Assembly: GCA_005502805.1 (NCBI GenBank)
Contig: SCMY01000004.1
Span: 310,001 to 374,000 of the forward strand
Length of the DNA stretch: 64,000 bases
Source of the DNA: Rhizobiales bacterium 2SD
GTDB taxonomy: Bacteria > Pseudomonadota > Alphaproteobacteria > Rhizobiales > Beijerinckiaceae
Reading direction: 5' to 3'
A program made the translations under genes and the position numbers. Positions 1 to 64,000 of the stretch are shown here, in pieces. Under the pieces are notes generated by a model. The model had not been told where the DNA came from. It worked only from the letters and a program-made list of their open reading frames with translations, and did no database searches. Each line of letters opens with the position of its first letter. Position 1 is the first letter of the stretch.

Positions 1-61
1 CAGGTGCCCGCCGACACGGCAAGGGCGCGACAAGAGCAGCGCAATAAGCTCGGGGCGAGAC

Positions 62-694
62 ATGCTGACCGAATATCTCTCCTCCGCCCTGGTCACGCTG
101 CTGGTGACCCTCGACCCGCCGGGGCTGGCGCCGATCTTCCTGTCGCTGACGCGTGGCATGTCCGCGAACGAGCGCCGGCAGGTCGCGGTCCGCGCCTGCA
201 TCATCGCCTTCTGCATCATGGCCTTCTTCGGCCTCGCGGGCGACGTCGTGCTGAAGGCGCTCGGCGTCTCGCTGCCGGCCTTCCGCATCGCCGGCGGCTT
301 CCTGCTGTTCTGGATCTCGTTCGAGATGGTGTTCGAGCGCCGCAACGACCGCAAGCAGGCGACCGCCGACACCGCCATCACCAAGGACCATATCCGCAAC
401 GTCGCCGCCTTCCCGCTGGCGATCCCGCTGATGGCCGGCCCCGGCGCCCTGACCGCCGTGATGCTGCTCGCCGGCCGTGCCAATGGCGACATCGCGATGC
501 TGTCCTCGCTCGCGGTGATCTGCGGACTGGTGATCCTCTCCTGCCTCGTCGTCTTCTTCCTGGCGGTGCCGATCGCCCGCCTGCTCGGCGTCACCGGCAA
601 TGTCGTGCTGACCCGCCTGCTCGGCGTCATCCTCGCCGCGCTGGCAGTGCAGTTCGTCATCGATGGCGTGCGCGCCGTGATCCGGAGCGGCTGA
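62..694 (+). CDS. MarC family integral membrane protein
   Basis: A 210-residue polytopic inner-membrane protein with about six hydrophobic segments. The N-terminal segment contains the LVTLDPPGLAPIFLSLT stretch typical of MarC/YchE/YhgN proteins, and the middle has the family-like PLAIPLMAGPGAL motif (residues about 118-130). Length matches the family (about 200-220 residues). The biochemical role of MarC proteins is unsettled; the name comes from linkage to the E. coli mar locus, and antibiotic export has not been confirmed. The ATG at 62 is kept because the hydrophobic N-terminus begins immediately. It converges with the PepSY gene that ends at 718, with only 23 bp between the stop codons. 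Confidence 0.88.
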   Translation: MLTEYLSSALVTLLVTLDPPGLAPIFLSLTRGMSANERRQVAVRACIIAFCIMAFFGLAGDVVLKALGVSLPAFRIAGGFLLFWISFEMVFERRNDRKQATADTAITKDHIRNVAAFPLAIPLMAGPGALTAVMLLAGRANGDIAMLSSLAVICGLVILSCLVVFFLAVPIARLLGVTGNVVLTRLLGVILAALAVQFVIDGVRAVIRSG

Positions 695-717
695 GCCGCC
701 CCGGATCGGATGCTGGC

Positions 718-2103
718 TCAGGCGGTTCGTGCCAACCGCCAGCGGGCGAGATCGACGAGCAGGAAGGCCGCGAGGCTGACGCCGACCAGCGGCAGCGCCC
801 AGCCCAATCCCGCAGCGACGACAACCGCAACCGCCCTGCCCGCCCAGCCGAGTCGCAGCCATGACTGGACAATCGTGCGCGGCAACGAGCCCGGCGCCGG
901 CCGCTGCCGCCACCAGATCCGGTAGCCGAGCAGCGTCGTCAGCATCAGCGCGAGCCCGAGCCCAGCCATCAAGAGCTGGTTCGGCCAACCGAACAGGATG
1001 CCCATATGGGCGTCGATGCCCCAGCGGATCAGCTTTGCGATCAGCGGGAAGGTCTCGAAGTCGGCGCGGCTGACCACCGAGAGGTCGCGCGGATCGAGCG
1101 CGACCGTGTCGACCTGCGTCGGCCAGCTCCGGTCATATTCCCGAACAAGCCAGGCCTGCCCCTCGCCCCGAGGCGGACGCATCTCGACATGCGGAGAGTC
1201 GATCCCGGCCGCCTTTGCAGCACCGAGCACAGCGTCGAGCTGCTGGACACTACCGGGAGCCGCTGTTCCGACGGCCGGGCCGTGATCGCCGTGATGGGCG
1301 TGCTCGTCGGCTACGGGCGCGGCGCCGAGCTTGAGCGAGACCGAAGGTGTGACCCAGCCGAGATTGGCCCGCAACGCATCGATCCGGTCGCCGGCATATT
1401 TCGACCAGGTCAGTCCGGTGATCGACAGGAAGACGAGGCCGAGCGAAAGCGTCAGCCCGATCAGCCCGTGCCAGCGCCGATCGCGGAGCGCCGGATTGGC
1501 CCGCGCTCGCTCGGCGGCCCGCGGATGGCGCCGCCAGAACCACATCAGGACGCCGCCGAGCACCACCACCCAGAGCCAGGAGGCCGCCAGCTCGCTGTAA
1601 TTGCGGCCGAACTCGCCGAGCAGCAGGTTGCGATGGAGATAGTCGAGCTGCGTGCGGAACGGCAGGATGCCGCTGGTGCCGTAGGCGATGAGATCGCCCT
1701 TGATCGCCAGCGAGACCGGATCGACAAAGATTGCCCGGCTCTCGGAATCGCCGAGGCCCGGTTGCGCGAACATGACGCGCGTCGTCTCGCCCGGTCGGGG
1801 CGCGGGGCGGATGGCGAAGAGGCGCGGCCCCTCGCCGATATGCTTGCGTGCAGTCTCTACCTGCGCGGCGAGCGAAGCGGGTTCGCCCACGCTCGTCGCG
1901 GTCAGTTGCTCGCGATAGATCAGGTTCTCGATCTGCGGCGTCAGCACATAGAGCGTGCCGGTCAGCGCCGCGACCAGGATGAACGGGCCGACGAACAGCC
2001 CGGCATAGAAGTGCAGCCTTGCGATGAAGGCCTTGAATTCGGACGATAATGCGAAGGCACGGCCGGCATCGGCGAGCGTGCTTATATCCGCGTGAGCGGT
2101 CAT
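718..2103 (-). CDS. PepSY-associated TM helix protein (possible ferric/cupric reductase-type membrane protein)
   Basis: 461 residues from the ATG at 2103; upstream in-frame sequence to 2172 is Arg-rich and looks untranslated. The protein has the PepSY_TM arrangement: a first membrane helix (about 25-50), a periplasmic PepSY-like stretch (about 60-150), helices near 185-200 and 225-245, a second periplasmic segment and C-terminal helices (about 375-455). A His-rich loop (DEHAHHGDHGP, about 285-295) suggests metal binding. Such proteins often accompany siderophore or copper uptake and some act as metalloreductases, but no TonB receptor is adjacent here. The Cys-rich small membrane protein upstream (2207-2614) is probably co-transcribed, with a 103-bp gap. 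Confidence 0.85.
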   Translation of the reverse strand: MTAHADISTLADAGRAFALSSEFKAFIARLHFYAGLFVGPFILVAALTGTLYVLTPQIENLIYREQLTATSVGEPASLAAQVETARKHIGEGPRLFAIRPAPRPGETTRVMFAQPGLGDSESRAIFVDPVSLAIKGDLIAYGTSGILPFRTQLDYLHRNLLLGEFGRNYSELAASWLWVVVLGGVLMWFWRRHPRAAERARANPALRDRRWHGLIGLTLSLGLVFLSITGLTWSKYAGDRIDALRANLGWVTPSVSLKLGAAPVADEHAHHGDHGPAVGTAAPGSVQQLDAVLGAAKAAGIDSPHVEMRPPRGEGQAWLVREYDRSWPTQVDTVALDPRDLSVVSRADFETFPLIAKLIRWGIDAHMGILFGWPNQLLMAGLGLALMLTTLLGYRIWWRQRPAPGSLPRTIVQSWLRLGWAGRAVAVVVAAGLGWALPLVGVSLAAFLLVDLARWRLARTA

Positions 2104-2206
2104 GGCTGGATTTCCCGGAATGGACCTGCCGAAATGCCGCCGGCGCGCTGGCCTGGTGGAGCACTCGGTCATTGCGACGGAAGACGACCACAGGGCCGCC
2201 GCGGCG

Positions 2207-2614
2207 TCAGGTCCGGACGGGAGGTCCTCTCGGGCGGGCGGCGAGCCGCTCCTGCCCCGGCAGCGGCCGCTCGGTCAGATCGTCGAAGCCGACGATCGTG
2301 ACGCCGGGCTCAATGCTTTCGGGGAGCGCCGGCCGGTCGGGCGGCGCGTAAGCGGCACCGATCCAGGCACAACCGAGCAGGCAGCAGGCCGGCAGATGCG
2401 GGGCAGGCTCCTCGCCCGGCAGCGGAGCGCTCTGCGCGCCCGGCGCGCACAAAGTCAGATGCGCGGCGCGGTCGAGCAGCGCCGGCGCGAGGCTCTGTCC
2501 GGACACGACCGCGCCGAACAACCCCTGCAGCACGAGCACATAGGCCGCGATGACCGCGACCCAGGACCTCGCTCTGATGGACTTCGCTGCGCTCAAGGAC
2601 AGGCTCCCCGGCAC
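2207..2614 (-). CDS. Small Cys-rich membrane-anchored protein, DUF2946-like
   Basis: About 135 residues with one N-terminal hydrophobic helix (WVAVIAAYVLVLQGLFGAVV) and cysteines in the mature part (LTLCAPG, then ACCLLGCAW). This layout and the position immediately upstream of a PepSY membrane protein resemble DUF2946 proteins, which co-occur with metal-related transport genes. The start is weakly defined: 2614 is a GTG without a clear Shine-Dalgarno sequence, and a TTG six codons later follows a GGGGAG stretch. Function is unknown; metal handling with the neighbouring protein is inference from context and cysteines. Confidence 0.6.
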   Translation of the reverse strand: MPGSLSLSAAKSIRARSWVAVIAAYVLVLQGLFGAVVSGQSLAPALLDRAAHLTLCAPGAQSAPLPGEEPAPHLPACCLLGCAWIGAAYAPPDRPALPESIEPGVTIVGFDDLTERPLPGQERLAARPRGPPVRT

Positions 2615-2668
2615 CGTCGATAGCGACGCGCCGGGCCCCTGTCCATCAGCCGAACCGCCGCAGCGGCC

Positions 2669-3016
2669 CTAAGCCTTGACGTAGACCCAGGCCTCTTTGC
2701 CGGAAGCCAGCCGGACGCTGATCCGCTTGTAGTCGGCGACCTCGTAGCGATCGGCCGCCGCGAGTTCCTCGGCGCTGATGCTGAAGACCTTGCCCGGTAC
2801 GCTGTCGGCAGGATCGTTGCTCGGCGCCACCACTGGGTGGAAGCGCTTGCCGCTGGTGCGGATCACCTCTGGATCGGTGATCTCCAGCATGGTCTGGGCA
2901 AAGCCCGGCATGGCGTCGTCATGGCCGTCGAGCAGGCGCCCGAACGAGGCGAGCTGGACATTCTCCTGCTGCAGCGTGCCATAGGAGAACAGGAGAATGC
3001 TGCGGTCCTCGGCCAT
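2669..3016 (-). CDS. Gamma-glutamylcyclotransferase / AIG2-like family protein
   Basis: 115 residues, the usual length for a single AIG2-like (GGCT) domain. The N-terminus LFSYGTLQQENVQ matches the signature YGTL/FGSL loop that binds the gamma-glutamyl group, and the C-terminal half has the LAAADRYEVADYKRISV pattern with an acidic residue before the final strands. Such enzymes release 5-oxoproline from gamma-glutamyl peptides, but many bacterial members have no proven substrate. It lies 23 bp upstream of the stop of the isonitrile-hydratase-like gene on the same strand, so the two may be co-transcribed. Confidence 0.82.
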   Translation of the reverse strand: MAEDRSILLFSYGTLQQENVQLASFGRLLDGHDDAMPGFAQTMLEITDPEVIRTSGKRFHPVVAPSNDPADSVPGKVFSISAEELAAADRYEVADYKRISVRLASGKEAWVYVKA

Positions 3017-3039
3017 GCTCGCTCCGCTTCAGTCGCGGC

Positions 3040-3705
3040 TCACAGCGCCGCCAGCAGCTTTTCGCGCGCCGCGCGCGAGCCGGCAAGGCGCTGCCTTGCC
3101 GCAGCCAGGATCGGCTCCGGCGCCTCCTGCGGCGTGCCGGCCCGGAACGGCGGCTGCGGTGCATATTCGAGCGAGAGCTGGATCAGTTGCGCCTCGTCCT
3201 CGCCAAGCAGTTCGGCGATCACGCTCAGCCCGAAATCAATGCCCGAGGTGACGCCGCCGGCCGTGATCAGATTGCCGTCGCGCACCACGCGCCCCTCCGT
3301 CGGGATCGCACCGAACCGTGCCAGCAGGTCATGCGCGTTCCAGTGGCTGGTGGCGCGCTTGCCCTTCAGCAAACCGGCCATGCCGAGCACCAATGATCCC
3401 GTGCAGACGGAGGTAAGGTAGCGCACCTGCCCTGCCCGCTCGCGCAGGAAAGCGAGGACGACCTCGTCATTCAGCAGCGGATTGACCCCGGCGCCGCCCG
3501 GCACACAGAGCACGTCGAGCGGCGGGCACTCGGCGAAGGTCGTGGTCGGCGTCAGCGTCAGCCCGGTCGCGGCCTTCAGCGGCGCCGTATCCTTCCAGAT
3601 CAGATGCACCTGCGCGCCCTTGGCCGAGGCGAAGACCTCATAGGGACCGGTCAGATCGAGCTGCTGGACCTGCGGAAAGACGAGGATGCCGAAGCTGAGG
3701 GACAT
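3040..3705 (-). CDS. inhA: DJ-1/PfpI family protein, probable isonitrile hydratase
   Basis: 221 residues from the ATG at 3705. It is a single DJ-1/PfpI (glutamine-amidotransferase-like) domain. The nucleophile elbow reads SVCTGS with Cys at residue 101, followed by Thr102, and Asp17 sits in QQLDLTGP. These coincide in position with Asp17, Cys101 and Thr102 of Pseudomonas putida isonitrile hydratase, which converts isonitriles to N-formamides. That agreement supports the call more than fold alone would. The gene is divergent from a GlxA-type regulator (start 3789) across an 83-bp gap, so regulation by that neighbour is likely. Another DJ-1 activity remains possible. Confidence 0.75.
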   Translation of the reverse strand: MSLSFGILVFPQVQQLDLTGPYEVFASAKGAQVHLIWKDTAPLKAATGLTLTPTTTFAECPPLDVLCVPGGAGVNPLLNDEVVLAFLRERAGQVRYLTSVCTGSLVLGMAGLLKGKRATSHWNAHDLLARFGAIPTEGRVVRDGNLITAGGVTSGIDFGLSVIAELLGEDEAQLIQLSLEYAPQPPFRAGTPQEAPEPILAAARQRLAGSRAAREKLLAAL

Positions 3706-3788
3706 GGGTGCATCTCCTGATTGACGATCCCAGCCTAGCGCGCAAAGCTCTGGCCGAACTGCCAAGCATCCCTCGCTTCAGGCCAAAC

Positions 3789-4733
3789 ATGCGCCGCATC
3801 GAGATCCTCACCTTCCCCGGCGGCCAATTGCTCGACGTCGCCGGGCCCTTGCAGGTCTTCGCGACGGCCAACGACCTCGCCGACCGGCCCTTGCCCTATG
3901 AGACCGCGGTCGTCGCCGCCGAGAGCCGCGTCGTCACGAGCGCAAGGCTCGAACTCGGCACGATCCAGCTTCCCAAGACAGATGCGCCACTGCATACGCT
4001 GGTCGTCGCCGGCGGCTACGGCGTCAACGCCGCCTGTCGCAACGATGCGCTGGTCGATTGGGTCCGGCAGCGCGCCGCGACGGCGCAGCGTGTCGCGTCC
4101 GTCTGCAGCGGCGCCTTCCTGCTCGCAGCGGCGGGACTGCTCGACGGCAAGCGCGCCGTGACGCATTGGGGCCGCTGCGAAGAGTTCCGCTCGATGTTCC
4201 CGCAGGTCCGGCTCGAACCCGACCCCATCTATGTCCGCGACGGCGCTGTCTGGACTTCGGCCGGGGTCACCGCCGGGATCGACCTTGCACTGGCGCTGGT
4301 CGAGGCCGATCTCGGCCGCGAACCGGCGCTCGCCATCGCCCGCCAGCTCGTCGTCTTCCTGAAGCGACCCGGCGGCCAGGCCCAGTTCAGCGCCGCGCTG
4401 ACCTTGCAGGAGAAAGACGAGCGCTTCGACCGCCTGCATGGCTGGATCGTCGAGAACCTGCGCAGCGATCTCTCGCTGGAACGGCTGGCCGGCGAGGCCA
4501 GGATGAGCCTGCGCAGCTTCGCCCGGCACTACCGCCAGGCGACGGGCCGCACGCCGGCCCGCGCCGTCGAGGAAATCCGGATCGAGACGGCGCGCCGCCT
4601 GCTCGAACAGGGTCTTTCGGTCGCGCAGGCCGGCCGCCGCTGCGGCTTCGGCTCGGAGGAGACCTTGCGCCGGGCCTTCCTGCGCCGGCTCGGCGCCAGC
4701 CCGCAGGCCTATCGCGAGCGCTTTGCCGGATAG
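3789..4733 (+). CDS. GlxA family transcriptional regulator (DJ-1 domain plus AraC-type HTH)
   Basis: 314 residues from the ATG at 3789; in-frame sequence upstream to 3708 overlaps the divergent promoter region and is unlikely to be translated. An N-terminal DJ-1/PfpI-like sensor domain (about 1-175, elbow SVCSGAFLLAAAGLLDGK) is followed by an AraC/XylS DNA-binding domain (about 215-310) with two helix-turn-helix units; the second contains QAGRRCGFGSEETLRRAF. The domain order is that of GlxA/FtrA regulators. It shares its divergent promoter with the isonitrile-hydratase-like gene, which is the most likely target. Confidence 0.88.
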   Translation: MRRIEILTFPGGQLLDVAGPLQVFATANDLADRPLPYETAVVAAESRVVTSARLELGTIQLPKTDAPLHTLVVAGGYGVNAACRNDALVDWVRQRAATAQRVASVCSGAFLLAAAGLLDGKRAVTHWGRCEEFRSMFPQVRLEPDPIYVRDGAVWTSAGVTAGIDLALALVEADLGREPALAIARQLVVFLKRPGGQAQFSAALTLQEKDERFDRLHGWIVENLRSDLSLERLAGEARMSLRSFARHYRQATGRTPARAVEEIRIETARRLLEQGLSVAQAGRRCGFGSEETLRRAFLRRLGASPQAYRERFAG

Positions 4734-4789
4734 GCGTGGGTTTGCGCTATGCTCTCCGTCGATGGCTCTGAACCCAGGCGGGATTTCGC

Positions 4790-5323
4790 ATGCTGAGCGC
4801 TCCCGAGGCGAACGAACTGGTCGCGCAGCATCTCGGCGATGCGCCGCGCGCCAATCATTCGCGGGTGGTCGCCCATGTCATACGCAAGCTCGCCGAGGCC
4901 CTGTCGGAGCCCGCTGAGCTCTGGGAGGTCGTCGGCCTCTGCCATGATCTCGATTTCTTCGCGATTCAGGGCGACTGGAGCCGGCATGGTCCGATGGCGG
5001 TGGAATGGCTCGGCGACCGCATCCCGCCCGAAGCGCAGCAGGCGATCGCCGCGCATGACCACCGCACTGGCATCATCGCGGATTCGCTGCTGGCCGCCTC
5101 GCTCAAGGCCGCCGACGCCATCACCGTCATCGACGAGAAGCTGGGACGCCCGGCGTTGCGCGCCATCGACACGGCAACCCCCTATGCAGCGCTGTGCACC
5201 CTGCTCGGCCGGCGCGCCTACCTCGCCGACATGGTCGAGCACTACGCGCTGAAGCATGGTTTCGCGTTCGAAAGCCTCGTCGGAACGGTCACGGACGCGC
5301 CGGAACAGCCTCTCCCGGCCTAG
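4790..5323 (+). CDS. HD domain-containing protein (predicted metal-dependent phosphohydrolase)
   Basis: 177 residues. The conserved HD metal-binding pattern is visible: an N-terminal His (RANHSRVVAHV), the HD pair in GLCHDLDFF (about 50-53) and a later AHDHRTG plus an Asp in KAADAITVID. Length and pattern match the small HDIG-type hydrolases annotated in many proteobacteria as hydrolases of unknown substrate. The ATG at 4790 follows a CCAGGCGGG ribosome-binding-like stretch. It is on the same strand as the GlxA-type regulator 56 bp upstream, but nothing links their functions. Confidence 0.8.
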   Translation: MLSAPEANELVAQHLGDAPRANHSRVVAHVIRKLAEALSEPAELWEVVGLCHDLDFFAIQGDWSRHGPMAVEWLGDRIPPEAQQAIAAHDHRTGIIADSLLAASLKAADAITVIDEKLGRPALRAIDTATPYAALCTLLGRRAYLADMVEHYALKHGFAFESLVGTVTDAPEQPLPA

Positions 5324-5326
5324 GCC

Positions 5327-5773
5327 CTACAGCGCCAGCTCCATCAGTTGTTCGCCATTGGCGCGGGTCTCGCCCGTGTCCCGAAACCCTTGCGCCAGAT
5401 AGAAGGCGTGCGGCCCGCCATCGGCAGGCACATAGCTCAGCGTTGCGAGCTTGTATCCCTGCTGCCGAAGGCCCTCCAACCAGAGTGCGATCGCCTCACG
5501 CCCATAGCCTTTGCCCTGGTGACGCCCGTCGACCATGAAGCGCCAGAGGAAACAGCTCACGCCGTCGTCCTCTGGCCGCCACATGATGAAGCCGACCGGC
5601 TCCTCGTCCGCATAGATCGCCCGGAACACCGCAACCGGATTGAAATGGGCTTGCGCGATCGAGACCGCATTGGGCGCGACGAAACCGCTTTGCGCCTCAT
5701 GCGGTTCGAGTTCGCAGATCGCCCGCACGGTCTCGGCCGTGATGTCCCGCAGCGTGACGACAGGTGTGGTCAA
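5327..5773 (-). CDS. GNAT family N-acetyltransferase
   Basis: 148 residues. The acetyl-CoA-binding motif A is clear (FMVDGRHQGKGYGREA, with Q/RxxGxG/A as QGKGYG), preceded by a beta strand FLWRF and followed by the C-terminal Tyr-containing helix (HAFYLAQGFRDTGE). The overall pattern resembles the spermine/spermidine acetyltransferase-like (BltD/PaiA-type) branch, but the substrate cannot be read from sequence. The start codon is a TTG at 5773 preceded by a GAGG ribosome-binding sequence; no in-frame ATG lies nearby. The start is 4 bp downstream of the stop of the secreted MetX-like gene, so the two are probably one transcript. Confidence 0.85.
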   Translation of the reverse strand: MTTPVVTLRDITAETVRAICELEPHEAQSGFVAPNAVSIAQAHFNPVAVFRAIYADEEPVGFIMWRPEDDGVSCFLWRFMVDGRHQGKGYGREAIALWLEGLRQQGYKLATLSYVPADGGPHAFYLAQGFRDTGETRANGEQLMELAL

Positions 5774-5777
5774 GGCC

Positions 5778-6956
5778 TCACTTCTCCAGGAAGGCCTTCA
5801 CCGCCCCTTCCGCCTGCTTCATCGAGATCACCCCATCGAGATGGCCGCGCGCGCCCTGGATGGTGACGTGGCTGACGTCGCGCCCGGCCTTCTTCGCCTC
5901 GGCGACCGTGCGCTGGATCATCTCGTCGGGGAAGACCAGGTCCTTGGGCTGGCTGACGATCAGCAGCGGCGCCTTGATCCGGCTCATCGCGTCGGCGAGC
6001 GACTTGCCGCCAGCGGCATAGAGCTGGTTGGCCTTGACCAGATAGAGGAAATGGTTGGCGTCCGAGACCTTGGCGCGCGCCTCGCCGGCATTGTCCAAAA
6101 TGCTCTGGACCTGGAACTTGTTGCCGAGCGCCTTGGCCGGGTCTTCGCCCTCCTTGGCCGGGCGGCGGCCGAAGGTGCCGTTCGTCCAGTCGCTGTGATT
6201 GGCCTGCAGGGTGACGACGGTCAGCGCCTTGGCGAGGCCGGCATTGGGCGGCGTCTTGCCGTAATAATCGCCCTTGTTCCAGTTCGGATCGACCAGGATC
6301 GGCGCCGCCCAGACATCGAGCCAAGCGATCAGCTGGGCGTCGGCCTCGGCCGCGCCGATCACCGCCATCGCCTTGCCGACCATGTCGGGATAGCTCGCCG
6401 CCCATTCATAGGTCTGCAGCGCGCCCATCGAGGGGCCGGCGACCATAACGAGCTTCTTGATGCCAAGACTCTCCACCAATGCCTTCTGGACATTGACGAA
6501 ATCGCCGATGGTCACGACCGGAAAATCGAGCGCGTAGGGCTTGTTGGTGTCCGGGTCGATCGAAGCCGGGCCGGTGGTCGTGGTCTTCGGATCACCGGTG
6601 TTGAGGTTCACCAGCGAGTCGGCGGACAGGACGAAATACTTGTTGGTGTCGATCGCCTTGCCCGGTCCGATGATAGCGTCCCAATAGCCGGGCGCGGCAT
6701 CGGCAGCCGCATATTTGCCGGCGGCGTGCGAATTGGCCGAAAAGAAATGGCAGATCAGGATCGCATTGGACTTGTCGGCATTGAGCGTGCCGTAGCTCTC
6801 CCAGCCGACCTTGACGTTCTTCAGCGTGCGCCCGCCTTGCGTGGTGTAGCTCGGCAGCTCGAAGACCTTCTTCTCGACGATCAGATCCTGCGCCTCAGCC
6901 ATTCCCGCCACCATCATGCCTGCAACAGCGAGCACACCCGCGATCCAGCCCTTCAT
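5778..6956 (-). CDS. Secreted alpha/beta hydrolase of the homoserine O-acetyltransferase (MetX)-like family
   Basis: 392 residues. A Sec signal peptide is evident (MKGWIAGVLAVAGMMVAGMAEAQ), which true cytoplasmic MetX enzymes lack. The body has the MetX-type fold: a long N-terminal region (VGWESYGTLN, ILICHFFSANSHA), the nucleophile elbow AGPSMGALQTYEWA with Ser near 190, an Asp region (SQPKDLVFPDE) and the catalytic His in GARGHLDGV. Export argues against a role in methionine biosynthesis; a periplasmic acyltransferase or esterase is more likely. The ATG at 6956 is preceded by a strong GGAGGAG ribosome-binding site. Confidence 0.8.
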   Translation of the reverse strand: MKGWIAGVLAVAGMMVAGMAEAQDLIVEKKVFELPSYTTQGGRTLKNVKVGWESYGTLNADKSNAILICHFFSANSHAAGKYAAADAAPGYWDAIIGPGKAIDTNKYFVLSADSLVNLNTGDPKTTTTGPASIDPDTNKPYALDFPVVTIGDFVNVQKALVESLGIKKLVMVAGPSMGALQTYEWAASYPDMVGKAMAVIGAAEADAQLIAWLDVWAAPILVDPNWNKGDYYGKTPPNAGLAKALTVVTLQANHSDWTNGTFGRRPAKEGEDPAKALGNKFQVQSILDNAGEARAKVSDANHFLYLVKANQLYAAGGKSLADAMSRIKAPLLIVSQPKDLVFPDEMIQRTVAEAKKAGRDVSHVTIQGARGHLDGVISMKQAEGAVKAFLEK

Positions 6957-7066
6957 GCCGCACTCCTCCGCTCCGGCCGGGTTCTCGGCCTTGAGACGGA
7001 TCAGAGCGGATTTGTCCGGCTAACGGAAGGGGCTGATTTCCTTCTCCCGCGGGGGAGAAGGAAGCG

Positions 7067-8182
7067 TCAAAGCGTCTCCAGCAGCCCCTTGATCAGGGCC
7101 CGGCGTGGCGCGATCGAGGAGATCAGCGCGTATTCCTGCAGGGTGTGAGCGCCCTCGCCGTCGATGCCGAGCCCGTCCAGCGTCGGGATGCCCAGCGCCG
7201 CGGTGAAGTTGCCGTCGGAGCCGCCGCCGGTCATCGGGCAATCCTGCAGGTCGAAGCCGATCTTCGCCGCCACCACGCGCGCCTGCTCATAGAGCGCCGC
7301 GACCTCCGGCGATTTCTCATAGGGCGGCCGGTTCATGCCGCCGGTGATCGTGAGCTTCACATCCGGATCATGGGTTTTCAGGCGCAGGATACGCTCTTCC
7401 ATGGCGGCGCCGTCTACCACCGTGGTGACGCGGCAATCGACGCTGAACCAGGCATGCTGCGGGATGACGTTCGCCGCCGTGCCGCCGCCGACCAGCGCCA
7501 CCGTCGTGGTGATGCCGCGCGAATAGTCGGTCATGCCCTCGATCGCGAGGATCTGGTGCGCCGCCTCGCGGATGGCGTTGCGGCCATCGGCATGGCGCGA
7601 GCCGGAATGCGCCGGGCGCCCTTCGAGCTTGACCTCGAAGCGGCCGACGCCCTTGCGCGCCGTGACGATCTTGCCGCCCTCGCGCGCCGGCTCGGTCACC
7701 AGCACCGCCATCGCCTCGCGGCCGACCGCCTCGATCAGCTCCCGCGAGGTCGGCGAGCCGATCTCCTCGTCCGGCGTGAACAGGAAGACCAGTGGCCGCT
7801 GCACCGTGCCGGCCTTGGCCGCGTCCTTGAAGGCCTGCAGCGCCAGCCAGGCGCCGCCCTTCATGTCGTAGACGCCAGGGCCGTAGAGCCGGTCGCCCTC
7901 GACCCGCACCGGCAGGTCCTTGGCACTGGTCCCGACCGGGTGGACCGTGTCGAGATGCGACATCAGCGCCACGGCCTTCTCGCCGTTCCGGACGCCGGCG
8001 CGCAGGATCAGGTTGTCACCGAGGCCGTTGCGGCCCGGGATGCGCTCGACGGCGATGGGCAGGCCTTCGACCTCCTTGGCGACGAGGTCCATCATGCCGT
8101 TGACGCCGGGCACGTGATGGGTGGGGCTCTCCAGCGCAACCCAGACGGAGAGCGCGGGGACGGCGGGATCGTGAATGGTCAT
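7067..8182 (-). CDS. M20 family metallopeptidase (carboxypeptidase G2-like)
   Basis: 371 residues from the ATG at 8182; the preceding in-frame sequence is not protein-like. It is a di-zinc M20/ArgE/CPG2-family amidohydrolase: metal motif 1 MSHLDTVHP (His and Asp), the bridging Asp in GVYDMKGG, the catalytic Glu pair in TPDEEIGS, a dimerisation (lid) domain of about 110 residues in the middle (GRPAHSG onwards) and the late GGGSDGNFTAALGIPTLDGLG segment. Those motifs place it near glutamate carboxypeptidase/acetylornithine deacetylase-type enzymes. No signal peptide is seen, so it is probably cytoplasmic. Substrate unknown. Confidence 0.9.
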   Translation of the reverse strand: MTIHDPAVPALSVWVALESPTHHVPGVNGMMDLVAKEVEGLPIAVERIPGRNGLGDNLILRAGVRNGEKAVALMSHLDTVHPVGTSAKDLPVRVEGDRLYGPGVYDMKGGAWLALQAFKDAAKAGTVQRPLVFLFTPDEEIGSPTSRELIEAVGREAMAVLVTEPAREGGKIVTARKGVGRFEVKLEGRPAHSGSRHADGRNAIREAAHQILAIEGMTDYSRGITTTVALVGGGTAANVIPQHAWFSVDCRVTTVVDGAAMEERILRLKTHDPDVKLTITGGMNRPPYEKSPEVAALYEQARVVAAKIGFDLQDCPMTGGGSDGNFTAALGIPTLDGLGIDGEGAHTLQEYALISSIAPRRALIKGLLETL

Positions 8183-8364
8183 GGTGGGGAGGTTTTTCGC
8201 AGGAAAGCGTGGCGACAACAGGACATTGGTCAATTCGCCGGCTTTGTCCATGTCGAAACGCGCCTAGCTGCCCTGCGGAACTGGCGCCTGAAAAAAGTTT
8301 CAGCCTGCTGTCGGCAACGCCGATCCTCGTCCGTCCTCGAGGCAGACCCGCCGAGGACAAGACG

Positions 8365-8667
8365 ATGCGCCCGCCCGCCGCCCCAGCCACAGCCAGACCG
8401 CCGGCCCTGCCCCGGCTGCGCGGCTTCGTGGCGGCGCTTGCCGGGTTCATTGCGGTCCTCGCGCTCGCGCTGCTCGCAGACCAGTTCCTGCGCTCGCTCG
8501 GCCTGCCGCCGCCGGCAGCCCAGCCGATGCCGGAGCTTGGCCGCCAGGCGCTCGCGGTCTGGCTGCGGGCAGGCTGCCTGCTGCTCGGCAGCCTGCTCGC
8601 GAAGGCCGCCCTCGCTAGAGCCCGTTCCAATCAGCTTGCATCGCAAGCTGATTGGAACGGGCTCTAA
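8365..8667 (+). CDS. Small hypothetical membrane protein whose end is encoded by a repeat
   Basis: About 100 residues from the ATG at 8365: a Pro/Ala-rich start, one or two hydrophobic stretches (FVAALAGFIAVLALALLADQFL, split near 26-47; then LLLGSLLAKAALA) and an odd hydrophilic tail. The last 16 or so codons and the stop lie inside a perfect 24-bp inverted repeat (8616-8666), so the C-terminus appears to have been rewritten by insertion of that repeat. I do not recognise a family. Gene status rests on a plausible membrane segment and high-GC codon pattern only. Confidence 0.42.
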   Translation: MRPPAAPATARPPALPRLRGFVAALAGFIAVLALALLADQFLRSLGLPPPAAQPMPELGRQALAVWLRAGCLLLGSLLAKAALARARSNQLASQADWNGL

Positions 8668-8728
8668 ACCCAAAGTGAGAGGCGGATTCACCGATCAGGC
8701 TGCTCCAGCCTGATCGGATCCGGCTCTA
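8616..8728. repeat. Hairpin-rich dispersed repeat, copy 1
   Basis: Starts with a perfect 24-bp inverted repeat (8616-8639 against 8643-8666, 3-nt loop), followed by a spacer and a second hairpin (8691-8701 CCGATCAGGCT against 8707-8717), and ends with GATCCGGCTCTAG. The same order of elements recurs in the same orientation at 10325-10437, on the other side of the binding-protein gene. It supplies the stop codon and last codons of the small gene at 8365 and the TAG stop of the gene at 8726. Confidence 0.85.
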
Positions 8729-10312
8729 GACGCGCTTGACGTTCCAGAAGGTCGGGAAGCTCGGCAGCACGCCCGTGAGCTTGCGGCTGAACGCCGTCGG
8801 CTGGAAATACTGGCCGAGCGGCGCATAGGGCACGTCCTCGAAAGCCTGTTTCTGCAACTCGGCGGCGATCTTCTGCTTGGCCGGAAGGTCGGCGGCCTCC
8901 ATCCAGGCCTCGCGCAGCGCCTCGATCTTCGGCGCCACCGGCCAGCCGGGCCAGGCCGCCATGCCATTGCCGCGCAGCGAGATGTGGCCGACCGGGTCGA
9001 GGATGTCGATGCCGTTCCAGCCGGTGAAGAAGCAGTTCCAGCCGCCATTGCCGGGCGGCTCCTTGTTGGCCCGGCGCGTCACCACCGCGCCCCAGTCCAT
9101 CACCTGGTAGTCGACATTCATGCCGATGCGCTTCAGCATCTCGGCGCCGACCTCGCATTCGGCCTTGAGATTGGCGAGATCGGTGACGCCGAGCAGCACG
9201 ACCTTCTCGCCCTTGTAGCCGGCGGCCGCCAGCGCCTGCTTGACCTTGCCGATGTCGCGCGGCCCGTTCAGCACCTCCATGCCGGCATCGTTGGCCATCG
9301 GTGTCCCCGGTGGGAACAGGCCGACGCCGGTGCGCCAGAGCTCCTTGTCGGGCCCGCCGACCGCCTCCATGAACTCGGCCTGGTCGATCGCCATCAGCAC
9401 GGCGCGGCGGATCGCCGGATTGTCGAAGGGCGGGTGCAGATGGTTCATCCGCATGATCGCGATCGAGCCGGTCGTCTCCTTGATCGCGACCTCGAGCTTC
9501 GGGTCCTTGGCCAAGAGCGGCAGGATATCCGGCAGGGGCTGCTCGACCCAGTCGATCTCGCCGCTCTGCAAGGCCGCCGCCGCAGTCGCCGGGTCCGGCA
9601 AGGTGTGCCATTCGATCCGCTCGACATGGACGATTTTCGGCCCGGCGGTGCGGCCGGGCCTGCCGTCGCTGCGCGGCACGTAACCGGCGAACTTCTCGTA
9701 GACCGTCCGGCTTCCGGGCTGGCGCTCGCTCGCGATCAGGCGGAACGGCCCGCTGCCGATCACCTCGGTGATCTGCGTCGTCGCCTCGGTCTTCGCCAGG
9801 CGCTCCGGCATGATCACCGGCACCGACGCCGTCATCTTGGCGAGGGCGTCCGGCAGCAGCGGAAACGCCTTCTTCAGGCGAAAACGCAAGGTCTTGTCGT
9901 CGGCCGCAGCGAGCTCGTCGGTCTGCGCCATCAGCGTCTGGCCGAAGGCATCGCGCTTGCCCCAGCGGGTCAGGCTGGCGACGCAGTCCTTCGCCAGTAC
10001 AGGCGTCCCGTCGTGGAATTTGAGGCCTTCGCGCAGCTTGATCGTCCACGTCTTGCCGTCGGCCTCGGCCAGCGCGCCTTCCGCCATTTGCGGCTGGGCC
10101 TTGTAGCTCTCGTCCTGGCCGAACAGCGTGTCGTAGGCGAGAAAGGCGTGATTGCGGGTGACGGTCGCCGTCGTCCAGATCGGGTCGACGACGGCAAGAT
10201 CGCCCTGCGGCACGAACTTGATCACGTTCTTGTCGGCCCCGCGGCCGATATTGGGTTTGCTGACCGCGATGGCGGCAGCCGTGCCTGCGATGAAAGCGCG
10301 ACGTGTCGGCAT
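8726..10312 (-). CDS. ABC transporter substrate-binding protein, family 5 (peptide/nickel type), Tat signal
   Basis: 528 residues from the ATG at 10312; in-frame codons further upstream belong to a repeat. The N-terminus MPTRRAFIAGTAAAIAVSK carries a twin-arginine pattern. The rest is a DppA/OppA-like SBP_bac_5 protein: LAYDTLFGQDE, then the family signature region WTIKLREGLKFHDGTPVLAKDCVASLTRW, and YQVMDWGAVVTRRANK in the second lobe. Proteins of this type deliver peptides or other small molecules to ABC permeases, but no permease or ATPase gene is adjacent, so it is a stand-alone receptor. It is bracketed by two copies of a hairpin repeat, which may reflect local mobility. Confidence 0.9.
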   Translation of the reverse strand: MPTRRAFIAGTAAAIAVSKPNIGRGADKNVIKFVPQGDLAVVDPIWTTATVTRNHAFLAYDTLFGQDESYKAQPQMAEGALAEADGKTWTIKLREGLKFHDGTPVLAKDCVASLTRWGKRDAFGQTLMAQTDELAAADDKTLRFRLKKAFPLLPDALAKMTASVPVIMPERLAKTEATTQITEVIGSGPFRLIASERQPGSRTVYEKFAGYVPRSDGRPGRTAGPKIVHVERIEWHTLPDPATAAAALQSGEIDWVEQPLPDILPLLAKDPKLEVAIKETTGSIAIMRMNHLHPPFDNPAIRRAVLMAIDQAEFMEAVGGPDKELWRTGVGLFPPGTPMANDAGMEVLNGPRDIGKVKQALAAAGYKGEKVVLLGVTDLANLKAECEVGAEMLKRIGMNVDYQVMDWGAVVTRRANKEPPGNGGWNCFFTGWNGIDILDPVGHISLRGNGMAAWPGWPVAPKIEALREAWMEAADLPAKQKIAAELQKQAFEDVPYAPLGQYFQPTAFSRKLTGVLPSFPTFWNVKRV

Positions 10313-10324
10313 TTCAGGCTCCCT

Positions 10325-10437
10325 GGAGCCCGTTCCGATCAGCTTGCACCGCAAGCCGATAGGCAAACGGTCTCCAAACTAAAAGGAAGAGACGGATTCA
10401 CCGATCAGATTGGAACAACCTGATCGGATCCGGCTCT
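10325..10437. repeat. Hairpin-rich dispersed repeat, copy 2
   Basis: Diverged second copy of the element at 8616-8728, same orientation. It begins GGAGCCCGTTCCGATCAGC, has a degenerate first hairpin, then the shared GACGGATTCACCGATCAG, a second hairpin (10401-10408 against 10420-10427) and the shared end CTGATCGGATCCGGCTCT. It lies just upstream of the binding-protein start (10312) and so occupies that gene's leader or promoter region. The remaining stretch to 10568 shows no further gene or clear signal. Confidence 0.8.
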
Positions 10438-10568
10438 GCAGCAGGGCGTCGATCCGGGATGGCGAGCCCTGACGATACGGCGGGCGTCAGGCAACCAGCA
10501 TGCCAGCGGCCGGTCAAGCCGGCCGGTTGCGCACGGGAAAGCGAACGGTGAGCTGTTCCACGCCCAGG

Positions 10569-10970
10569 CTATCGCTCGGCCGGGCGGACGCCGATGCGCA
10601 GCTCGGACGTCGGGAACACGAAGCGGACGGCCGAGGAATCCGGCTCCCAGCGAATGACGGAATGCGAGGAACGCGAGCCGAAATAGGGGCCGGGTAAGGG
10701 TGTGCCGGTGAATGTGTAGTCGGCGCCAGGACCGGTGACACGGAACTCGAACCAGCGCCGTGACTCATTGGTGAAAAAGTCGCGGTCGAAATAGTCGAAC
10801 ACCGAGGCGCTGTAGCGGCCGTCGGGTGAAACGCGGACTTCGCCGGTTCCCACCGGCATGGTCTCGATCCAGCGATAGGCTGCCCCCGCCGCGATGGCGA
10901 GGAGCACAAGGGCGCTGAGGCCGAACCGGAGCGGGCGGGACCAGCGGCTTGGTCTGGGGCTCTCTGTCAT
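10569..10970 (-). CDS. Hypothetical single-pass membrane protein
   Basis: 133 residues from the ATG at 10970; upstream in-frame sequence overlaps the neighbouring gene and is rejected. One N-terminal transmembrane helix (FGLSALVLLAIAAGAAYRW) is followed by a soluble, probably periplasmic domain with beta-strand character (GEVRVSPDGRYSASVFDYF, WFEFRVTGPG, SSAVRFVFPTSELRIGV). No family recognised. It is 28 bp downstream of the DUF2336 gene on the same strand, so it may be the last gene of that operon. Confidence 0.62.
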   Translation of the reverse strand: MTESPRPSRWSRPLRFGLSALVLLAIAAGAAYRWIETMPVGTGEVRVSPDGRYSASVFDYFDRDFFTNESRRWFEFRVTGPGADYTFTGTPLPGPYFGSRSSHSVIRWEPDSSAVRFVFPTSELRIGVRPAER

Positions 10971-10998
10971 CCCGCCAGCATAGCGGAATCCCCGACGC

Positions 10999-12210
10999 TC
11001 AGGCCGCGTCGCGCAGGTCGTCGAGTTCGAGCTCGACCAGGAAGGTCGGGTCGGCTTCGACCAGCAATGCCAATGCCGCATCGTCGGCGAGCGAATCCGC
11101 CAACGCCCGGGCTTCATCGCGGGCTGCTTCCGCATCGAGGCGGCGCAGCAGCGCCATCAGCGCATTGGCCTGCGGACCCTCCAGTGCCTCGCAGGCGATC
11201 AGAACCTGCCTCAAAAGCTCCCGATCGATGCCGCCGGCGCCGCATTGGCCCGGCCCGGCCTCCTTCAGCGCTTCCACGGCTGCGACAAAGGCCGGCAGCA
11301 GAGCCTCTGGCATCGCCGCCTTGCGATAGAGCGCCTTCACACCGGCGCCGCGCCGATCCCAGAGCAGCGCCCGGACGCGCTTCAGCGGCAGGTCGGACAG
11401 TGCCGCGAAGGCGGATTCGGCCAGAGCCGGCTCGCCGCTGAGCAGCGAACGCAGGATTACGCCCGGAGTCAGTCGGCCATTCTCACGCAGGCAATCGACG
11501 ATCGCCGGGGCATCGCTCGCCTCGCCGCCGGCCGCGAGCGCAACCGCGACCCGCTCGGTCGATTCGCGGGCGAGCCGGGCGCTGCGCTCCTCGGTGAGCC
11601 AGCCGCAGCCGGAGACGAAGGCGGCGAGCGCATCGGAGACTTTCGCTGCGATCGCCTGGCGCAGCCCGGTCGGAAGGTCGTCGCGCGCCAGCATGGCTTC
11701 GCGCACCACGCCAGCCTCGCCCTCGCGCTCGAAGATGCGCTCCAGCGAGAAATCGGGGATCTCGGCGGTCGGATTGGCGAGCAGCGCGACCAGCGCCTCC
11801 TCGCAGCCGACCTCGGCCAGGGCTGCGCAGATGCCGGGCGACAGCCAGGGCCTCTGCGCGATCGCACGCTGGGCGAGGCCGTCGCCGATCGCCGCGGCAT
11901 CGACGAGGTCCGCCTCGGTCAGCACCGGCGACTGCGCCAGCAACAGGGCGGCGATATCGCTCTGCTCGGCGATCAGGCCGAGCACCAGATTGCGCGGCGC
12001 CTGCGGCGCGGCCGCAAGTTCTTCGGCAAGCGCGCGGCGGACAAGGGGCGAAGGGTCGTCGAGCAGCGCGATCAGCGCCGTCTCGGCCTCGCGCTTGTCG
12101 TCCGCCGACATGGTGGAGCCGAGATAAGCTCGCACCAGCACGCCCGTCGCATTGGCGCGCTCTTGCGCCGGCGCGGTGCGGGCCCAGAGCAGGAAGCGGC
12201 GTACGATCAT
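10999..12210 (-). CDS. DUF2336 domain-containing protein
   Basis: 403 residues, Ala/Leu/Glu/Arg-rich and almost entirely helical, with a repeated HEAT-like pattern; the N-terminus MIVRRFLLWARTAPAQERANAT and the following LIALLDDPSPLVRRALAEELA are characteristic of alphaproteobacterial DUF2336 proteins. No catalytic motif is seen, suggesting a scaffold or adaptor. Its ATG overlaps the stop of the upstream lytic-transglycosylase gene by 4 bp, so the two are translationally coupled. DUF2336 function is not established. Confidence 0.85.
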   Translation of the reverse strand: MIVRRFLLWARTAPAQERANATGVLVRAYLGSTMSADDKREAETALIALLDDPSPLVRRALAEELAAAPQAPRNLVLGLIAEQSDIAALLLAQSPVLTEADLVDAAAIGDGLAQRAIAQRPWLSPGICAALAEVGCEEALVALLANPTAEIPDFSLERIFEREGEAGVVREAMLARDDLPTGLRQAIAAKVSDALAAFVSGCGWLTEERSARLARESTERVAVALAAGGEASDAPAIVDCLRENGRLTPGVILRSLLSGEPALAESAFAALSDLPLKRVRALLWDRRGAGVKALYRKAAMPEALLPAFVAAVEALKEAGPGQCGAGGIDRELLRQVLIACEALEGPQANALMALLRRLDAEAARDEARALADSLADDAALALLVEADPTFLVELELDDLRDAA

Positions 12211-13343
12211 CCGCGCCTCCCATGGGTCATGAACTGGCTGAGGTCGAGCGGCCCGCGCCGTGACTTGCGGGCTGCGACCGTCTCGCTCGAAGCGGTCTGC
12301 GTATCTGCCGCCGCAAGATCGCGCGGCCGCGACGGCGGCAGCGGAGCGTTGACGGTTGCCGCTGTGGCCATGCCGCCCGTGCCCTCGCTCTTGGCGGCTT
12401 TGCCGCCGGATGCGGCATCGCCCTCGCTCGCCGCCGAGCCGACGCGCGGGAAATAGCGGGTCGACGGATCGTCGTCGACGTTCCGGGAGGTGCCACCGCT
12501 ACGTGGCGTCGTCCAGAGATTGGCGACCGCCTTCGAGACCGGTGCGCGCGGCCCCTCGGTCGAGAACAGGCCGATCAGCCCCTTGGCCCGGCCCGGCGCC
12601 AGCGCGGCGGCGATCGGCACGACCGGCGGCTCGGCGGCATAGGCTGAGGCGGTCGTCGTTGCTCCGGCCGGCCTGGCCTGCGCCAGCATGGCGCCGGTCG
12701 CTGCTGCGACCTGGGTATTCGCATGACTGGCCGCGAGCAATCCGTAGACCTCCTGGGCGCTGCGGGCCCGGCCGCCCTTGTCGTAGAAGATCGAGCGGTT
12801 CGCAGCCGCGGCGTCCGGGAAATCACGGGCAGCGGCGCGGGTCGGGTCGTTCGCGACCGTCCGGATCAGGTCGGACGCGCCGCGCGCGCCGAGCACATGC
12901 GCCATATAGAGCTCGCCGGCCTGTGGCTGGCGCCCAAGCGCCTGGGCGAGCTGCTCGGCGTTCTTCTGGGTCAATGCGCCGGCCATCACCGTCGCGACAT
13001 GCGGGTCGGTGCGCAATTGCAGGATCTTCTCGCGCAGCGCCGGATCGGACACCGTCAAACGGCCATTGCCGTCCTCGCTGATCGCGCCGGCATAGTTGGC
13101 CATGCCCTGCTTCGGCCCTTCCTGACGCATCATCGACAGCCAGGTCTGTTCGATGAATTGGAACAGCCCGGTCGCGCTGGACGTGCGCGCCTTCGCATCG
13201 GGTTCGAGCGCCGATTCCCGTTGCGCGGTCTTGAGCAGATAGTCGAAGCCGATGCCGGTCTTGTCGGCGCCCTGCTTGATCGCAGTGACCACAGGATTGG
13301 CAGGCGTTGTCTCGCGGGTGCTCGGCGTGCTGAAAAGGAACAT
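12207..13343 (-). CDS. Lytic transglycosylase (SLT) domain protein
   Basis: 378 residues from the ATG at 13343. An SLT-like lysozyme-fold domain occupies about residues 20-190: the catalytic Glu43 lies in TAQRESALEPDAKA, followed by SSATGLFQFIEQTWL, which matches the ES and GLMQ/GLFQ motifs of the superfamily. The later MAHVLGARGASDLI matches the YMAHFLG-like motif of flagellar/secretion-associated transglycosylases. The remaining half is Ala/Pro/Ser-rich and disordered. No Sec signal peptide is obvious, so export, if any, would be by another route. It is the first gene of a unit with the DUF2336 gene (4-bp overlap). Confidence 0.82.
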   Translation of the reverse strand: MFLFSTPSTRETTPANPVVTAIKQGADKTGIGFDYLLKTAQRESALEPDAKARTSSATGLFQFIEQTWLSMMRQEGPKQGMANYAGAISEDGNGRLTVSDPALREKILQLRTDPHVATVMAGALTQKNAEQLAQALGRQPQAGELYMAHVLGARGASDLIRTVANDPTRAAARDFPDAAAANRSIFYDKGGRARSAQEVYGLLAASHANTQVAAATGAMLAQARPAGATTTASAYAAEPPVVPIAAALAPGRAKGLIGLFSTEGPRAPVSKAVANLWTTPRSGGTSRNVDDDPSTRYFPRVGSAASEGDAASGGKAAKSEGTGGMATAATVNAPLPPSRPRDLAAADTQTASSETVAARKSRRGPLDLSQFMTHGRRG

Positions 13344-13480
13344 GGGATCACTCGGGCCGCTGCCGTTCCAGGCGGACCGGAGCACCCGTAGAGACTGGAC
13401 CGATTATGGTAAGCGAACCGTTAAAACCACGGTTTGCCGGCCCCGGGCCGGAACGGAAAAAGAGCCACAGGAGCAAGACG

Positions 13481-13972
13481 ATGGCGGAAGCGGCGCGGCA
13501 TAAGCGGGGCGGGCTCTATTTCGAGGATTTCGAGATCGGCGCCTCGATCGAGCATCGGCTGACCCGGACGGTCACCCAGATGGACAACATGCTCTTCTCC
13601 AATATGACGCTGAATCCGCAGCCTTTGCACATCGACGCGCATTTCTGCGCGACCGAGACCGAATGGGGCAAGCCGCTGATGAACTCGCTGTTCACGCTCG
13701 GCCTGATGATCGGCATCTCCGTCAACGACACGACGGTCGGCACCACCATCGGCAATCTCGGCATGACCGACGTCACCTTCCCCGCCCCACTCTTCGAGGG
13801 CGACACGGTGAACTGCATCACCGAGATCGTCGCCAAGCGCGAATCGAAGTCGCGGCCGGATGCCGGCATCGTCGACTTCCATCACCGCGCCTACAAGCAG
13901 GACGGCACGCTGGTGGCGCAGTGCCGCCGCCAGGCCTTCATGAAGAAGCGCCCCGTCGGAGGACTGGCCTGA
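13481..13972 (+). CDS. MaoC family dehydratase
   Basis: 163 residues from the ATG at 13481, which is preceded by an AGGAG ribosome-binding site at 13470-13474; an in-frame start at 13406 is rejected. It is a single hot-dog domain of the MaoC/(R)-hydratase family: the helix NPQPLHIDAHF carries the conserved Asp/His pair that hydrates enoyl-CoA substrates, and TFPAPLFEGDTV is the usual strand-turn motif. The stop overlaps the start of the CoA-ester lyase gene by one base, a common pairing in alphaproteobacteria, suggesting sequential hydration and cleavage of a C4-C5 CoA ester. Substrate not determinable. Confidence 0.87.
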   Translation: MAEAARHKRGGLYFEDFEIGASIEHRLTRTVTQMDNMLFSNMTLNPQPLHIDAHFCATETEWGKPLMNSLFTLGLMIGISVNDTTVGTTIGNLGMTDVTFPAPLFEGDTVNCITEIVAKRESKSRPDAGIVDFHHRAYKQDGTLVAQCRRQAFMKKRPVGGLA

Positions 13973-14847
13973 TGCGCTCGCTCCTCTTCGTCCCCGGCGA
14001 CAACCAGAAGAAGCTGCAGAAGGGTCTGGAGAGCGGCGCCGACGCGCTGATCCTCGACCTCGAGGATTCAGTCGCGCTCGACGCCAAGCCGGCTGCACGC
14101 GAGCTTGCCCGCGATTTCCTGAAGGACGTGAGTACCCGGGCAAAGCGCCCGCGCCTGATCGTACGCGTCAACGCGCTGACGACAGGCATGACCGAGGCTG
14201 ATCTCGATGTGATCATGCAAGGCGCGCCCGACACGATCATGCTGCCCAAATCCGAAGGCGGCCCAGATCTCAGCCATCTCGCCGCCCATATTGCCGTGCG
14301 CGAGGCCGAATACGACCTGCCCGACGGTGGGACCAAGATCATCGCCATCGCGACCGAGACCGGCAAGGGCATCTTCGGCCTCGGCAGCTATGCCGGCGCC
14401 AGCCACCGCCTCTCCGGCCTGACCTGGGGCGCCGAGGACCTCTCCGCCGATCTCGGCGCCGAGACCAATCGGCTCGAGGACGGCAGCTATGCCGATCCCT
14501 ATCGGATCGCTCGCTCGCTCCTGCTCTTCGCCGCTTCTGCGGCGCAGGTCGACGCGATAGACACCGTCTTCACCGCCTTCCGCGACGAGGCGGCCTTGCG
14601 CGCCGAATGCATCGCCGCGCGCCGCGACGGCTTCACCGGCAAGATGGCGATCCACCCGGCGCAGGTGCCCGTGATCAACGAGGTCTTCTCGCCCTCGCCC
14701 GAAGCGCTGGCGCGCGCCGAAGCGATCATCAAGCTTTTCGATGAGAATCCCGGCCTCGGCGTGGTCGGGCTCGACGGCGAGATGCTCGACCGGCCGCATC
14801 TGATGCGCGCCCGCCGCTTGAAGGCGCGCGCGCAGAAGCTGGGCTGA
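13972..14847 (+). CDS. CoA ester lyase (CitE / HpcH-HpaI aldolase family)
   Basis: 291 residues starting at the ATG that overlaps the MaoC stop (TGATG). It has the CitE-like TIM-barrel features: LLFVPGDNQKKLQKGL at the N-terminus, the substrate-arginine segment RPRLIVRVNAL, the metal Glu in AIATETGKGIF and Asp in WGAEDLSADLG, and GKMAIHPAQVPVINEVF near the end. This matches malyl-CoA/beta-methylmalyl-CoA or citramalyl-CoA lyases and related thioesterases, about 290-320 residues long. Coupled translation with a MaoC hydratase supports a role in organic-acid CoA metabolism. Exact substrate uncertain. Confidence 0.87.
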   Translation: MRSLLFVPGDNQKKLQKGLESGADALILDLEDSVALDAKPAARELARDFLKDVSTRAKRPRLIVRVNALTTGMTEADLDVIMQGAPDTIMLPKSEGGPDLSHLAAHIAVREAEYDLPDGGTKIIAIATETGKGIFGLGSYAGASHRLSGLTWGAEDLSADLGAETNRLEDGSYADPYRIARSLLLFAASAAQVDAIDTVFTAFRDEAALRAECIAARRDGFTGKMAIHPAQVPVINEVFSPSPEALARAEAIIKLFDENPGLGVVGLDGEMLDRPHLMRARRLKARAQKLG

Positions 14848-14855
14848 CCACGGCC

Positions 14856-16415
14856 TCAGGCATCGGACTCGGCGCAGGCGATCGCAGCGCCGGCCTGTGC
14901 CGGGCTCCTGGCACCGCCAAAGATCAGGAAGCTGATGACGGCCAGGACGCCAGCGCCGATGCCGCCATAGAGCATCACCCAACCGAAGCCGCGGACCAGC
15001 GCCGCATGCGCGCTGGCACCCGACGGGTCGCGCAGCGCCAGGGCCGGATAGACCTCGCGCAGCGAGGTAAGATTGCCGGCGGCGATCGAGGAAGCGAGCG
15101 CCTGCAGCTGCGACCGATCGAAGGCGGTTACAACGGCGTCCGGCAGCGAGCGCCTGATGCCTTCGACCAGGATCAACCCCATTACCGCGATATTGATCGC
15201 GAGCGCGATCAGCCGTGCGCTGATGTCGATACCTGACGCCATGCCCGCGCGGTCGCTCGGAACCGAGCCCGTGGTCGTGTTGGTCACGGCCGTATTGGTC
15301 AGGCCGAGACCGATCCCGGCCAGCAAGGCGCCGGGCAGCAGGGTCATTGAGCTCGCCTGGACGAGGTTGCTGCCGAACCACATCGCGATGAAGCCCGCCC
15401 CTATCGCAAGCATCCCCAGGGGAATGACGACCTGCGGACCAAAACGCCCCAGCAGATGGTCGGAGACTGGCGGCATCAGCATGAAGGGCACGGTGTAGGC
15501 CAACAGCAGGAGCCCGGCGGCCTCGCTGCCGAGGCCGAGCCCGCTCTGGAAGTAGATCGGCAAATAGATGATGAACGGCCAGTAGCTGAAATTCATGCCA
15601 ATGCAGCCGATGATCGCGCCGCTGAAGGGGCGGATCCGGAACACGGAGAAATCAAACATCGGCTGCGCCGCGCGCCGCTCCACCACCAGAAAGGCGATGA
15701 AGCTGGCGAAGGACAGGCCGGCGAGCCCAAGCGCCGCCGCCGCGCCGAGCTCCATGCCTTGCGTGATGACATAGGCGAAGCCGAAAACCGCCAGGGTCAG
15801 CGTGACGATGCCGGCGACATCGAGCGTTTTCGCCTGCGGATCGCGCGATTCGCGGATGCCGATCGCGGCGGGCGCCAGTGCCAGAACGGTCAGCGGGACA
15901 TGGATCAGGAAGACCCACTGCCAGCCGGCAAGGCTCGCGATCACGCCGCCGATCACCGGGCCGAAGCCGAGCCCGACGCCGGTGACGACGCCCCAGAGGG
16001 TGAAAGCCCTGCCCCGCTCGCGCCCGTCCGGGAACTGATGCGAGATGATGGCGACGGCGCAGGTGAGCATGGCGCCGCCGGCCATGCCTTGCAGGAAACG
16101 GCCGGCGATCAGGACCGAGGCGCTCTGGGCCACCCCGCAGATCAGCGACGTCACGCCGAAGGCCGCGGTCGTCGCGATGAAGACACGCTTGCGGCCATAG
16201 CGGTCGGCGAGCGTGCCCGTCGCCATCAGCACCGCCGTGCAGGCGATGGTGTAGGCGTTCATGATCCATTGCAGCGCCTTGAAATCGGCAGGCAGTACCG
16301 ATTCCAGCGTCGGCAGGATGACCGGCACGCTGGAGATCTCGAGGCCGAACATCAGGGTCGCCAGACAGATGCCGGCCAAAGCCGCGGCATTTCGCGCGGA
16401 GGGAGAGATCGCCAT
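14856..16415 (-). CDS. MFS transporter, DHA2 (EmrB/QacA-like) drug efflux family
   Basis: 519 residues from the ATG at 16415. About 14 hydrophobic segments and the MFS motif A in loop 2-3 (GTLADRYGRKRVFI) are visible, plus motif C-like GVVTGVGLGFGPVIGGVIAS in helix 5, which marks drug:H+ antiporters. Length and helix number fit the 14-helix DHA2 group. It is divergent from a LysR-family gene (start 16545), and the 129-bp AT-rich gap holds a dyad suited to LysR-type control. Likely exports a small toxic compound; substrate unknown. Confidence 0.9.
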   Translation of the reverse strand: MAISPSARNAAALAGICLATLMFGLEISSVPVILPTLESVLPADFKALQWIMNAYTIACTAVLMATGTLADRYGRKRVFIATTAAFGVTSLICGVAQSASVLIAGRFLQGMAGGAMLTCAVAIISHQFPDGRERGRAFTLWGVVTGVGLGFGPVIGGVIASLAGWQWVFLIHVPLTVLALAPAAIGIRESRDPQAKTLDVAGIVTLTLAVFGFAYVITQGMELGAAAALGLAGLSFASFIAFLVVERRAAQPMFDFSVFRIRPFSGAIIGCIGMNFSYWPFIIYLPIYFQSGLGLGSEAAGLLLLAYTVPFMLMPPVSDHLLGRFGPQVVIPLGMLAIGAGFIAMWFGSNLVQASSMTLLPGALLAGIGLGLTNTAVTNTTTGSVPSDRAGMASGIDISARLIALAINIAVMGLILVEGIRRSLPDAVVTAFDRSQLQALASSIAAGNLTSLREVYPALALRDPSGASAHAALVRGFGWVMLYGGIGAGVLAVISFLIFGGARSPAQAGAAIACAESDA

Positions 16416-16493
16416 GACGAGCACCTTTCGGGACCGATCCGCATCGCTCGGGATCGAGGAAGGCACACGTCTATGGGCAGCCACATCATGATA

Positions 16494-16509
16494 GAAATGA
16501 TTTAATTTC
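16494..16509. promoter_or_regulatory. Candidate LysR-type operator
   Basis: A GAAAT (16494-16498) and ATTTC (16505-16509) inverted repeat with 6-nt spacer sits in the unusually AT-rich gap between the divergent MFS and LysR genes. The T-N11-A-like spacing and position fit a LysR-type recognition site. Footprinting would be needed; the dyad is short. Confidence 0.4.
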
Positions 16510-16544
16510 GTATCTTTCAGTTCCTGTGATAATAAATCTGCATC

Positions 16545-17453
16545 ATGGATTTTGCTCCCGAACTGTTGCGCGCGCTCGTCGCCGTCGCCGAGGCTGGCGG
16601 GTTCACCCGCGCGGCGGAGCGCCTGCACCTGACGCAATCGGCGGTCAGCCATCAGATCCGCAGGCTGGAGGACCAGGTCGGCACGCCACTCTTCGTCCGG
16701 ACCACCCGCAAGCTGGCGCTGACCGAGGACGGCGAGGAGTTCCTGCGGCATGCGAGGCAGATCTTGCAGGCTCACGCGGCGCTGAGCCGGCGTTTCCAGT
16801 CTTCCACTCTCGCAGGCTCCATCCGTTTCGGCGTGCCGGAGAACTTCCTGGGCGATGAGCTGCCGCACTTGCTGAGCCGCTTCGCCAACACCTATTCGGC
16901 TGTACGCCTCGAAGCTTCCGTCAGCGTCTGCCAGGATTTCAGCGCCAGGATCGAGAACGGCGAGCTCGACCTCGCCGTGGCGATGCGCCGGGCCGGCGAA
17001 ACCGGTGGAACGGTGCTGCGCCGCTCGCGCTATGTCTGGGCCGCGGCCGAGGGCTTCGCGGTTCCGCCGGGATCGTCGCTGCCGCTGGCGCTGTCGAACC
17101 CGCCTTGCCTGTGCCGCACCGTCGCTATCGAGGCCCTCGCCGGCTCGAGCGTCGAGTGGCATATCGGCTTCACCTCGGCCAATCTGCATGGGTTGCGGGC
17201 GGCGATGCTGGCCGGGCTCGGCGCCTCCATCATCGCCGATGACGAGATCGAACCGGGAATGGAAGTTCTCGCGCCGAGCTATGGCCTGCCGCCGCTGCCC
17301 GATCTCGAGTTCGCGCTGATCTGGTCTGCCGGCGGCAAGACGCCCTGCGCCCGCGAGCTCGGCCGGTTGATCGCCGACGCCGCGAAGCGCCTCGGCGGGC
17401 CCGTGGTCCATCGGCCGACACGTCCCAAGGAGCCCGCTGACGCGCCGGCTTAG
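16545..17453 (+). CDS. LysR family transcriptional regulator
   Basis: 302 residues. The N-terminal winged HTH (about 5-65) is textbook: ELLRALVAVAEAGGFTRAAE, then LTQSAVSHQIRRLEDQVG and LFVRTTRKLALTEDGEEFL. A linker helix follows and then a periplasmic-binding-like effector domain (about 90-295). Divergent orientation from the MFS exporter indicates it controls that pump and probably itself. The ATG at 16545 has no strong Shine-Dalgarno sequence, but the HTH starts directly after it. Confidence 0.92.
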   Translation: MDFAPELLRALVAVAEAGGFTRAAERLHLTQSAVSHQIRRLEDQVGTPLFVRTTRKLALTEDGEEFLRHARQILQAHAALSRRFQSSTLAGSIRFGVPENFLGDELPHLLSRFANTYSAVRLEASVSVCQDFSARIENGELDLAVAMRRAGETGGTVLRRSRYVWAAAEGFAVPPGSSLPLALSNPPCLCRTVAIEALAGSSVEWHIGFTSANLHGLRAAMLAGLGASIIADDEIEPGMEVLAPSYGLPPLPDLEFALIWSAGGKTPCARELGRLIADAAKRLGGPVVHRPTRPKEPADAPA

Positions 17454-17536
17454 CTGAAGGCGCCAACCGATTCGACCGATTCGGGTTTTCCGGTTTCCCG
17501 GCGGGGAGTGACGCCGCTATCCGGACCAGCGCACGC

Positions 17537-17722
17537 TCACCTGATCTGCCGGCACTGGTGCCGCGCCGCGCTCGCCAGGCACTCCTGCGCCTTCCTGGCG
17601 GCGTCGAATTCGCGCAGCAGCCAGAACCCCGCTCCGATCATCACCAGCACGGCGATGATCGCGAGCAGGTTCACCGTCATGCGCCACTGCTCGTCCGGCT
17701 CCTCATCCTGGCGCCGGACCAT
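17537..17722 (-). CDS. Small single-pass membrane protein
   Basis: 61 residues with an acidic N-terminus (MVRRQDEEPDEQWRMTVN), one clear transmembrane helix (LLAIIAVLVMIGAGFWLL) and a tail with two cysteines (AQECLASAARHQCRQ). It starts 5 bp after the stop of the flavin reductase gene on the same strand, so it closes a three-gene operon. No family assigned; the tight spacing and membrane helix support it being real. Confidence 0.68.
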   Translation of the reverse strand: MVRRQDEEPDEQWRMTVNLLAIIAVLVMIGAGFWLLREFDAARKAQECLASAARHQCRQIR

Positions 17723-17727
17723 GGCGC

Positions 17728-18333
17728 TCAGCCTCCGGCCGGCCGGACGATCGAGAACAGCTCGCTGACCTCAGCGTAATCGTTGTAGCCACAGCGCGCG
17801 ATCGGATTGGCCTTGGCCGTGTCGAAGCGGCCGTCCTGGACAAAGGCCTCGCCCACATAGGCGGCGACGACCTGGCCGAGGACCATCCAGCGCGGCACGT
17901 CATTGCCGTCGATATCCCTGAGCTGCTGGATCGAGAGCAGCTTGCATTCGAGCGCCGCGGGGCTGGCGGCGACCCGCGGCGGCTTGACGATCCGCGAGGG
18001 CGCCATCTCCAGCCCGGCATGAGCGTATTCGCTCTCTCCCCGCGGCAGCGGCGCCGAAGTCAGGTTCATCTGCTGGTCGAGCGCCTTGCTCACCAGGCTG
18101 CAGGTGAACTCGCCGGTCTCCTCGATGAAGGCGACGGCATCCTTCTTGTTCTCGGAGGAGAACATCACGATGTTCGGCCGCGACGAGATCGCGTTGAAGA
18201 AGCTGTAGGGCGACAGGTTGACCTCGCCCTTGGCGTTCACCGCGCTGATCCAGCCGATCGGTCGGGGCGTCACGATCGCCTTGAACGGATCGTGCCGGAA
18301 GTCGAGATCGCGCCCTTCATCAGTGTAGTACAT
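17728..18333 (-). CDS. Flavin reductase family protein (FMN-binding split barrel)
   Basis: 201 residues from the ATG at 18333. Typical features of the flavoprotein oxygenase DIM6/NTAB family are visible: DPFKAIVTPRPIGWISAVN at the N-terminus, VNLSPYSFFNAISSRPNIVMFS for FMN binding, and later ETGEFTCSLVSKALDQQMN. Such proteins supply reduced flavin or act as flavin-dependent reductases. It begins 5 bp after the nitroreductase stop, so the two probably form one redox unit, perhaps acting on nitro or quinone compounds (inference). Confidence 0.87.
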   Translation of the reverse strand: MYYTDEGRDLDFRHDPFKAIVTPRPIGWISAVNAKGEVNLSPYSFFNAISSRPNIVMFSSENKKDAVAFIEETGEFTCSLVSKALDQQMNLTSAPLPRGESEYAHAGLEMAPSRIVKPPRVAASPAALECKLLSIQQLRDIDGNDVPRWMVLGQVVAAYVGEAFVQDGRFDTAKANPIARCGYNDYAEVSELFSIVRPAGG

Positions 18334-18338
18334 CGCGT

Positions 18339-18908
18339 TCACGCTCCGAACCGGCTGACGATGGCGGCAAGGTCCGGCCGCTCCCGGTCGGCCGGGCGGC
18401 CGTCGGCCTTGCCGAGATGGACGAAGCCGGCGATGCGCTCGTCCGCTTCGAGCCCGAAGGCGTCCAGCACCTTGCGGTCGAAGGCGAACCAGTTGGTCAG
18501 CCAGGAGCCGTTGAAGCCGAGCGCCTCGGCGGCGATCAGCATGTTCATGCAGACCGCTCCGGCCGAGAGCTCCTGCTCCCATTCCGGGATCTTCTCGTGC
18601 TTGCGGGCCCGCGAGACCACGGCGATCACCACGGGAGCGTGAAGCAGGCGCTTGCGCTCGAACGCCACCTTCTCCTCGTCGGCCTGCGGATTGCGCTCCT
18701 TGAAGACATCCGCGACGATCTCCGCCGCCTTCTCCTTGGCGGCGCCGGAGAAGACGATGAAGCGCCAGGGCGCGAGCTTGCCATGGTCGGGCACACGCGC
18801 CGCTATCGTGAGAATCTCGCCGAGTTGGGCCTCGTCAGGGCCTGGAGCGGATAGAAATTGCGGCGGCACCGAGCGACGGAGCTTGAGCAGGGAGAGCGTG
18901 TCGGTCAT
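18339..18908 (-). CDS. Nitroreductase family protein
   Basis: 189 residues from the ATG at 18908. It is a single nitroreductase-fold domain: the FMN phosphate-binding RRSVPPQFL start, AARVPDHGKLAPWRFIVFSG, VCMNMLIAAEALGFNGSWLT and the C-terminal GFVHLGKADGRPADRERPDL. This is close to the YdjA/TdsD-type branch of about 185-190 residues. First gene of a tight operon with a flavin reductase and a small membrane protein. FMN-dependent reduction of nitro- or enone-type substrates is expected, with the physiological substrate unknown. Confidence 0.88.
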   Translation of the reverse strand: MTDTLSLLKLRRSVPPQFLSAPGPDEAQLGEILTIAARVPDHGKLAPWRFIVFSGAAKEKAAEIVADVFKERNPQADEEKVAFERKRLLHAPVVIAVVSRARKHEKIPEWEQELSAGAVCMNMLIAAEALGFNGSWLTNWFAFDRKVLDAFGLEADERIAGFVHLGKADGRPADRERPDLAAIVSRFGA

Positions 18909-19012
18909 GAACGATCCGGAAGATGGCGCAGCGGCGGGAAACCTTGGTTCCCCAGTTAAGGTTTCGCCATGATGAGGACAAGCGAACCTGCTCCCTCCCC
19001 GGTGCAAGGACG

Positions 19013-19966
19013 ATGACGGCGCAGCGCATGTTTCAACGCGACGAGTTCAAGATTTTTGCGGCGCCGCCCGCACGGGTGTCACTGGCAATGGCGGCAGCGC
19101 TGTTCCTGTCGCTGACGGCTGCAGCGCCCACCCTCGCCCAAACTCCCGGCACAGCACCCTCGTCCACGACACCCGGCTCGCCGCCGCCTGTCGCAGCGCC
19201 GACCGCGCGTCCTGGTCAGGCGATGCTGTCGCTCGGCGCTCAGTTCTCCGGCAACCGCAAGCCGATCCGCTCCGGCCTGGTCTGGCGCGTGCTGGCAGAA
19301 TCGTCCGACGGCTCGCCGCCACGCATCGTCGCCCGCTCCAGCGAGGCGGAGCCCAGTTTCCCGCTCGATCCCGGCGTCTATCTGCTCCATGCCGCCTATG
19401 GCTTCGCCAGCGCGACCAAGCGCGTCACGCTCGGTTCGCAGGGACTGAGCGACCGGCTCAGCATCAGCGCCGGCGGGCTCTCGCTCGCCGGCTCGATCGG
19501 CGAGACGCCGATCGCGCCCAACCTCTTGAACTTCTCGGTGTTCGTGCCGCTACAGGGCAATTCGGAAGGTCGCCTGGTCGCGTCCAACGTCAAGTCCGGC
19601 GAACTGATCCGGCTGCCGGAGGGCATCTATCACATCGTCTCGACCTATGGTGATTCCAACGCCATCCAGCGCTCCGACGTCAGAGTCGAATCCGGCCAGG
19701 TCACGCAGGCGACCCTGCATCATCGCGCCGCCCAGGTGACGCTGAAGCTCGTCGCCGGTCCCGGTGGCGAGGCCTTCGCCGGCACCGCCTTCAGCGTGCT
19801 CACCCCCGGCGGCGACGTCATCCGCGAGGCGATCGGCGCCTTCCCGCAAGTGATCCTGGCCGAGGGCGACTATGTCCTGATCGCCCGCCAGGAGGGCCAG
19901 GTCTTCTCGCGCGACTTCAAGGTCGAGGCCGGGCGCGATCGCGATATCGAGGTGATCGCGCGCTGA
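19013..19966 (+). CDS. Exported hypothetical protein with three beta-sandwich-like repeats
   Basis: 317 residues from the ATG at 19013, preceded by CAAGGA. A signal peptide is present after a short leader (VSLAMAAALFLSLTAAAPTLAQ), then a Pro/Thr/Ser-rich linker. The mature part repeats a pattern three times, each ending in a PG/EG-x-Y turn: LDPGVYLLHAAYGFASATK, LPEGIYHIVSTYGDSN and LAEGDYVLIARQEGQ, followed by a charged strand such as FKVEAGRDRDIEV. This resembles PEGA/carboxypeptidase-regulatory-like folds on periplasmic proteins. Function unknown; probably a periplasmic or envelope protein. Confidence 0.75.
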   Translation: MTAQRMFQRDEFKIFAAPPARVSLAMAAALFLSLTAAAPTLAQTPGTAPSSTTPGSPPPVAAPTARPGQAMLSLGAQFSGNRKPIRSGLVWRVLAESSDGSPPRIVARSSEAEPSFPLDPGVYLLHAAYGFASATKRVTLGSQGLSDRLSISAGGLSLAGSIGETPIAPNLLNFSVFVPLQGNSEGRLVASNVKSGELIRLPEGIYHIVSTYGDSNAIQRSDVRVESGQVTQATLHHRAAQVTLKLVAGPGGEAFAGTAFSVLTPGGDVIREAIGAFPQVILAEGDYVLIARQEGQVFSRDFKVEAGRDRDIEVIAR

Positions 19967-19973
19967 CGCCGTT

Positions 19974-20804
19974 TCAATTCGTCGGCTTGCCCGGCCCGGC
20001 GCCCTCGCCGAGCTCGGCAAGGATGCCGTCGGCGAGGCGGATGCCGAAGCAGCGATACCCGGCCTCGACCACCTGGAGCCCGTCCATGCCGACGATCTCC
20101 TCCTGGCTGAACTGCTTCGAGCCCGACCAGCTCTTCATCATGCCGTAGCGCGGAAAGATCGGAACCCCGCTCTCGACGGCCGCCTTCGCCAGCACGGCGC
20201 GATAATCGTCGTATTTCGGATAGCGCCCCTCGCGCTGCAGCCAGGGCATGTCCATCAGCACGAGATCGATCCCGGCCTCCTGCAGCTTGTGGGCGCCCTT
20301 GCGCAGGATCTTCGCCAGCTTCTCCTCGCCGATGTCACGAATGGCGTCGTTCACCGCCGTCTGCCAGATCACCAGAGAGGGTTTCTCGGGGATCACCTCA
20401 TTGTCGAGTCGCAGATACATCTCATAGGCCGACTGGCCGCCGACGCCGAGATTCGTGACCTTGATCTCTCGCCCGGGCAGGCGCCGGCGCAGTTCCGCCT
20501 CGAGCACGGCGGGGTAGCTGCGGTCGGGATCGCTCGCCCCGGTCCCCGCCGTGCTCGACGAGCCAAGCGCGATGATGCTGAGCCGGTTGGTCTCCGTCAG
20601 GATGCGCTTCGACGCCGCCAGCGAGGGCTTGAACGGGTGCTGGGCTGCGCCGGCGCGGCAGCGTCCATCGGCCATCTGCGCAAGCGGCTTGGGCCCGGCC
20701 AGTGCCGGCACCGCCGACGCCAGGATCAGAAGAAGGGCGCTCAGGCCGTGGCGGCCTGCTCGCGAGGAGCGCTGGCGGCGCGTGCCGTGAGCGTCTTGTA
20801 CCAC
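19974..20804 (-). CDS. SGNH/GDSL hydrolase family protein, exported
   Basis: About 276 residues. A signal-like hydrophobic segment (GLSALLLILASAVPALAG) precedes an SGNH hydrolase domain: block I IIALGSSSTAGTGASDPD with the catalytic Ser, block II Gly in TNLGVGGQSAYEM, block III Asn in WQTAVNDAIRDIG, and a late Asp (GMDGLQVVEAGYRCFG) without the canonical His two residues on. The start is uncertain: there is no suitable ATG after the OpgC stop, and the best candidate is a GTG at 20804 preceded by TAGGAA, which makes the gene overlap opgC by 64 bp. Sitting behind opgC, it may act on acylated glucans (inference). Confidence 0.75.
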   Translation of the reverse strand: MVQDAHGTRRQRSSRAGRHGLSALLLILASAVPALAGPKPLAQMADGRCRAGAAQHPFKPSLAASKRILTETNRLSIIALGSSSTAGTGASDPDRSYPAVLEAELRRRLPGREIKVTNLGVGGQSAYEMYLRLDNEVIPEKPSLVIWQTAVNDAIRDIGEEKLAKILRKGAHKLQEAGIDLVLMDMPWLQREGRYPKYDDYRAVLAKAAVESGVPIFPRYGMMKSWSGSKQFSQEEIVGMDGLQVVEAGYRCFGIRLADGILAELGEGAGPGKPTN

Positions 20805-21925
20805 GAGAGAAAGGTTCCTAGCCCGAGCAGGATGGTAATCCCGCCCAGTGTCACGAGCAACTGCACCCAAAGGGTGAATGAGGTCTCCGCAAGGATGATC
20901 TGCCCGGCGATCGCCAGCACGATTCCGGCGCAGAACACTTCGAGCGAATGCCGCCCCAACGCAGCGAGCCGCTGGCCAGCCAGGCCGCTCAGGATCCTCG
21001 CATTGGGCTTGACGAAGCGCAGCGCGAGCCAGGTCAGCGCCGCCAGATGAGCGACACGCGGCCAGGCGAGATTGGTCTTGTCGATGCCGATCTGCAGGCT
21101 GTCGATCCAGTCGTTCAGCAGCGTGATGCCGAATGGATTGCCCGAAGACAGCTTCACCATCGCGGCGAACAGCAGGACGCCCACCGCCGCGACGTCGAGC
21201 AGGCGCAGCTTCGGCAGGCTCGCGCCGACGAGACCGAAGCGTCCGATGACGACGCCGAGGGTGAACAGCATCTGCCAGGCGAAGGGATTGAAGAACCAGC
21301 CTCCCTCGCCCGGATGATTCGGCAGGTTGAGACCGGCATGGGTGGCTCCCTGCCAGATCGCGAAAGAGGCCAGCAGCGCTGCGAGCGGACTCGTCCGCGC
21401 CGTGACATAGATCAGCGGGAACAGCGCCAGCAGGACGATGTAGAGCGGCAGGATGTCGAGATAGAACGGCTGGTAGACCAGCCCGAGCGCATTGACGATC
21501 GCCGCTTGCGTGTCGCTGAAGAAGGGCTGGATATTGATCGCCTCGACATAGAGCGCGTTCTGGGTTCGCACCACCGCCGTCGCGACGATGCCGCAGACCA
21601 GCACGAACAGCGCCAGATGCGCGATGTAGAGCGTCCAGATCCGTGCGCCGACCTTGAGCGAGCCGACGAGCAGTCCCCGCTGGTCGATCAGCCGGCCATA
21701 GGCGAAGGCCGCCGAGACGCCGGCGAGGAGCACGAAGACGTCGGCAGCATCGGAGAAGCCATAATTATGCGGCATCACGCTCGAGACGATGTTGCCCGGC
21801 ATGTGATTGACGAAGATGACGAGCAGGATCAGGCCGCGGATCACGTCGATGCGCAGGTCGCGGCTGGGCGAGGCCGCTTCGCGCGGGCCCTTTCCAAACA
21901 GCATCAGGCGCCAGAATCCGCTCAC
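20741..21925 (-). CDS. opgC: OpgC domain-containing membrane acyltransferase-like protein
   Basis: About 394 residues with roughly ten transmembrane helices. The N-terminal RDLRIDVIRGLILLVIFVNHMPGNIV matches OpgC proteins, which add succinyl groups to osmoregulated periplasmic glucans; the Asp/Arg and His of this segment are the conserved polar residues of membrane acyltransferases. A GTG at 21925 and an ATG at 21904 are both possible starts; the helix and signature begin after either. The SGNH hydrolase gene overlaps its end, suggesting a shared transcript and related function. No opgG/opgH is in the window. Confidence 0.82.
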   Translation of the reverse strand: MSGFWRLMLFGKGPREAASPSRDLRIDVIRGLILLVIFVNHMPGNIVSSVMPHNYGFSDAADVFVLLAGVSAAFAYGRLIDQRGLLVGSLKVGARIWTLYIAHLALFVLVCGIVATAVVRTQNALYVEAINIQPFFSDTQAAIVNALGLVYQPFYLDILPLYIVLLALFPLIYVTARTSPLAALLASFAIWQGATHAGLNLPNHPGEGGWFFNPFAWQMLFTLGVVIGRFGLVGASLPKLRLLDVAAVGVLLFAAMVKLSSGNPFGITLLNDWIDSLQIGIDKTNLAWPRVAHLAALTWLALRFVKPNARILSGLAGQRLAALGRHSLEVFCAGIVLAIAGQIILAETSFTLWVQLLVTLGGITILLGLGTFLSWYKTLTARAASAPREQAATA

Positions 21926-22094
21926 GTCACCACCGCATCCACCTGCACGGCCTGTGAGGCAGCCGCACATTCGTTCATCTGCCGTTCATCTTAACATTGT
22001 GTTGCGAGCAAGGCTCCGCGGCCAGGGATCACAACCCTGTGCATCAACGTGACGGAGAGGCTTTGTTTCAGCGGTGGACGGCGCATGCAGGCCA

Positions 22095-22152
22095 CGATCC
22101 GTCAGCGGCTTCAACGGCCTGTCACGGATCGCATCACTCTTGAACGAGTGAT
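22095..22152. other. Tandem intergenic hairpins between opgC and tatC
   Basis: Two perfect stems lie in the 257-bp gap: CGATCCGT (22095-22102) with ACGGATCG (22124-22131), then ATCACTC (22133-22139) with GAGTGAT (22146-22152) around a TTGAAC loop. They lie downstream of tatC on its strand and may end or protect that transcript, but no T-run follows. The rest of the gap presumably holds the opgC promoter; no clear box was seen. Confidence 0.45.
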
Positions 22153-22182
22153 CGCATGAGCTGGGTGGGTAGCCGAACTGCG

Positions 22183-23010
22183 CTAGGCGTCTGCGTCCTC
22201 GGCCGCCTTCGTCGCATCCCGCTTCTTCTCGACCCTGCGTACGGAGAAGACCGAGAGCTCGTAAAGCAGCAGCATCGGGATCGCGAGCATCAGCTGCGAG
22301 ATCACGTCGGGCGGAGTCAGCACGGCTGCGACCACGAAGACGAAGACGATAGCGTAGCGGCGCTTCTCTCGCAGGAAGGTCGAATCGATGATTCCCGCCT
22401 GGCCGAGCAGGGTCAGGATCACCGGCAGCTGGAACGAGATGCCGAAGGCGAAGATCAGCGTCATGATCAGCGAGAGGTACTCGCTGACCTTGGGCAGCAG
22501 GGCGATGCCGGCCTGCCCCTCGCTCGCCGCCTGCTGCATGCCGATCGAGAACTTCATCAGCACCGGCATGGCGAAGAAGAACACCAGCGCGGCGCCGAGC
22601 ACGAAGAAGATCGGCGTCGCCGCCAGATAGGGGGCGAAGGCCTGGCGCTCGTTCTTGTAGAGGCCGGGCGCGACGAATTTGTAGATCTGCGTCGCGATCA
22701 CGGGGAAGGCGAAGAAACCAGCGCCGAATGCAGCGACCTTGATATGGGTGAAGAGCAGCTCAAGCGGCCCGGTATAGATCAGCTGCGCATTGGCGCTCGA
22801 CCCCGCCGCCCAGACATAGGGCAGGACGAGCGTGTTGTAGATCTGCGTCGAGAAGGCGAAGCAGATGAAGAACATGATCAGGAAGGCGATGAGCGACTTG
22901 ATCAGTCGCGAGCGCAACTCGATCAGATGGTCGATCAGCGGCGCGCGCGAGGCCTCGATCTCGTCCTCGCCGTCGCGCTTCGGCTGGGTATCCGCTTCGA
23001 CGACGCTCAT
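22183..23010 (-). CDS. tatC: Sec-independent protein translocase TatC
   Basis: 275 residues with six transmembrane helices. The family signature at the N-terminus is clear ([21 protein letters not shown]), followed by [15 protein letters not shown], the conserved [19 protein letters not shown] loop and the C-terminal [27 protein letters not shown]. TatC binds twin-arginine signal peptides and forms the translocase core with TatA/B. Its ATG overlaps the tatB stop by 4 bp. Several proteins in this window carry twin-arginine-like signals and could be clients. Confidence 0.96.
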
Positions 23011-23558
23011 GCCGTCTCTCCGCCTTCGACCTCGGCGGTCTTGGTCTTGCGCTTGCGCGCGGGCTTGGCCGGCGGCTCTTCAGCTACGGCCTCGGTCGGC
23101 GCGGCCGGCTCCTCGGTCGCGGCGGCCTTGCGGCGGCGCTTCGGCTTTGTTTCCGGCTCAGGCTCGCCGACGGGCACCGGCTCGATGCTGACCGGCGCGG
23201 GCAGATCGGGAGCCGGAAGCTTGGCGAGCGTCGCCTCGGCCTCCGCCATCGCCTTGTCGTCGGCATTGGCTGGCTTCGAGGCATCGGCCGCGCCGAAATC
23301 CTTCATCGGCTCGATCGGATCGAAATTGGTCGAGGCCTGAATCGAATTGCCGATATCGTCGACCTGCTTCTTCAGGTCGGTGAGCTCGGCCTCGCGCATC
23401 GCGTCGTTGAACTGCCCCTGGAACTCGGCGGCCATGCGCCGAATCTTGCCGATCGCCTGCCCGGCAGTGCGCAATGCGCCAGGCAAATCCTTGGGGCCGA
23501 TCACGACGAGCGCGACGCCCCCGATCAGCAGCATTTCGCTCCAGGCGATGTCGAACAT
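23007..23558 (-). CDS. tatB: Sec-independent protein translocase TatB
   Basis: 183 residues. One N-terminal helix with the TatB-type start [21 protein letters not shown] (split; the conserved Glu8 and the GPKDLP hinge are both present), then an amphipathic helix ([21 protein letters not shown]) and a long Ala/Pro/Glu-rich cytoplasmic tail ending in a basic KPARKRKTK patch. TatB forms the receptor complex with TatC. Middle gene of tatABC, overlapping tatC by 4 bp and 94 bp downstream of tatA. Confidence 0.95.
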
Positions 23559-23652
23559 CGACGGCCGGTCCTCTGGAAAGCACGGCGCCCGGAAGGCGCC
23601 GGAGTCGTCTCCGATCGGAACTGATCCGATCGACGAGCCCGCTCCTGGGAGA

Positions 23653-23895
23653 TCAGGCCTTGGTCTCGGCCTTGGCCGGCTGCGGGCTCGCGGTCTGGGC
23701 CGCCCCGTCGATCACCTTGGGATCGGCCGGCTGCTGCGCGGCCGGCGGCGGGGTCTCGTCCTCCGCCATGCCCTTCTTGAACGACTTGATGCCCTTGGCG
23801 ACGTCGCCCATCAGTTCGGACACCTTGCCGCGACCGAACAGCAGCATGACGATGACGCCGACGACGATCCAGTGCCAGATGCTGACGCCACCCAT
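23653..23895 (-). CDS. tatA: Sec-independent protein translocase TatA
   Basis: 80 residues with the standard TatA plan: a short periplasmic N-terminus and one helix ([17 protein letters not shown]), the FG hinge, an amphipathic helix ([19 protein letters not shown]) and a Pro/Ala-rich acidic tail. TatA oligomers form the conduit for folded proteins. First gene of tatABC; in many alphaproteobacteria scpB directly precedes tatA, but here an ABC ATPase gene lies between. Confidence 0.96.
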
Positions 23896-23964
23896 GGCGG
23901 TACTCCTCCGAAATTGAACGCGCGGCCCGACTTGCCCCGACGGGCCAGATGCTTGTGCCGGAAA

Positions 23965-25077
23965 CTAGGTGTCCCCTACAGGGAACACAAGGACTTCGTC
24001 CATCGTAATGTCGATACCGACATCCTCCCCCTCGACGACGGAATCCCGCCGCGTCGGGAAGCGCGCCATCAGCGGCTTGTCGAGCCCGCCGACAGCGAGT
24101 TCGATATGGTCGACCTCGCCGAGGAAGCGCCGCGTCACCACCCGCGCCGGCAGGCAGAAGCCCTTCGGCACCAGCCGGATCGCCTGGGGCCGGATCGCGA
24201 GCACCGCCGCTCCGTCCGGCAAATCCGGCGCCGGAAAGCGGCCAAGCGGCGTATCGACCTCGCCATCGCGGACGACCGTCTCGATCTCGGTAAGATCGCA
24301 GAAAAATCGGGCGGCAAAGAGGCTGGCGGGCCGGCGGTAGAGCTCTTCGGCGGTGCCGGTCTGGACGATGCGGCCCTGCTGCATCAGCACGATCCGGTCG
24401 GCGACGCGCATCGCATCCTCTGGATCGTGCGTCACGATGATCGAGGTCGCGCCGATCTCCTGCAGCAGCGCCATGGTCTCGTCACGCACCACGTCACGCA
24501 GCCGGCGGTCGAGATTGGAGAAGGGCTCGTCCATCAGGAGCACACCGGGGCGCGGCGCCACTGCCCGCGCCAGCGCCACGCGCTGCTGCTCGCCACCGGA
24601 CAGCATGTGCGGATAGGCCTCGGCGAGATCGGCGAGGCCGACGCGGGCGATGGCGCGCAACGCCGTCGCATCGGCCTCGGCATTGCCGTAGCCGCGCAGG
24701 CCGAAGCGGACATTCTCGCGTACGGAAAGATGCGGAAAGAGCGCATAATCCTGGAAGACGAGGCCGACCCCCCTCGCCTCCGGCTCGACGAAGCTGCCGG
24801 GCGATGAGACGTCGCGACCTTCGAGCAGGACTCGGCCCGAACTCGGCCGCTCGACCCCGGCGGCGAGCCGCAGCAGCGTCGTCTTGCCGCAGCCGGAATG
24901 GCCGAGCAGCGCGACGATCTCGCCCGGTGCGACGCTGAGCGAGACATTGTCCAGCGCGGTCACTGCGCCGAATCGCTGGGTGACGCCGTCGAAGCCGAGC
25001 GCCATCGGGATGGCGGCGCCGGCGGTGCCGCGCCGTCCCCAATCCAGCCAGCGCATCTTGCTTTCGGTCCGAGCCAA
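23965..25077 (-). CDS. Orphan ABC transporter ATP-binding protein (FbpC/PotA-like)
   Basis: 370 residues. The nucleotide-binding domain has Walker A GHSGCGKTT, Q-loop FQDYALFPH, signature LSGGEQQRVALARA and Walker B VLLMDEPFSNLD with the H-loop VTHDPEDAM; a C-terminal TOBE-like domain (about 265-370) follows, as in iron, spermidine or thiosulfate importers. The start is decided by the ribosome-binding site: CAGGAGAACGAC precedes a TTG at 25077, whereas the ATGs at 25056 and 25005 have none, although the conserved domain begins only after 25005. No permease or binding protein is adjacent. It interrupts the usual scpB-tatA linkage. Confidence 0.9.
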   Translation of the reverse strand: MARTESKMRWLDWGRRGTAGAAIPMALGFDGVTQRFGAVTALDNVSLSVAPGEIVALLGHSGCGKTTLLRLAAGVERPSSGRVLLEGRDVSSPGSFVEPEARGVGLVFQDYALFPHLSVRENVRFGLRGYGNAEADATALRAIARVGLADLAEAYPHMLSGGEQQRVALARAVAPRPGVLLMDEPFSNLDRRLRDVVRDETMALLQEIGATSIIVTHDPEDAMRVADRIVLMQQGRIVQTGTAEELYRRPASLFAARFFCDLTEIETVVRDGEVDTPLGRFPAPDLPDGAAVLAIRPQAIRLVPKGFCLPARVVTRRFLGEVDHIELAVGGLDKPLMARFPTRRDSVVEGEDVGIDITMDEVLVFPVGDT

Positions 25078-25121
25078 GTCGTTCTCCTGCCGGCCCGCCG
25101 GGCGCGATCGCCTGCGCTGTG

Positions 25122-25802
25122 CTAGCTGGCGTCGCCGTCGTCAAGCGGCGTGAACAGGTCGCCGAGCGGGTCCTCGTCGTCACGCAAGCCCGGATCGTCG
25201 TCCGGCACCGGCACGGTGAGGTCCTTGGCGAGGCGCCCCTCGATGAAGCCGGCGCCCTTCAATTCCTCCAAGCCCGGCAGGTCGTCGATGCGGTCGAGCC
25301 CGAAATGATCGAGGAAGGCCGGCGTCGTGCCGAAGGTCACCGGCCGCCCCGGCGAGCGCCGGCGGCCGCGCAGACGAACCCAGCCGGCCTCGAGCAGGAT
25401 GTCGAGCGTGCCCTTGGCGGTGGCGACGCCGCGGATCTCCTCGATCTCCGCCCGTGTCACCGGCTGGTGGTAGGCGATGATGGCGAGCGTCTCCAAAGCG
25501 GCGCGTGAGAGCTTGCGCGGCGGCTCGGCCTCCGGTGCGAGCAGATAGGCAAGATCGGGTGCGGTACGGAAGGCATGGCCGCCGGCGACGCGCTGCAGCG
25601 TCACCCCGCGCAGGGCATAAGTCTGCTGCAATTCGGCGATCACCCGCTCGATCGGCACATTTGCCGGAACCGATTTCGCCAACTCCTCGGCCGGGAGCGG
25701 CTGCACCGAAGCGAATAGCAGCGCCTCGACGATGCGGCAGGCGCGCGCAAGCGCTTCGTCGGCATCCCAGTCGTCCTCGCGTTCGGCTTCAGCCACGGCC
25801 AT
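25122..25802 (-). CDS. scpB: Segregation and condensation protein B (ScpB)
   Basis: 226 residues from the ATG at 25802. Two winged-helix domains are recognisable: RIVEALLFASVQPLPAEELAK at the start and ETLAIIAYHQPVTRAEIEEIRG, the family signature, in the second, followed by GRRRSPGRPVTFGTTPAFLDHFGL. ScpB dimers bind ScpA on the SMC condensin. It starts 7 bp after the scpA stop, giving a tight scpA-scpB pair. The acidic C-terminal tail (DDDPGLRDDEDPLGDL) is an alphaproteobacterial extension. Confidence 0.95.
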   Translation of the reverse strand: MAVAEAEREDDWDADEALARACRIVEALLFASVQPLPAEELAKSVPANVPIERVIAELQQTYALRGVTLQRVAGGHAFRTAPDLAYLLAPEAEPPRKLSRAALETLAIIAYHQPVTRAEIEEIRGVATAKGTLDILLEAGWVRLRGRRRSPGRPVTFGTTPAFLDHFGLDRIDDLPGLEELKGAGFIEGRLAKDLTVPVPDDDPGLRDDEDPLGDLFTPLDDGDAS

Positions 25803-25809
25803 CAGCGCC

Positions 25810-26646
25810 TCACAGGCCGAGCGTCGGCGGCCGCGCCGAGCGGCGGCGAACATAGAGCGGCGAGAAGGCGCCGTCCTGGCGCAGGTCGAGCACGCCCTCG
25901 CGCACCATCTCGAGCATGGCCGAGAGCGAAGAAGCCCTGACCGTCGCGCTCATCGTCTCCAGCGGCATCCCGTGACTGCGCATGTAGCGGGTGAGATACC
26001 CGTCGATCGCGGTCCATTCGCCGGCCTCGCCAACCAGCCGCGCCAGCGCCTCGCGCGCGTCGACCAGCGACAGCACCTGGCGCTGGCCGACGCTCATCGG
26101 CTGGCGGATGCGCTTCTGGCGCTGCTGCGCATAGGCGGCCAGCAGGTCGTAGAGCTCAGCCTCCCAGACGGGCCGTCCCTCGAAGGCGATCACCTCCGGC
26201 TCGCCGCGGGCGAAGACGTCGCGGCCGAGCCGCTCGCGGGTGGCGAGCCTTTGCGCGGCCGCGCGGATCGTCTCCAGCCGCTTCAGGCGCAGCGCCAGGG
26301 CTGTCGCGAGGTCGGCTGCGCTCGGCTCTTCGCCCTTGGGCGGCTCCGGCAGCAGCATCCGCGATTTGAGATAGGCCAGCCAGGCCGCCATCACGAGGTA
26401 GTCGGCTGCGAGCTCCAGCCGCAGCGCCCGCGCCGTCTCGATGAAGGAGAGGTATTGCTCGGCCAGCGCCAGGATCGAGATGCGGGCGAGATCGACCTTC
26501 TGGCGGCGAGCGAGATCGAGCAGCAGGTCGAGCGGCCCTTCATAGCCGTCGACGTCGATCACGAGCGAGGGTTCGCCGGTCGCGCGCTCCGGCGTGCCGT
26601 CCTCCTGGAATGGCAGCTCAGCGGCCATCGATGGCCAGTTCCCCAT
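25810..26646 (-). CDS. scpA: Segregation and condensation protein A (ScpA)
   Basis: 278 residues. The kleisin N-terminus is typical (VDVDGYEGPLDLLLDLARRQKVDLARISI), followed by AADYLVMAAWLAYLKSRMLLP and a C-terminal winged helix (FSPLYV end). ScpA bridges the SMC heads and recruits ScpB. ATGs at 26646 and 26628 are both possible; the first has an AGGA just upstream. It lies 50 bp downstream of nagZ and 7 bp upstream of scpB. Confidence 0.95.
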   Translation of the reverse strand: MGNWPSMAAELPFQEDGTPERATGEPSLVIDVDGYEGPLDLLLDLARRQKVDLARISILALAEQYLSFIETARALRLELAADYLVMAAWLAYLKSRMLLPEPPKGEEPSAADLATALALRLKRLETIRAAAQRLATRERLGRDVFARGEPEVIAFEGRPVWEAELYDLLAAYAQQRQKRIRQPMSVGQRQVLSLVDAREALARLVGEAGEWTAIDGYLTRYMRSHGMPLETMSATVRASSLSAMLEMVREGVLDLRQDGAFSPLYVRRRSARPPTLGL

Positions 26647-26696
26647 GTCCTGCCCCGCCCGTCCGGCGAGGCCGCAACCCCGGGGAGAGAATCAGC

Positions 26697-27710
26697 CTAA
26701 CCGCCGCTCAAAGCAAGGGCGCTGGCAAGCTGCGCACGGGCGCTGTCCACATCGAGTGGCTCGGGCTCGTGCCGGATGCGCGCCAGCGCCATCGCGGCGC
26801 GGCGGGCACGCTGGCCGCTCATCTCCGGAACGGCGCCGGCGACCGCGACCATCTCGTCCATGATGCCGTGGCAATGCAGCACCACGTCGACGCCAGCCCG
26901 GATCGCCGCCTTGGCCTTCTCCTCGAAGGTGCCCGACAGCGCTTTCATCGAGATGTCGTCGGTCATGATCAAACCGTCATAGCCGAGCTCGCCACGCATG
27001 ATCTCACGGACGATCTTTCGCGAGATCGTCGCCGGCCGGCGTTTGTCGAGCGCAGTGAAGACGACATGCGCCGTCATCGCCAGCGGCATGTCGGCGAGAT
27101 GCCGGAACGGTCGGAAGTCATGGGCGCGCAGCTCGTCGAGGCTGGCCTCGACCACCGGCAGATCGTGATGGCTGTCGGCCTTGGCCCGGCCATGGCCAGG
27201 CATGTGCTTGACCACCGGCAGCACACCGCCTGCCATCAGCCCCTCGGCCGCGGCCCGGCCGAGCGTCGCCACCATGGCGGGATCGCGGGCATAGGCCCGG
27301 TTGCCGATCACGTCATGGCTGCCGGCGACGGGCACGTCGAGCACCGGCAGGCAGTCGACATCGATGCCGACGCTTTTCAGGTCATGCGCCATCAGGCGCG
27401 CCGAGAGCCGGACGATCTCGCGTTGCTGCACGGGGTCGTTGATGGCGAGGAAGGCGAGCGCCGGCGGATAGGGCGGCCAGTGCGGCGGCCCCATGCGTTG
27501 GACCCGCCCACCTTCCTGGTCGATCAGGATCGGCGCCTGCCAGCCGACGCAATCGCGCATCTGCGCCGTCAGCGCAGCCACTTGCGCTGGGTCCTGCGTA
27601 TTCCGCTTGAAGAGAATGAAGCCCCAGGGCCGGGCGTCGCGGAAGAAGGCCCGCTCATCCGGGGTGAGGCTCGTGCCGAGGCAGCCGGCGATGAAGGCGC
27701 GCGAGGTCAT
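26697..27710 (-). CDS. nagZ: Beta-N-acetylhexosaminidase NagZ (glycoside hydrolase family 3)
   Basis: 337 residues, the usual NagZ length, a single TIM barrel. The signature loop KHMPGHGRAKADSHHDLP contains the Asp-His dyad that serves as acid/base, and the nucleophile Asp is in GLIMTDDISMKAL. LIDQEGGRVQRM is the sugar-binding segment. NagZ removes GlcNAc from 1,6-anhydro-muropeptides in cytoplasmic peptidoglycan recycling and influences AmpC induction in some bacteria. Position before scpA is conserved in alphaproteobacteria; the SPOR-domain gene that usually precedes it is here displaced by two inserted genes. Confidence 0.95.
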   Translation of the reverse strand: MTSRAFIAGCLGTSLTPDERAFFRDARPWGFILFKRNTQDPAQVAALTAQMRDCVGWQAPILIDQEGGRVQRMGPPHWPPYPPALAFLAINDPVQQREIVRLSARLMAHDLKSVGIDVDCLPVLDVPVAGSHDVIGNRAYARDPAMVATLGRAAAEGLMAGGVLPVVKHMPGHGRAKADSHHDLPVVEASLDELRAHDFRPFRHLADMPLAMTAHVVFTALDKRRPATISRKIVREIMRGELGYDGLIMTDDISMKALSGTFEEKAKAAIRAGVDVVLHCHGIMDEMVAVAGAVPEMSGQRARRAAMALARIRHEPEPLDVDSARAQLASALALSGG

Positions 27711-27787
27711 GGCGCCGTTATCGCCGATTCGCTGGCCATGGGCATTGCGTCATTGCGGGGGGGTGGGCGCGAACAACCCGGCCGCGC

Positions 27788-27895
27788 CGTCATTCTCGGG
27801 CGAAGCGAAGCGCAGACCCGAGAATCTCCGGACAAGAAGGCTCTGGCCGGAGCCTTCTCCGGCCAGAGATACTCAGGTCAAGCCCGAGTATGACG
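27788..27895. repeat. CGTCAT-type palindromic intergenic repeat, copy A
   Basis: Begins CGTCATTCTCGGGCGAAGCG and ends CCCGAGTATGACG, so the outer ends are inverted repeats; a strong internal stem CTCTGGCCGGAG/CTCCGGCCAGAG lies in the middle. Copy C (49846-49952) is its reverse complement with substitutions. It sits between the starts of nagZ and the end of the TRAP binding-protein gene, 5 bp from that gene's stop. Confidence 0.85.
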
Positions 27896-27899
27896 GCAT

Positions 27900-28991
27900 C
27901 TACCGCAGCGACTGCGACGCCTGCGCGTTGAAGGCGTCGAACGGCAGCTCGGCGACGCGGAACCAGAGCTGCTCCTTCTTCCAGTACGGCAGGAAGGAAT
28001 CCCACAGCGTCTTGAAGTTCGGGTTCTTCGCCGCCTGGTCGGCATAGAGCGCGAAGGCCTCCTTGAAGGCGGCCTGCATCACGTCCTGCGGGAAGGCGCG
28101 CAGCTCCGCACCGGAAGCGATCAGGCGCAGCAACGCGTCCGGATTGCCGTGGTCGTATTTCGCCATGCAGAGCGCGTTCGCCTCGGCGCAGGCCGCCTCG
28201 ACGACGGCTCGGTAATGCGCTGGCAGCCCGTTCCACTTCTCCTGGTTGGCGATGAAGCTGACATTGGCGCAGCCCTCCCAGAAGCCGGGATAATAGTAGT
28301 ACTTCGCCACCTTCACGAAGCCGAGCTTCTCGTCGTCATAGGGGCCGGAGAACTCGGCCGCGTCGATCGTGCCGCGCTCCAGCGCCGGGTAGATGTCGCC
28401 GCCGCCGAGCGTCTGCGGGACGACACCGAGCTTGGCCATGATCTGGCCGCCAAGGCCGGCGATGCGGAACTTCAGACCCTGCAGGTCCGCGGCGCTCTTG
28501 ATCTCCTTGCGGAACCAGCCGCCCATCTGCGCGCCGGTGTTGCCGGACGGAATCGTGTGCACGCCGAACTTCTTCATCAGGTCGCGGCAGAGCTCGAGCC
28601 CGCCCCCCTGGTAGAGCCAGGCGTTCTGTTGGCGGGTGTTGAGCCCGAAGGGCAGCGAGGTCTCGAAGGCGAAGGCGGTGTCCTTGCCGATATAGAAGCT
28701 CGCCAGCGTGTGGCTGCACTCGACCGTGCCGTTCTGGACGGCGTCGAGCGCCTGCAGCGCCGGGACGATCTCGCCGGCGGCGAAGGTCTGGATCTGGAAG
28801 TTCCCGTCGGTCGCCTCGGCGACGCGCTTGGCGACTTGCGTCGAGATGCCGAACAACGTGTCGAGGCTCTTCGGATAGCTCGAGGTCAGACGCCAGTTGA
28901 TCTTCGGATTGGTCTGCGCGATCGCCGGCGCGGCGATGGTCGCGGCGGCGGCCCCGGCGGCGGTCGTCTTGATCAGCTTGCGGCGGTCCAT
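27900..28991 (-). CDS. TRAP transporter substrate-binding protein (DctP family), stand-alone
   Basis: 363 residues from the ATG at 28991. A twin-arginine-like signal (MDRRKLIKTTAAGAAAATIA) precedes a DctP-type binding protein: WRLTSSYPKSLDTLFGIS, the ligand-carboxylate arginine in LQGLKFRIAGLGG, then VPQTLGGGDIYPALERGTIDAAEFSGPYDDE, which is typical of the alpha-keto-acid/mannitol-type TRAP receptors with KYYYYPGFWEG. No DctQ or DctM membrane genes are present, so it must use distant partners. It interrupts the conserved SPOR-nagZ linkage together with the arginase-family gene. Confidence 0.9.
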   Translation of the reverse strand: MDRRKLIKTTAAGAAAATIAAPAIAQTNPKINWRLTSSYPKSLDTLFGISTQVAKRVAEATDGNFQIQTFAAGEIVPALQALDAVQNGTVECSHTLASFYIGKDTAFAFETSLPFGLNTRQQNAWLYQGGGLELCRDLMKKFGVHTIPSGNTGAQMGGWFRKEIKSAADLQGLKFRIAGLGGQIMAKLGVVPQTLGGGDIYPALERGTIDAAEFSGPYDDEKLGFVKVAKYYYYPGFWEGCANVSFIANQEKWNGLPAHYRAVVEAACAEANALCMAKYDHGNPDALLRLIASGAELRAFPQDVMQAAFKEAFALYADQAAKNPNFKTLWDSFLPYWKKEQLWFRVAELPFDAFNAQASQSLR

Positions 28992-29124
28992 GGCGTTCCT
29001 CTCATCTGGCGAGTGCCCGGCGCCTTGCGGGCGCGGCTCGTCTGGGTCGCGCGACGCTACCTCGCCTGCCGCAGCGGCAAAACGGCGCCGCTGGAGGAGC
29101 GGCATGCGCCGGGGACAGGACGCT

Positions 29125-30063
29125 TCAGCGCGCGGCGCCGCGGGCCAGCAGCCCGGCCCCCAGCATGGCGAGGCGGCAGACCGTGCGCGTGCCAAGACCG
29201 TCGATGTCGGCTTCCGGCACGAATTCGACGATGTTGAAGCCGATGATCGGCGCCCGCTCCGCCACACCGTTCAGCAACGTGACGACATCGCCATAGGTGA
29301 GCCCGCCGGGCGTGCGACCGAGGACCCCGGGCACGACTGTGGGATCGAAACCGTCGACATCGAAGCAGACCACCACCGGCCGGCCGGGCGGCACCGCCTC
29401 GATCGCCGGTGCCATCCCCCTCGCCCGCAGGATACTCATGTCGATCAATTGCGCTCCGGCGGCCCTTGCCTCCGCCACGTCCGAAGGTCGGGCGCTGCCG
29501 GTGCCGCGCGCGCCGACCTGCACGATCGCCTTGACGCCATCCAGCTCCGAAGCGCGTCGCATCGTGCTCGACAGGCCGAAACGCTCGCCCTCGACCTCCT
29601 CGCGCCAGTCGATATGGGCATCGACCTGCAGGATGGTGATCTCGCCTCGTTCGGCGAAGGCGGCGAGCGCCGGAATCTGGACGCTGTCATCGCCGCCTAG
29701 CAGCAAGGGCGCAGCGCCACGCCCCAGTAGCGTCCGGTAGGCGGTCGTGATTCGCGCACGATTGCCGGGCAGATCGGCTGGGTCGAAGGCGATGTCACCG
29801 CAATCGACCAGCCGCCCTCCATCAGGCAGCAGCGGCCCGCCGAGATCGAAATCGTAATGCGTGAGCTTGGCGACCTGAGCCGCACTGGCGCTGCGAATGG
29901 CGGCTGGCGCCGATCCGCTATGAGCGCGCCCCGACCGATAGGGCGTCGCAGCCGGAACGCCGATGATCGCGACCGCACCGGGCGGCACAGCCTCCAGCGC
30001 TGAACTCTCGCACTCGAGGAAGCGCGGATCGGCAGCACGACCGGGAACTGGGTGGGGAGACAT
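29125..30063 (-). CDS. Arginase/agmatinase family ureohydrolase with GGDDS variant
   Basis: 312 residues from the ATG at 30063. The fold and metal motifs of ureohydrolases are present: VDCGD, QVDAHIDW (Asp148, His150, Asp152) and CFDVDGFDPT. The first metal motif reads GGDDS (123-127) where classical arginases and agmatinases have GGDHS, so one manganese ligand is Asp126 instead of His. It would hydrolyse a guanidino compound to urea plus amine, though the exact substrate is open. Adjacent to a TRAP binding protein on the same strand, suggesting uptake and breakdown of one compound (inference). Confidence 0.85.
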   Translation of the reverse strand: MSPHPVPGRAADPRFLECESSALEAVPPGAVAIIGVPAATPYRSGRAHSGSAPAAIRSASAAQVAKLTHYDFDLGGPLLPDGGRLVDCGDIAFDPADLPGNRARITTAYRTLLGRGAAPLLLGGDDSVQIPALAAFAERGEITILQVDAHIDWREEVEGERFGLSSTMRRASELDGVKAIVQVGARGTGSARPSDVAEARAAGAQLIDMSILRARGMAPAIEAVPPGRPVVVCFDVDGFDPTVVPGVLGRTPGGLTYGDVVTLLNGVAERAPIIGFNIVEFVPEADIDGLGTRTVCRLAMLGAGLLARGAAR

Positions 30064-30197
30064 TGATAGGCCTGTATCACTTGGGGCTCGACTAGCCTGC
30101 CCCGCCAGCGAAGCGCCGCGCAAGCAAAAGCCGGCCGCGAGGATCGCGGCCGGCTCGGGTTCTATCGGCGGCGGATGTCGGCTTCGCCCGCGCCTGA

Positions 30198-31829
30198 TCA
30201 GTTCTTGGCGATGAAGCACTGCCCGCCGGCAGCCTGCAGCGCCGAGCACATCGAGCTCGCATCCTCGCGGGAGTACGGGCCGACGCGCAGGCGGTAGACC
30301 GTCTTGCCGCCGGCAAGTTCGGTCTTGCGCACGATCGGGCTCTGGCCACTGAGCTGGCCGGGATATTTCCGCTGCAGCGCCGCGAAGGTGGCGCGGGCCT
30401 CGGCCTCGCTGCCCGGCGCGCCGAGCTGCACGGCGAAGCCGCCATTCGGGTCGGCCCGCGGCGCCGTCGCCGCCGGCGGCTCGGCCTGCTGCGGCGCGAG
30501 CGCCGCGGTGCGGGTGGCGGCAGGCGGGGTCTGCGAAGCCGGCGGCGTGGCCGGAGCCGCGGCGCGCTCCTGCGTCTTGGGCGCTGCAGCCGGGGTCGCG
30601 CTCGGCTGCGACGGGCGGGCAGCAGCCTGCGCCTGGGTCGCCGACGGCGGGGTGGCCGGCCGGCTCGCCGGGGCGGAGCCCGTCACGATGCCCTGCCCTG
30701 CTCCATTCGCGGCAACTTCGTTGCTCGCGGCCGGCGTGCCATCGGGACGGATCGCGACGGTGCGCACCTTGCGCGGCTCGCCGAGGCCAGGCACGGCCGG
30801 AATCGGCACCAGGCCCGGCTCGGCCGGAACGAGAGCCGCTGCAGCGGTATCGGTCGGCGTGATGCTACCATTGGACGGCTGCGTCGGGCGCGGAGCCATG
30901 GAGCGCGCCGCCTGCTGCACATCGACCGGCTGCTCCTCACGGCTGACAACCTTGGTCTTGTCGGCCGAAGCATCACCGCTGCGCTCGTAGATCTGCTTGT
31001 TCTGGTTCGGGATCTCGGCACCGCCGGGATTCACCGGAGCAACTTTGGCGGGGCCGGTATCGGCGGCGATCACCGGCGGCTGGCCGTTGACGCCGGCCGG
31101 CTTGCCGTTGCGGAAAACCATGGCGGCGCCGACGCCGCCGATCGCCACCACGACCAACGCCGCAGCGGTCAGCATGCCTTTGCGCGAACGCGAGCGCCGG
31201 AAATCACGGGGCTCGTCATCGAAAGCCTGCTGCTGCGCCTCATAGTCGGGCTCAGCCTGATCGTAGGCCGGCGCGGGCTGCGACTGGTAGGCGTGCACCT
31301 GCCCGGCCGCCTCGTCGAGATCGCGCGGCTGCTCCGGGACATAGGCATGCGGCCCCTCCGTCTGCATCGCATAAGGCTGCGCATGCGACGGGGCCGGGCG
31401 CGGCTCCGGCTCGTCATAGTCCTGCACGGGCGCCACCGGCGCCTTCGCGACCGGCTGCGGCGGCGTGGTCCGCACCGGCTCAGTCCGGCGCAGCAGCGCC
31501 TCGAACTCGTCCAGCGCACCGCGGACGTCGGCGGCCGGAGGTGGGGCTGGCTGCGCCGGCGGCGTTGTCACCAGCGTCGGCTGGAAGCTCGGCTCGGTCC
31601 GGTTGGACGCCCACGAGACGGGCTGCGCCGCCGGAGCGGCAGGACGCGCCTGCTCGGCCGGGCGCCCGGCGAAGAGCTCCTTCAGCGGGTCGTCCTGACC
31701 GACGAGACGGGTCAGCTCCATCAACGGATCGGAGGCCGCGCCCGGCTTCTGCGGCTGGGCCGCTCCGCGCAGCTGACGCTCCAGATCGTCGAGATCGAGG
31801 GCGAAACGGTTCCTGGCTGGCTCGCTCAT
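30198..31829 (-). CDS. SPOR domain-containing envelope protein
   Basis: 543 residues from the ATG at 31829. A cytoplasmic N-terminal part (about 1-215, Pro/Ala/Gln-rich, starting MSEPARNRFALDLDDLERQL) leads to one transmembrane helix (MLTAAALVVVAIGGVGAAMVF region, about 220-240), a long low-complexity periplasmic stretch rich in Ala, Pro, Thr and Gln, and a C-terminal SPOR domain (about 470-543: GFAVQLGAPGSEAEARATFA ... YRLRVGPYSREDASSMC). SPOR domains bind denuded septal peptidoglycan, placing it at the division site. In related genomes this gene lies between argS and nagZ, which fits its neighbours. Confidence 0.9.
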   Translation of the reverse strand: MSEPARNRFALDLDDLERQLRGAAQPQKPGAASDPLMELTRLVGQDDPLKELFAGRPAEQARPAAPAAQPVSWASNRTEPSFQPTLVTTPPAQPAPPPAADVRGALDEFEALLRRTEPVRTTPPQPVAKAPVAPVQDYDEPEPRPAPSHAQPYAMQTEGPHAYVPEQPRDLDEAAGQVHAYQSQPAPAYDQAEPDYEAQQQAFDDEPRDFRRSRSRKGMLTAAALVVVAIGGVGAAMVFRNGKPAGVNGQPPVIAADTGPAKVAPVNPGGAEIPNQNKQIYERSGDASADKTKVVSREEQPVDVQQAARSMAPRPTQPSNGSITPTDTAAAALVPAEPGLVPIPAVPGLGEPRKVRTVAIRPDGTPAASNEVAANGAGQGIVTGSAPASRPATPPSATQAQAAARPSQPSATPAAAPKTQERAAAPATPPASQTPPAATRTAALAPQQAEPPAATAPRADPNGGFAVQLGAPGSEAEARATFAALQRKYPGQLSGQSPIVRKTELAGGKTVYRLRVGPYSREDASSMCSALQAAGGQCFIAKN

Positions 31830-32017
31830 GACTTGATCCACTCCAGCGCGTGCCGTCATCCATCAAAGGACGTCGCCACCACGCGGTCAATCTGACGAAA
31901 GCTCTAGCCGACCCACCTTCCGGCATGCCGGCCAACGCCGCCTTCGTATCGGACCCGGTGGGCGCTGGCCGGATCGTCCTGATCCGCAAAGCACCCGATG
32001 CGCCGGGATGGATCCCG

Positions 32018-33784
32018 TCAGCGCATCTCCTCCGGCGCCGTCACCCCAACGACCGCCAGACCGGAAGCAAGGACGCTGCGCACCGCATGCACGAACGCCA
32101 ATCTTGCCGAGGTCGACTTTCGATCAGTTTGATTAACGAACCGTAATTGCGGCGAGTCTTTGCCCTTGTTCCATAGCGAGTGAAAGGCGCTGGCCAGATC
32201 GTGCACGAAGAAGGCGACACGATGGGGCTCATGTGACGAAGCCGCGGCGTCGATCATCCTCGGATAGGCCGCGATCATCTTGACGATGCCGATCTCCGAC
32301 TCATCGGTCAGCAGGTTGAGATCGGCCTGCGCCAGCGCCTGCGGCGTGAGGTCGAGATCCGGGAAAGCCTCGGCTGCCTGGCGGAAGATCGAGGCGCAGC
32401 GCGCATGCGCGTACTGGACGTAGAAGACCGGATTGTCCTTCGACTGCTCGACAACCTTGGCGAGATCGAAGTCGAGCGTCGCATCGTTCTTGCGGAAGAT
32501 CATCATGAAGCGCACCGCGTCGCGGCCGACCTCGTCGATGACCTCGCGCAGCGTGACGAAGTCGCCGGAGCGCTTCGACATCCGGACCTGCTCGCCATTG
32601 CGCAGCAGCCTGACCAGCTGGCAGAGCTTGACGTCGAGTGCGCCCTCGCCGTTGGTCACCGCCTTCACCGCCGCCTGCATGCGCTTGACGTAGCCGCCAT
32701 GGTCGGCGCCCCAGACGTCGATCATCTCGGCGAAGCCGCGGGTGAACTTCGAGCGGTGATAGGCGATGTCGTTGGCGAAATAGGTGTAGCTGCCATCCGA
32801 TTTCAGCAGCGGCCGGTCGACATCGTCGCCGAACTTGGTGGCGCGGAACAGGGTCTGCTCGCGGTCCTCCCAGTCATCGTCCTTCTGGCCCTTGGGCGGC
32901 GGCAACCGGCCTTCATAGACCAGGTCGCGGGCGCGCAGGTCCTCGATCGTCTGATGGACTGCGTTGGAGTTGCCCTCCCGGCCTTGCAGCGAGCGCTCCG
33001 AGAAGAACAGGTCATGGACGACTCCAAGCGCAGCGAGATCGTCGCGGATCATCGCCATCATGCCGTCGATCGCCGCCTGACGCACCAGCGGCAGCCAGTC
33101 CCATTCCGCCTTGTCGCGCAGCGCCGGGCCATATTGCTCGGCGAGCGCCTGCCCGACCGAGATCAGGTAATCGCCGGGATAGAGCCCTTCCGGAATTGCG
33201 CCGATATCCTCGCCCAGCGCCTCGCGATAGCGCAGGAAGGCGGAGCGGGCGAGCACGTCGACCTGCGCGCCGGCATCGTTGATGTAGTATTCGCGGGTGA
33301 CGTCATGGCCGGCGAAGGCGAGCAGGCTCGCCAGCGCATCGCCGAACACCGCGCCGCGGCCATGGCCGACATGCATCGGCCCGGTCGGATTGGCCGAGAC
33401 ATACTCGACATTGATCCTCGGGGCGCCCTTGGCGGCGCCGCGGCCATGCTCCGTGCCAGCCAGCACCGCCGACTTCAGAACCTCAGTGAAAACAGCAGGT
33501 TGCAGCGTCAGGTTGATGAAGCCGGGGCCGGCGATCTCGGCCTTGAGCACGTCGCCGTCCTTGGCCAGTTCGGCAACGACCAGCTCGGCGAGCGCGCGCG
33601 GCGCCATGCCGGCCTCCTTGGCCAGCACCATGGCGGCGTTGATGGCGAGATCGCCATGAGCCGGATCCTTGGTCGGCTCGACCACGACGCGCGCCAACGA
33701 CAGCCCGGCGGGAATGCGGCCAGCTTCCGCCAATCCGGTCAGGATGGTGGCGAGGCGTGCGGAGAAAGTCTCGAAAATGTTCAT
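32018..33784 (-). CDS. argS: Arginine--tRNA ligase
   Basis: 588 residues, the normal ArgRS length. It has the N-terminal Add1 domain, the class I HIGH-like motif [15 protein letters not shown] (about 131-145), [10 protein letters not shown], and the KMSK-like loop [17 protein letters not shown], then the alpha-helical anticodon-binding domain with [12 protein letters not shown]. It charges tRNA-Arg. It follows dgt by 35 bp on the same strand and precedes the SPOR gene by 188 bp, part of the conserved block. The upstream gap 31830-32017 shows no extra gene. Confidence 0.97.
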
Positions 33785-33819
33785 GGCGACCAGAGATGCA
33801 TAAGGAAAGCGGCCCGGCC

Positions 33820-35076
33820 CTATCGCAGCGAGGGGGTGGCGTCAAACAGGCGCCGGTGCTCGTCGAGCGCGTAGGAATCGGTCATGCCGGCGATGTAGTC
33901 GGAAACCCGGCGCGCCAGACGCGCCTCGTCGAGTTCCTCGCATCCAGCCGCCCATTCCGCTGGCATGGCCTGCGGCTGCGCGCTGAAACGCACGAACAGG
34001 TCGCGGACGATGTCGGCCGCCTCCTTGCGGATCACGCCGATGCGCGGATGCCGGTACATGTTCGGATAGAGGAAGCCCTTGATCGCCTTGTCGGCCGCGA
34101 CGATTGCAGGCGAGAAGGCGGCGACCGGCGCCCCGGCCCGCCTGATCGCGTCGGCATCGGCAGGAGCCAGCGCCGCGATCCGCGCTTCGGACTCACGGAT
34201 CACGTCTTCGACGAAGCGGGTGATCACCCGGCGCACCATTTCGTTGATCGCGCGCGGGCGCTCCAGTCCGGGATGCAGGGCGTCGATCTCGTCGAGCAGC
34301 TCCGCGAGGAAAGGCACCGCGCGCAGTTCGGCAAGGTCGAACAACCCGGCCCGCAGGCCGTCGTCGATGTCATGGGCGTTGTAGGCGATGTCGTCGGCGA
34401 GCGCCGCAACCTGCGCTTCGGCCGAGGCGTGGCTACCCAGCCAGAGGTCCTGCTTCTCCTGGTATTCGAGGATGGCGACCGGAATGCCGGTCCTGGCATA
34501 GCGCTCGGTCGGCCTGCCCTCGGCATCGAGCAGCGGGCCGTTGTGCTTGACCAGCCCTTCGAGCGTCTCCCAGGTCAGGTTGAGCCCGTCGAAGCCGGCA
34601 TAGCGCCGCTCCAGCCGGGTGACGATCCGCAGCGTCTGGGCGTTGTGATCGAAACCGCCGAAGTCGATCATGCACTCGTCGAGCGCGTCCTCGCCAGTAT
34701 GGCCGAAGGGCGTGTGACCGAGATCATGCGCCAGCGCCAGCGCCTCGGCGAGGTCCTCGTCTAGCCCGAGTGCACGCGCCAACGCTCGGGCGATCTGCGC
34801 CACCTCGATCGTATGGGTCAGGCGGGTGCGGAAATGGTCGCCCTCATGCGAGACGAAGACCTGCGTCTTATGTTTCAACCGTCGGAAGGCGGTGGAATGA
34901 ATGATGCGGTCACGATCGCGCTGGAACGGATTGCGCGTCGCCGATCCCGGCTCCTCGACCAGCCGGCCGCGACTCGTGGCAGCGCGGCAGGCGTAGGGAG
35001 CGCGCCAGCGGTCGCCAGGCTCGCGGGCCACGGCGGAAGTGGTATCGTGTGCGTGCGGCATGTCTGCTTGCTGCAT
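33820..35076 (-). CDS. dgt: Deoxyguanosinetriphosphate triphosphohydrolase-like protein
   Basis: 418 residues from the ATG at 35076 (an earlier in-frame TTG at 35109 is less likely). HD-domain dNTPase: [19 protein letters not shown], the metal His in [15 protein letters not shown], the HD pair in [17 protein letters not shown] and the later Asp in [12 protein letters not shown]. It splits dNTPs into nucleosides and triphosphate, usually activated by dNTPs. It is divergent from erpA with an 86-bp gap containing both promoters, an arrangement conserved in alphaproteobacteria. Confidence 0.95.
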
Positions 35077-35162
35077 GGCAGCCCCGTCGGGAGGCGCGGC
35101 TTGAAGCAACGCCTGCAGGCCATTACCTTTGCGGGTGAGGCAGGAGCAAGGATGTTCTGCGC

Positions 35163-35513
35163 ATGACCATGGCGACCGAGGCCAATCCGCACGCGATTTC
35201 GCTGACCGACAAGGCCGCGAGCCGCATTGTCGCGGTGATGGCGAACGAAGCTCCCGGCTCGATGCTGCGCGTCAGCGTCGCCGGCGGCGGTTGCTCTGGG
35301 TTCCAGTACGTCTTCGATGTCGACCGCGAGAAATCGCCGGACGATTTCGTGATCGAGCGCGATGGCGCGACCGTGCTGATCGACGAGACCTCGCTCGAAC
35401 TGCTCGACGGCTCGACCATCGATTTCGTCGACGACCTCGTCGGCCAGTCGTTCAGGATCATCAATCCGAACGCGACCAGCTCGTGCGGCTGCGGAACCTC
35501 GTTCGCGCTCTGA
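35163..35513 (+). CDS. erpA: Iron-sulfur cluster insertion protein ErpA (A-type carrier)
   Basis: 116 residues. The three conserved cysteines of A-type carriers are present: one in [13 protein letters not shown] and two in the C-terminal [11 protein letters not shown]. ErpA delivers Fe-S clusters to apo-enzymes. ATG codons at 35163 and 35169 are both possible starts. It is transcribed divergently from dgt and converges with the ABC-F gene across a perfect hairpin at 35524-35545. Confidence 0.95.
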
Positions 35514-35523
35514 ACCGACTCCC

Positions 35524-35545
35524 GGCGCTCCTTCACAGGAGCGCC
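35524..35545. terminator. Hairpin between convergent erpA and ABC-F genes
   Basis: GGCGCTCC (35524-35531) and GGAGCGCC (35538-35545) form a perfect 8-bp stem with a TTCACA loop, 11 bp after the erpA stop and 24 bp before the ABC-F stop. It is followed by only a short pyrimidine stretch, so it is a probable but not textbook bidirectional terminator. Confidence 0.6.
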
Positions 35546-35568
35546 TTGCCCCTGAGCGGCGGCGGCGA

Positions 35569-37158
35569 TCAATGCTCCAGCGCCAGTTCGATCAGGCGCG
35601 ATATCGCGATCTCCTCGAGAAAGCGCAGGTCGTGGCTGACGACGAGCAGGGCTCCGTCGTAGGCGCGCAAGCCCGCCTCGATGATCTCGATCGATTCGAT
35701 ATCGAGATGGTTGGTCGGCTCGTCGAGGATCAGCAGGCTCGGTGGATTGTTCCCGCCCAGCACGCAGGCCAGGCCCGCCCGCATGAGTTCGCCGCCGCTC
35801 AGCGTCGCGACCTCCTGCAACGCGGCAACGGCCCGGAACTTGAAGCGGGCAAGCGCGGCCCGGCAGGCGTTCTCGTCGCTGCCGGGATTGAGCCGCCGGA
35901 AATTGTCCCTGATCGAACCCGACGGATCGAGGATGCCGACGTTCTGGTCGAGCAAGGCCCATTCGACACCGAGCCGGACCTCGCCTGACAATGGCGGGAG
36001 CTCGCCCGTCAGCAGCCGAAGCAGCGTCGACTTGCCCGAGCCGTTCGGACCAGTCACCGCGACACGCTCGGGCCCGGTCATCTCAAAGGACAGACCCCGG
36101 ATGATCGGGCGGCCGGGCGCATGGCCGCCATGCAGGCCCGCGACCCGCAGCACCATCTTCCCGGCTACAAGCCCGGACGCGGGAACGGCGACCGAAAGCG
36201 GCTGGAGAATCTCGACACGGCTGCGCGCCGCGGTGAGCGTGGCCTGCGCCTGCCCCTGTTGCCGCTGAGCCAGAAGCGCGGCCTTGCCGCCACTGTTCTC
36301 GCTGCGGTTCTTCATCATCCCCATCAGGATGCGCGGCATGTCACGTTTGGCGCGCTTGCGCCTGCCCGCCCCGTCCCTGCGAGCCTGGCGCTCAGCCGCA
36401 GCCTGGCTGCTGCGCGCCACGTCGGCGAGACGCTGCTCGGCCGCCGCCAGATCATGCCGCGCGGCAGCCAGGTCTAGCGCTCTTTGCTCCCGGTACTGAG
36501 ACCAGTTGCCGCCATATCGGGTAGCGCCGAGCGGGCTGAGCTCGACGATGGCGTCCATGGTTTCGAGCAGCTCGCGGTCATGGCTGATCACGATCGCCCC
36601 CGTGCGCCAGTCCGAGAGCATGTCGATCACGGCATCGCGGCCGTCGCGGTCCAGATTATTGGTCGGCTCGTCGAGGAGCAGGAAATCGGGCTCGGCGAAG
36701 AGCAGCGCGGCGAGGCACACCCGGGTGCGCTGCCCGCCTGACAGCGAGGCGAGAGGCGTCGTCGCCGGCGCGTCCAGCCGGAAGCGAGCGAGAGCCGCGG
36801 CAAGACGTGCCTCCAGGGTCCAGTCCGCTTCGGCGATTTCGGCGGCTGTTGCATCCCCGCGCTCGGCCCGGCCCAGCACGGCGAGGGCCGGAGCGACGCC
36901 AAACAGATCAGCTACGGTCCCAGCGCAGGTCTGCACTGACGACTGGGCGAGGACCGCCAGCTTGCCGCTCGTGGTGATGCTGCCGGAAGCGGGCGGCATT
37001 TCGCCCGAGATCAGCCTGAAAAGCGTGGTCTTGCCGACACCATTGCGGCCGACGAGACCGACGCGCTCAAGCCCGAAAGATAGATCGATATCGGAGAAAA
37101 GCCGACGCCCGTCAGGCGTGGACCAGCTCAGTTTGGATAGGGTGATCGAAGCAGGCAT
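35569..37158 (-). CDS. ABC-F family ATPase (two ABC domains, no membrane segment)
   Basis: 529 residues from the ATG at 37158. Two full ABC domains: the first with Walker A GRNGVGKTTL, signature LSGGQRTRVCLA and Walker B FLLLDEPTNNLD; the second with GPNGSGKSTLL, LSGGELMRAGLA and LLILDEPTNHLD. They are joined by a strongly basic linker (RRDGAGRRKRAKRD) as in translation-associated ABC-F proteins. No transmembrane helix is seen, so it acts in the cytoplasm, probably at the ribosomal E site. Whether it is housekeeping or confers antibiotic protection cannot be told. Confidence 0.92.
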   Translation of the reverse strand: MPASITLSKLSWSTPDGRRLFSDIDLSFGLERVGLVGRNGVGKTTLFRLISGEMPPASGSITTSGKLAVLAQSSVQTCAGTVADLFGVAPALAVLGRAERGDATAAEIAEADWTLEARLAAALARFRLDAPATTPLASLSGGQRTRVCLAALLFAEPDFLLLDEPTNNLDRDGRDAVIDMLSDWRTGAIVISHDRELLETMDAIVELSPLGATRYGGNWSQYREQRALDLAAARHDLAAAEQRLADVARSSQAAAERQARRDGAGRRKRAKRDMPRILMGMMKNRSENSGGKAALLAQRQQGQAQATLTAARSRVEILQPLSVAVPASGLVAGKMVLRVAGLHGGHAPGRPIIRGLSFEMTGPERVAVTGPNGSGKSTLLRLLTGELPPLSGEVRLGVEWALLDQNVGILDPSGSIRDNFRRLNPGSDENACRAALARFKFRAVAALQEVATLSGGELMRAGLACVLGGNNPPSLLILDEPTNHLDIESIEIIEAGLRAYDGALLVVSHDLRFLEEIAISRLIELALEH

Positions 37159-37311
37159 GGATACGGAAATCCCCGGCGGCAAGGCGAAGCGGCGTTGCGG
37201 TCGGGTGGAGATCCATGTCTGCATTCATCCTGTCTGGCGTGGAGGTGCTCGGTTACGCGAGGGATATGGCATATTCAAGTCGGGGCCTTGGGCAACGCCG
37301 GGGCGCCCCGG

Positions 37312-38358
37312 TCAGGCCGTCAGCACCACCGAGCTGAAGACACGAAGCAGGTCGGCGTCGAGCTTCGCACCCATGCCGACCAGCACGGCGTAGGCCTCTT
37401 CGGGCTCCATCGGCGCCTTGTACGAGCGCCGCTCGATCAGCGCGGCATAGATGTCGCAGATCGTGATCATCCGCACGAGGTCCGATATGTCGTCCGCCTG
37501 CAGCCCGCGCGGATAGCCCGACCCGTCGAGGTATTCGTGATGACTGCGCGCCGCCTCGACAACCTCGTGGGGAAAGGCGCCCTGCCGTAGCAGCATCTCA
37601 TAGCCGATCTGCGGATGTTCGCGCACGATCGCGAACTCCTCCGCCGTCAGCTTGCCGCGCTTGTGCAGGATCGCGAGCGGCACGCGCGCCTTGCCGATGT
37701 CGTGCAGCACCGCGGCGCTGGTGACGAGCTTGCGCGCCTTTTCCGGAAAACCGAGCGCGCGAGCAAAGGCGGCGGCAAGGCCCGCGACCAGCAGGCAGTG
37801 CTGATAGGTGGCGTCGTCATGATTCCAGACCATGTCGAGCCAGGCGCCGAGATCGCGATCATCGGCGGCGCGGTTGATCGCCTCGACACTGCCTTCGATC
37901 GCCGCCACCGGCAGAGGCCGGCCTTCGGTAGCGGCCGAGAGCAGATCGGCCATTGCAGCGGATGCAGCGACGAAGCGCTGCTGGATCGGAGCCTGCCCCT
38001 CCGGATTGAGGATGCGGCCGATCTCGTCGAGCAGGCTTTTGGCCGAAAGATCCGCCGGCAGGACTGCGCTCGCCCCGATCGCGTTGGCCTGGATTTTCAG
38101 GCGCGGAGAGTGATCGCGCAGCAGGCAGAGATAAGGCGTTCCCTTGCGCCTGACCTTGGCCAGCCGATCGCGGACTGCTTCGACCGCGATGCGGCTGGAC
38201 AGATCGACATCGCTGATGAGCAGCCGGTACGGCGCCACGCCGCCGTCCAGCGGGCGGCGCAGGTCGACGACGTCGCAAGGCCCCCACATCGACAGCAGCC
38301 GCTCGAGCTTCTCGCTCTGCTCCAGGCGGTCGGTAATCAGCAGCACGGCAATCGGCAT
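37312..38358 (-). CDS. HD-GYP domain protein with receiver-like N-terminus (probable c-di-GMP phosphodiesterase)
   Basis: 348 residues from the ATG at 38358. The N-terminal 120 residues look like a degenerate receiver domain (AVLLITDRLEQSEKLERLLS, LLISDVDLSS). The C-terminal HD-GYP domain (about 170-345) retains VLHDIGKARVP, REHPQIGYEML, and the diagnostic HHEYLDGSGYP. These residues support cyclic-di-GMP hydrolysis. A GC-rich palindrome CCGGGGCGCCCCGG at 37298-37311 abuts the stop. Signal input unknown. Confidence 0.9.
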   Translation of the reverse strand: MPIAVLLITDRLEQSEKLERLLSMWGPCDVVDLRRPLDGGVAPYRLLISDVDLSSRIAVEAVRDRLAKVRRKGTPYLCLLRDHSPRLKIQANAIGASAVLPADLSAKSLLDEIGRILNPEGQAPIQQRFVAASAAMADLLSAATEGRPLPVAAIEGSVEAINRAADDRDLGAWLDMVWNHDDATYQHCLLVAGLAAAFARALGFPEKARKLVTSAAVLHDIGKARVPLAILHKRGKLTAEEFAIVREHPQIGYEMLLRQGAFPHEVVEAARSHHEYLDGSGYPRGLQADDISDLVRMITICDIYAALIERRSYKAPMEPEEAYAVLVGMGAKLDADLLRVFSSVVLTA

Positions 38359-38453
38359 GTCCTCATAACGAGGACACCCTAGCCGCGGGTCCATTGAGGC
38401 GCGGTGAAATCGATTCCTTCAAATTCGCCGTTTCGGTTCAGGAGCGGCAAGGC

Positions 38454-39131
38454 TCACGAATTCTGAGCTTGCCTGCGCATCGCGCTCGCCTCGGCATATT
38501 GCAGGAGCCGGTCGAGATCCTCGCGAGCGATGTCGAAGGATTCACCCATCTGCGCCAACGCCTCGTCGATATCCGGAGCGCTAAAAACGGCCGCTGGCGC
38601 CGCTTGCGGCACGACATGACCCACCGGCGGCGGCCGATGCGGATAGGTGCGCCGCGTCAGCGCATGGAATGCCACGCCGAGGGCGACCAGCGAAAGCGAG
38701 CAGATGCCGATCGGAACGAAGGGAAACATGAAGCCCCATTTCATGACCGCCGGCCCGCCGAGCACCGCGGTGAGAGCCACCGCCCCGCCTGGCGGGTGCA
38801 ATGAGCGCGTCAGCGACATGACGGCGATGGCGAGCGCGACAGCGAGCGCCGCCGCGATGGTCAGATCCGGTATCGCCCAACCGACGGCAAGCCCGACCAG
38901 GGCGGAGATTACATTGCCGCCGATCACCGGCCAGGGCTGCGCCAGCGGGCTCGCCGGCACGACGAAGACCAGCACGGCCGAAGCGCCGATCGGCGCTACA
39001 ACCAGCGGCGAATGGGTGGGGAAAACGAAGCCTGCCGCGGCCGTGAGCGCGATCGCGGCGAAGACGCCGGCGCAGGCGATAGCACGCTCGGCCAGCGTCG
39101 CGCCGGCGAGAATCGGATGGAACAGCTTCAC
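38454..39131 (-). CDS. HPP family membrane protein
   Basis: 225 residues with four or five transmembrane helices. The family name motif is visible in LTRSLHPPGGAVALTAVLGG, and the first half has FVFPTHSPLVVAPIGASAVL and PLAQPWPVIGGN, both typical. HPP proteins have been linked to nitrite transport in chloroplasts and cyanobacteria; bacterial roles are uncertain. Many HPP proteins carry C-terminal CBS domains; this one ends in a short soluble helix (DIDEALAQMGESFDIAREDL) instead. The start is a GTG at 39131 with a GGAG about 10 bases upstream. Confidence 0.87.
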   Translation of the reverse strand: MKLFHPILAGATLAERAIACAGVFAAIALTAAAGFVFPTHSPLVVAPIGASAVLVFVVPASPLAQPWPVIGGNVISALVGLAVGWAIPDLTIAAALAVALAIAVMSLTRSLHPPGGAVALTAVLGGPAVMKWGFMFPFVPIGICSLSLVALGVAFHALTRRTYPHRPPPVGHVVPQAAPAAVFSAPDIDEALAQMGESFDIAREDLDRLLQYAEASAMRRQAQNS

Positions 39132-39248
39132 GGCCGGCTCTCCGAAGCCCGTCCCGCCGGCCAGCAGCCGGGCCCAACGTGCCCCAATATTAGTCTCGCG
39201 CTGCCTCTATCATGCGCATTACGCACAATTCAACGGCAAAATAGTATA

Positions 39249-39268
39249 TTCACATCACTACATGTGAA
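39249..39268. promoter_or_regulatory. TTCACA-N8-TGTGAA dyad upstream of the HPP gene
   Basis: A perfect 6-bp inverted repeat (39249-39254 and 39263-39268) sits in an AT-rich stretch 118 bp upstream of the HPP start and 77 bp beyond the cold-shock gene's end. It looks like a regulator site, possibly of the Crp/Fnr type in reversed half-site order. The rest of the gap has no gene. Confidence 0.35.
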
Positions 39269-39300
39269 ATATGCAAATCATTCTCCGCACCACCCTCAAG

Positions 39301-39330
39301 ACAACAAAAAGGCGCCCGAAGGCGCCTTTC
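39301..39330 (-). terminator. Rho-independent terminator of the cold-shock gene
   Basis: Read on the minus strand: AAGGCGCC, TTCG tetraloop, GGCGCCTT, then TTTGTTGT. The stem (39309-39316 with 39321-39328) is perfect and capped by the very stable UUCG loop, followed by a T-rich tract. It ends transcription of the gene stopping at 39346. Confidence 0.9.
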
Positions 39331-39345
39331 CGGAGGGAGTTCTTC

Positions 39346-39957
39346 TTAGTGCGAACTGGGCGGCCCGCCCTGCTCCAGCCGGATCTCGGCCGCCATCAGC
39401 CCCTTCGGCCCCGGTCCGTAGCGTACCAGCACAGCCTGCCCCGGGATCAGCTCGACGATGCCGTAGCGGCGCAGCGTCTCCATATGGACGAAGATATCGG
39501 GCGCGCCCTCGCCGGCCGAGACGAAACCGAAACCGCGCAGGCGGTTGAACCACTTCACCACCATGCGCTCGAGCCCGCTCGTCGGGGTGACCGCCGCATT
39601 GGTGCGCGCCATCGGCATCTCGGCCGGATGACGCGCCGCGGAAGTATCGATCGAAAGCACCCGGACAGCCTGGCGGCCGCGTGCCTTCGCAACCGCCTCG
39701 AGCACGATGCGTGCACCTTCGGCAATGGCGTGGAAGCCGTCGCGCTTCAGGGTGGTGACATGGACCAGGACATCGCTGCCGCCATCCTGTGGCACGACGA
39801 AGCCGTAACCCTTGCTCACATCGAACCATTTGACGTGGCCGGTGATCTCGACCACCTGCTCGGCAATCGTCTCAGGCCCGTCCAGTCGCACGATCCGGTT
39901 GAGCGATTGCAGCGGGCCGACCGGTGGCCTGCCTCCGTCGCCGTATTCGTCGGACAT
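39346..39957 (-). CDS. Tandem cold-shock domain protein
   Basis: 203 residues from the ATG at 39957, which has a GGAG upstream. Two cold-shock (OB-fold) domains: the first at about 35-95 (VKWFDVSKGYGFVVPQDG, VLVHVTTL) and the second at about 130-195 (VVKWFNRLRGFGFVSAGEG, IFVHMETL). RNP1 and RNP2 nucleic-acid-binding motifs are intact in both. Double-CSD proteins of about 200 residues are common in Rhizobiales and act as RNA chaperones or regulators. A strong terminator follows at 39301-39330. Confidence 0.92.
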   Translation of the reverse strand: MSDEYGDGGRPPVGPLQSLNRIVRLDGPETIAEQVVEITGHVKWFDVSKGYGFVVPQDGGSDVLVHVTTLKRDGFHAIAEGARIVLEAVAKARGRQAVRVLSIDTSAARHPAEMPMARTNAAVTPTSGLERMVVKWFNRLRGFGFVSAGEGAPDIFVHMETLRRYGIVELIPGQAVLVRYGPGPKGLMAAEIRLEQGGPPSSH

Positions 39958-40160
39958 GTCCCGCTCATCTCCGCCGCGAAACGTGATTCGTGACGTCACG
40001 ATAGCACCCGGGCGGAGTCGGGAAACAGCCGCATCCGGCTCATCCACATCATCAGCATGCATAAAACGCGTTAAGGCCGATGAAAGCTGATCCTTGTCGC
40101 TCCAGCGCATCAGGTCGATGATCGACCCAAGAGTCGCAAGGCAAGAGTCGGAGAGCAGCC

Positions 40161-41279
40161 ATGCGCATCGCCCGTATCGAGCCCTTCATCCTCCATATTC
40201 CGGTCACCGGCGGCTCGATCGCCGACTCGACCCATCGGATCAGCCATTGGGGCGTGGTCGGCACCAGGATCGTCAGCGAGGACGGGCTGACCGGCTACGG
40301 CTTCACCGGCACCCATGCCGATCTTGCTTCCGACCGCTTGATCACCGCCTGCATCCGTGACTGCTACGCGCCGCTGCTGGTCGGCGAGGATGCGTCCGAG
40401 CATTCGCGCCTCTGGCTCAAGCTCGCCCGCCACCCAGCCCTGCAATGGGTCGGCCGCGCCGGCATCACCCAGCTGGCGCTCGCCGCCGTCGACGTCGCGC
40501 TCTGGGATCTCAAGGCGAAAAAGGCCGGCTTGCCGCTCTGGCACCTGCTCGGCGGCGCCAGCAAGGGCAAGCTCGAAGCCTACAACACCGATATCGGCTG
40601 GCTCTCGATCCCCAAGGACGAGCTGGTCGAGGGCGCGCGCATGGCGGTCGAGCGCGACGGCTTCCACCGCATCAAGCTCAAGGTCGGCCATGCCGATCCG
40701 ATGACCGATATCGGCCGGCTCGAGGCCGTGCGCCGCGCCGTCGGCGACCACGTCACCATCGCAGTCGATGGCAACGGCAAATGGGACCTGCCGACCTGCA
40801 AGCGCTTCTGCGCCCGCGCCGAGGGGCTCGACCTGTTCTGGTTCGAGGAGCCGCTTTGGTACGACGATATCGGCTCGCATGCCGAGCTCGCCCGCTCGAC
40901 GTCCATTCCTGTCGCGCTCGGCGAGCAGCTCTATACGCTCGATGCCTTCCGCGCCTTCGTCCAGGCCGGCGCGATCCACTATGTCCAGCCCGACGTCACC
41001 CGCCTCGGGGGCATCACCGAATACATCCAGGTGGCGGAGCTGGCGCTCGCCCATCGCCTGCCGGTCGCACCCCATGCCGGCGAGATGAGCCAGGTCCACG
41101 TCCACCTCGCCTACTGGCATCCGGCGACGCCAGTGCTCGAATACATCCCCTGGATCAAGGACGCCTTCGCCGAACCGGCCAACGTCGCCGATGGCTGCTT
41201 CCTGCGTCCGCAGCAACCCGGCGCCGGGACCACGCCGACGAAGGACGCCTTCGCCCGCTTTTCCAAACCGTTGGCCTGA
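40161..41279 (+). CDS. Mandelate racemase / muconate lactonizing enzyme family protein (probable acid-sugar dehydratase)
   Basis: 372 residues, enolase superfamily. Metal ligands and general bases are visible: KxK in [11 protein letters not shown] (about 172-176), the first Asp in VDGNGKWD, Glu in [10 protein letters not shown] and Glu in ALGEQLYTL, then the Asp-His dyad candidates in QPDVTRLGG and APHAGEMSQ. This arrangement suits the mandelate-racemase subgroup, most of which dehydrate sugar acids. The LysE-family gene starts 11 bp downstream, so they are co-transcribed. Substrate unknown. Confidence 0.87.
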
Positions 41280-41290
41280 AGGACACCGCC

Positions 41291-41923
41291 ATGCTCGACG
41301 TCACGACGCTCGCTCTGTTCACTGCCGCCTGCGCCGTGCTGACCGCGACGCCCGGCCCCGACATGCTGCTGATCGCCTCGCGCAGCATGAGCCAGGGCCG
41401 CGCCGCCGGTTTCACCACCTATGCCGGTATCGCCACCGGCAGCTATCTCCAGGCGCTAGCCGCCGCCTACGGCCTGTCGCAGCTCTTCCTGCTCGTGCCC
41501 GCCGCCTATGACGCGCTGCGCTGGGCCGGCGCCGCCTATCTCGCCTGGCTCGCCTGGAAGACCCTGCGCTCGCCCGCGACCTTGTTCGCGCCGACGGCGG
41601 ATGCCGCGCGGTTCCCGCTGCGCCAGATCTTCCTGCAGGGCCTTCTGACCAATCTGCTCAATCCGAAGATGGCGCTGTTCATGCTGGCGCTGCTGCCGCA
41701 ATTCCTGAAGCCCGAGGCCGGCTCGCTCCTGCTTCAGGTCGTGGTGCTGGCCTCGATCCTCAACGTCATGGGATTGATCGCCAACGGCGTCGTCATCATG
41801 ACGGCGAGCCGCCTCGGCCGCGCCATCGCCAGCCGGCCGCATCTGGCGCTCTGGCCGCAGCGCATTCTCGGCGCCGTCTTCGGCGGGCTGGCGCTGCGTC
41901 TCGCCTTCGCCTCGCGCGACTGA
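41291..41923 (+). CDS. LysE family translocator (amino acid exporter-like)
   Basis: 210 residues with six hydrophobic helices. The LysE/RhtB signature is at the N-terminus (AVLTATPGPDMLLIASRSMSQGRAAG, contained within residues 12-37), followed by YAGIATGSYLQALAAAYGLS and QGLLTNLLNPKMALFMLALLPQF, which is a second hallmark. It exports amino acids or related metabolites. It follows the enolase-superfamily gene by 11 bp. Its stop directly abuts the stop of the convergent sirtuin gene (41924). Confidence 0.9.
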   Translation: MLDVTTLALFTAACAVLTATPGPDMLLIASRSMSQGRAAGFTTYAGIATGSYLQALAAAYGLSQLFLLVPAAYDALRWAGAAYLAWLAWKTLRSPATLFAPTADAARFPLRQIFLQGLLTNLLNPKMALFMLALLPQFLKPEAGSLLLQVVVLASILNVMGLIANGVVIMTASRLGRAIASRPHLALWPQRILGAVFGGLALRLAFASRD

Positions 41924-42679
41924 TCAGTTCGCCAATCGCGCCAAAACCGGGCCGATCTCGCTGCGCACGACGAGATCGGCGATCGGGTCGAGATCGGTCG
42001 GCTCGCGATTGAGGATGACCAGCTTGGCGCCGTTGCGCTTGGCGATCACGGGGAAGGTCGCGGCGGGGAAGACGACGAGCGAGGAGCCCGCGACCAGATA
42101 GAGATCGGCCGACATCGTCAGCTCATGCGCCCGCAGCATCGGCTGCTGCGGCATCTGCTGGCCAAAGGAGATCGTCGCCGTCTTCACGATCCCGGCGCAC
42201 ATCGTGCAGGCGGCCGGCTCGCCGCTGGCCTCGAACGCGACGCGGATCGCTGCCAGCTCATGCCGCCAGCCGCAGGTCAGGCAGGTGGCATAAGTGCCGT
42301 TGCCATGCAGCTCGATCACGCCGTCCTCGGCGATGCCCGAAGCCTGGTGCAGGCCGTCGATGTTCTGGGTGATCACCCCGGGCGAGCGCCCTTCCGCCAC
42401 CAAAGTCGCCAGCGCCCGGTGGCCCCGATTGGGTCTGGCATCGCGATAATGGTCGTCCATCGCGAATTTGCGCCGCCAGGCCTCGATCCGCGCCTCGCGG
42501 CTGGCGAGGAAGGCCTCGAACGGGATCGGCTTGTTCTGCATCCAGGGCGAGCCCGGCGAGCGGAAATCCGGCACGCCCGATTCGGTCGAGATACCCGCCC
42601 CGGTGAACGGCACGATCACCCGGGCGCGGTCGAGCATGGCGTGCAGTTCCTCGATCGCGTCCTGTGTCTCGTCGTCCAT
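41924..42679 (-). CDS. NAD-dependent protein deacylase, sirtuin (CobB-type)
   Basis: 251 residues. The NAD-binding motifs GAGISTESGVPDFRSPGS and TQNIDGLHQASG, the catalytic His in IELHGNGTYATC and the two zinc CxxC pairs (CLTC and CTMC) are all present, then VAGSSLVVFPAATF. This is a canonical catalytically complete sirtuin that removes acyl groups from lysines, distinct from the SIR2-like defence-type protein at 55707. It converges with the LysE gene end to end, and lies 110 bp from the divergent aminotransferase gene. Confidence 0.93.
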   Translation of the reverse strand: MDDETQDAIEELHAMLDRARVIVPFTGAGISTESGVPDFRSPGSPWMQNKPIPFEAFLASREARIEAWRRKFAMDDHYRDARPNRGHRALATLVAEGRSPGVITQNIDGLHQASGIAEDGVIELHGNGTYATCLTCGWRHELAAIRVAFEASGEPAACTMCAGIVKTATISFGQQMPQQPMLRAHELTMSADLYLVAGSSLVVFPAATFPVIAKRNGAKLVILNREPTDLDPIADLVVRSEIGPVLARLAN

Positions 42680-42789
42680 TCAATCAGCCTCGCCTTGTTC
42701 CGGTTCGAATATGGGGCTTGGCCGTCTTGCGCTCCAGCCCTGCCGGCGAGGCCGTTGACGCCGAAAGAAACGCGCCGCAAAGCTCAACC

Positions 42790-43974
42790 ATGCCTCCATC
42801 CTCCTCCGCTCCGCTCAATCCCGATCTCATCGACACCGCCACCCCGCCGATCCCCGAGGCCAAGGCCTGGGCCCGCGGCTATGCCGGCGGCGTCGGCCCG
42901 CTGATCGACCTGTCGCAGGCCGTGCCGGGCTCACCGCCGCCTGAAGCCCTGCTCGAACGTCTCGCCGAGGCGGCAGCCACGCCCGAAAGCACGCGCTATG
43001 GGCCGATCACCGGCGACGACATCCTGCGCGAGGCCTATGCCGCCGAGAGCAGCGCCTTCTATGGCGGCACGATCCGCCCGCAGGAGATCGCGATCACCGC
43101 CGGCTGCAACCAGGCCTATGTCACCGTGATGATGGCGCTGGCCCGCGCCGGCGACAATGTACTGCTGCCGACGCCCTGGTACTTCAACCACGAGATGACG
43201 CTGAACATGCTCGGCGTCGAGCCACGCCCGCTGCCTTGCGATCCGCAGGCCGGCTTCGTGCCGGATGCTACGACGGCCGAGGCGCTGATCGACGAGCGCA
43301 CCCGCGCCATCGTGCTGGTGACGCCGAATAACCCGACCGGCGCGGTCTATCCGCCGGCCACCATCGCCGCCTTCGCCGAACTCTGCCGCAAGCGGAAGAT
43401 CTGGCTGGTGCTCGACGAGACCTATCGCGACTTCCTGCCCGAGGGCGTCGATCGCCCGCATGAGCTCTTCGCCGCAAGCGACTGGCAGGATTCGCTGATC
43501 GGTCTCTACAGCTTCTCCAAAGCCTATGCCGTGCCCGGCTGGCGCCTCGGTGCGATCACCGCCGGCGAAGCGGCGCTGGCCCAGATCGGCAAGGTGCTCG
43601 ACTGCGTCCAGATCAGCCCGGTCCGTGCCGGCCAGAGCGCCGTCGCCTGGGGCATCGACGGCATCCGCGCCTGGCGACAGGCCAACCGCGCCGAGATGAA
43701 CTCCCGCGCCGCACTGTTCCGCCAGGCGATCGCGCCGCTGAACGGCTGGACCGTGCTCGCCGCCGGCGCCTATTTCGCCTATGTCGCCCACCCCTTCGAG
43801 GGCGTGCCGGCGGCCGAGGTCGTGCGCCGGCTGGTGCAGGAGCGCGGCGTGCTGGCCCTGCCCGGCCCTTATTTCGGCCCCGGCCAGGAGCAGCATTTGC
43901 GCATCGCCATCGCCAATGTCGCGGCCGAGCGCATCGCGGCGCTCGGCGAGCGGCTGAAGGGCTTCTCGCTCTAG
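42790..43974 (+). CDS. Class I/II PLP-dependent aminotransferase
   Basis: 394 residues from the ATG at 42790; upstream in-frame sequence overlaps the sirtuin promoter region. Fold type I motifs: ITAGCNQAYVTVMMAL for the PLP phosphate, VLVTPNNPTGAVYP, VLDETYRDFLPEG with the Asp that pairs with the pyridine nitrogen, and the Schiff-base Lys in YSFSKAYAVPGWRLG, followed by the carboxylate-binding Arg near LRIAIANV. Similar to aspartate/aromatic-type aminotransferases; substrate open. It converges with the binding-protein gene 4 bp away. Confidence 0.9.
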   Translation: MPPSSSAPLNPDLIDTATPPIPEAKAWARGYAGGVGPLIDLSQAVPGSPPPEALLERLAEAAATPESTRYGPITGDDILREAYAAESSAFYGGTIRPQEIAITAGCNQAYVTVMMALARAGDNVLLPTPWYFNHEMTLNMLGVEPRPLPCDPQAGFVPDATTAEALIDERTRAIVLVTPNNPTGAVYPPATIAAFAELCRKRKIWLVLDETYRDFLPEGVDRPHELFAASDWQDSLIGLYSFSKAYAVPGWRLGAITAGEAALAQIGKVLDCVQISPVRAGQSAVAWGIDGIRAWRQANRAEMNSRAALFRQAIAPLNGWTVLAAGAYFAYVAHPFEGVPAAEVVRRLVQERGVLALPGPYFGPGQEQHLRIAIANVAAERIAALGERLKGFSL

Positions 43975-43978
43975 CGCC

Positions 43979-45184
43979 TCACCCCTTCGCCGCCGGGCAT
44001 TTGCTCTCCGACAGCGGCCAGACCGTTTCCTCCGGCGCGATCTTGCGCACGATCTCGAAATAGTCCCACGGCCCCTTCGAATCCGCCGGCTTCTTGACGC
44101 GGGCGAGATACATCTCGCGCAACACCCGGCCATCGGCGCGGATCTTCGCGTCCTTGGTGAAGGCGTCGTTGATCGGCATGGCGCGCATCGCGGCCGCGAC
44201 CTTGTCGGGGTCGTCGGTACCGGCCTGCTTGATCGCCTTGAGATAGTGCAGCACCGAGCCGTAGACGCCGGCATGCAGCATGGACGGCATCATCCCGGCC
44301 TTGTCCATGAACTGCTTCGACCAGACGCGCGAGGGCTCGTCGAGGTCCCAATAGGAGGCGGTAGTCAGGTAGGTGCCCTGCGTCGCCTTGAGGCCGAGGC
44401 TGTGCACGTCCTGCAGGAAGAAGATCAGCGCCGCGAGGTTCTGCCCCTGCTCGGCCAGCCCGAACTCGCCGGCCTGCTTGATCGCATTGACCGTGTCGTT
44501 GCCAGCATTGGCGATGCCGATCACCTTGGCGCCGGAGGATTGCGCCCGCAGCAGAAAGGAGGAGAAATCGGCATTGTTCAGCGGGTGGCGCACAGCGCCG
44601 ACGACCTTGCCGCCATTGGCCTCGACCACATCGGTCGCATCCTTCTGCAGCTGGTGGCCGAAGGCGTAGTCGGAGGCCAGCATGAACCAGGAGGTGCCGC
44701 CGGCCTTGACCACGGCCGAGGCGGTGCCGCGGGCGACGCCATAGGTGTCGTAGGTCCAGTGGAAGCCATAGGGCGAGCACTGCTCGTTGGTCAGCGCCGT
44801 GGTGCCGGCGCCCGAATACATCACGATCCGCTTCTTCTCGCGGGCGAGCGATTGCAGCGCCAGCGCCACCGCTGAATTCGGCACATCGACGACGGCATCG
44901 ACCTTGTCGATATCGAACCATTGCCGGGCGATCGAGGTGCCGAGATCGGCCTTGTGTTGATGGTCGGCCGCGACGATCTGGATCGGCTTGCCGAGCACGG
45001 TGGCGCCGAACTCCTTCACCGCGAGCTCGGCTGCGATCACCGAGCCCTTGCCGCCGATATCGGCCGTGACGCCGGCCATGTCGGTGAGCACGCCGATCTT
45101 GACGACATCGTCGCTGACCTGGGCCAGCGCCGGCAGGCTGGCGAGCGCCATCAGGGCGCCGCCTGCGAGAAGCGACCGCATCAT
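43979..45184 (-). CDS. ABC transporter substrate-binding protein (branched-chain amino acid/amide type)
   Basis: 401 residues with a Sec signal peptide (MMRSLLAGGALMALASLPALAQ). The body is a type I periplasmic-binding fold (Peripla_BP_6): VKIGVLTDMAGVTADIGGKG, VDAVVDVPNSAVALALQSLA, and WFMLASDYAFGHQLQKDATD. No permease or ATPase is nearby, so partners are elsewhere. It starts 43 bp after the alpha/beta hydrolase stop, so the two are likely one transcript under the adjacent MarR-type regulator; it may bind an ester or aromatic acid that the hydrolase processes (inference). Confidence 0.9.
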   Translation of the reverse strand: MMRSLLAGGALMALASLPALAQVSDDVVKIGVLTDMAGVTADIGGKGSVIAAELAVKEFGATVLGKPIQIVAADHQHKADLGTSIARQWFDIDKVDAVVDVPNSAVALALQSLAREKKRIVMYSGAGTTALTNEQCSPYGFHWTYDTYGVARGTASAVVKAGGTSWFMLASDYAFGHQLQKDATDVVEANGGKVVGAVRHPLNNADFSSFLLRAQSSGAKVIGIANAGNDTVNAIKQAGEFGLAEQGQNLAALIFFLQDVHSLGLKATQGTYLTTASYWDLDEPSRVWSKQFMDKAGMMPSMLHAGVYGSVLHYLKAIKQAGTDDPDKVAAAMRAMPINDAFTKDAKIRADGRVLREMYLARVKKPADSKGPWDYFEIVRKIAPEETVWPLSESKCPAAKG

Positions 45185-45227
45185 TCTTCCTCCCGAGCTG
45201 TCGTCCGGCCTTACCGCCGGTTCGATC

Positions 45228-46160
45228 TCAAAGACCCTTTGCCTCCAGCCAGGCGACGATCAGGGCCGCGATCTCGTCGCTGTTGTCCTCACACATCGGC
45301 ATATGGCCGTTGCCGGCGATGCCGCGCTCCGGCAGCCAGACGAACTCAGCGCCGAGATAGCGCGCCGTCGCAGCGTCGACCGCGCGCGGATGGCGCGGGT
45401 CGCTGTCGCCGGTGACGATCAGGATCGGCAACTTGGAAAGGTTCGCCGGGTCGGCGATGCGCAGCCCCTTGCCGCCGATGTTGAAGCGCTCGTTCATCAG
45501 GCGCGCGCTCTCGGGCACGATCGAGCGGCGATAGGCCTCGAAAGCCTGCTGCGGAAAGCGCTCGGAATTGGCCCAGTAGGCCCGCATGAACTCGGGCGGG
45601 ATGAAGAGCGGCCGGTCTTCCTCGACCCGGACCGGGCAGCCCAGGCTCTCATCGTCCTTGAGCTTGGCTACCGCCTCGGCATCATCGGGCAGCACAGGCA
45701 GGAGATTGGCCGGCCCGCCCGGCGCGACGCCGACGATCGCCGCGACCGTCTGCGGGCTCTGCTCGGCGATCCACCAGGCCATCGGCCCGCTCGCGGAGTG
45801 CACCAGCAGCACCGCGGGTCCGATTTCCTCCAGCAAGCGCTGCAGGCTCTCCGCGATCTCGGTGCTCGACAGCGTCGCGAAATCCGGCCGCATCGGCGAG
45901 CGGCCATGGCCGGGCCAATCCGGCACGAAGACCTCGCGGCCGGAAACCGCGAAAGCGGGCGCCCAGCCGGGGCGTCCGTCCGGCGTGGTGAGATAGCAGG
46001 CGCCGGTATGGCCGCCGCCATGGACGAGGACGATCGGCAGCTTACCCGATTGAGCCGCCCCGAGCCGGTCGACATAGATCGGATGGGCGTCCGTGCCCGA
46101 ATAGAAGCACCCCGGCGCGCGCGAAAGCGCCTGACGCCTTGTGGCACCAGCGTGGTCCAT
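45228..46160 (-). CDS. Alpha/beta hydrolase
   Basis: 310 residues from the ATG at 46160, which has a very strong GGGAGGAGG ribosome-binding sequence; an in-frame start at 46181 lies before it. The fold shows the oxyanion-hole VLVHGGGHTGACY, DWPGHGRSPM, the nucleophile elbow in LVHSASGPMAWW, an Asp in VTGDSDPRHPRA and the catalytic His in GIAGNGHMPMCED. No signal peptide. Divergent from a MarR regulator (60-bp gap) and upstream of a binding-protein gene, suggesting a substrate-inducible catabolic unit. Confidence 0.88.
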   Translation of the reverse strand: MDHAGATRRQALSRAPGCFYSGTDAHPIYVDRLGAAQSGKLPIVLVHGGGHTGACYLTTPDGRPGWAPAFAVSGREVFVPDWPGHGRSPMRPDFATLSSTEIAESLQRLLEEIGPAVLLVHSASGPMAWWIAEQSPQTVAAIVGVAPGGPANLLPVLPDDAEAVAKLKDDESLGCPVRVEEDRPLFIPPEFMRAYWANSERFPQQAFEAYRRSIVPESARLMNERFNIGGKGLRIADPANLSKLPILIVTGDSDPRHPRAVDAATARYLGAEFVWLPERGIAGNGHMPMCEDNSDEIAALIVAWLEAKGL

Positions 46161-46220
46161 CGCCTCCTCCCGGCACGGCAAGACCGTGCCATCTGTTGCC
46201 GAGGATGCTAGGACCGGCTC

Positions 46221-46757
46221 ATGGCGCGCGCAACAAAAAAGTCTAATGTGAGACTAATTCAGCAGGACGAGGCCGGCGAGCTCGATGCCGGGCAGCGGCG
46301 CGCCATCCTCGATGGCACCGCGATCCCGACCGCCTACAAGATCGGCTACATCCTGAACTTCTATCGCGAGCCCTCCTTCCGGGCGATCGAGATGGAATTC
46401 GGGCTGACCCGGCCGGAGATCGTCATCCTGATCTTCCTGACCGTGCGCGACGGCGCGACCGCCAGCGAGTTCTGCGAGTTCTCCGGCCATCTCAAGGCGA
46501 GTGTCAGCCGCGCCGTGATCCTGCTCGAGAAGAAGACGCTGATCCGGCGCGAGCCCGACAAGGCCGACAGCCGGCGCCAGCTCCTGTTCCTGACGCCTGA
46601 AGGCCGCGCGCTCTACGAGCGCTATATTCCGGCGCTCAAGGCCAGGGAGCAAGCGATGCTCGACTGCCTCTCCGGCGATGAGCGAGGCCAACTCGGGCGG
46701 CTGCTCGACAAGCTCGCCGCCCATGTCCCGCAATGGGGATTTGCTTCCGAGCTGTGA
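46221..46757 (+). CDS. MarR family transcriptional regulator
   Basis: 178 residues with a winged HTH: GLTRPEIVILIFLTVRDGAT, SEFCEFSGHLKASVSRAVILLEKKTLI (recognition region) and the wing RREPDKADSRRQLLFLTPEGRALY. It is transcribed divergently from the alpha/beta hydrolase, its probable target. The first codons are unusually A-rich (ACAAAAAAGTC) and contain an AGTCT-N6-AGACT dyad at 46240-46255, which may be an autoregulatory operator or a sign that the true start lies a little downstream; no better ATG exists until far inside the domain. Confidence 0.88.
   Translation: MARATKKSNVRLIQQDEAGELDAGQRRAILDGTAIPTAYKIGYILNFYREPSFRAIEMEFGLTRPEIVILIFLTVRDGATASEFCEFSGHLKASVSRAVILLEKKTLIRREPDKADSRRQLLFLTPEGRALYERYIPALKAREQAMLDCLSGDERGQLGRLLDKLAAHVPQWGFASEL
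46240..46255. promoter_or_regulatory. Candidate MarR operator dyad within the marR-like start
   Basis: AGTCT (46240-46244) and AGACT (46251-46255) form a 5-bp inverted repeat with a 6-nt spacer, twenty bases into the annotated coding sequence. Symmetry and position next to a divergent promoter fit self-repression. The repeat is short, so chance is possible. Confidence 0.3.
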
Positions 46758-46881
46758 GCCACAGCTGCATTGCGCCCGCCTGAGCGGGTTTTGCCCCTCG
46801 CGCGCTTGTGACATGCATGCCGCCGCGAAGAATGCTCTGCACGGCCGCAGCGGCAATGCGCCGCGACCGGAACGAGCAACG

Positions 46882-47850
46882 ATGACGATCGCATTGACGA
46901 GGCGGACCCTGCTGAGGCTCGCTGGCACCACCTCGCTCGCCGTGGCGGCCGCCGCAGCTGCAAGGGCGGAAGGGCCGACGCCGGTCGTCGGCCCGGGCGT
47001 TGCCGGCAGCGCACCGATCCGCTGCGGCGCTATCGGCCTGCGCGTGCGCGATCTCGACCGGATGAGCCGCTATTATCAGTCCGTGCTCGGCCTCGGCGTC
47101 ATCTCCACCAGCGCCGATGGCGTCATTCTTGGCGCCGGTGGCGTGCCGCTGGTCTGGATGGAGCCGCGGCCGCAGGCCGCTTTCGAGCCGCGCAACGCCG
47201 CCGGCCTGTTCCACACCGCCTTCCTGATGCCGTCGCGGCACGATCTCGCCCGCTGGCTCGTCCATGTCGCGCGCAACCAGACGCCGCTCACCGGCTTCGC
47301 CGATCACAGCGTCAGCGAAGCCGTCTATCTCGACGATCCCGAGGGCAACGGCATCGAGGTCTATGCTGATCGCGACCCGCGACTCTGGCGCTGGGAGGGC
47401 GAGCGCGTCGTGATGGGCACGCATCGGCTCGACGTCGACGGCATCCTTGCTCTAACCGACACCAGCCGCAGCGACTATCGCGACGCGCCGGCCGGGCTGC
47501 GCATCGGCCACATGCATCTGCGCGTCGGCGACATCGCGCAGTCCGAGAGCTTCTATCGCGACGCCATCGGTCTCGATTCGACCTCGCGCCGCGATACGGC
47601 GAGCTTCCTCTCATCCGGGCGTTATCACCATCATATCGCGCTCAACACCTGGAACAGCGCCGGCGCCGGGCCGCGCGACCGGGCTCAAACCGGCCTCGAC
47701 TGGTTCTCGCTCGAGGTCGCCGATCCCGCGCAGCTGGCGACACAGCGCGAGCGCATGGCGAAAGCCGGCTACGCGCCGACGACGGTGGCACGCGGTTTCG
47801 AGAGTACGGATCCGTGGGGGACGCGGCTCAGGCTGGTGGGCGTAGCCTGA
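46882..47850 (+). CDS. CatE-like VOC superfamily protein (extradiol dioxygenase type) with Tat-type signal
   Basis: 322 residues from the ATG at 46882. Residues 1-30 form a twin-arginine signal (LTRRTLLRLAGTTSLAVAAA). Two VOC modules follow, about 45-160 and 205-320. The first holds probable iron ligands: His111 in LFHTAFLMPSR, His in FADHSVSEA and Glu in PEGNGIEVYADR; the second has GHMHLRVGDIAQSESFYRDA and YHHHIALNTW. Motifs match catechol-2,3-dioxygenase CatE-type proteins, normally cytoplasmic. Export by Tat is unusual for this family. Adjacent MarR/hydrolase genes may belong to the same response. Confidence 0.83.
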   Translation: MTIALTRRTLLRLAGTTSLAVAAAAAARAEGPTPVVGPGVAGSAPIRCGAIGLRVRDLDRMSRYYQSVLGLGVISTSADGVILGAGGVPLVWMEPRPQAAFEPRNAAGLFHTAFLMPSRHDLARWLVHVARNQTPLTGFADHSVSEAVYLDDPEGNGIEVYADRDPRLWRWEGERVVMGTHRLDVDGILALTDTSRSDYRDAPAGLRIGHMHLRVGDIAQSESFYRDAIGLDSTSRRDTASFLSSGRYHHHIALNTWNSAGAGPRDRAQTGLDWFSLEVADPAQLATQRERMAKAGYAPTTVARGFESTDPWGTRLRLVGVA

Positions 47851-47852
47851 AC

Positions 47853-47945
47853 CGTCATGCTCGCCCTTGTGGCGAGCATCCACGTCTTGAACACCACACC
47901 CGACTAGCGAAGACGTGGATGGTCGGGACAAGCCCGACCATGACG
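47853..47945. repeat. CGTCAT-type palindromic intergenic repeat, copy B
   Basis: Starts CGTCATGCTCGCCCTTGTGG, contains the paired CCACGTCTT and AAGACGTGG, and ends GTCGGGACAAGCCCGACCATGACG written as separate halves GTCGGG and CCCGAC plus CATGACG. Near-identical in layout to copy D (57926-58018). It starts right after the CatE-like stop. Confidence 0.87.
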
Positions 47946-47977
47946 AGAAAGGTGCCCGTTGCGCCCGAAGGCGCTTC

Positions 47978-49507
47978 TCACATCGTCGCGCCGATCTGCC
48001 AGGGCACGAACTCGGCGTCGCCATAGCCGAGTTGCTCGGACTTGGAGCGCTCGCCCGAGGCGATCTTCAGCAGCGTCTCGAAGATTTCGCGGCCCTTCTC
48101 CTCCAGGCTCACGCCGTCGAGCACGTCGCCGCAATTGATGTCCATGTCGTCGATCATCTTTTCGTAGATCGGCGTGTTGGTGGCGAGCTTCACCGAGGGT
48201 GTCGGCTTGCAGCCATAGGCTGAGCCGCGCCCGGTGGTAAAGGCGAGGATGTTGGCGCCGCCCGCGACCTGCCCGGTCGCCGCAACCGGATCGTAGCCGG
48301 GCGTGTCCATGTAGACGAAGCCCTTGTCGCGCACCGGCTCGGCATAATGGTAGACGGCCGAGAGCGTCTTGGTGCCGCCCTTGGCGGCCGCGCCGAGCGA
48401 CTTCTCCAGGATGGTGGTGAGGCCGCCCGCCTTGTTCCCCGGCGAGGGATTATTGTTCATGCTCATCCGGGCGCGCTCGGTATAATCCTCCCACCACTTG
48501 ATGATGCCGACGAGCTTCTCGCCGACCTCGCGGGTGGCGGCGCGGCGGGTGAGCAGATGCTCGGCGCCATAGATCTCCGGCGTCTCCGACAGGATCGCAG
48601 TGCCGCCATGCTCGACCAGAATGTCGACGGCGGCGCCCAGCGCCGGATTGGCGGTGATGCCGGAATAGCCGTCCGAGCCGCCGCATTGCAGCGCCAGCAT
48701 CAGTTCGGAAGCCGGCACCGTCTCGCGCGACACCCGGTTGGCGATCGGCAGCATCGTCTTCAGCGCCTCGACGCCGGCCGCGACGCTCTTCTTGGTGCCG
48801 CCGGTCTCCTGGATGGTCATGGTGCGGAAGATGTCGCTCTCCTCGACGCCATAGGCCTCCTTCATCCGCTTGATCTGGAAGCCTTCGCAGCCGAGGCCGA
48901 CGACCAGCACCGCCGCCATGTTGGGGTTGCAGGCATAGCCCCAGGTGGTGCGCTTCAGCACCTCGAAGCTCTCGCCATTGTAGTCGATGCCGCAGCCGGT
49001 GCCGTGCGTCAGCGCGATCACGCCGTCGACATTGGGGTAGTCGGCGAGGATGCCGGAGCGCTTGACCTCTTCGGCCATGAAGCGCGCGGCCGAGGCCGAG
49101 CAGTTCACCGAGGTCAGGATGCCGACATAGTTGCGCGTGCCGGCGCGGCCGTCCTTGCGACGGAAGCCCTGGAAGGTTGCCTGCTGCTCGACCGGCAGGA
49201 TCAGCTCCTTCTTGGCCTCGGCGGCATAGGCATAGTCGCGCTCGAAGGCGTGGAAGCCGGTATTGTGCTCGTGCACCCATTCGCCCGGCGGGATGTCGAG
49301 CGTTGCGAAGCCGATGATCTGCCCGAATTTGCGGATCGGCTCGTCCTTGGCGATCTTGGTCAGCGCGATCTTGTGGCCGCGCGGGATGCGCTTCAGCGCG
49401 GTGACTCCAGCTGCGCTGACACCGACATCGATCGGGTCGACGGCGACCGCGACATTGTCGGCGGCATTGAGCTTGAGCGTGCGCGGCGGAACGACTTTGT
49501 CGAGCAT
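47978..49507 (-). CDS. uxaA: UxaA family altronate dehydratase (full length)
   Basis: 509 residues. N-terminal SAF-like domain (about 1-95: LNAADNVAVAVDPIDVGVSA, GHKIALTKIAKDEPIRKFG, HEHNTG) and the large C-terminal dehydratase domain: RAGTRNYVGILTSVNCSASA, ALTHGTGCGIDYNGE, LVVGLGCEGFQ, ALQCGGSDGYSGITANPALG. These fit altronate dehydratase and the related galactarate dehydratase; the two are hard to separate by eye. It dehydrates a sugar acid to a 2-keto-3-deoxy acid. The gnd/gntK genes 0.5 kb upstream on the same strand handle related sugar acids. Confidence 0.87.
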   Translation of the reverse strand: MLDKVVPPRTLKLNAADNVAVAVDPIDVGVSAAGVTALKRIPRGHKIALTKIAKDEPIRKFGQIIGFATLDIPPGEWVHEHNTGFHAFERDYAYAAEAKKELILPVEQQATFQGFRRKDGRAGTRNYVGILTSVNCSASAARFMAEEVKRSGILADYPNVDGVIALTHGTGCGIDYNGESFEVLKRTTWGYACNPNMAAVLVVGLGCEGFQIKRMKEAYGVEESDIFRTMTIQETGGTKKSVAAGVEALKTMLPIANRVSRETVPASELMLALQCGGSDGYSGITANPALGAAVDILVEHGGTAILSETPEIYGAEHLLTRRAATREVGEKLVGIIKWWEDYTERARMSMNNNPSPGNKAGGLTTILEKSLGAAAKGGTKTLSAVYHYAEPVRDKGFVYMDTPGYDPVAATGQVAGGANILAFTTGRGSAYGCKPTPSVKLATNTPIYEKMIDDMDINCGDVLDGVSLEEKGREIFETLLKIASGERSKSEQLGYGDAEFVPWQIGATM

Positions 49508-49671
49508 GATGATACCTTGGAACCGGCGGCTCCCCCGCCTCCCCTAAGCAATGCTCTGATTGCGGCCTTTTTTCAATCGGTTGAAACTGGGAGCGGGCTT
49601 GCAGCCGGCGCCGGACGGGCGCAGGCTGTTTCTGGACGGGATATGCCCGTTCGACGTGGACGGAGGCTTCC

Positions 49672-49830
49672 GTGCACACTGCCGATCGCTCGCAGGCGCC
49701 ATTGCTGCCGCTGATCCTGGCCTATCTCCGGCACAGGGTGGGGCTGGTCGCCGCCTTCCTCAGGCCGCGCCATCGCGCCCAGGATATCGCGGCGCTGACC
49801 TCGCGGGACAGCGCCCCGCCGGGCGGCTAG
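49672..49830 (+). CDS. Possible 52-residue small protein
   Basis: A short frame starts at GTG 49672 with a perfectly placed GGAGG (49662-49666) and ends at TAG 49830. The peptide begins VHTADRSQAPLLPLILAYL and continues with a basic stretch (RHRVGLVAAFLRPRHRAQD). A semi-hydrophobic helix is possible. It is in the gap between the divergent uxaA-like gene and the convergent gntK. No family recognised; the ribosome-binding site is the main support. Confidence 0.4.
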   Translation: MHTADRSQAPLLPLILAYLRHRVGLVAAFLRPRHRAQDIAALTSRDSAPPGG

Positions 49831-49845
49831 CCGCGCCGGGGCATG

Positions 49846-49952
49846 CGTCATGCTCGGGCTTGCCCCGAGCATCTCAGGCAGGTGAGGCTCCGGTCAGAGC
49901 CTTCTGGTCAGGAGATTCTCGGGTCTGCGCTTCGCTTCGCCCGAGAATGACG
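49846..49952. repeat. CGTCAT-type palindromic intergenic repeat, copy C
   Basis: Begins CGTCATGCTCGGGCTTGCCC and ends with TTCGCCCGAGAATGACG. It is essentially the reverse complement of copy A (27788-27895), sharing the GGTCTGCGCTTCGCTTCGCC segment, with several substitutions in the middle. It sits 11 bp before the gntK stop codon. Confidence 0.85.
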
Positions 49953-49963
49953 GCAGCGTCGGC

Positions 49964-50491
49964 TCACCCCAACCGCAGCTCGCGCACGACCTGCTCGACG
50001 ATCGCCTCCTTGCTGGCCTCGACCTGCACGACGAGCGGCTTCTCGTCCGAGCCTGGCTCCTCCAGCGTCGCGAACTGGCTGTCGAGCAGCGCGGGCGGCA
50101 TGAAGTGGTGCTGGCGCGCCGCCATGCGCTGGCCGATCAGCTCACGCGAGCCCCTGAGATAGACCAGCGCGACGTCCGGCCGGTCGCCGACGATCACCTC
50201 GCGATAGGCCTTCTTCAGCGCCGAGCAGGTGACGATGCCGTTGCCGCCGCTGGCGCGTAGATCGTCGATCCAGGCCGCGATCGCCGCCAGCCAGGGCTTG
50301 CGGTCCTCGTCGGTCAGCGGAATGCCGGAAGACATCTTGGCGACGTTCGCTGGCGGATGGAACGAGTCGGCGTCGCGGAAGGGCCAGCCGAGCCGCTCGG
50401 CCAGCCGCTCGCCGAGCGAGGTCTTGCCCGAGCTCGCCACGCCCATCACGACGATCACCGCCGGCGCGCCGGCGTCCTTGGCCAAAACCAT
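49964..50491 (-). CDS. gntK: Gluconokinase (GntK type)
   Basis: 175 residues, the usual length. P-loop VVMGVASSGKTSLGERLAE, then RDADSFHPPANVAKMSSGIPLTDEDR, the gluconate-binding segment of GntK/IdnK kinases, and TCSALKKAYREVI and HHFMPPALLDSQFATLE. It phosphorylates gluconate to 6-phosphogluconate, the substrate of the enzyme encoded immediately upstream (gnd, 5-bp gap). Together they feed the pentose-phosphate pathway. Confidence 0.95.
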   Translation of the reverse strand: MVLAKDAGAPAVIVVMGVASSGKTSLGERLAERLGWPFRDADSFHPPANVAKMSSGIPLTDEDRKPWLAAIAAWIDDLRASGGNGIVTCSALKKAYREVIVGDRPDVALVYLRGSRELIGQRMAARQHHFMPPALLDSQFATLEEPGSDEKPLVVQVEASKEAIVEQVVRELRLG

Positions 50492-50496
50492 TCGTC

Positions 50497-51483
50497 TCAG
50501 CCCTGCTTCTTCGGCTCGACATGGCCGCCGAAGCCGGCGCGCATGGCGGAAAGGATTTTCTCGGCGAAGGTGTGGTCCTTGCGCGAGCGGAAGCGGGTGT
50601 AGAGCGAGGAGGTCAGCACCTCGGCCGGCGTCGCGGTTTCGATCGCCGCCTGCACCGTCCAGCGCCCCTCGCCCGAATCCGAGACATGGCCGGAATAGGC
50701 GCCGAGCTCCTCGTCGGCGGCCAGCGCCTCCGCTGTGAGGTCGAGCAGCCAGGAGGTCACGACCGAGCCGCGCCGCCAGACCTCGGCGATCTCGGCGACG
50801 TCGAAGTCGAAGCTGTAGTCCTCCGGCAGGCCGTCCTTGGCCGAAGCGTTGCGCAGGAGGTCGAAGCCCTCGGCGAAGGCCTGCATCATCCCGTATTCGA
50901 TGCCGTTATGGATCATTTTGACGAAATGGCCGGCGCCGGCCGGACCGCAATGCAGATAGCCCTGTTCGGCCGTCGGATTGCGACCCTCGCGATGTTTGGT
51001 CGGCTCGATCTCGCCCTTGCCCGGCGCCAGCGCCTGGAAGATCGGCTCCAGCCGATCGAAGGTCGCCTTGTCGCCGCCGATCATCAGGCAATAGCCTCGC
51101 TCCAGCCCGTGCACGCCGCCGGAGGTGCCGATATCGAGATAGTGCAGGCCCTTGGCTTCGAGCTCGCGCCCGCGCCGGACATCGTCCTTCCAGAAGGCGT
51201 TGCCGCCATCGATCAGCGTATCGCCGGGGCTCATCATCGCGGCGAGGTCGGCGAGCGTCCTTTCGGTGATCTCACCGGCCGGCAGCATGATCCAGATCGC
51301 GCGCGGCGCCTGCAGCTTCGCCACCATCTCCTTGAGATCGCCGACATTGACGGCGCCGTCCTTGGCCAGCGCCTCGCCCGGCTTCGGGTCGCGATCATAG
51401 ACCACGCAATTGTGCCCGGCGCGGTGCAGCCGCCGGACGATATTGGCTCCCATGCGGCCGAGGCCGACCACTCCAAGCTGCAT
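50497..51483 (-). CDS. gnd: 6-phosphogluconate dehydrogenase, decarboxylating (short form)
   Basis: 328 residues from the ATG at 51483, the length of the short bacterial NAD-preferring group rather than the 470-residue form. Rossmann motif [16 protein letters not shown], the substrate-binding [18 protein letters not shown], and the catalytic Lys in [17 protein letters not shown] are present. It oxidises and decarboxylates 6-phosphogluconate to ribulose 5-phosphate. The stop lies 5 bp from the gntK start, forming a gluconate operon. The divergent Kef gene starts 213 bp away. Confidence 0.93.
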
Positions 51484-51695
51484 CGCGAACGCTCCTGCTG
51501 CCGGCAGAGAGCCGGCTTTGGCGATGCTAAATGCCCCGATGACGACCTGCCGGCAAGCGTTGGCCGGCCGGCACGCCAACTGCATCCTGTTGTCCGGGCG
51601 CTCTGGCGGCCGAGCCAAAGCTTGCCTAAACCGCCCCGACGCCTTCTGTTTCGAGGGCACCGATATCCACAGCGAAGGCAGGCAAAGGGAGCGTC

Positions 51696-53510
51696 ATGGC
51701 GGCGGAAGGCTTCTCTCAGGATCTGGTTCAGGCCGTCGGGCTTCTGGGAGCGGGCGTCATCGCGGTGCCGATCTTCCGCAAGCTCAAGCTCGGTTCGGTG
51801 CTCGGCTATTTCGCCGGCGGTCTCGTCATCGGCCCCTCCGGCATCGGCCTGTTCTCCAATCCGGAAAGCGTGCTCCACGTCGCCGAATTCGGCGTCGTCA
51901 TGTTCCTGTTCATCATCGGGCTGGAGATGCAGCCCTCGCGGCTCTGGAACCTGCGCGGCGAGATTTTTGGCCTCGGCGTCGCCCAGGTCGGGCTCTGCGG
52001 CGCGCTGCTGACCGGCGTCGGCATCCTCGCCGGGCTTAGCCCCGCAGCAGCCTTCATCGCCGGCATGGGCTTCGTGCTCTCCTCCACCGCGGTGGTGATG
52101 CAGATGCTGAACGAGCGCGGCGAAGCCTCGACGCCGCAGGGCCAGCAGGCGGTCTCGATCCTCTTGCTCGAAGACCTAGCCATCGTGCCGCTGCTCGCCG
52201 TCGTCGCCGTACTGGCGCCCGCGAAAGCGGCCGAAAGCAGCGGGATCATGCCGCTCCTGATCGGCGCCGGCTCGCTGATCGGCCTCGTCATCGCCGGCAA
52301 GTACCTGCTCAACCCGATGTTCCGGCTGCTCGCCAACGCGCAGGCCCGCGAGGTCATGACCGGCGCGGCGCTGCTCGTCGTGCTCGGCTCGGCGCTGGCG
52401 ATGCAGCTCGGCGGCCTCTCCATGGCGATGGGCGCCTTCCTCGCCGGCGTGCTGCTCTCGGAATCGACCTTCCGCCACCAGCTCGAGGCCGATATCGAGC
52501 CGTTCCGCGGTCTGCTGCTCGGCATGTTCTTCCTGGCGGTCGGCATGTCGCTCGATCTCAAGCTGATCGGCCAGGAATGGCGGGTCGTGGCGCTCGGCGT
52601 CGCCGCCTTCATGCTGGTCAAGGCGACCGGCATCTTCATCGTCGCCAAGCTGTTCGGCACCCGTACGCGCAATGCGATCACCCGCGTCGCCTTGTTCTCG
52701 CAGGGCGGCGAGTTCGCCTTCGTGCTCTACAGCGCCGCCGCGGCCGCGGGCATTTTCGACGCGCGCATCAACGCCATCGCCAGCGCCATCGTGATCCTGT
52801 CGATGGCGTTGACGCCACTGGTCGTGCTCGCCATCGATCGCTTCATGCCGCCCGAACAGGAATCGCTGGACGGCGTCGAGCATGCCGAGGGCCTCAAGGG
52901 GCGCATCCTCGTCGTCGGCTTCGGCCGCTTCGGCCAGGTGGCGAGCCAGGCCTTGCTCGCCCGCGGCTGCAGCATCTCGCTGATCGAGACCGACGTCGAA
53001 ATGATCCAGGCCGCCGCGACCTTCGGCTTCAAGGTTTATTATGGCGACGGCACCCGCGCCGACATTCTGCACGCTTCCGGAGCCCATCAAGCCGAGGCGA
53101 TCCTGGTCTGCGTCGAGAAGCGCGAGACGGCCAATGCGATCGTGCGGGTCGCGCAGGCCGAGTTCCCGCATGCCAAGCTGTTCGTGCGCGCCTTCGACCG
53201 CGGCCATGCGATGGACCTGATCCGCGCCGGCGTCGACTACCAGATCCGCGAGACCTTCGAATCCGCCATGGTCTTCGGCGGCGAGGTGCTGCGTGGGCTG
53301 GGTGTGCCGGAGGAGGAAGCCGCGGAGATCGTCGAGGATGTCCGCCGCCGCGACGCCGAGCGCCTCGACCTCCAGGTCGCGAGCGACATCCATGCCGGCC
53401 AGGACCTGATCCACTACGGCAACCAGCCGACCCCGGCACCGCTCACCAAGCCGAAGGCGGCGGGCACGGTGATCGGCGACCTGCCGGATGCAGCTGGCGC
53501 CAGGTCCTGA
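51696..53510 (+). CDS. Monovalent cation:proton antiporter-2 family protein (KefB/KefC-like)
   Basis: 604 residues with about 12 transmembrane helices (to about 390): GAGVIAVPIFRKLKLGSVLGY and FIIGLEMQPSRLWNLRG match CPA2 proteins. A C-terminal TrkA-N/RCK domain begins at RILVVGFGRFGQVASQAL and includes VYYGDGTRADILHASGA. No TrkA-C domain follows. KefB/C proteins efflux potassium and are gated by glutathione conjugates during electrophile stress; I see no KefF/G partner nearby. The ATG at 51696 follows AAAGGGAG. Confidence 0.9.
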   Translation: MAAEGFSQDLVQAVGLLGAGVIAVPIFRKLKLGSVLGYFAGGLVIGPSGIGLFSNPESVLHVAEFGVVMFLFIIGLEMQPSRLWNLRGEIFGLGVAQVGLCGALLTGVGILAGLSPAAAFIAGMGFVLSSTAVVMQMLNERGEASTPQGQQAVSILLLEDLAIVPLLAVVAVLAPAKAAESSGIMPLLIGAGSLIGLVIAGKYLLNPMFRLLANAQAREVMTGAALLVVLGSALAMQLGGLSMAMGAFLAGVLLSESTFRHQLEADIEPFRGLLLGMFFLAVGMSLDLKLIGQEWRVVALGVAAFMLVKATGIFIVAKLFGTRTRNAITRVALFSQGGEFAFVLYSAAAAAGIFDARINAIASAIVILSMALTPLVVLAIDRFMPPEQESLDGVEHAEGLKGRILVVGFGRFGQVASQALLARGCSISLIETDVEMIQAAATFGFKVYYGDGTRADILHASGAHQAEAILVCVEKRETANAIVRVAQAEFPHAKLFVRAFDRGHAMDLIRAGVDYQIRETFESAMVFGGEVLRGLGVPEEEAAEIVEDVRRRDAERLDLQVASDIHAGQDLIHYGNQPTPAPLTKPKAAGTVIGDLPDAAGARS

Positions 53511-53529
53511 GGCCCGGCGCCGATTGCCG

Positions 53530-53820
53530 TCAGGGGAACATCAGCGGTAGCGGCTCCACCTGCCAAGTGGCGTCGAGCGCCAGCAGCCTGACGGCATCTA
53601 CGCCGAGCCCGTCGCCGATCGCCTCGGCAGCGAAGCGCTCGGCCCCAGCCAGTTCCGGAAAGCCGACAGCCAGCAGCATGTTGCCGGGCGCATTCCGCTC
53701 GCGGGCGACGAAGCTCAGCTTCGCCCGCCCATTGAGCCCGAGCCGGCCGACCCGCGCGAGCAGGGCCTCGCGCAGATCCTCGCGCCCCGCCGCGATCTCA
53801 CAGAGGACGAGCGCCTCCAT
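53530..53820 (-). CDS. Hypothetical protein downstream of acdS
   Basis: 96 residues from the ATG at 53820, 5 bp after the acdS stop; a TTG at 53829 would overlap it. The sequence MEALVLCEIAAGREDLREALLAR is helix-rich and the second half alternates strands and helices (KLSFVARERNAPGNMLLAVGF, DAVRLLALDATWQVEPL). It has no signal peptide. No family recognised. Coupling to acdS suggests a shared condition of expression, nothing more. Confidence 0.6.
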   Translation of the reverse strand: MEALVLCEIAAGREDLREALLARVGRLGLNGRAKLSFVARERNAPGNMLLAVGFPELAGAERFAAEAIGDGLGVDAVRLLALDATWQVEPLPLMFP

Positions 53821-53825
53821 GGCGC

Positions 53826-54836
53826 TCAACCATTGCGGAAGGTGTAGCTGTAGCCGTTGATCGCCGGCACGCCGCCCAGATGCGCGTAGAGCACCTTCGA
53901 GCCGGCCGGGAAGAAGCCCTTCTTCACCAGATCGATCATGCCCTGCATCGATTTCCCCTCATAGACGGGATCGGTCATCATGCCCTCGAGCCGGGCCGAC
54001 AGGCGGATCGCCTCGATCGTCTCCTTTGAGGGCACGCCATAGACCGGATAGGCGTAGTCCTCGTTCAGAACGATGTCGTCGGCCGTGATCTGCTTGCCAC
54101 CGACCAGCTCGGAGGTCTTCCGGGCAATGTCGAGCACCTGCGCCCTGGTCTGCGCCGGAGTGAACGAGGCGTCGATGCCGATGACCTTGCGCTGGCGCCC
54201 GTCCTTGGCGAAGCCGACGACCATGCCGGCATGGGTCGAGCCGGTGACGGTGCAGACGACGATATAGTCGAACTTGAAGCCGAGCTCCTCCTCCTGCGCC
54301 CTCACCTCCTCGGCGAAGCCGACATAGCCGAGCCCGCCGAACTTGTGCACGGAGGCGCCGGCCGGGATCGCATAGGGCTTGCCGCCCTTGGCCTTCACAT
54401 CCTCCAGCGCTTTTTCCCAGCTCGCCCGGATGCCGATGTCGAAGCCCTCGTCGACCAGCTCGACATGGGCGCCCATCACCCGCGACATCAGGATGTTGCC
54501 GACCCGATCATAGACCGCGTCCTCATGCGGCACCCAGCTCTCCTGCACGAGGCGGCACTTCATGCCGATCTTGGCGGCGGTCGCCGCGACCATGCGGGTA
54601 TGGTTCGACTGCACGCCGCCGATCGAGACCAGCGTGTCGGCGCCGGACGCGATCGCATCCGGGACGATGTATTCGAGCTTGCGCAGTTTGTTGCCGCCGA
54701 AGGCGAGGCCGGAATTGCAGTCCTCGCGCTTGGCATAGAGTTCGACCCCGCCGCCGAGATGGGCGGACAGGCGCGAGAGCTTCTCGATCGGCGACGGACC
54801 GAAGGTCAGGGGATAGCGTTCGAACTTGGCGAGCAT
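53826..54836 (-). CDS. acdS: 1-aminocyclopropane-1-carboxylate (ACC) deaminase
   Basis: 336 residues from the ATG at 54836. PLP fold type II: the Schiff-base Lys is in [11 protein letters not shown] (about 51). The residues that separate ACC deaminase from D-cysteine desulfhydrase are Glu295 and Leu322 in the Pseudomonas enzyme; here Glu293 in PVYEGKSM and Leu320 in AHLGGVP match. It turns the plant ethylene precursor ACC into 2-oxobutyrate and ammonia, lowering host ethylene. Divergent from acdR. A small gene follows 5 bp after the stop. Confidence 0.95.
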
Positions 54837-54992
54837 GGCGGGTTTCCCTTCTGAAATGGCCCGCAAACGCTAGCAAAACGCCCCTGAAAGGTGCTCCCTA
54901 ACTTGGCACCCGATTTTCTCTCTGCTTTCGTCAAACCTGCAATCTGCTAACCTATGGCGACATTGATGGCAGCCAAAACGGAAGAATCATTC

Positions 54993-55457
54993 ATGGAGAC
55001 AGAACTCGACCGGACCGACCTCAGAATCCTGCGTTTGCTGCAAACCGATGGGCGCATGGGCAATGCCGAGATCGCCAAGCGGGTAAACACCAGCGCGGCC
55101 ACCTGCCATCGCCGTATCCAGCGCCTCTTCGCCGAGGGTTACGTCACCGGCGTGCGCGCGCAGGTCGATCCGCACAAGGTCGAGAAGGGCACGCTCGCCA
55201 TCGTCGGCGTAGTGCTCGACCGCTCGACGCCGGAGAGCTTCGGCCTGTTCGAGGAGGCGGTAAAGCAGCTCCCCGTCGTGCTCGACTGCCACATCGTCGC
55301 CGGCGATTTCGACTATTTCCTCAAGATCCGCGTCCGCGACCTCGCCGACTTCAACAAGCTCCACGCCAAGACGCTGCTGGCCCTGCCCGGCGTGCGCCAG
55401 ACCCGCACCTTCTTCGTGATGAAGGAGGTCATCGACAACGCGCCGCTGGAATTTTGA
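54993..55457 (+). CDS. acdR: Lrp/AsnC family regulator AcdR
   Basis: 154 residues from the ATG at 54993, chosen because GGAAGA sits 7 bases upstream; ATGs at 54954 and 54966 have no such signal. N-terminal HTH (LDRTDLRILRLLQTDGRMGN, EIAKRVNTSAATCHRRIQRL) and C-terminal RAM domain (VEKGTLAIVGVVLDRS, HIVAGDFDYFLKIRVRD) match Lrp/AsnC proteins. Divergent from acdS, as acdR is in other ACC-deaminase loci, where it activates acdS. Its last 56 bases plus the next 3 are duplicated at 56954-57012. Confidence 0.92.
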   Translation: METELDRTDLRILRLLQTDGRMGNAEIAKRVNTSAATCHRRIQRLFAEGYVTGVRAQVDPHKVEKGTLAIVGVVLDRSTPESFGLFEEAVKQLPVVLDCHIVAGDFDYFLKIRVRDLADFNKLHAKTLLALPGVRQTRTFFVMKEVIDNAPLEF

Positions 55458-55460
55458 GAC
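55402..55460 (+). repeat. 59-bp direct repeat, left copy (3' end of acdR)
   Basis: Begins CCCGCACCTTCTTCGTGATG and ends CTGGAATTTTGAGAC, covering the last codons and stop of acdR. It matches 56954-57012 at 58 of 59 positions (one A/G change). The pair brackets the AT-rich insert. Confidence 0.95.
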
Positions 55461-55706
55461 CACCGAGCAGCGGACTACTAGTCCGTGTCAAAAACTCTAA
55501 TCTCGTCAGCTCACGATTCGAAACGAATTAAAGTGATTACAACCGCCGCGTCGGCCACGCAGACAGCACTTGGAAAATGAGGAAGTGTGTGTCGCACTCG
55601 CAAGATTCGGTGCCACCCTTCCTTGCTCACGTGACTAGTAGCGACGAATCAGCGCTTATTCGACCAAAAGCATCGCGACACGCAGCAACATGATAAGGAA
55701 TCTAAG

Positions 55707-56657
55707 GTGCGCCTGTTGGTGGTCGGAGCAGGTGCTAGCTATGCGGAAGCCGAACATGCGGGCGTGCCCGAGGAATTTAGACCACCATTTGTCAAAAATT
55801 TTGCGAAAAGGATGTGGACAGAATACAACCCCCATGAGCTCCTGATAGGTTTCTTCAAGAGTAAAAATCTCGAACCTACAAGCGATCCTCTCGCGCGGTT
55901 TATTGAACTAGAAAGATCCCATCCTGACGTCAGCATAGAACCTTTTTTTGAATACGCATACCACCATGGGCAGATCATTCCCCCTGGGCATGAAAATTAC
56001 AAACCGTCAAGTTTATATGACAATCTATTGCTTCACGGCATTCTAGGACCGCTTACATTTCTGCTAATACAAGGACTATTTAAGAACGGCATTGAAAACC
56101 CACCACTAGAGCTATCCAAAACAGTTGCCAGCTGCTTGGCGCCAGGGGATGCCGTTCTAAATCTAAACTACGATACCATTTTCGAGATAGGAGCCGAGCA
56201 AGCTGGTCACAAGCTCGTATTTATACCAAATACCCCATCTGCAGATTCATTATCTATAATCAAACCCCATGGATCGTTCAATCTTCTTACAACAAAGGAA
56301 TATTTTTATTTTGCAAAACCGTATTTTACTGGATCCGTTCAACCTAGCGATGGATCGACGAATTTTGGCGGATTCGTACCACCGCGCTTGAATAAACGAT
56401 ATGATCAACATCCGATTGCACAAATATTAATACAATCCATAAGAAATTTTATGCCAGAGAGTGTCATTTTCTGGGGCATAGGAATGACCACAAGCGACAG
56501 AGATTTACTCTCACTGTTTCAACAGTGGTGCCACTCGGCTAAAAAAGTTGATTTTATAAATCCCAGCGTTGACGATACAGAAAAAGCCAGAAAATTACTA
56601 AATGTAGATATAAGACAGCATAAAAACACCACTGAATGGATCACCTCAATTATATAA
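55707..56657 (+). CDS. SIR2-like domain protein, probable defence effector
   Basis: 316 residues from a GTG at 55707 preceded by AAGGA with 8-base spacing. SIR2-like (SIR2_2) features: N-terminal nucleotide loop LLVVGAGASYAEA (3-15), LNLNYDTIFEIG with Asn153-Tyr154-Asp155, the catalytic-type His188 in IIKPHGSFNLL, and the late IFWGIGMTTSDRDLLSLF, equivalent to the sorting-type GxGxSDxD segment. There are no zinc cysteines, unlike true sirtuins. Such proteins deplete NAD in several anti-phage systems. AT-rich codon use, isolation and flanking repeats mark transfer. No partner gene (TIR, Argonaute, helicase) is visible. Function inferred from fold only. Confidence 0.8.
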   Translation: MRLLVVGAGASYAEAEHAGVPEEFRPPFVKNFAKRMWTEYNPHELLIGFFKSKNLEPTSDPLARFIELERSHPDVSIEPFFEYAYHHGQIIPPGHENYKPSSLYDNLLLHGILGPLTFLLIQGLFKNGIENPPLELSKTVASCLAPGDAVLNLNYDTIFEIGAEQAGHKLVFIPNTPSADSLSIIKPHGSFNLLTTKEYFYFAKPYFTGSVQPSDGSTNFGGFVPPRLNKRYDQHPIAQILIQSIRNFMPESVIFWGIGMTTSDRDLLSLFQQWCHSAKKVDFINPSVDDTEKARKLLNVDIRQHKNTTEWITSII

Positions 56658-56706
56658 TTCAAGAACAAATAAACAAAATGTTGCATCAAACCCGTATGCA
56701 CTACAC

Positions 56707-56953
56707 TTGGATCAGCCTTCTGAACCTGCGCCCCGTCGAGTTCCGCCATCAGCCCGGCCAGCACGACCTCGCCGCGGTCCATTACGAACATCGTGTCGGC
56801 CCGGTCGCGGACACAGTCGAAATACTGCTTGACCAAGACGATCGCTATCTCGCCCGGGGATCGCCGATGTCGCGGCCGATATCCTTGATTGCAGAAGGCC
56901 GGATGCCCTCAGTTAGCTCGTCCAGCCTTGGCAGCTAGGTCGAGTGACCAGCG
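56707..56953 (-). pseudogene. Decayed 3' fragment of a urtE-like ATPase gene
   Basis: On the minus strand it corresponds to urtE (58049-58744) from about residue 148 to the end. The stretch around 56740-56836 still reads VKQYFDCVRDRADTMFVMDRG against the intact VEQYFDFARDLADTMFVMDRG, but upstream it has an in-frame stop in the Walker B region, frameshifts and deletions. It joins the right 59-bp repeat at a shared GCGCCCGC microhomology. Not functional. The gap from 56658 to 57107 otherwise holds only this, the repeat and the MerR promoter. Confidence 0.85.
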
Positions 56954-57012
56954 CCCGCACCTTCTTCGTGATGAAGGAGGTCATCGACAACGCGCCGCTG
57001 GAGTTTTGAGAC
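56954..57012 (+). repeat. 59-bp direct repeat, right copy
   Basis: Copy of the acdR 3' end (55402-55460), with GAG instead of GAA before the final TTTTGA. It is not attached to any reading frame here. After it the sequence returns to typical host composition. Confidence 0.95.
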
Positions 57013-57049
57013 GGACGCGCAGCCTCTCAAAAAAGTCTCGGCGGTGGCA

Positions 57050-57080
57050 TTGACTTAGAGTGCGCTCGAACTCGTAGCTT
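57050..57080 (+). promoter_or_regulatory. MerR-type promoter with 19-bp spacer
   Basis: TTGACT (57050-57055) and TAGCTT (57075-57080) are separated by 19 bp, the elongated spacing that MerR-family proteins act on. The spacer includes the imperfect dyad GAGTGCGCTCGAACTC. The merR-like start is 27 bp further on, so the regulator controls its own operon. Confidence 0.8.
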
Positions 57081-57107
57081 CCCGGGCGTCGTGATGAGAA
57101 GGCGGCC

Positions 57108-57536
57108 ATGAAGATCGGTGAACTCGCCAGGCGATCGGGACTGTCGGCCCATACGATCCGCTATTACGAGCGGATCGGGCTGCTGCCCTATGCCGACAGG
57201 GACCGGTCATGCCAGCGCGACTACGACGCCTCGATCCTGACCTGGATCGATTTCCTCGGCCGGCTCAAGACCACCGGCATGCCGATCCGCGAGATGCTGC
57301 ACTACGCGGCGCTGCGCGAAGAGGGAGCCGGTACGGAAGCCGATCGTCGTCTGTTGCTGGAGCGGCACCGCGAGCAGGTTCGCGCTCGCGTCGCCGAACT
57401 CGAAGCCTGCCTTCTCGTCCTCGACACCAAGATCGCCGGCTATGCCGACATCGAGAAGAGGATCGAAGACCATGACGCACATCAACGCACACGCCGAAAC
57501 CAGCAGGCTGGAGCGCGGCAGGCGGGCTCTCGCTGA
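57108..57536 (+). CDS. MerR family transcriptional regulator
   Basis: 142 residues. N-terminal winged HTH MKIGELARRSGLSAHTIRYY and ERIGLLPYADRDRSCQRDYD, then LTWIDFLGRLKTTGMPIREM, and a coiled coil (LLLERHREQVRARVAELEACL). No metal-binding cysteine cluster at the C-terminus, so it is more like the organic/redox-responsive MerR branch. It is translated in overlap with the downstream carboxymuconolactone-decarboxylase-family gene (65 bp), a common pairing in which the regulator controls the enzyme. Confidence 0.92.
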   Translation: MKIGELARRSGLSAHTIRYYERIGLLPYADRDRSCQRDYDASILTWIDFLGRLKTTGMPIREMLHYAALREEGAGTEADRRLLLERHREQVRARVAELEACLLVLDTKIAGYADIEKRIEDHDAHQRTRRNQQAGARQAGSR

Positions 57537-57876
57537 GATCGATGGCGAGGCTGGCCACAAGGTGATCGCGGCGCTCGCCGGCATCGCACCCGATTTCGCC
57601 AACTACGTGTTCGAGTTCTCGTTCGGAGACATCTATTCGCGGCCGGGGCTCGACCTGCGCTCCCGCGAGATCGCAACGATCGCGGCGCTGACCGCATTGG
57701 GCAACGCCCAGCCGCAGCTCAAGGTCCACATCGAGGCCGGACTGAACGTAGGACTGTCGCGCCAGGAAATCACCGAGGTCATGATCCAGATGGCGGTCTA
57801 TGCCGGCTTTCCGGCAGCGCTCAACGGGCTGTTCGCGGCGAAGGAGGTCTTCGCCGCGCGCGACCTCGCTGCTTGA
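57472..57876 (+). CDS. Carboxymuconolactone decarboxylase family protein
   Basis: 134 residues from the ATG at 57472, overlapping the merR-like end by 65 bp. CMD-fold: PDFANYVFEFSFGDIYSRPG, REIATIAALTALGNAQPQL, KVHIEAGLNVGLSRQEITEV and AVYAGFPAALNGLFAAKEVF. It lacks the CxxC of AhpD-type peroxidase partners, so it belongs to the gamma-CMD-like group. The reaction is unknown in most such MerR-linked proteins; the paired regulator suggests induction by a small reactive or aromatic compound. Confidence 0.88.
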   Translation: MTHINAHAETSRLERGRRALAEIDGEAGHKVIAALAGIAPDFANYVFEFSFGDIYSRPGLDLRSREIATIAALTALGNAQPQLKVHIEAGLNVGLSRQEITEVMIQMAVYAGFPAALNGLFAAKEVFAARDLAA

Positions 57877-57925
57877 GCCAAGGCTGCATCGGACCCGCTG
57901 CCTCCCAGTCAGCGGACCAGGTCTC

Positions 57926-58018
57926 CGTCATGCTCGGCCTTGTGCCGAGCATCCACGTCTTGAACACCGCATTGCCCAAAGGAAGACGTGGATGGCCGGG
58001 ACAAGCCCGACCATGACG
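57926..58018. repeat. CGTCAT-type palindromic intergenic repeat, copy D
   Basis: Same layout as copy B (47853-47945): CGTCATGCTCGGCC start, CACGTCTT/AAGACGTG inner pair, CCGGGACAAGCCCGACC and CATGACG end. It lies between the convergent CMD-family and urtE genes. Confidence 0.87.
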
Positions 58019-58048
58019 GAAAGCAATTCCGCTTCAACGCCTTAGCCG

Positions 58049-58744
58049 CTAGACCTGAATCAACCTCTGCACCTGGTTGCCGTCGAGCTCCGCCATCGGC
58101 CCGGCCAGCACGACCTCGCCGCGGTCCATCACGAACATCGTGTCGGCGAGGTCGCGGGCGAAGTCGAAATACTGCTCGACCAGCACGATCGCCATGCCGC
58201 CCTTCTGGCGGAGATAGTCGATGGCGCGGCCGATATCCTTGATGATCGAGGGCTGGATGCCCTCGGTCGGCTCGTCCAGCACCAGCAGCCTGGGTCGGGT
58301 GACCAGCGCCCGCGCGATCGCGAGCTGCTGCTGCTGGCCACCCGAGAGGTCTCCGCCGCGCCGGCCCAGCATGGACTGCAGCACGGGGAAGAGGTCGAAC
58401 AGTTCATTCGGGATGAAGCGCTCCTTGCGGGGCAAGGGTGCAAAACCGGTTTCGAGGTTCTCTTTCACCGTCAGCAACGGGAAGACCTCGCGGCCCTGCG
58501 GCACATAGGCGATGCCGGCGCGGGCCCGGTCCTCGCTGCGCAGCGCCGAGATGTCCTCGCCGTCGAGGCGGATATGCCCGCCCGAGATCGGCTGGTGGCC
58601 GACGATGGCGCGCATCAGCGAAGTCTTGCCGACGCCGTTGCGGCCCATCACGCAGGTGACCTTGCCGATCTCGGCGCTGACCGAAACGCGCCTGAGTGCC
58701 TGGGCGGCGCCGTAATGGAGATCGATGGCATCCACAGTCAGCAT
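58049..58744 (-). CDS. urtE: Urea ABC transporter ATP-binding subunit UrtE
   Basis: 231 residues. Walker A GRNGVGKTSL, Q-loop YVPQGREVFPLLTV, signature LSGGQQQQLAIARAL and Walker B LLVLDEPTEGIQPSI, then LVEQYFDFARDLADTM typical of LivF/UrtE. With UrtD it powers urea import. Last gene of urtABCDE, 60 bp after urtD. A broken duplicate of its 3' part lies at 56707-56953. Confidence 0.95.
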   Translation of the reverse strand: MLTVDAIDLHYGAAQALRRVSVSAEIGKVTCVMGRNGVGKTSLMRAIVGHQPISGGHIRLDGEDISALRSEDRARAGIAYVPQGREVFPLLTVKENLETGFAPLPRKERFIPNELFDLFPVLQSMLGRRGGDLSGGQQQQLAIARALVTRPRLLVLDEPTEGIQPSIIKDIGRAIDYLRQKGGMAIVLVEQYFDFARDLADTMFVMDRGEVVLAGPMAELDGNQVQRLIQV

Positions 58745-58804
58745 GAGCAGTTGTCCCGCTGCATGGCCTGATCGGAAAACCGGCTTGTACGTTTCATGAT
58801 CATG

Positions 58805-59569
58805 CTAGCGCCCCAGATAGACTTCGACCACGCGCTCATTGGCGCTAACCTGATCGAGGGGCCCTTCGGCCAACACCGAGCCCTCGTGGAGTACCGTCAC
58901 CTTCACGCCGAGCTCGCGGATGAAGCCCATATCGTGCTCGACCACGATGACCGAGTGATCCCGGGCGATCTCCTTGAGCAGCACCGCGGTCTGCGCCGTC
59001 TCGCCATCGGTCATGCCGGCAGCCGGCTCGTCAACGAGCAGGAGCTTGGGGTCCTGCGCCAGCAGCATGCCGATCTCGAGCCACTGCTTCTGGCCGTGCG
59101 AGAGCGAGCCGGCGAGCCGCTCGCGCTTATCGGCGAGCTTGATGATGCCGAGGATCTCGTCGATCCGCTTTTGCTGGACGCTCTCAGTCTGCCAGAACAG
59201 CGTCTTCAGCACCGTGCGCTTCGACTTCAGCGCCAGCAGGATGTTGTCCTCGATCGTGTGGAAGTCGAACACGGTCGGCTTCTGGAACTTGCGGCCGATG
59301 CCGAGATTGGCGATCGCGGCCTCGTCGAGCCGGGTCAGGTCGACCGAGCCGCCGAACATCACCGTGCCCTCATCGGGCCGGGTCTTGCCGGTGATGATGT
59401 CCATCATCGTGGTCTTGCCGGCGCCGTTCGGGCCGATGATGGCGCGCATCTCGCCGGGCTCGATGGTCAGCGACAGGCTGCGTATCGCCTTGAAACCGTC
59501 GAAGGAGACGCTGACGCCGTCGAGATAAAGCAGCGAGGAAGTCAGTGCGCCGGGTACGGGAGCGTTCAT
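58805..59569 (-). CDS. urtD: Urea ABC transporter ATP-binding subunit UrtD
   Basis: 254 residues from the ATG at 59569. Walker A IIGPNGAGKTTMMD, the LivG/UrtD-type GIGRKFQKPTVFDFHTIEDN, the unusual signature LSHGQKQWLEIGM that distinguishes UrtD from LivG, and Walker B LLLVDEPAAGM. It starts 5 bp after the urtC stop. Couples ATP hydrolysis to urea uptake together with UrtE. Confidence 0.95.
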   Translation of the reverse strand: MNAPVPGALTSSLLYLDGVSVSFDGFKAIRSLSLTIEPGEMRAIIGPNGAGKTTMMDIITGKTRPDEGTVMFGGSVDLTRLDEAAIANLGIGRKFQKPTVFDFHTIEDNILLALKSKRTVLKTLFWQTESVQQKRIDEILGIIKLADKRERLAGSLSHGQKQWLEIGMLLAQDPKLLLVDEPAAGMTDGETAQTAVLLKEIARDHSVIVVEHDMGFIRELGVKVTVLHEGSVLAEGPLDQVSANERVVEVYLGR

Positions 59570-59574
59570 CGATC

Positions 59575-60714
59575 TCACTCCGCCGGCGCCGGCTCGGCCG
59601 CCGGCAGGGCTTCAGGCTTGCGGCGCTTCTCCCACCAGCCCTGCACGGTGCCGAGAATGCCCTTGGGCATGAACAGGGTGACGAAGACGAAGAGCGCGCC
59701 GAGCGCGAACAGCCAATACGGCGCCATGAAGCCGGAGGTGAACATCGTCTTGGCCCAGTTGACGACGACAGCGCCGAGCGCCGCGCCCACCAGCGAGCCG
59801 CGCCCGCCGACCGCGACCCAGATCACGGTCTCGATCGAATTGGCCGGGGCGAATTCGCTGGGGTTGATGATGCCGACCTGCGGCACATAGAGCGCCCCGG
59901 CGACGCCCGCCATGCAGGCGGAGACGGTGAAGACGAAGAGCTTGAAGCGGTCGACCCGGTAGCCGAGGAAGCGCGTGCGCGATTCAGCGTCGCGGATCGC
60001 GATCACCACCTTGCCGAGCTTGGAGGTGACGATGCCGCGGGCGAGCAGGAAGCCGGCGATCAGCATCGTGCAGGTCATCGCGAACAGCGCGGCGCGCGTC
60101 CCCTGCGCCTGCACGTTGAAGCCGACGATGTCCTTGAAGTCGGTCAGGCCGTTATTGCCGCCGAAGCCCATGTCGTTGCGGAAGAAGGCGAGCAGCAGCG
60201 CATAGGTCAGCGCCTGGGTGATGATCGAGAGATAGACGCCGGTGACGCGGCTGCGGAAGGCGAACCAGCCGAAGACGAAGGCGAGCAGGCCGGGAACCAG
60301 CAGCACCATCAGCATGACGAAGGGAAAGGACGAGAAGCCGTACCAGTACCAGGGGAGTTCCTGCCAGTTCAGGAAGACCATGAAGTCGGGCAGGACCGGA
60401 TTGCCGTAGACGCCGCGCGAGCCGATCTGGCGCATCAGGTACATGCCCATCGCATAGCCGCCGAGCGCGAAGAAGGCGCCGTGGCCGAGCGAAAGGATGC
60501 CGCAATAGCCCCAGACCAGGTCGAGCGAGATCGCCAGCAGCGCGTAGCAGAGATATTTGCCCCAGAGCGACATGGTCGCGGTCGAGACATGGAAGGGCGA
60601 GCCGGCCGGCATCAGGAGGTTCGCCAGCGGCACCAAGAGGCCGATCGCCGCGACGATGGCGAGGAAGGCATAGCCCCGCTTGTCCATGTTCGAGAGGAGG
60701 AAGCGCGTGATCAT
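59575..60714 (-). CDS. urtC: Urea ABC transporter permease UrtC
   Basis: 379 residues from the ATG at 60714, overlapping the urtB stop by 4 bp. A LivM-type permease with about 8-10 helices: SLDLVWGYCGILSLGHGAFFALGGYAMGM in residues 59-87, the FRNDMGFGGNNGLTDFKDI loop typical of UrtC, and AIRDAESRTRFLGYRVDRFKLF, the coupling motif facing the ATPase. The C-terminus is an Ala/Pro/Glu-rich tail. Forms the channel with UrtB. Confidence 0.95.
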   Translation of the reverse strand: MITRFLLSNMDKRGYAFLAIVAAIGLLVPLANLLMPAGSPFHVSTATMSLWGKYLCYALLAISLDLVWGYCGILSLGHGAFFALGGYAMGMYLMRQIGSRGVYGNPVLPDFMVFLNWQELPWYWYGFSSFPFVMLMVLLVPGLLAFVFGWFAFRSRVTGVYLSIITQALTYALLLAFFRNDMGFGGNNGLTDFKDIVGFNVQAQGTRAALFAMTCTMLIAGFLLARGIVTSKLGKVVIAIRDAESRTRFLGYRVDRFKLFVFTVSACMAGVAGALYVPQVGIINPSEFAPANSIETVIWVAVGGRGSLVGAALGAVVVNWAKTMFTSGFMAPYWLFALGALFVFVTLFMPKGILGTVQGWWEKRRKPEALPAAEPAPAE

Positions 60715-62312
60715 GCTTCCACCGCCCTGCCCTTCAGCGCGAACAGGCCGCGCGGGCGCTTCTGGATGAACAGGATGATGAAGACCAGCAGCGCGATCTT
60801 TCCGAGCACGGCGCCGGCATAGGGCTCCAATAGCTTGTTGGCGACGCCGAGGCTCATGGCGCTGATCAGCGTGCCCCAGAGATTGCCGACGCCGCCGAAG
60901 ACCACGACCATGAACGAGTCGATGATGTAGCTCTGGCCGAGATTGGGGCTGACATTGTCGATCTGCGAGAGCGCGACGCCGGCAAGGCCCGCGATCCCCG
61001 AACCCAGCCCGAAGGTCAGCGCGTCGATCCGCCCGGTGCGGATGCCCATCGCCGAGGCCATGCGCCGGTTCTGGGTGACGGCCCGCATCTGCAGGCCCAT
61101 CGGCGTCAGCTTCAGGATCGCCAGCAGCGCCAGGAAGACCAGTGCCGCGAAGACGATGATCCAGAGCCGGTTCCAGGTGATGGCGAGGCCCCCGAGCTCG
61201 AAAGCGCCGGACATGAAGCTGGGCGCGCCGACCTCGCGATTGGTCGGGCCGAAGGCGGTGCGCACCGCCTGCTGCAGGATCAGGCTGATGCCCCAGGTCG
61301 CCAGCAGCGTCTCCAACGGTCGGCCATAGAGGAAGCGGATGACGCCGCGCTCGATCGCGATGCCGACGGCGCCGGCGACGATGAAGGCGGCCGGCAGCGC
61401 GATCGCCAGCGACCAGTCGAACAAATAGGGCGCATGGGCTCGGATCAGTTCCTGCACCACGAAGGTGGTGTAGGCGCCGAGCATCACCATCTCGCCATGG
61501 GCCATGTTGATCACGCCCATCACGCCGAAGGTGATGGCGAGGCCGATCGCGGCAAGCAGCAGCACCGAGCCGAGCGAGAGCCCGTACCAGAGGTTCTGCC
61601 CAGCCCGCCACAAAGCGAGCTTGCCCTCGATCTCGGAGATGGCGCGCGCCTGCGCTTCCTTCAGGCCTGGCGTGGCGTCGCCCGGCAGGGCGCGCAGCGT
61701 CGCCAGCGCATCCTGGTCGCCGCGCTCACGCAGCACGTCGACGGCGGCGATCCGGTCGAAGGGCGGCGCGTCGGTCTTGACGATCAGGATCGCGGCTTGC
61801 GCCTCGCGCAGCGCCCGGCGTGCCCGGTCGTTGCTTTCCTTGGCGATGGCGGCTTCGAGGACGGGCAGCACCGAGACGTCGCGGGCCCGGAACACCGCCT
61901 CGGCCGCCGCAACGCGCTTAGCCGGATCGGGGTTGATCAGTCCGAGCCCGCCGAGCGCGCCCTGGATCACCCGCCGCACATTGTTGTTCAGCCTGACCGA
62001 GTTCAGCCCAGCCGGCGCAGCTGCGAGCGCCTGCCCGGTCTTCGCGTCGAGAAAGCCGCCCTCCTTGGTCTTCACCGCGACCGCGCCGCCGCCAGCGAGC
62101 AGCCGCCCATCGGCCAGCGCCTCGATGATCACGGCCGCGTTCGGATGCGCGCTCTGGACGAGGATGTCGATCGCGCGCGCCGTGTCCGAGAAGCTGTCGG
62201 CGTTGAGGCGGGCGAAGGCGTCGTCGCCGCTCTGTGCGAGGGCGACGGCCGGCGCGAAGGCGAGCGTCATCGCGAGCGCAAGCATGCGCAGGAGGCTGGG
62301 AAGGATCCGCAT
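60711..62312 (-). CDS. urtB: Urea ABC transporter permease UrtB
   Basis: 533 residues, the long form expected of UrtB. A signal peptide (MLALAMTLAFAPAVALAQ) and a periplasmic helical domain of about 200 residues (DDAFARLNADSFSDTARAID ... EAQARAISEIEGKLALW) precede a LivH-type permease (about 240-530: FGVMGVINMAHGEMVMLGAY, RAVTQNRRMASAMGIRTGRI). The N-terminal extension distinguishes UrtB from LivH. It follows urtA after a 121-bp gap holding two strong hairpins. Confidence 0.95.
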   Translation of the reverse strand: MRILPSLLRMLALAMTLAFAPAVALAQSGDDAFARLNADSFSDTARAIDILVQSAHPNAAVIIEALADGRLLAGGGAVAVKTKEGGFLDAKTGQALAAAPAGLNSVRLNNNVRRVIQGALGGLGLINPDPAKRVAAAEAVFRARDVSVLPVLEAAIAKESNDRARRALREAQAAILIVKTDAPPFDRIAAVDVLRERGDQDALATLRALPGDATPGLKEAQARAISEIEGKLALWRAGQNLWYGLSLGSVLLLAAIGLAITFGVMGVINMAHGEMVMLGAYTTFVVQELIRAHAPYLFDWSLAIALPAAFIVAGAVGIAIERGVIRFLYGRPLETLLATWGISLILQQAVRTAFGPTNREVGAPSFMSGAFELGGLAITWNRLWIIVFAALVFLALLAILKLTPMGLQMRAVTQNRRMASAMGIRTGRIDALTFGLGSGIAGLAGVALSQIDNVSPNLGQSYIIDSFMVVVFGGVGNLWGTLISAMSLGVANKLLEPYAGAVLGKIALLVFIILFIQKRPRGLFALKGRAVEA

Positions 62313-62341
62313 GTCTCGCTTCGATTGGCTGGTCGGCTATC

Positions 62342-62421
62342 GAGCCTGCCACCGGCCGATCCGGCGGCAGGCTCAGGCAATTCGAAGGGCGGCCGGGCGT
62401 TGATCGACCGTGCCGCCCTTC
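62342..62421 (-). promoter_or_regulatory. Two intercistronic hairpins between urtA and urtB
   Basis: Stem 1: GAAGGGCGGC (62384-62393) with GCCGCCCTTC (62412-62421), 10 bp perfect. Stem 2: GAGCCTGCC (62342-62350) with GGCAGGCTC (62366-62374), 9 bp perfect. No T-run follows, so they are more likely to stabilise or process the abundant urtA message than to terminate it. Confidence 0.6.
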
Positions 62422-62433
62422 CCCCTCTTCAGC

Positions 62434-63720
62434 TCAGGTGCCGCTGCCGGCGCACTTGCCGGTCTTGACGTTGAAGTTGCCGCACTTCTTCTCGACCCAG
62501 TCGCCGATCAGGTCCTTGGAGCCGTCGAGCTCCTTCGACCAGGCGTCGCCGGCGACGAGGCCGGTCTTCGAGACCACGTCGAACTGGCCGTCGGCCTTGA
62601 TCTCGCCAATCAGCACCGGCTTGGTGATGTGGTGGTTCGGCAGCATCTTCGAGACGCCGCCGGTCAGGTTCGGGGCCTCGATGCCGGGCAGAGCGTCGAT
62701 GACCTTGTCCGGATCGGTGGACTTGGCCTTCTCGACCGCCTTCACCCACATGTTGAAACCGATAACATGGGCCTCCATCGGATCGTTGGTGACGGCCTTG
62801 TCGTTCTTCTTGAAGGCCTTCCACTGCTTGATGAAGGCTTCGTTCTCCGGCGTCTTGACCGACTGGAAGTAGTTCCAGGCGGCCAGATGCCCGACCAGCG
62901 GCTTGGTGTCGATGCCGGCGAGCTCCTCCTCGCCGACCGAGAAGGCCACGACCGGGATGTCTGTCGCCTTGATGCCCTGGTTGCCGAGCTCCTTGTAGAA
63001 CGGCACGTTCGCGTCGCCGTTGATGGTCGAGACCACGGCGGTCTTCTTGCCGGCCGTGCCGAACTTCTTGATGTCGGAGACGATGGTCTGCCAGTCGGAA
63101 TGGCCGAACGGCGTGTAGTTGATCAGGATGTCCTCGGACTTGACGCCCTTGGACTTGAGGTACGCCTCGAGGATCTTGTTGGTCGTGCGCGGATAGACAT
63201 AGTCGGTGCCGGCGAGCACCCAGCGCTCGACCTTCTCCTCCTTGGCGAGATAGTCGACGGCCGGGATCGCCTGCTGGTTCGGCGCAGCGCCGGTATAGAA
63301 GACATTGCGCTCGCTCTCCTCGCCCTCGTACTGGACGGGATAGAACAGGATCGAGTTCAGCTCCTTGAACACCGGGAGCACCGACTTGCGGGAGACCGAG
63401 GTCCAGCAGCCGAACACGGCCGCGACCTTGTCCTTGACGATCAGCTCTCGCGCCTTCTCGGCGAAGAGCGGCCAGTTCGAGGCCGGGTCGACCACGACCG
63501 CCTCCAGCTTCTTGCCGAGCACGCCGCCCTTCTTGTTCTGCTCCTCGATGAGCATCAGCATGACGTCCTTCAGCGTCGTCTCCGAGATCGCCATCGTGCC
63601 GGAGAGCGAGTGCAGGATGCCGACCTTGATGGTCTCTTGCGCCTGCGCCGGCAGCAGCGAGGAGAGAACCGTGGCGCCCGCGAAGGCGGCGCCCATGACC
63701 ACGCGACGAGTGAGTTTCAC
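62434..63720 (-). CDS. urtA: Urea ABC transporter substrate-binding protein UrtA
   Basis: 428 residues from a GTG at 63720 preceded by GGGGGAC; upstream in-frame sequence has no protein character. A twin-arginine-like signal (KLTRRVVMGAAFAGATVLSS) is followed by the UrtA body: ETIKVGILHSLSGTMAISET, VFGCWTSVSRKSVLPVFKEL, FYPVQYEGEESERNVFYTGA, all diagnostic for urea/short-amide binding proteins. First gene of urtABCDE; a near-consensus sigma-54 promoter lies 75-92 bp upstream. Confidence 0.96.
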   Translation of the reverse strand: MKLTRRVVMGAAFAGATVLSSLLPAQAQETIKVGILHSLSGTMAISETTLKDVMLMLIEEQNKKGGVLGKKLEAVVVDPASNWPLFAEKARELIVKDKVAAVFGCWTSVSRKSVLPVFKELNSILFYPVQYEGEESERNVFYTGAAPNQQAIPAVDYLAKEEKVERWVLAGTDYVYPRTTNKILEAYLKSKGVKSEDILINYTPFGHSDWQTIVSDIKKFGTAGKKTAVVSTINGDANVPFYKELGNQGIKATDIPVVAFSVGEEELAGIDTKPLVGHLAAWNYFQSVKTPENEAFIKQWKAFKKNDKAVTNDPMEAHVIGFNMWVKAVEKAKSTDPDKVIDALPGIEAPNLTGGVSKMLPNHHITKPVLIGEIKADGQFDVVSKTGLVAGDAWSKELDGSKDLIGDWVEKKCGNFNVKTGKCAGSGT

Positions 63721-63794
63721 TGCGATGTCCCCCGAAGGTCCCTGTTGACCGCGCCCCTCCCGGGCGCAGCTGCCTTGTCGGCTGGCGGGAATGT

Positions 63795-63812
63795 TCGCAA
63801 GCGACGTGCCAA
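63795..63812 (-). promoter_or_regulatory. Sigma-54 (RpoN) promoter of urtABCDE
   Basis: Read on the minus strand: TTGGCACG, four bases (TCGC), TTGCGA. The -24 GG and -12 GC elements and their spacing match the RpoN consensus. The expected start site lies near 63786, leaving a leader of about 65 bases to the urtA GTG. This predicts NtrC-dependent activation under nitrogen limitation. The remaining sequence to 64000 shows no gene; I could not identify a convincing NtrC site. Confidence 0.85.
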
Positions 63813-64000
63813 CCCGGCGGAAGGCCATTTCGGCACTGCAACAAGGCGTGTTCAGGGCGGCTTTCGGAGCGATTTCCTGCGGACAGGCCGCTGATCGGCG
63901 CAAGGAAGATGCGACAAGGCCGCAAATGGCCATGCAATAGGCAGACCATGAGCCCATGAATTAGGCAGCTGAGATCCACTGCGATCCAATGCCTGATTTT

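Follow-up and report, generated by a model that had tools for sequence, protein, structure and literature searches.

Two copies of a two-hairpin repeat next to a binding-protein gene

What kind of element are the two short, two-hairpin repeats that bracket a family 5 binding-protein gene in Rhizobiales bacterium 2SD, and did they move the gene? The locus lies in a 64,000-nucleotide stretch of contig SCMY01000004.1, here called the window. Covariance-model matches in the same orientation at 8616-8729 (c1) and 10324-10439 (c2), both about 110 bp long with two hairpins each, and ungapped direct-repeat blocks of 82% (72 nt) and 87% identity (45 nt) confirmed that a pair of related copies flanks the gene. 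The following features were assigned.

8365-8667, + strand: small conserved gene, start read as ATG at 8365; C-terminus replaced and lengthened by c1
8616-8617 and 8727-8728: TA flanks of c1, both inside CTAG
8618-8726, + strand: core of c1, GAGCC...GGCTC, 109 bp
8618-8664, + strand: hairpin H1 of c1; forms a perfect 24-bp palindrome (8616-8666) once the flanking TA is counted
8679-8726, + strand: hairpin H2 of c1, from folding and comparison with IS ends
8685-8689, no strand assigned: GATTC of c1, a CcrM-type GANTC site at position 38 from the H2 end
8726-10312, - strand: SBP_bac_5 gene (ABC-transporter binding protein) enclosed by c1 and c2, with the ATG at 10312 taken as start
10326-10436, + strand: core of c2, GAGCC...GGCTC, 111 bp; flanks TG at 10324-10325 and 10437-10438
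10326-10374, + strand: hairpin H1 of c2, imperfect and bulged, from folding
10389-10436, + strand: hairpin H2 of c2, from folding
10395-10399, no strand assigned: GATTC (GANTC) site of c2, from the sequence

The inverted repeat that had been predicted for c1, perfect over 24 bp and with a loop of 3 nt, was located at 8616-8639/8643-8666. RNA folding of the + strand gave z-scores of -13.2 for c1 and -5.8 for c2. In most copies of the family H1 contains a 3-nt bulge and a mismatch, and c1 has neither. Read manually, c1 lies at two convergent gene ends, as the original prediction had it, and c2 lies just upstream of the binding-protein gene start, the second position predicted; crude gene calls placed c1 in a tandem arrangement and c2 inside a predicted frame. 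The terminal inverted repeats of the element are GAGCCCGTTCCGATCAG and GAGCCGGATCCGATCAG, each read inward from its end.

The repeat is dispersed in the genome and in the genus

A genome-wide count, proposed as a check in the original prediction, revealed seven full copies in the own genome (E ≤ 3.3e-17), so the element is dispersed. BLAST against the same genome returned c1 itself (E 2.5e-79) and five others including c2 (1.5e-30 to 2.4e-20), a similarity beyond chance. A plasmid search with c1 gave no match. Within the genus Bosea, matches were present in 46 of 61 genomes, counting the own one. The matches listed numbered 0 to 60 per genome, with 60 candidates scored and a copy often counted on each strand, and are not copy numbers.

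For comparison of copies, 60 stretches were fetched from the top of the genus hit list, a set biased towards intact copies that fit the model. A boundary rule removed 7 of 76 hits from one analysis and 8 of 76 from that of flanking dinucleotides; the GANTC count kept 66 of 68 copies, and the gene-context count kept 60 after removal of shared sites and short flanks. By crude gene calls, 45 of these 60 sites were located between predicted genes and 24 were at most 30 nt from a predicted stop codon. Targeting of stop codons was considered and rejected: 8 of 60 sites overlap a predicted stop, but so do 6 of the 73 YTAR sites that the window contains, and there is no clear excess.

Empty sites reveal a 2-bp target duplication

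Nine close relatives (G003, G005, G007, G014, G029, G036, G048, G050 and G059) were examined for empty sites. The c1 site was empty with intact flanks in all nine and filled only in the own genome among the ten compared. The c2 copy was intact in the window and in five relatives, reduced to a half copy in one and missing from three, again with intact flanks. Copies c1 and c2 are thus two independent insertions, and c2 is the older one, since it is intact in five and half-present in one of the relatives whereas c1 occurs only in the own genome. A lack of further copies and a position conserved everywhere would both argue against a mobile element. Neither was found, and the mobile-element reading therefore survives.

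At 17 of 17 further sites the joined flanks matched in one piece across the junction in at least one of ten genomes; 18 sites had been selected, of which L142 was lost to the boundary rule, and some joins were displaced by a few bases. Twelve of the 17 were inspected base by base. Eight were exactly two bases shorter than the filled site minus the element in at least one relative, and the remaining four carried additional small junction changes. The cleanest example reads gggcTA-GAGCC..GGCTC-TAgccg when filled and gggcTAgccg when empty. Among 68 copies the left flanking dinucleotide was TA in 32 and TG in 13, and the right one TA in 32, TC in 11 and TG in 9. TA stood on both sides in 18 of the 68; the 50 copies without a double TA are read as decay or as other target dinucleotides. 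Insertion of the element duplicates two target bases, most often TA and also TG.

Two other modes of insertion were discarded. A 4-bp duplication of CTAG had been suggested by c1 alone, and copies such as L145, L148 and L173 showed no four-base repeat on the two sides. Single-strand, IS605-like insertion without target duplication, suggested by CTAG at both ends, did not fit the further empty sites that were two bases shorter.

The ends of the repeat resemble those of IS630 elements

A helper was searched for among IS630 (DDE_3) and RAYT (PF01797) transposases. The ends of IS630 elements were called independently of the repeat at 37 loci of the same genus and family. A clear inverted repeat flanked by TA was present in 17 elements, 13 of which begin with GAGC at both ends; the two ends of L244 match each other best. 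Beyond GAGC, IS ends match the element at a mean of 7.3 of the next 17 bases, compared with 5.2 at control GAGC sites without a preceding TA, so that the likeness is modest. The outer end of H1 in c1 resembles an IS630 3' end, and that of H2, read on the - strand, resembles a 5' end. A typical H1 end shared 21 of 26 bases with the 3' end of an IS630 in G007, and an H2 end, in the loop variant with GANTC, shared 20 of 29 with L246, the best of the IS 5' ends.

A second shared feature is a GANTC site. It was found exactly 21 bases into the transposase-side (5') end in 19 of 20 GAGC-type IS630 elements and at this base in none of 18 IS630 loci with called ends outside that class (12 with a clear inverted repeat, 6 weak), a comparison in which ends were called at a lower score. 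In one comparison of position 21, 16 IS elements had been picked among 35 loci for their GAGC ends, so that GAGC itself reflects selection there. Among 66 copies of the repeat, GANTC occurs at position 21, in the loop region of H2, in 19, at position 38 from the H2 end, in the H2 stem, in 55, and anywhere in 64; the search model contains GATTC, and this conservation is partly a product of selection. The element is tied to IS630 because the GAGC terminus and the position-21 GANTC are common to both.

The repeat thus has a core of about 109 bp without a transposase gene, terminal inverted repeats, IS630-like ends and dispersed copies, and it is very probably a non-autonomous MITE of the IS630 (Tc1/mariner-like) group. 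The original prediction had named a REP-type or a MITE-like element. Dispersed copies, empty sites, the 2-bp duplication and the IS630-like ends bear out the MITE; a REP with a RAYT found no support. A GAGC-type IS630 transposase would act on the element in trans. H1 may derive from the IS 3' end and H2 from the GANTC-bearing 5' end, with each end pairing with an incomplete inverted copy of itself. Template switching at an imperfect hairpin could have produced the perfect palindrome of c1, which looks like a quasipalindrome correction.

Support for the IS630 MITE is lowered by the lack of co-occurrence between helper and element and by the fact that only 8 of the 12 inspected sites were exactly two bases shorter. 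In the own genome no intact IS630 was found, only one partial DDE_3 match with a 3'-end remnant, and G029 and G059, two genomes rich in element matches, have no IS630 at all. Among the genus loci examined, only L220 and L222 have both ends. Conversely, G041 has 15 IS630 matches and no element match, and in G076 and G068, of the same bacterial family, IS630 is present and the element is not matched.

Alternative explanations

The helper could belong to another group of TA-duplicating transposases. IS711 is a member of the IS5/IS427 group, and transposases of this group (PF13340) can also duplicate TA. Brucella IS711 inserts into YTAR and duplicates TA, according to the passages of the source that concern it (PMC2266754), and the frequent CTAG target of the repeat fits YTAR. 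The lack of an intact IS630 helper in the own genome and in two genomes rich in element matches would also agree with such a MITE, whose IS427-type relatives in Bosea should have ends resembling GAGCCNGNTCCGATCAG. The shared GAGC terminus and position-21 GANTC, however, point to IS630, and we consider an IS5/IS427-type helper unlikely. Still less can be said for a RAYT, a Y1 tyrosine transposase that would move each hairpin as a REP and the pair as a REPIN. Two inverted imperfect palindromes with one bulge each are a REPIN-like layout, and PF01797 matches occurred in 5 of 21 genomes searched, but this family was absent from the own genome and the nine close relatives, where a REP-associated transposase had been sought, and elsewhere the element was found at 0 of 8 matched loci. 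The 2-bp duplication at element sites also argues against it; to our knowledge, Y1 transposases do not make such duplications. Moreover, the ends are mostly TN-GAGCC, TA being most frequent, and have no GTAG tag, which at one end of a 20-40 bp unit characterises REPs in the source's account of them (PMC3733652). Movement by a RAYT is therefore highly improbable.

The hairpins might instead be retained for a function as terminator, mRNA stabiliser or regulator. This would agree with the intergenic and stop-proximal positions described above, with pairing in 97.4% of helix cells and with changes on both sides in 24 of 44 pairs compared with 8.0 in shuffles, a control that ignores relatedness and uses an alignment fitted to the model structure. 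Yet insertion positions vary among close relatives, the window has no Rfam match, and its single terminator-like site (10231-10250) is at neither copy. Furthermore, the per-pair table sums to 119 cells with changes on both sides and 37 with one-sided changes, an excess of the kind expected when one arm is copied onto the other in the DNA. Retention for such a function appears very unlikely. The same-orientation copies on both sides of the gene could finally be direct repeats left by its duplication or transposition as a composite element, as the idea that the repeat helped to move or duplicate the gene implied. This is hardly conceivable: all nine close relatives, which have no c1, carry the gene at this position, c2 is missing from three of them as well, and six more distant genomes (G001, G008, G013, G020, G023 and G033) have the gene without an element match beside it at the fetched loci. 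The binding-protein gene is a bystander of the IS630-type MITE, not its cargo.

Relation to known repeats and a possible role of CcrM

CcrM-associated intergenic repeats (CIR) were reportedly described by Chen and Shapiro in 2003 from Caulobacter, Brucella and other Alphaproteobacteria. The passages on CIR in a 2007 review describe about 110 bp with two long inverted repeats as arms, a linker, a conserved GANTC at or partly in the terminal loop and a terminal TA; there, CIR lack a terminal inverted repeat, do not occur inside genes, and target duplication and mobility mechanism are called unascertained (PMC2229807). Compared with this description, our element shares the length, the two arms with linker, a GANTC motif (64 of 66 copies), the terminal TA and the alphaproteobacterial host, and in the 19 copies with GANTC in the H2 loop region the site is placed as in CIR. 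It differs in its inverted ends (GAGCC/GGCTC), in the 2-bp duplication at empty sites and in that its most conserved GANTC is in the H2 stem. For a CIR-like repeat, the present case provides empty sites that vary between genomes, a duplicated target and a family of candidate helpers.

GAGC-type alphaproteobacterial IS630 elements (L220, L222, L236, L242-L246) have the same TA flanks, GAGC ends and position-21 GANTC, but measure about 1.04-1.09 kb and encode a DDE_3 transposase. Rhizobial RIME have a two-palindrome layout. As described, RIME and Brucella Bru-RS, the latter 103-105 bp long in the source's passages (PMC2267715), are likewise short intergenic stem-loop repeats of related bacteria, which is a lead only. 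RUP of Streptococcus pneumoniae, an IS630-Spn1-related MITE, resembles the element in its 107 bp, many copies, TA target and IS630-like ends, and the same way of moving has been proposed; its host phylum and its IS are different, and the passages on RUP do not mention GANTC (PMC2229807, PMC3049150). REP/BIME with RAYT, as outlined in the sources, are also repeated imperfect palindromes mostly outside genes (PMC3733652, PMC2817692), but differ from our element by GTAG tag, RAYT, lack of a 2-bp target duplication and higher copy number.

From sequence comparison we tentatively propose that GAGC-type IS630 and two-armed repeats of the CIR type, possibly including RIME and Bru-RS, form one cell-cycle-gated transposition system with the position-21 GANTC as CcrM switch, an idea that we regard as possible and, on balance, doubtful. 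Transposase expression or end binding would be favoured only at hemimethylated GANTC behind the replication fork. Dam sites act in this way for IS10, IS50 and IS903. Our literature search found no claim linking IS630 or transposition to GANTC or CcrM, though one could exist in print. If gating applied, it would explain what CIR repeats are and why they contain CcrM sites. Because the GANTC is fixed in the ends of the candidate helper, control of transposition by CcrM can be tested directly, in parallel to Dam control in enterobacteria.

Effects on the neighbouring genes

The gene between the copies matches Pfam SBP_bac_5 (E 7.7e-69). Contrary to the original prediction, its stop codon was not supplied by c1. 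The TAG on the - strand at 8726-8728 is the ancestral target, with CTAG in eight of the nine empty sites and TTAG in one, and the stop is intact because the target duplication preserved it. The prediction did hold for the small gene on the + strand. This frame is open and conserved in all nine relatives, where it ends in ARRA*, ARRV* or a near variant (VRRA*, GARRA*); in the window it continues into c1, and read-through of the repeat replaces the RRA*/RRV* end and provides the stop. The new C-terminus would be a by-product of insertion, as would a 5'-UTR hairpin formed by c2 just upstream of the binding-protein start.

Two element copies flank the binding-protein gene

The SBP_bac_5 gene (the binding-protein gene) is bracketed by two copies of a two-hairpin element, c1 and c2, located on contig C24 of the 6.27 Mb genome (window, G000:C24:310001-374000).

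8618-8726: core of element copy c1, flanking the SBP_bac_5 gene
10326-10436: core of element copy c2, same orientation as c1, other side of the SBP_bac_5 gene

This bears out the original prediction of a same-orientation pair of about 113 bp. Each copy measures about 110 bp and consists of a hairpin, a short linker and another hairpin. Hairpin H1 of c1 is the predicted perfect palindrome of 24 bp around a 3-nt loop, while H1 of c2 is imperfect. As had been described, c2 occupies the upstream region of the binding-protein gene, directly next to its start (ATG at 10312), and judging from the sequence an AGGGAG beside it may be the ribosome site. A terminator search revealed no terminator-like site at c1 or c2.

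The elements inserted with a two-base duplication, most often TA, without moving the gene

The same gene order was found in nine close relatives, with a binding-protein gene 90-93% identical to that of the window. Empty sites in relatives, proposed earlier as a check, were indeed present. Copy c1 was missing in all nine, where the empty site reads ..CG-CTAG-ACGC.. in seven relatives and has CTAGG or TTAG in one each. Copy c2 was intact in five relatives, missing in three (G003, G005 and G036) and in G048 reduced to the second hairpin, the first having been lost, so that in-place decay can produce half copies. No element match adjoined the gene in the fetched loci of six more distant genomes carrying it (G001, G008, G013, G020, G023 and G033). 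The binding-protein gene lies between the same neighbors in all nine relatives, whether elements are present or absent, which contradicts the earlier idea that the element helped to move or duplicate it.

The flanks of 17 further sites were joined without the element and searched against 10 genomes. At all 17 sites at least one one-piece match spanned the junction. Base-by-base inspection of 12 of them showed eight to be exactly two bases shorter in at least one relative (L042, L043, L069, L136, L137, L146, L155 and L181). At L039 the empty site was three bases shorter, at L147 the boundary was miscalled and a second small change was present, and L141 and L154 were unreadable owing to further changes. 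In the cleanest pair, filled gggcTA-GAGCC..GGCTC-TAgccg stands against empty gggcTAgccg in our own genome. Among 68 copies, TA flanked the left side in 32 and the right side in 32, and both sides in 18; TG stood on the left in 13, and TC (11) or TG (9) on the right.

Since the target TA was duplicated on insertion of c1, the TAG stop of the binding-protein gene survives; it is ancestral target sequence and not, as had been assumed, supplied by c1. The small plus-strand gene ending at c1 does owe its C-terminus and stop to the element, as predicted: it carries an extra element-encoded tail, whereas the nine relatives, all of which keep the gene, end in RRA* (eight) or RRV* (one).

The element belongs to a dispersed family

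A genome-wide count, also suggested earlier, yielded further copies. A covariance model (A4) built on seven copies from the own genome found seven full copies there (E <= 3.3e-17), besides weaker or partial ones, for example at C3:151240, C22:246775, C6:110492 and C27:84027. In the genus, 46 of 61 genomes, the own included, gave a match, with 0 to 60 listed per genome; these are incomplete numbers rather than copy numbers, as scoring covered only 60 candidates in each genome and full copies often matched on both strands. Across the order, matches, many of them weak, occurred in 34 of 297 genomes and 21 of 123 genera. An exact 20-base pattern was found in 112 stretches of named genomes. Bosea/Boseaceae accounted for 62 of the 80 that were listed, and the other 18 belonged to Methylobacterium, Rhodomicrobium, Azorhizobium, Xanthobacter, Aquabacter and one cyanobacterium. 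By eye, 14 of 19 stretches from these 18 loci have both arms, with a different H1 sequence, and the cyanobacterial locus shows no element-like appearance.

A crude gene caller places 45 of 60 distinct sites in intergenic DNA and the other 15 within predicted reading frames, although its placement of c2 within a frame is wrong in our reading; at 24 sites a predicted stop is no more than 30 nt away. As only 27 of 73 YTAR sites in the window are intergenic, surviving copies lean to intergenic DNA, which is expected of any mobile element. Another pair bracketing DNA, in opposite orientation and about 735 bp apart, was seen in a relative (G007:C1:134461-137576).

Hairpin arms are probably copied and seem exchangeable

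In most copies each hairpin pairs an outer arm (GAGCC..) with an inner arm (GAGAC..) and has a 3-nt bulge. In H1 of c1 the 3′ arm exactly complements the 5′ arm, while the similar copy L069 retains bulge and mismatch. Unbroken stems of at least 19 pairs occurred in only two of 66 copies, c1 (H1) and L186 (H2). By eye, the bulge is also lost in L144 H2, L187 H1 and, in Rhodomicrobium, L284 H2 and L337 H1. Quasipalindrome template switching is described as perfecting hairpins in such a way in E. coli (PMC7202029), and the c1 palindrome would fit its product. The Rhodomicrobium sp. Az07 locus L284 has a hairpin with inner-type arms on both sides (GAGACGGATTCACC...GGTGAATCCGTCTC); therefore the inner arm can also be the template.

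In an alignment of 67 copies, which was fitted to the model and still includes their relatedness, 97.4% of helix cells were paired and 24 of 44 pairs showed both-side changes (shuffles, 8.0), with 119 both-side against 37 one-side changes (the latter our own sum). Such an excess could reflect selection on the RNA; arm copying in DNA fits at least as well.

One hairpin is swapped for another in hybrid elements of relatives (L150:5-131 and L176:2986-3112) and of the own genome (L051, C3:151240). The replacement hairpins contain ..GGAAAAGTG..CGGTTTTCC.. or ..GCGAAAAAGTGGGAACCGGTTTTTCGC.. and are reminiscent of rhizobial repeats. The L150 stretch has 80-89% matches to parts of Pararhizobium and Terrarubrum plasmids. 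The arms seem modular. A solo hairpin with CTAG flanks (L057, C27:84027), combining an H1 outer arm with an H2-type inner arm, is a one-armed form of the element.

IS630 rather than RAYT is the probable helper family

A REP-type element served by a RAYT (PF01797) had been suggested. Profile searches found no PF01797 in the own genome or nine close relatives, and the PF01797-free G007, G014, G029, G048, G050 and G059 each had more than 50 element matches listed. PF01797 occurred in five of 21 genomes searched, and none of its eight loci there contained the element; these findings speak against this suggestion. In another genome of the genus, an element-free RAYT/IS200-like cluster packs three Y1-transposase matches into about 1 kb (G020:C1:3105870-3106888).

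IS630-family (PF13358) sets from seven genus and 119 family genomes were compared, ends being called solely by mutual inversion and TA flanks. Clear end pairs were obtained in 17 of 37 loci, 13 of which start with GAGC at both ends (flank CTA or TTA); the element ends most commonly read TA-GAGCC. Past GAGC, the IS ends resemble the element only modestly, agreeing on average at 7.3 of the following 17 bases versus 5.2 at GAGC without preceding TA. The best 3′ match pairs a typical H1 end with IS630 L223 of G007 (21 of 26 bases), whose 5′ end was not found, and the best 5′ match an H2 end with GANTC loop variant with L246 (20 of 29). Several findings speak against an IS630 helper: the own genome has only a partial IS630 with a 3′-end remnant, G029 and G059 gave no PF13358 match, and IS630 abundance does not follow that of the element, as G041 has 15 IS630 but no element matches and G076 and G068 likewise have IS630 but gave no element match. 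A helper may since have been lost or act from elsewhere. Dispersed copies, empty sites two bases shorter and TA-GAGCC ends uphold the predicted MITE-like nature, and the element is quite probably an IS630-type MITE. Its architecture is CIR-like (CcrM-associated intergenic repeats). Such elements are known in general, RUP of Streptococcus pneumoniae being a published parallel; what is new for this two-armed type of the Alphaproteobacteria is the evidence from target sites and empty sites, together with its tie to GAGC-type IS630.

The left IS630 end of L235 (G129) adjoins a near-perfect hairpin, TAGAGCCCGTTCGGTGAAC-TCCC-GTTCACCGAACGGGCTTTA, like a single-hairpin MITE that landed on, or formed at, this end.

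A CcrM site is fixed in GAGC-type IS630 ends

A further new feature is a fixed GANTC (CcrM-type site) at position 21 of GAGC-type IS630 elements. In 16 elements picked from 35 loci for their GAGC ends, and hence no measure of the GAGC share, 15 had it at position 21 of the transposase-side end (L220 at 28), and all 16 had a further GANTC at 46-70. Altogether 44 sites fell in 16 x 85 bases (2000 mononucleotide shuffles: mean 4.7, maximum 13), against 0.05 per 85 bases in the interior; four of 16 3′ ends had one. Among 27 loci drawn from the whole phylum, GAGC ends occurred in four, all from the window's order or class and all with GANTC at 21. The set included 20 outside-class loci, and in none of them did both ends start with GAGC; GANTC at 21 was absent from the 18 of these with called ends (12 clear, six weak) and from the 5′ ends of three weak-ended class/order loci and four non-GAGC family loci. 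Overall, 19 of 20 GAGC-type elements share GANTC at 21, being related by descent rather than independent cases.

GANTC was present in 64 of 66 full element copies, in 55 at position 38 and in 19 at position 21, both counted from the H2 end, with the counts inflated by collection with a model containing GATTC; c1 and c2 have it at 38 only. A CcrM homologue is encoded in the own genome (G000:C25; PF01555 and RAMA), matching the NCBIfam CcrM model with E 3.1e-185 and 615 bits, below that model's strict cut-off of 830. Dam methylation of transposase promoters confines IS10, IS50 and IS903 to post-replication time (PMC9296519). By analogy, CcrM might restrict transposition of these IS630 and the element.
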